Shown here: positions 1 through 7,998 of the stretch, piece by piece
Numbering within the stretch: the first letter of the stretch is position 1
Layout: each line of letters starts with the position of its first letter
DNA from: Gammaproteobacteria bacterium
GTDB taxonomy: Bacteria > Pseudomonadota > Gammaproteobacteria > Granulosicoccales > Granulosicoccaceae
Direction: 5' to 3'
DNA: 7,998 nt
NCBI GenBank assembly: GCA_019634245.1
Contig: JAHQVR010000250.1
Location: forward strand, 1 to 7,998
Notes under the pieces: model-generated
What the model was told of the DNA's origin: nothing
The model's database searches: none
Seen by the model: the letters and a program-made list of their open reading frames with translations, nothing else
Translations under genes and position numbers: made by a program

Positions 1-44
1 CCGCGGAAAAACAGGCTGATGGATATAAATTTGTAGGCGCTTAG
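1..44 (+). CDS. Possible C-terminal end of a rightward gene (partial)
   Basis: One plus-strand frame (codons from base 3) is open from the window edge to a TAG at 42-44 and reads AEKQADGYKFVGA. A weak hairpin followed by five T sits at this stop, which is what the end of a gene would look like. The fragment is too short to name a product. The other two plus-strand frames also stop within 40 bases, so this could be chance. Confidence 0.3.
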   Translation, partial: AEKQADGYKFVGA

Positions 45-57
45 AAACAGCGTTTTT
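38..57 (+). terminator. Weak intrinsic terminator candidate
   Basis: CGCT (38-41) pairs with AGCG (49-52) across a 7-nt loop and is followed directly by TTTTT (53-57). The stem is only 4 bp, with one further G-T pair possible. It surrounds the stop codon of the presumed gene that ends at 44. The position makes sense and the stability is poor. Confidence 0.3.
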
Positions 58-116
58 CCAACCCGCTGCCATTTATAGCCATTATTGGTATCAAGGGTTG
101 TCGGACTAATTCGACT

Positions 117-167
117 AACCAATCTACTTGTCCAACCGGTCTACTTATCCAACCGGTCTACTTGTCC
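117..167. repeat. Three tandem copies of a 17-bp unit
   Basis: Units at 117-133, 134-150 and 151-167 read AACCAATCTACTTGTCC, AACCGGTCTACTTATCC and AACCGGTCTACTTGTCC. Units two and three differ at one base, and units one and three at two bases. A partly similar stretch follows from 168. Seventeen is not a multiple of three, so the array is not built as a protein repeat. Its last unit supplies the stop codon and final two codons of the leftward 66-aa gene. It may be a slippage product or a set of binding sites. Confidence 0.85.
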
Positions 168-358
168 ACCCAGTCTTTGTACCCTTCCGTGTTACCGCTT
201 TTGCCGTGCTCGAATCCTGCGGTGTAGGCGTCAGTAACACGCTGCTCTTCAAGGTCTGGGTTATCCAGTGCTCCCGTTGCCCAGCCATGATAATACGCAG
301 TGTTTACACCGGCCTCATGCATGGCCTTTAAGGTTGAGTGATATACAGATTTATCCAT
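158..358 (-). CDS. Small hypothetical protein, 66 aa
   Basis: A cytoplasmic-looking small protein with no signal peptide or membrane segment. It has two similar segments, AYYHGWATGALDNP (residues 21-34) and AYTAGFEHGKSGN (44-56), each with aromatic-x-x-G-aromatic-x-x-G spacing, joined by an acidic EEQRVTD stretch. The duplicated G-aromatic-x-x-G pattern faintly recalls ribosome modulation factor, but the Arg/Lys-rich character of that family is missing, so I do not assign it. Codon usage and composition look like real coding sequence. ATG is at 356-358. No Shine-Dalgarno is evident, and TATTCT (363-368 on the minus strand) lies only 4 nt upstream. The gene follows the 196-aa gene in the same direction after 60 bp. 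Its final codons lie in the 17-bp repeat array. Confidence 0.65.
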   Translation of the reverse strand: MDKSVYHSTLKAMHEAGVNTAYYHGWATGALDNPDLEEQRVTDAYTAGFEHGKSGNTEGYKDWVDK

Positions 359-418
359 ACTGAGAATATTAGTGGAAGACGCTCGGGAACTGTATATCCC
401 ATTGGTTATAGCGGCGAG

Positions 419-1009
419 CTATTCTCGGCCGAATAGTCGATTCATAGACTTAATATTCTGATCAACGATGGCTGGACCATCAATCTCCATGACCTGATCA
501 ATGACCCATCGATTAGTTTGATCTTCACCGAGCAGCATGAGAACCGCGTACCCCAAATATCGCATGGCTTCATAACCAGGTCGGCCGTCTTTATATCGAA
601 ACTCGGCGTAGTCAGAAAATCGCTTATTCAGCAAGGCTATAAATGGCGGCTTGTAGTCACCAGGACCCGCGATGTCCTCTAAATTTTCCTGAATTTGATC
701 AGCTGCCTTTTGGCATACACCGTTAACCAGAACCTCACGCTCACCGGGAAGCAAAAACTCCGAGCAGAGGCGATCGATCAGTTGAATTTGAAACGCCAGA
801 TACTCTGTGATCACGCCCACACGCTGATGGTCGTTGTCGTAACGATAATCTTCTGCATGCAAGTCTATAGCACTGTTTAATGCTGTTCTCCATTGAATAA
901 ACGCAAGCGCACTGGCTTGGTCACTGAGCGATTTCTCACTGAGTACTTCACGCTCATTGTCATCAGGCGTCGAATTATGCCAGCGATCTTTTATTCTGCG
1001 GACAACCAT
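419..1009 (-). CDS. Hypothetical protein, 196 aa, mostly helical
   Basis: I do not recognise a named family. The protein is soluble-looking, charged and probably all-alpha. There is no signal peptide, although the N-terminus is basic (MVVRRIKDRW). Dense, conserved-looking stretches are LHAEDYRYDNDHQRVG (about 50-65), EYLAFQIQLIDRLC (about 69-82), GPGDYKPPFIALLNKRF (about 115-131) and GEDQTNRWVIDQVMEIDGP (about 161-179), the last suggesting a functional core near the C-terminus. The start ATG at 1007-1009 has only a weak GGA upstream. The gene faces away from the 2-oxoglutarate oxygenase pair across a 73-bp divergent spacer and precedes the 66-aa gene by 60 bp. Length, composition and the absence of a competing frame support a real gene. 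Confidence 0.8.
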   Translation of the reverse strand: MVVRRIKDRWHNSTPDDNEREVLSEKSLSDQASALAFIQWRTALNSAIDLHAEDYRYDNDHQRVGVITEYLAFQIQLIDRLCSEFLLPGEREVLVNGVCQKAADQIQENLEDIAGPGDYKPPFIALLNKRFSDYAEFRYKDGRPGYEAMRYLGYAVLMLLGEDQTNRWVIDQVMEIDGPAIVDQNIKSMNRLFGRE

Positions 1010-1082
1010 ACACTGTCCAGATTGGTTATCGGTTGGCCGTACATGCTACTCTAAAGCGCATCATGACTGCCATTAAAATTAC

Positions 1083-1667
1083 ATGAATTCGCACGCGCTA
1101 ACTGAACTACTACCGGGGTCACATATTTACGCAGCCAACAATGTGCTTGGCACCGAATTCTGTCAGTCGACTATTGCGCGTTTTGAATCAGCTACCGATG
1201 AACAGTACCAAGGACGCGTTGGTCAAACTGAAGTAGAGAACCCCGAGATAAAGCGCTCAACCGATTTAGTCGTTAGTGGCAAGGCGCATTGGAATGATGT
1301 TGACAGGACTTTGTTTTCATCCTTGGGCGCTGCCCTAAATGTACTTCGTCAGGAAAACGCATTTTTTAGAGGCAGGTTTAAAGACTATGGGTATGCATTG
1401 CAACGCACAGAGCCAGGTGAGTATTTTCACTGGCATGTAGATAGCGGCAGTCATTCTTTTGCAGATCGCCAACTCGTTGCCATATGGTACCTGAACGACG
1501 TGCCCGGGCCAGGCGGTGAAACCGAGTTTCGACACCAAAATATACGCGTCAAGCCTGAGCAAGGAAAATTATTATTGTTCCCACCTTTCTGGACGCATGA
1601 ACACCGCGGTGTAACACTCGAAAAAGGTGTTAAATACATCGCAACCACCTGGGTTTTATTCGCCTGA
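1083..1667 (+). CDS. Fe(II)/2-oxoglutarate oxygenase, prolyl-4-hydroxylase-like
   Basis: This 194-aa protein has the core of the P4Hc/2OG-FeII_Oxy superfamily, which couples decarboxylation of 2-oxoglutarate to hydroxylation of a substrate. The iron triad is visible as H118-x-D120 (in FHWHVDSG) and a distal H174 (in THEHRG). K184, ten residues after H174 (KGVKYIATTW), fits the Lys that binds the 2OG carboxylate. WYLNDVPGPGGETEF (135-149) is the usual strand before the distal His. There is no signal peptide, so it should be cytoplasmic. It is the first gene of a pair with the PKHD hydroxylase 18 bp downstream. The ATG at 1083 overlaps the TGA of a seven-codon reading frame that starts at 1063; that may be chance. 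No strong Shine-Dalgarno is seen. The substrate is unknown and could be a protein or a small molecule. Confidence 0.88.
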   Translation: MNSHALTELLPGSHIYAANNVLGTEFCQSTIARFESATDEQYQGRVGQTEVENPEIKRSTDLVVSGKAHWNDVDRTLFSSLGAALNVLRQENAFFRGRFKDYGYALQRTEPGEYFHWHVDSGSHSFADRQLVAIWYLNDVPGPGGETEFRHQNIRVKPEQGKLLLFPPFWTHEHRGVTLEKGVKYIATTWVLFA

Positions 1668-1685
1668 ACACTGAATTATCACACC

Positions 1686-2360
1686 ATGCTGAATGAAATC
1701 ATTAATGTGCTTAGCGAAGATGAATTGAGCTTTATACATGACGCTCTTGCCACAGCAACCTGGGAAAACGGACAGCTTAGCGCCGGCTCGCAAGCAAGTC
1801 AGGCAAAACGCAATGAAGAGCTGAGCCAGGCTGGTGAACCATGGTCATCCATCAACAAGCTTGTTGTGTCAAAGTTATATGCCAATAGTGAGTTTCAAAG
1901 CCTGGCTCTGCCTTTAAAAGTTTCGGCCGCATTTGTTTCTCGTTGTCAACCAGGTATGCATTATGGGCAGCATATCGATAACCCGATTATGGGCAGCGCG
2001 AACGCACGCTACCGCAGCGATATTGCAGTCACTGTTTTTCTCAGTGAACCGGATGAGTACACTGGTGGAGAGTTGAATATCGAATCGCGTTTCGGTCCGG
2101 TCTCTGTCAAACTTAAAGCTGGTAACGCCGTGGTTTATCCTGCTTCCAGCTTGCACGAAGTGACGCCCGTAACTTCAGGCGAGCGGTTGGTCTGTGTGAT
2201 GTGGGTGCAGAGTATGGTACGAGACGCTGAACAACGTCACCTATTGCACGACTTGGGCGAAGCCCATCAAGCCTTAGCGCAATCAACCCCAAATGCACAA
2301 GTGACAAAGCGCGTAGGCCACGTATATGCAAATTTGCTCAGAATGTGGGCTGACAGTTGA
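1686..2360 (+). CDS. piuC: PKHD-type Fe(II)/2OG hydroxylase, PiuC/YbiX family
   Basis: A 224-aa protein of the usual length for PiuC/YbiX (about 225 aa), with its diagnostic segments in order: SAAFVSRCQPGMHYGQHIDNP with the iron ligands H96-x-D98, then RSDIAVTVFLSEPDEYTGG (110-128), then YPASSLHEVTPVTSGERL with the distal H157 and 2OG-binding R167. The C-terminal helices after about 176 (QSMVRDAEQRHLLHDL) are also typical. PiuC genes usually sit beside TonB-dependent siderophore receptors and respond to iron. No receptor is in the window; the partner here is another 2OG oxygenase, 18 bp upstream, so the two are probably co-transcribed. The ATG at 1686 has no clear Shine-Dalgarno, which fits translational coupling. 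Family assignment is firm. The substrate is not known for the family. Confidence 0.92.
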   Translation: MLNEIINVLSEDELSFIHDALATATWENGQLSAGSQASQAKRNEELSQAGEPWSSINKLVVSKLYANSEFQSLALPLKVSAAFVSRCQPGMHYGQHIDNPIMGSANARYRSDIAVTVFLSEPDEYTGGELNIESRFGPVSVKLKAGNAVVYPASSLHEVTPVTSGERLVCVMWVQSMVRDAEQRHLLHDLGEAHQALAQSTPNAQVTKRVGHVYANLLRMWADS

Positions 2361-2393
2361 TCAATTATAAATTCACTAGCCTTCCCAAAGGGG

Positions 2394-2987
2394 TCAGTTG
2401 CAATTGTTATGCTTTAACCACATCTCGCGATTGTGACCTTCCGGGATATTCATGCATGGATCGGACGAAAAATATCCGCGCAACGCATTGTATTTATCTA
2501 TCTGCTGGTCGCTCAAAATAGCTGGGGTTTTGAGATGTGCAGACAGGTGCACAAAACGCAACTCCGAACGAATATCGCCTATTTCACGAAGCAATGATTT
2601 AAGCTCCTTCTCGCCAGGAACGTTTTCCTGAAACCGCATTTCAAGGTTCAGTTCTTTTTCGATTAGTTGGTTACCGAGCTTCACGGCTGCAGCATTCATT
2701 TCGTTGAACAACTTTTCAATTTCCAGAGTCTGTTCACTAGAGAGATTTATTTCATCTTTCATTTCAAGCAAGTGAATTGGTCCTGGAACACCGTTTAGTT
2801 CCGCTGTTTTCGCTAATCCCCAACCAGAGCCTGCTTTCAATTCGGCTATGTCTTCCGATGACAGGCTTTTAATGCTTCTGCCTTCTTGCCCTGAATACAT
2901 TGAACGATGCTTAGAATTAGAGGCAGAGACTGTGCAAGCAATTAACAAAAACACTGGGAGAACAACTAGTTTATTCAACATGCCCAT
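2394..2987 (-). CDS. Spy/CpxP-like periplasmic protein, possible lipoprotein
   Basis: This 197-aa exported helical protein has the Spy/CpxP (LTxxQ) pattern of periplasmic chaperone and metal-stress proteins. The N-terminus is a short signal sequence ending in L15-I-A-C18, which fits a lipobox, so the mature protein may be anchored through Cys18. Two LTxxQ-like motifs are visible, LSSEQ (82-86) and LSDQQ (158-162), separated by long amphipathic helices. A preceding segment (about 38-75, with IKSLSSEDI and ELNGVPGPIHLLE) looks conserved. The start is the first ATG of ATG-GGC-ATG because AAGGG (2996-3000, minus strand) lies 8 nt upstream. It lies downstream of the S24-like gene in the same direction (82-bp gap) and converges on the PKHD hydroxylase. 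No envelope-stress regulator is nearby, so any role in protein folding or metal defence is inferred from the family. Confidence 0.8.
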   Translation of the reverse strand: MGMLNKLVVLPVFLLIACTVSASNSKHRSMYSGQEGRSIKSLSSEDIAELKAGSGWGLAKTAELNGVPGPIHLLEMKDEINLSSEQTLEIEKLFNEMNAAAVKLGNQLIEKELNLEMRFQENVPGEKELKSLLREIGDIRSELRFVHLSAHLKTPAILSDQQIDKYNALRGYFSSDPCMNIPEGHNREMWLKHNNCN

Positions 2988-2995
2988 AGCGATAG

Positions 2996-3000
2996 CCCTT
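2996..3000 (-). promoter_or_regulatory. Shine-Dalgarno of the Spy/CpxP-like gene
   Basis: AAGGG on the minus strand lies 8 nt before the first ATG (2985-2987) and 14 nt before the in-frame ATG two codons later. This favours the upstream start. Confidence 0.6.
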
Positions 3001-3069
3001 ATGGTAATTTGCGAGTCGATTTGTATTGACGTAACACTGCGACCGGAATGAACCGAGCAATATGAAGAA

Positions 3070-3498
3070 CTAGTCGTACCGCTTGTGGTAGCGTCTGCGA
3101 GTACCAGCCCGTTGCGTAATTACACCAACTATATCGCTAAAGTCGGCACTGGTAGCAGCGCAACTGTACTCGCTGTTCAAAGGGCACAATTGCCATTGAA
3201 AATCGGAATCTTTACGCAATTGCCGAAGCATAAAAGTACCAACTAACTCGCTCTCATCCTGTGCAGTGGTTGATCCGTTCGATTCAGATGATGTTTGCTT
3301 TTTTGCAAGCACAAAACTTCCATCGGTTGCTCGCCCGGTTGGGTCGACAATGACGATGCACCCTTTCCTGAATTCAGGCTCCATACTATCGTCTAAAACC
3401 TGCAACGCAAACGTCTCTGCCTCAACGCAAGTTGAGGGTTCGAGCCTTGGAGCATTCTGTCCAACCGCCTTGATTTCGATAATTTTGGATTCAGACAT
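3070..3498 (-). CDS. S24/LexA-fold protein without DNA-binding domain, probably non-cleaving
   Basis: The 142-aa protein corresponds to the C-terminal peptidase-like domain of LexA/UmuD (S24). FALQVLDDSMEPEF (30-43) holds the expected nucleophile S38, and KGCIVIVDPTG (45-55) and DGSFVLAKKQ (59-68) match the following strands. In LexA the general-base Lys sits in a VTVKRL context. The matching segment here is TFMLRQL (88-94), so R92 stands where Lys is expected. There is no helix-turn-helix N-terminal domain and no LexA-type Ala-Gly cleavage site in the short N-terminus. A Ser/Thr/Glu-rich insertion (69-83) separates the halves, and the C-terminus is basic (RAGTRRRYHKRYD). It follows yeeE by 74 bp in the same direction. 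It could be a binding or sensing protein derived from the fold rather than an active peptidase. No Shine-Dalgarno is obvious. Confidence 0.8.
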   Translation of the reverse strand: MSESKIIEIKAVGQNAPRLEPSTCVEAETFALQVLDDSMEPEFRKGCIVIVDPTGRATDGSFVLAKKQTSSESNGSTTAQDESELVGTFMLRQLRKDSDFQWQLCPLNSEYSCAATSADFSDIVGVITQRAGTRRRYHKRYD

Positions 3499-3572
3499 AA
3501 TGCGTCGCGACTGATAAGTAGTGGGCCATTCAACTGTACGGTCTTGTTAATCGCACCTTACTGCCTTAAGGC

Positions 3573-4712
3573 CTATGCCCACTCCCGCCAGGGCATTAAT
3601 ATATCCGCAATGCCAGCGAATAATGAAGCAAGCACACCGCGTTCATCCATTCGATGGTAAGCCACTCGCATAGTAATTGCGGAGCCAATCATAATTGACA
3701 TGGTCGCTACAATAGAACCCAAAGCCAAGGTTGACAGGCCCGTTACACCCTGACCAACAGTGCAACCCAGCGCAAGCACTCCTCCAATACCCATCAGTGC
3801 TCCACCAACCATATGGTTTACCATGTCACCGCGTTGGCTAAACGTTTCTATGCGGAACGTGCGCGAGATTATCGAGTACACGAATGAACCAACGATAACG
3901 CCAAAAACAGCTGCAATACCAAAACTGATTGTAGCGCCGGTATAGGTCATTAAGTAACTAACGGTGTTGCCAATGGGTGCCACAAAACTGAAGCCCTCTA
4001 CCGGCACCGGGTCGAAATCATCATAGCCAATAATGCCAGTAATGGTCCAGGCTCCCACCACTGCAAGACCCACTACGATACCACCAAGCAGATTATTGCT
4101 GTCTTTTCTGAGCTCCTCTATCGACAACGCAGCGAATATCAACAAGATCGAAAAGCCGATTGCAAATATCCAACGCAGGGCATTGGTGACCTCAATACCA
4201 AACAGTGACATTACGACTGTTGCAAGGCCTTGTTCATCAAGACCCTTCTCGGACAAATCGATTGCGAGTGGATCAATAAGCTCTACACGCGCTGCACCAA
4301 TAATTCCGCGCAAGGTCGCATATGCAGTAATTGCAAGAATTAAAAACACAACAAGCGATTTCAAATTACCACTACCGACACGAACCAGCGTTCGTTGACC
4401 ACAGCCGCCAGACAGAGTCATGCCTACACCAAACATAAGCCCGCCGAGAACAAACCCAACCAGCCCGAAGCTCGGCACACGGTATATGCTCTGCGAAAGA
4501 TCGACCTGTCCGGTTAGCTCAAGCAACTGCGTGCCTGCCACCGCGACACCCATGGCCAATAGCCATGCACCAAGCCTTCCCTTGAGCCCCATGTTTACCC
4601 AGTCACTAATGGCACCCATAGTGCAGAAGTTCGTCTTGTTGGCCACAATGCCAAAAACGAAAGCGAGGGCGAAACCCAGCCCAGATACAATGTGAATATT
4701 AGAGAGTTCCAT
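3573..4712 (-). CDS. yeeE: YeeE/YedE (TsuA-like) thiosulfate/sulfur transporter
   Basis: An inner-membrane protein of 379 aa with about nine or ten hydrophobic segments (first at about 8-24, then about 47-65 and 82-102, continuing to the C-terminus). It carries the signatures of the sulfur-transport (YeeE/YedE, PF04143) family: NKTNFCTMGAISDW with C30, LSGGCGQRTLVR with C104, and ALGCTVGQGVTG with C317. In the TsuA structure the equivalent cysteines line the thiosulfate path, so all three key residues appear intact. It lies 94 bp downstream of tusA in the same direction. This is the usual partnership (TsuA with TsuB, E. coli YeeE with YeeD), in which the carrier receives imported sulfur. The ATG at 4710-4712 is preceded by a 13-bp near-palindrome and no strong Shine-Dalgarno. 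Thiosulfate is the likeliest substrate, but the family as a whole is only partly characterised. Confidence 0.93.
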   Translation of the reverse strand: MELSNIHIVSGLGFALAFVFGIVANKTNFCTMGAISDWVNMGLKGRLGAWLLAMGVAVAGTQLLELTGQVDLSQSIYRVPSFGLVGFVLGGLMFGVGMTLSGGCGQRTLVRVGSGNLKSLVVFLILAITAYATLRGIIGAARVELIDPLAIDLSEKGLDEQGLATVVMSLFGIEVTNALRWIFAIGFSILLIFAALSIEELRKDSNNLLGGIVVGLAVVGAWTITGIIGYDDFDPVPVEGFSFVAPIGNTVSYLMTYTGATISFGIAAVFGVIVGSFVYSIISRTFRIETFSQRGDMVNHMVGGALMGIGGVLALGCTVGQGVTGLSTLALGSIVATMSIMIGSAITMRVAYHRMDERGVLASLFAGIADILMPWREWA

Positions 4713-4716
4713 CGAG

Positions 4717-4729
4717 CTTACTCAGTAAG
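4717..4729. repeat. 13-bp near-perfect inverted repeat before yeeE
   Basis: CTTACT-C-AGTAAG is centred 11 bases upstream of the yeeE start codon, where a ribosome-binding site would sit. Both arms match perfectly over 6 bp. It could be an operator half-site pair or simply chance. Confidence 0.4.
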
Positions 4730-4806
4730 TCAAACGCAGAGATACCAGCAGCAGGACAGCCCACGGCTAGATTCGGCGAAGGATTAACGTCTTGCAAACT
4801 CGACGA

Positions 4807-5037
4807 TTAAGCCTTCTTCAAGCGGTAAATAAAACTATCGCCTTCAGTGCTCGATTCAAGCAGTTCATTACCCGTTTGCTTGGCGAAAGCTTCAAAATCC
4901 TTAACCGAGCCAGGATCGGTGGCCGTTACTTTCAATATATCCCCCGACTGCAACTCTTTCAGTGCTTTCTTTGCACGCAATATTGGCATTGGGCAGTTGA
5001 GTCCGGATGTATCCAGTTCTTTAGTAACATCGCTCAT
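4807..5037 (-). CDS. tusA: TusA-family sulfur carrier
   Basis: A full-length 76-aa TusA/YeeD/SirA-family protein. The core motif L13-N-C15-P-M-P-I-L-R-A-K-K contains the Cys that carries persulfide sulfur. GDILKVTATDPGSVKDFEAFAKQTGN (about 32-57) is the typical second half of the two-layer alpha/beta fold. It is cytoplasmic. In sulfur oxidisers TusA passes sulfane sulfur to rhodaneses, DsrEFH or the Hdr-like system. Next to a YeeE transporter it is more likely the TsuB-type acceptor of imported sulfur. It sits between the 76-aa small protein gene (70-bp gap) and yeeE (94-bp gap), all leftward. The ATG at 5035-5037 has AAAAGG (5048-5053, minus strand) 10 nt upstream. None of the dsr, hdr or rhodanese genes is in the window, so its downstream acceptor is unknown. 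Confidence 0.95.
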   Translation of the reverse strand: MSDVTKELDTSGLNCPMPILRAKKALKELQSGDILKVTATDPGSVKDFEAFAKQTGNELLESSTEGDSFIYRLKKA

Positions 5038-5107
5038 TCTGATTTAACCTTTTCAACATTCAATTTAGTTAGTGCCGAGAACAATTTCTGTCAATCGTCG
5101 CGACAGG

Positions 5108-5338
5108 CTAGTCGTGCTCTCCCATCGGGCGCGGCTCGCGCTTCTCCTTCAGCAAGCGCTCAGCCTGCTGCGGGTTTTCCGCAAACATCATCCTGTACGT
5201 GGTACCGGGAGGTACATGTGATTTTGTCCGGTACTGCTTGACGAGCGTCTTTGCTGAGCGGTAATCCTCTACAGACTCCAATAGCGTCAGCTGCTTAAAC
5301 GCGTTGATTTCAAAAATGTGGTAAGCCAAAACGGACAC
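5108..5338 (-). CDS. Small conserved-looking protein upstream of tusA, 76 aa
   Basis: I do not recognise a named family. The protein starts with a strand-like MSVLAYHIFEI, continues with an amphipathic, basic helix-rich middle (ESVEDYRSAKTLVKQYRTK), then TTYRMMFAENPQQAERLLKEKREPRPMGE. There are no Cys residues, signal peptide or membrane segment, so it should act in the cytoplasm. The frame opens with GTG (5336-5338), and the only internal Met codons fall late in the protein, so GTG is the credible start. It is the first gene of the leftward group that includes tusA and yeeE and has promoter-like boxes directly upstream. That position suggests an accessory role in sulfur import or transfer, such as a partner of TusA. 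This is inference from context only. Confidence 0.75.
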   Translation of the reverse strand: MSVLAYHIFEINAFKQLTLLESVEDYRSAKTLVKQYRTKSHVPPGTTYRMMFAENPQQAERLLKEKREPRPMGEHD

Positions 5339-5344
5339 AACACT

Positions 5345-5382
5345 AGTATAAAAAGTAAGGATATGCTTTGTATCTTTGTCAA
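5345..5382 (-). promoter_or_regulatory. Promoter region of the leftward 76-aa/tusA/yeeE group
   Basis: On the minus strand a perfect TTGACA lies at 5382-5377 and a TATACT at 5350-5345. They are 26 bp apart, too far to act as one sigma-70 promoter. TTGACA has a weak -10 (CTTACT, 5359-5354) at 17 bp. TATACT has a weak -35 (GATACA, 5374-5369) at 18 bp. If TATACT is used, transcription would begin at or beside the GTG start codon. Two overlapping weak promoters are possible. Confidence 0.4.
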
Positions 5383-5452
5383 ACTATATATCTAAGGGGA
5401 TAGATTGCACAAATCCCATAGACTGCGTCACTATTGTAGAACCTTGCCGCGC

Positions 5453-5482
5453 GTCAGAACAACGGGTTCACTAAGGTATAAT
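5453..5482 (+). promoter_or_regulatory. Promoter of the SoxS-like gene, consensus -10
   Basis: A perfect TATAAT occupies 5477-5482. The best -35 is weak: GTCAGA at 5453-5458, 18-bp spacer. The -10 ends only 7 bases before the ATG at 5490, so the start point would fall on or next to the start codon. The frame has a stop at 5472-5474 and no other usable start before 5490, so the close spacing is not an obvious start-calling error. Confidence 0.45.
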
Positions 5483-5489
5483 TCAACGT

Positions 5490-5891
5490 ATGCTTCACGT
5501 TACTTCATGCCCTCGGCCATTTGTACTTGCGTTTCTGACGCTTGTTTTTTGTATTGGTCAATCCGCTCATCTATTCGCTGCAGAGCTCTTGATAGTTGAG
5601 CAATCAGACTGCCCTTACTGTGATCGGTTCAATGATGAAATCGGGCAAGTATACGCAAAAACCGATGAAGGCAAAGTTGCCCCGCTTGTGCGTCTCCAGC
5701 TACGGGACACATGGCCAAAGACATACGAATCAATTGCCAAACCAGCAGTAACACCAACGTTCATCCTCGTGCACAATGGTAAGGAAATTGATCGTTTGCA
5801 CGGCTATCAAGGCGATGAATTTTTCTGGTTCTTGCTGAATGATATGCTCGATAAGCTACCCGAAAACGTGCAAACTCAAAACAGATTATAA
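5490..5891 (+). CDS. soxS: SoxS-like periplasmic thioredoxin-fold protein
   Basis: A 133-aa exported thioredoxin-like protein. Residues 1-30 form a signal peptide (R9, hydrophobic 11-23, likely cleavage after LFA or AA). The redox motif C41-P-Y-C44 is followed by a helix (DRFNDEIG), then TPTFILVHNGKEI, where P89 fits the cis-Pro loop of thioredoxins, and HGYQGDEFFWFLLNDML near the end. This order and length match SoxS of the Sox operon of Paracoccus-type bacteria, a thiol reductase that keeps the SoxYZ carrier active. It is unrelated to the E. coli regulator of the same name. No other sox gene is in the window, but it faces away from the tusA/yeeE group across 151 bp. A more general DsbC/TrxA-like reductase role cannot be excluded. 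It converges on the repeat-protein gene, with 36 bp between the stops. Confidence 0.75.
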   Translation: MLHVTSCPRPFVLAFLTLVFCIGQSAHLFAAELLIVEQSDCPYCDRFNDEIGQVYAKTDEGKVAPLVRLQLRDTWPKTYESIAKPAVTPTFILVHNGKEIDRLHGYQGDEFFWFLLNDMLDKLPENVQTQNRL

Positions 5892-5910
5892 AATTCCACT
5901 AGTAGATACA

Positions 5911-5939
5911 CGGCGCTCCACTCAGCTTTACTGACGCCG
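5911..5939. terminator. Bulged hairpin between convergent genes
   Basis: CGGCG (5911-5915) pairs with CGCCG (5935-5939), and TCAG (5922-5925) with CTGA (5931-5934) around a 5-nt loop, leaving a 6-nt bulge on one side. It lies at the meeting point of the SoxS-like gene and the repeat-protein gene. There is no T-run on either strand next to the stem, so termination activity is doubtful. Confidence 0.25.
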
Positions 5940-7058
5940 AGTCTCCGACATTGCTCTGGCCATTTCTGGCATTACCATCATCATTTTCATCATTAGTTCC
6001 GGGCTCATTGCCTGCATCATAGATTCGACCACTTCGGGTTTAATCATTGTTGTAATCATTCCTGCAAATAAATCCGGATCGGCCAGCTTCAACATGGAGT
6101 CCATGACCTGAGGTTCGGCCATTGTCTGCATCCAATTCACCATCAACTCGGGATCAACAGCATTGGCAATAGAATCGATTGTTTCGGGGTTAGCCATAGT
6201 ATTCATCCAGCTTCGAATAATCTGCGCATTCAACATTCCCAACATCGAGTTCGTGAAGTCAGGGTTTGTCATGCTGTGCATCCACTGCGACAGAATCTCA
6301 GGTTCGACAATGTTGGCGATGGCCCGAAAAAATTCAGGGTTGGACATAGCAGAGAGCCATTGGTTGATTGCTGCTGGATCAGCAATGGACATCATCGACT
6401 CCACCATTTCAGGTTGCGATATCGTGTCCATCCACTGCGTAACCATTTCCGGCGGCATTTTCTTCGCAACAGCATCCAACTGGGGTGGCACACCCGTCAT
6501 CATTTGAGCTAACTGCCGGCTGGTCATCACACGCATCCACTGTGTCATGTATTCGGGGTCTACCGTGGTCGTCATTGAGCTCACAATTTCCGGATTCGTC
6601 ATTGCACTCATCCATGACTGCATCAGCTCTGGTTTTGCCACGTTAGAAAACGCACTGAACACTTTTGGCGACGACATGATTGCAATCCAACCTTGTAAAA
6701 CCCTCGCATCACCGTATTGCATCATGGTATCGATGAATGACTCATGTGTCATAACCGTCATAAATTGACGCATCAACACCGGGTTAAAAGTATCTGTCAT
6801 TTGAGACATGGTCTCTGGGTTGGAAACCACGCCCGACCAACGACTTAAGGCCTCTGGGTCAATACTTGATTCAAGCTGATGGACGAACTCGGGTGTGGCA
6901 ATATCACCATAAACAGACGTATCGTTTGCTTTAACCAGGCCAGCACACGTGAATGCCAAACCCAACAGAAACCACCTGACAATGTACCCGGAGCATCGAG
7001 CAGTTAATCTACCTGTTTCACAGAAATACGACACAATTTTTCTCGCCTTATAGCTCAC
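5928..7058 (-). CDS. Exported Met/Trp-rich 25-residue-repeat protein
   Basis: No family I can name. The 376-aa protein has a long basic N-terminus and a hydrophobic stretch (28-44, possibly cleaved after VKA), so it should enter the membrane or periplasm. From residue 66 to the end it is twelve tandem units. Units 1-4 and 6-11 have exactly 25 residues, unit 5 has 35 (insertion VPPQLDAVAKK region, about 190-200), and unit 12 is degenerate. The consensus is hydrophobic-D-P-E-4x-W-M-2x-M-x-N-P-E-3x-S-M-3x. Trp occupies position 9 in nine units. Two [DN]PE helix caps per unit suggest paired short helices forming a solenoid. There are about 48 Met in 311 residues and no Cys in the repeats. GTG at 7056-7058 is chosen because AGGAG lies 6 nt upstream. 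The start overlaps the DUF302 gene by 11 nt, implying translational coupling. Structural scaffold or metal-binding roles are speculative. Confidence 0.85.
   Translation of the reverse strand: MSYKARKIVSYFCETGRLTARCSGYIVRWFLLGLAFTCAGLVKANDTSVYGDIATPEFVHQLESSIDPEALSRWSGVVSNPETMSQMTDTFNPVLMRQFMTVMTHESFIDTMMQYGDARVLQGWIAIMSSPKVFSAFSNVAKPELMQSWMSAMTNPEIVSSMTTTVDPEYMTQWMRVMTSRQLAQMMTGVPPQLDAVAKKMPPEMVTQWMDTISQPEMVESMMSIADPAAINQWLSAMSNPEFFRAIANIVEPEILSQWMHSMTNPDFTNSMLGMLNAQIIRSWMNTMANPETIDSIANAVDPELMVNWMQTMAEPQVMDSMLKLADPDLFAGMITTMIKPEVVESMMQAMSPELMMKMMMVMPEMARAMSETRRQ
5931..6863 (-). repeat. Array of twelve 75-bp coding repeats
   Basis: The unit boundaries, as residues of the encoded protein, are 66-90, 91-115, 116-140, 141-165, 166-200, 201-225, 226-250, 251-275, 276-300, 301-325, 326-350 and 351-376. 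DNA identity between units is modest and concentrated around the codons for W-M and N-P-E (for example ATCCACTGCG-type stretches near 6280 and 6430). The duplication is therefore old and kept in register at protein level. A half unit (GDIATPEFVHQLESS, residues 51-65) precedes unit 1. Confidence 0.85.
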
Positions 7059-7803
7059 CGTATGCTCCTGCTTCCATTATGCTATGGATGTTTTCTCTTA
7101 TCGCAATGGCTTCTTCTCGCAGCTCATCAGACATTTTGTTCGGATTAGGACTAGTGTCTAACCATCTCACATCCCAATCTAGTGTTACCACCCATAAGTC
7201 CCCGGCTGAATCTTCAATTACAGCAATTCGACAGGGAAGCAACGCGACGAACTCCGGGCTGTAATCAAGAATTTTTCGCATGGTCATAACATCACAGTAA
7301 CTGACTATTTCAACCTTCGGCATTGGCTCACCGGAAATCGACTCCATGATTTTCCAAGGCGTGTTATGCCCTACCATGCGAAAATTCAGTAAGTTGGCCC
7401 GAAGGTTCATCGACTCAATAACATCATCAATGCTCAACCCATCATCCACCTTGATCTTATGGGTCATCATGTTGACCATATCTCTCAAGCTGAACGGGTT
7501 GACCGCCATGAAAGACTGAGCTGCATTCATTTTTGCTTCGCGGCTGATGGAGCGCATCATGGTATTGGGCTCCGCCGGATCCTGAGCGGGTTTCAGCATT
7601 TCATGCATGAATGACTGTGACTGCTTTTCCTCATCCATTGCAGTGGTGGAATCGGACTCATCTGTTTGTGCTAATACTGTCTGATCTGCGACTGTTTGAT
7701 CTGCGACTGTTTGTGCGAGGGCTGTTTGCAAAAGAGCATTACCAGCTGAGAAACAGCTTGTTAGCACAACCACAGTGGCCAGATTGCGAATTATCTTCAT
7801 CAT
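7048..7803 (-). CDS. Exported DUF302-domain protein
   Basis: A 251-aa secreted protein with a C-terminal DUF302 (PF03625) domain. The N-terminus is a signal sequence with two possible processing routes: cleavage after ALA (about residue 30), or lipidation at C17 in the lipobox-like L-T-S-C. A low-complexity linker with repeated ADQTV units (about 31-47) and a Met-rich region (66-113) precede the DUF302 core (about 114-215: IKVDDGLSIDDVIESM, VEIVSYCDVMTMRKIL, SPEFVALLPCRIAVIED). C170 and C191 lie in the positions where this family often has Cys. Domain function is unknown; structures show small alpha/beta dimers. After the core comes RWLDTSPNPNKMSDELREEAI and a helix. The gene starts 3 nt after the preceding gene ends and overlaps the repeat-protein gene by 11 nt, so the three are one transcription unit. 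Confidence 0.85.
   Translation of the reverse strand: MMKIIRNLATVVVLTSCFSAGNALLQTALAQTVADQTVADQTVLAQTDESDSTTAMDEEKQSQSFMHEMLKPAQDPAEPNTMMRSISREAKMNAAQSFMAVNPFSLRDMVNMMTHKIKVDDGLSIDDVIESMNLRANLLNFRMVGHNTPWKIMESISGEPMPKVEIVSYCDVMTMRKILDYSPEFVALLPCRIAVIEDSAGDLWVVTLDWDVRWLDTSPNPNKMSDELREEAIAIRENIHSIMEAGAYGEL
7065..7069 (-). promoter_or_regulatory. Shine-Dalgarno inside the DUF302 gene for the repeat protein
   Basis: AGGAG on the minus strand lies 6 nt before the GTG at 7056-7058, within the last codons of the DUF302 gene (EAGAYGEL). It supports the GTG start of the repeat protein over a later in-frame GTG (codon 9) and fits coupled translation. Confidence 0.65.
7661..7730 (-). repeat. 15-bp tandem repeats in the DUF302 protein linker
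   Basis: Units at 7661, 7676, 7691, 7706 and 7721 follow a 15-bp period. Those at 7676-7690 and 7691-7705 differ by one base (ACTGTCTGATCTGCG and ACTGTTTGATCTGCG); the outer ones are diverged. They encode the ADQTV/LAQT run just after the signal peptide. Being a multiple of three, the array can change in copy number without breaking the frame. Confidence 0.75.
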
Positions 7804-7806
7804 GAT

Positions 7807-7998
7807 TTACTCGCTATCGGGCGTTACATCGAGTATGCGGGCGCGCTGAACCACTTTTGCTTCTCCATCGATACAGTTGCTCATACAGGGTTCCGATGTC
7901 ATTACATAATCGGTCTCTTCATGCCTGTCATCCATATAGAAATTTTCTTCATTTGGCAGGCGTATTGTGGAAAAGTTGTCTTTACTCAATTCAAAATC
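7807..7998 (-). CDS. C-terminal part of a gene running off the window
   Basis: The frame is open to the window edge (upstream codons encode D-F-E), so the TTG at 7987-7989 is probably an internal Leu and the gene begins outside. The visible 63 residues are acidic and end in TSEPCMSNCIDGEAKVVQRARILDVTPDSE. The pair of Cys spaced by three (C-M-S-N-C) after a YVMTSEP stretch looks like an extracytoplasmic redox or metal-binding tail, perhaps of a c-type cytochrome, but no CXXCH heme site is visible here. The TAA is 3 nt before the DUF302 start codon, so the two are surely co-transcribed. The identity needs the upstream sequence. Confidence 0.7.
   Translation of the reverse strand, partial: DFELSKDNFSTIRLPNEENFYMDDRHEETDYVMTSEPCMSNCIDGEAKVVQRARILDVTPDSE

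Follow-up and report, generated by a model that had tools for sequence, protein, structure and literature searches.

The window, by which the whole stretch of 7,998 nucleotides that was analysed is meant, carries a gene for a repeat protein rich in methionine and tryptophan whose neighbours are sulfur genes (Table 1). The stop codon of the upstream DUF302 gene and the GTG start of the repeat gene overlap by 11 bases and an AGGAG is found a few bases 5' of the GTG, so that the two genes are probably co-translated. As proposed in an earlier note on this DNA, the repeat protein is apparently exported, a presumed signal peptide having been recognised by eye. All three cysteines of the reading frame lie within its residues 1–44, leaving none in the presumed mature protein. 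The same note had suggested looking for sulfur-oxidation or copper genes among the neighbours of homologues; sulfur genes were indeed found, and a Pfam scan of nine window proteins detected no copper family.

Table 1. Positions of the genes and protein features in the window
Feature	Positions	Strand	Remarks
Met/Trp-rich repeat protein	5928..7058	-	from the ORF list; 376 aa; GTG start; orthologue L001:6660-7733
Presumed Sec signal peptide, residues 1-44	6927..7058	-	by eye; hydrophobic core FLLGLAFTCAGLV; probable cleavage after VKA
Repeat array, residues 67-376, twelve units	5931..6860	-	gapless split; each 25 residues, unit 5 = 35
Unit 5, 35 residues	6456..6560	-	insert motif QMMTGVP-x-QLDA, kept in the L001 orthologue
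Units 6-10	6081..6455	-	best model pLDDT 82; ten helices, 10-12 residues each
Long, Sox-type DUF302 protein	7048..7803	-	upstream partner; two Cys present in all 20 aligned sequences
SoxD-position cytochrome c, C-terminal 63 residues	7807..7998	-	60% identical to the L001 protein after SoxC
Thioredoxin-like protein	5490..5891	+	Thioredoxin_2 26.3 bits, cut-off 27; relative adjoins the L001 repeat gene (121 bits)
76-aa ORF	5108..5338	-	no Pfam match at E<=0.01
TusA sulfurtransferase	4807..5037	-	87.8 bits, cut-off 28.6
YeeE/YedE-type transporter	3573..4712	-	Sulf_transp 214 bits, cut-off 27; below the named NCBIfam TsuA/YedE cut-offs

Over residues 67–376 the repeat protein divides without gaps into units of 25, 25, 25, 25, 35, 25, 25, 25, 25, 25, 25 and 25 residues, that is ten good units of 25, a single longer one of 35 and a last, degenerate one of 25; this make-up had already been described from the first inspection. 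The self-similarity of the protein at a lag of 25 residues was 16.0 s.d. above that of 500 shuffles of the same residues, and at a lag of 50 it was 13.4 s.d. above. Lags 12 and 13 were also raised, by 6.3 and 5.6 s.d., which means that each unit falls into two half-repeats, about 12 and 13 residues long. These can be written as D/N-P-E-x4-W-M-x2-M and N-P-E-x3-S-M, each opening with Asn/Asp-Pro. Methionine makes up 48 of the 310 repeat residues (15.5%, in agreement with the earlier estimate of about 15%) with a spacing of M-x-x-M, and only two histidines occur in the array. The tryptophan described as conserved is present in 9 of the 12 units; it stands at position 8, not 9, of the consensus from which it had been read. 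Compared in pairs, the eleven units of 25 residues agree on average in 25.6% of their amino acids and 44.5% of their nucleotides, and the units are therefore old. The half-repeat, the conservation of methionine over other hydrophobic residues and the sulfur-import locus had been missed in the first reading.

Three smaller observations concern neighbouring proteins. At about residues 101–112 the window DUF302 protein contains a stretch NP-x5-M-x-N-M-M which looks like a half-repeat, and its Asn-Pro is invariant in 20 sequences. A Spy/ZraP-like protein is encoded both in the window (2394-2987, minus strand) and on the contig L001 described below (L001:2560-3198, minus strand); the LTXXQ score is 14.5 bits, below the cut-off of 24.3, and the two proteins match each other with 210 bits. 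By eye, the 142-residue protein at 3070-3498 (minus strand) resembles a stand-alone S24/LexA-type peptidase domain.

The orthologue and the retention of methionine

When named genomes were scanned with a profile built from the window DUF302 protein and 11 of 185 search hits, 12 close sequences in all, four loci were obtained. The repeat gene was found at one of these, L001, a contig of a Chromatiales MAG (genome G001). The DUF302 proteins of the three other loci are 34–37% identical, and a repeat match was present nowhere in their genomes (the locus L002 was read). With the repeat protein alone as query the named-genome library gave no match. A set of 5.8 billion proteins returned nothing for the repeat protein or for a profile made from it and its orthologue; as both of these known members were themselves missed, this null result is no evidence of absence. 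A DUF302 search of the same set did return the window's own DUF302 protein, and Met-rich repeat families may be hidden from searches of this set. A match on a Lactiplantibacillus plasmid with 17.6% identity was taken as chance.

The L001 orthologue has 357 residues, is 51% identical to the window repeat protein (53% over 329 aligned residues; 400 bits in a local phmmer search) and shares its unit plan and unit order. The gene order of SoxD-type cytochrome, DUF302 gene and repeat gene is also the same in both places; in L001 it is preceded by SoxC (TIGR04555, 627 bits with a cut-off of 420) and followed by thioredoxin-like genes. Over the 329 codons the two repeat genes are 66, 80 and 40% identical at codon positions 1, 2 and 3, so that the frame has been selected as protein.

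From the 48 methionines of the window protein 41 are kept in the orthologue, as are all nine tryptophans, 22 of 24 prolines and 8 of 10 phenylalanines. The aliphatic residues are kept far less often in the same alignment, with 6 of 16 leucines, 5 of 18 isoleucines and 8 of 23 valines, together 19 of 57. The difference between methionine and these three residues is significant in Fisher's test (p=5.5e-8, for one orthologue pair and with residues treated as independent). As far as this single pair indicates, methionine itself appears to be retained, for which a plain hydrophobic core would have no need.

Relatives of the repeat protein and the link to long DUF302 genes

Of 369 genomes belonging to the same class as G001, eight gave a match to the two-sequence profile (window and L001), namely G001 and seven others. 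The matches in the seven others are shorter proteins with Asn-Pro-x-x-Tyr-Met-x-Trp-Met repeats which look exported. Eleven proteins of 182–235 residues, six from profile-matching genomes and five from further loci, were collected under the name family B, which is coined here; left out of the eleven-row profile were two further hits, L021 and L016, of which one is truncated at the end of its contig and the other has an unusual C-terminus, and a kind with a repeat of nine residues. Two further proteins of the latter kind, with MNP-x-x-Y-M-x-W repeats, lie between YeeE and DUF302 genes at L017:11078-11749 (minus strand) and 11809-12501 (plus strand). The family-B profile gave 118.1 bits with the window protein and 146.7 bits with the L001 protein, compared with 7.1 and -0.9 bits for the reversed window and L001 sequences and 0.1 bits for the best of 1000 shuffles of the window protein. 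Judged by these scores, the window protein is homologous to family B over the repeat, beyond likeness of composition. Two cysteines are invariant across the eleven members of family B; as the mature window and L001 proteins have none, they are relatives of this family, not members. Among the 48 genomes of its order, only G001 itself gave a match to the repeat or to DUF302.

At E<=1e-20 the DUF302 profile found matches in 62 of the 369 class genomes. Seven matches in six genomes scored over 170 bits and were defined as the long type; the other 62 matches, the short type, did not exceed 121 bits. The repeat was matched in five of the six genomes with a long DUF302 and in three of the 363 without (p=6e-9). 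G091, G097 and G215 have family-B or similar hits but gave no DUF302 match, and the family-B genes of G048 and G189 are far from the DUF302 locus. The surroundings of the DUF302 genes were compared by composition, a Met-rich neighbour being an ORF with at least four Asn/Asp-Pro and more than 8% Met within about 1.5 kb. Such an ORF accompanied five of six long-DUF302 loci (one per genome) and none of 24 short loci, these being the 24 fetched of 62; five of the 24 have some ORF over 10% Met, none of these with more than one Asn/Asp-Pro. Relatives of G048 contributed nine further long loci, every one with a Met/Asn-Pro-rich ORF, which brings the total to 14 of 15. Compared with 0 of 24 this gives p=1e-9, a value which ignores kinship, 11 of the 15 loci coming from G048 and its relatives. 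The single miss is G330, where both long-DUF302 copies are without a Met-rich neighbour. At 13 of the 14 loci the Met-rich ORF, counted by composition, is or includes a CxxCH protein. Most of the 14 neighbours share with the window protein no more than a high content of Met and Asn-Pro, homology being shown for family B alone.

The DUF302 proteins of G189 and G048 carry a Met/Asn-Pro repeat as an N-terminal fusion, in G189 with a period of 13 residues, which is the length of a half-repeat of the window protein. Fused Met-Asn-Pro repeats are seen in the DUF302 proteins at L052:9186-10987 and L053:8948-10898 (period 13 residues in L053), and beside both lies a protein of 27–30% Met with one CxxCH heme motif. 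No new long DUF302 was found in the relatives of G018 and no DUF302 match in viral contigs; DUF302 relatives occur in Alphaproteobacteria.

When the 14 loci (G330 excluded) were followed for up to 20 kb or to the contig end, DsrE2 was present at 12, YeeE at 11 and SoxY at 7, together with a CxxCH Met-rich protein at 13 and a repeat gene of the window type or family B at 7. One DsrE2 was confirmed by NCBIfam (295.8 bits with a cut-off of 210), three DUF302 and one SoxY by Pfam, and the rest rest on phmmer. SoxB passed its cut-off in 8 of the 15 long-DUF302 genomes and SoxC in 2; G001, a fragmented assembly, gave no SoxB above the cut-off. What the loci have in common is thus a link to carriers and import rather than to the Sox route of thiosulfate oxidation itself. 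As a predictor of the repeat family, SoxY alone was rejected as too broad and weak (7 of 190 genomes with SoxY, 1 of 179 without, p=0.07). SoxY-like genes (L066, L067, L068, L069 and L071; 101–106 bits by phmmer) were observed at the locus in five genomes without a SoxB match, where a SoxY carrier perhaps works without SoxB.

The occurrence of DUF302 beside sox genes has been noted earlier and speculatively tied to trithionate in the accessible part of one paper (PMC5037610), and an excerpt of another places a Sulfitobacter DUF302 near a YeeE gene (PMC11034169). These portions of the two accounts do not mention a Met-rich neighbour, and the titles and abstract openings listed by literature searches, few of them from subscription papers, name no repeat protein rich in Met that adjoins DUF302, Sox or YeeE genes. 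The repeat protein family is apparently undescribed.

Predicted fold and possible functions

AlphaFold2 predicted regular helix pairs for the repeat protein with moderate confidence, 24 helices across the array, which agrees with the stacked helices expected in the earlier note and not with disorder. The full-length model is of low quality (pLDDT 59.3, pTM 0.48). For units 6–10 the best of five models reached a pLDDT of 82.2, the other four 61.0–67.2, and in this five-unit model the predicted helix starts coincide with the Asn/Asp-Pro positions. According to these models each unit would consist of two short helices with turns at Asn/Asp-Pro, stacked into a solenoid. Foldseek returned seven matches at E<=0.001 for the full-length model (designed repeats, Puf-A, a mitoribosome chain and importin alpha), none with a TM-score above 0.28, and no match at E<=0.001 for the five-unit model in the PDB or a viral library. 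No Foldseek match of the five-unit model was better than E 0.15. The fold-search matches listed include no structure titled STI1, ubiquilin or Dsk2, which decides nothing either way.

The supposition that the repeat belongs to no known repeat family stood for the window protein, which passes no Pfam or NCBIfam cut-off and has no Pfam match at E<=1 to HEAT, TPR, ARM, Sel1 or PPR; these five are also absent from the 11 Pfam families matched by the orthologue. It did not stand in full for the orthologue itself, which exceeds the gathering score of Pfam GerD (PF17898; 46.9 bits with a gathering score of 29.5, window protein 26.9) and barely that of the STI1-type family UBQLN1 (PF23195; 27.8 with 27, window protein 12.7). 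None of four composition-preserving shuffles of the orthologue matched either of the two. Nine further families, among them MgtE_N and LRV_2, match it below their cut-offs, and with the NCBIfam GerD equivalog (cut-off 100) both proteins stay below, the window protein with 20.3 and the orthologue with 44.7.

A general role of the repeat protein in periplasmic sulfur trafficking is probable, as suggested by its recurring company of DUF302, YeeE, DsrE2 or TusA and often SoxY, i.e., of carriers and an importer. A more specific reading, which we hold with some reserve, is that of a soluble periplasmic accessory of sulfur oxidation and import with a Met/Trp surface for hydrophobic sulfur or for a sulfur-loaded partner. 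The apolar face of the solenoid, lined with Met and Trp, would hold zero-valent, poorly soluble sulfur in the form of sulfane or polysulfane chains, or such a partner, and the DUF302 protein may be a docking partner or a sulfur-handling enzyme. Sulfur from periplasmic carriers would in this way be kept soluble, pass through YeeE and be taken over inside by TusA or DsrE2, in this presumed order of steps. In a 2024 study of YeeE-like importers the YeeE-like SoxT1A imports sulfur in Hyphomicrobium, and the means by which SoxYZ-bound sulfur reaches the cytoplasm is called unknown (PMC11582611). In its boldest form, which is doubtful, the proposal sees in the Met/Asn-Pro repeat proteins a class of its own, and a new one, that holds zero-valent sulfur in the periplasm. 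Together with the Sox-type DUF302 protein, often a single-heme Met-rich protein, and YeeE, TusA and DsrE2 they would provide the missing step from a carrier such as SoxYZ to the importer for sulfane sulfur, a thioether-lined solenoid solubilising the sulfur chains without covalent thiol chemistry.

Another explanation, somewhat unlikely in our view, is that a Met-rich groove binds segments of proteins, as in STI1 domains, and that the repeat protein acts in the periplasm as holdase or scaffold for partners such as DUF302 or the heme protein, without any contact to sulfur itself. The anatomy of STI1 domains as described, six helices with turns of about 90 degrees at prolines and a Met-rich groove (PMC13083928), corresponds to the short Pro-turned helices predicted here, and the narrow UBQLN1 score of the orthologue with its silent shuffles points in the same direction. 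PDB sequence searches with the repeat proteins gave nothing significant (best E 0.03); the orthologue matched GerD (E 0.08) and Sgt2 (E 0.64) without significance, both ranking below an unrelated cytochrome P450 (E 0.03). Against this explanation stand the low UBQLN1 score of the window protein and the recurrence at a single sulfur locus, a linkage that one would not look for in a general holdase.

The methionines might also serve as an oxidant sink, oxidised by reactive species and repaired by MsrP in the manner of MrpX in perchlorate reducers. Defence by Met cycling is known for MrpX together with YedYZ (PMC4623255), and Met-rich proteins are listed as oxidation probes (PMC3514235). That methionine is kept as methionine (41 of 48) and that Met-rich neighbours reach 30% Met would suit a sink, as would the presence of MsrP over its cut-off in 12 of the 15 long-DUF302 genomes compared with 2 of 14 well-known control genomes. 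However, the MsrP of G001 is encoded on a contig other than L001, none passes the cut-off at the L001 locus and none is found among the seven window proteins scanned with NCBIfam. A strict 25-residue register, a fixed Trp and a fixed sulfur locus are not needed by a sink either. This function is rather unlikely.

An envelope protein of periplasmic sulfur deposits, comparable to sulfur globule proteins, is improbable. SgpD is exported, has regularly spaced prolines and sits on the globules (PMC10386293). The relatives of the repeat protein likewise look exported and repetitive, and several Met-rich ORFs are often present per locus. Yet SoxCD is encoded at the L001 locus and, by the SoxD end, in the lineage of the window; organisms with SoxCD usually do not store globules. 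Binding of a soft metal, Cu(I) or Hg, by Met clusters would suit the Met richness and the M-x-x-M spacing, as Met thioethers bind Cu(I), but is very improbable for a mature protein without cysteine and with two histidines in its repeats, which is encoded among sulfur genes and not beside a copper family in the nine window proteins.

The locus offers testable candidates for the step from carrier to cytoplasm, namely the two-cysteine DUF302 protein and the Met-rich repeat proteins which recur beside it in the sampled gammaproteobacterial genomes. It is also a natural experiment on the capacities that set methionine apart from the other hydrophobic residues, and the very short and regular helical repeat may be useful to protein designers.

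Comparison with known systems

HEAT, ARM, PUF and other helical solenoids have units longer than the 25-residue repeat, and no sequence match to them was found for the window protein. The spore germination lipoprotein GerD shares with the repeat protein short helical stretches opening with Asp-Pro, as seen in the PDB alignment of the orthologue. It differs from the repeat protein in that the latter has no lipobox by eye and scores below the NCBIfam GerD cut-off; Chromatiales are not known as spore formers. MrpX, which occurs with YedYZ/MsrPQ, is Met-rich and exported too (PMC4623255). It differs from the repeat protein by the large ordered repeat, the fixed Trp and the sulfur locus of the latter, and the L001 locus is without msrP. 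By their description (PMC10386293), SgpA-D are likewise exported and repetitive proteins of sulfur oxidisers. Nearest in build we read the STI1 domains of ubiquilins, Dsk2 and Sgt2, which have short helices broken at conserved prolines and a Met-rich apolar surface (PMC13083928). While these belong to eukaryotic chaperones with six helices per domain, the repeat protein has 24 predicted helices in a 25-residue register with a conserved Trp and is apparently exported. We read the resemblance as one of build and not of shown common descent.
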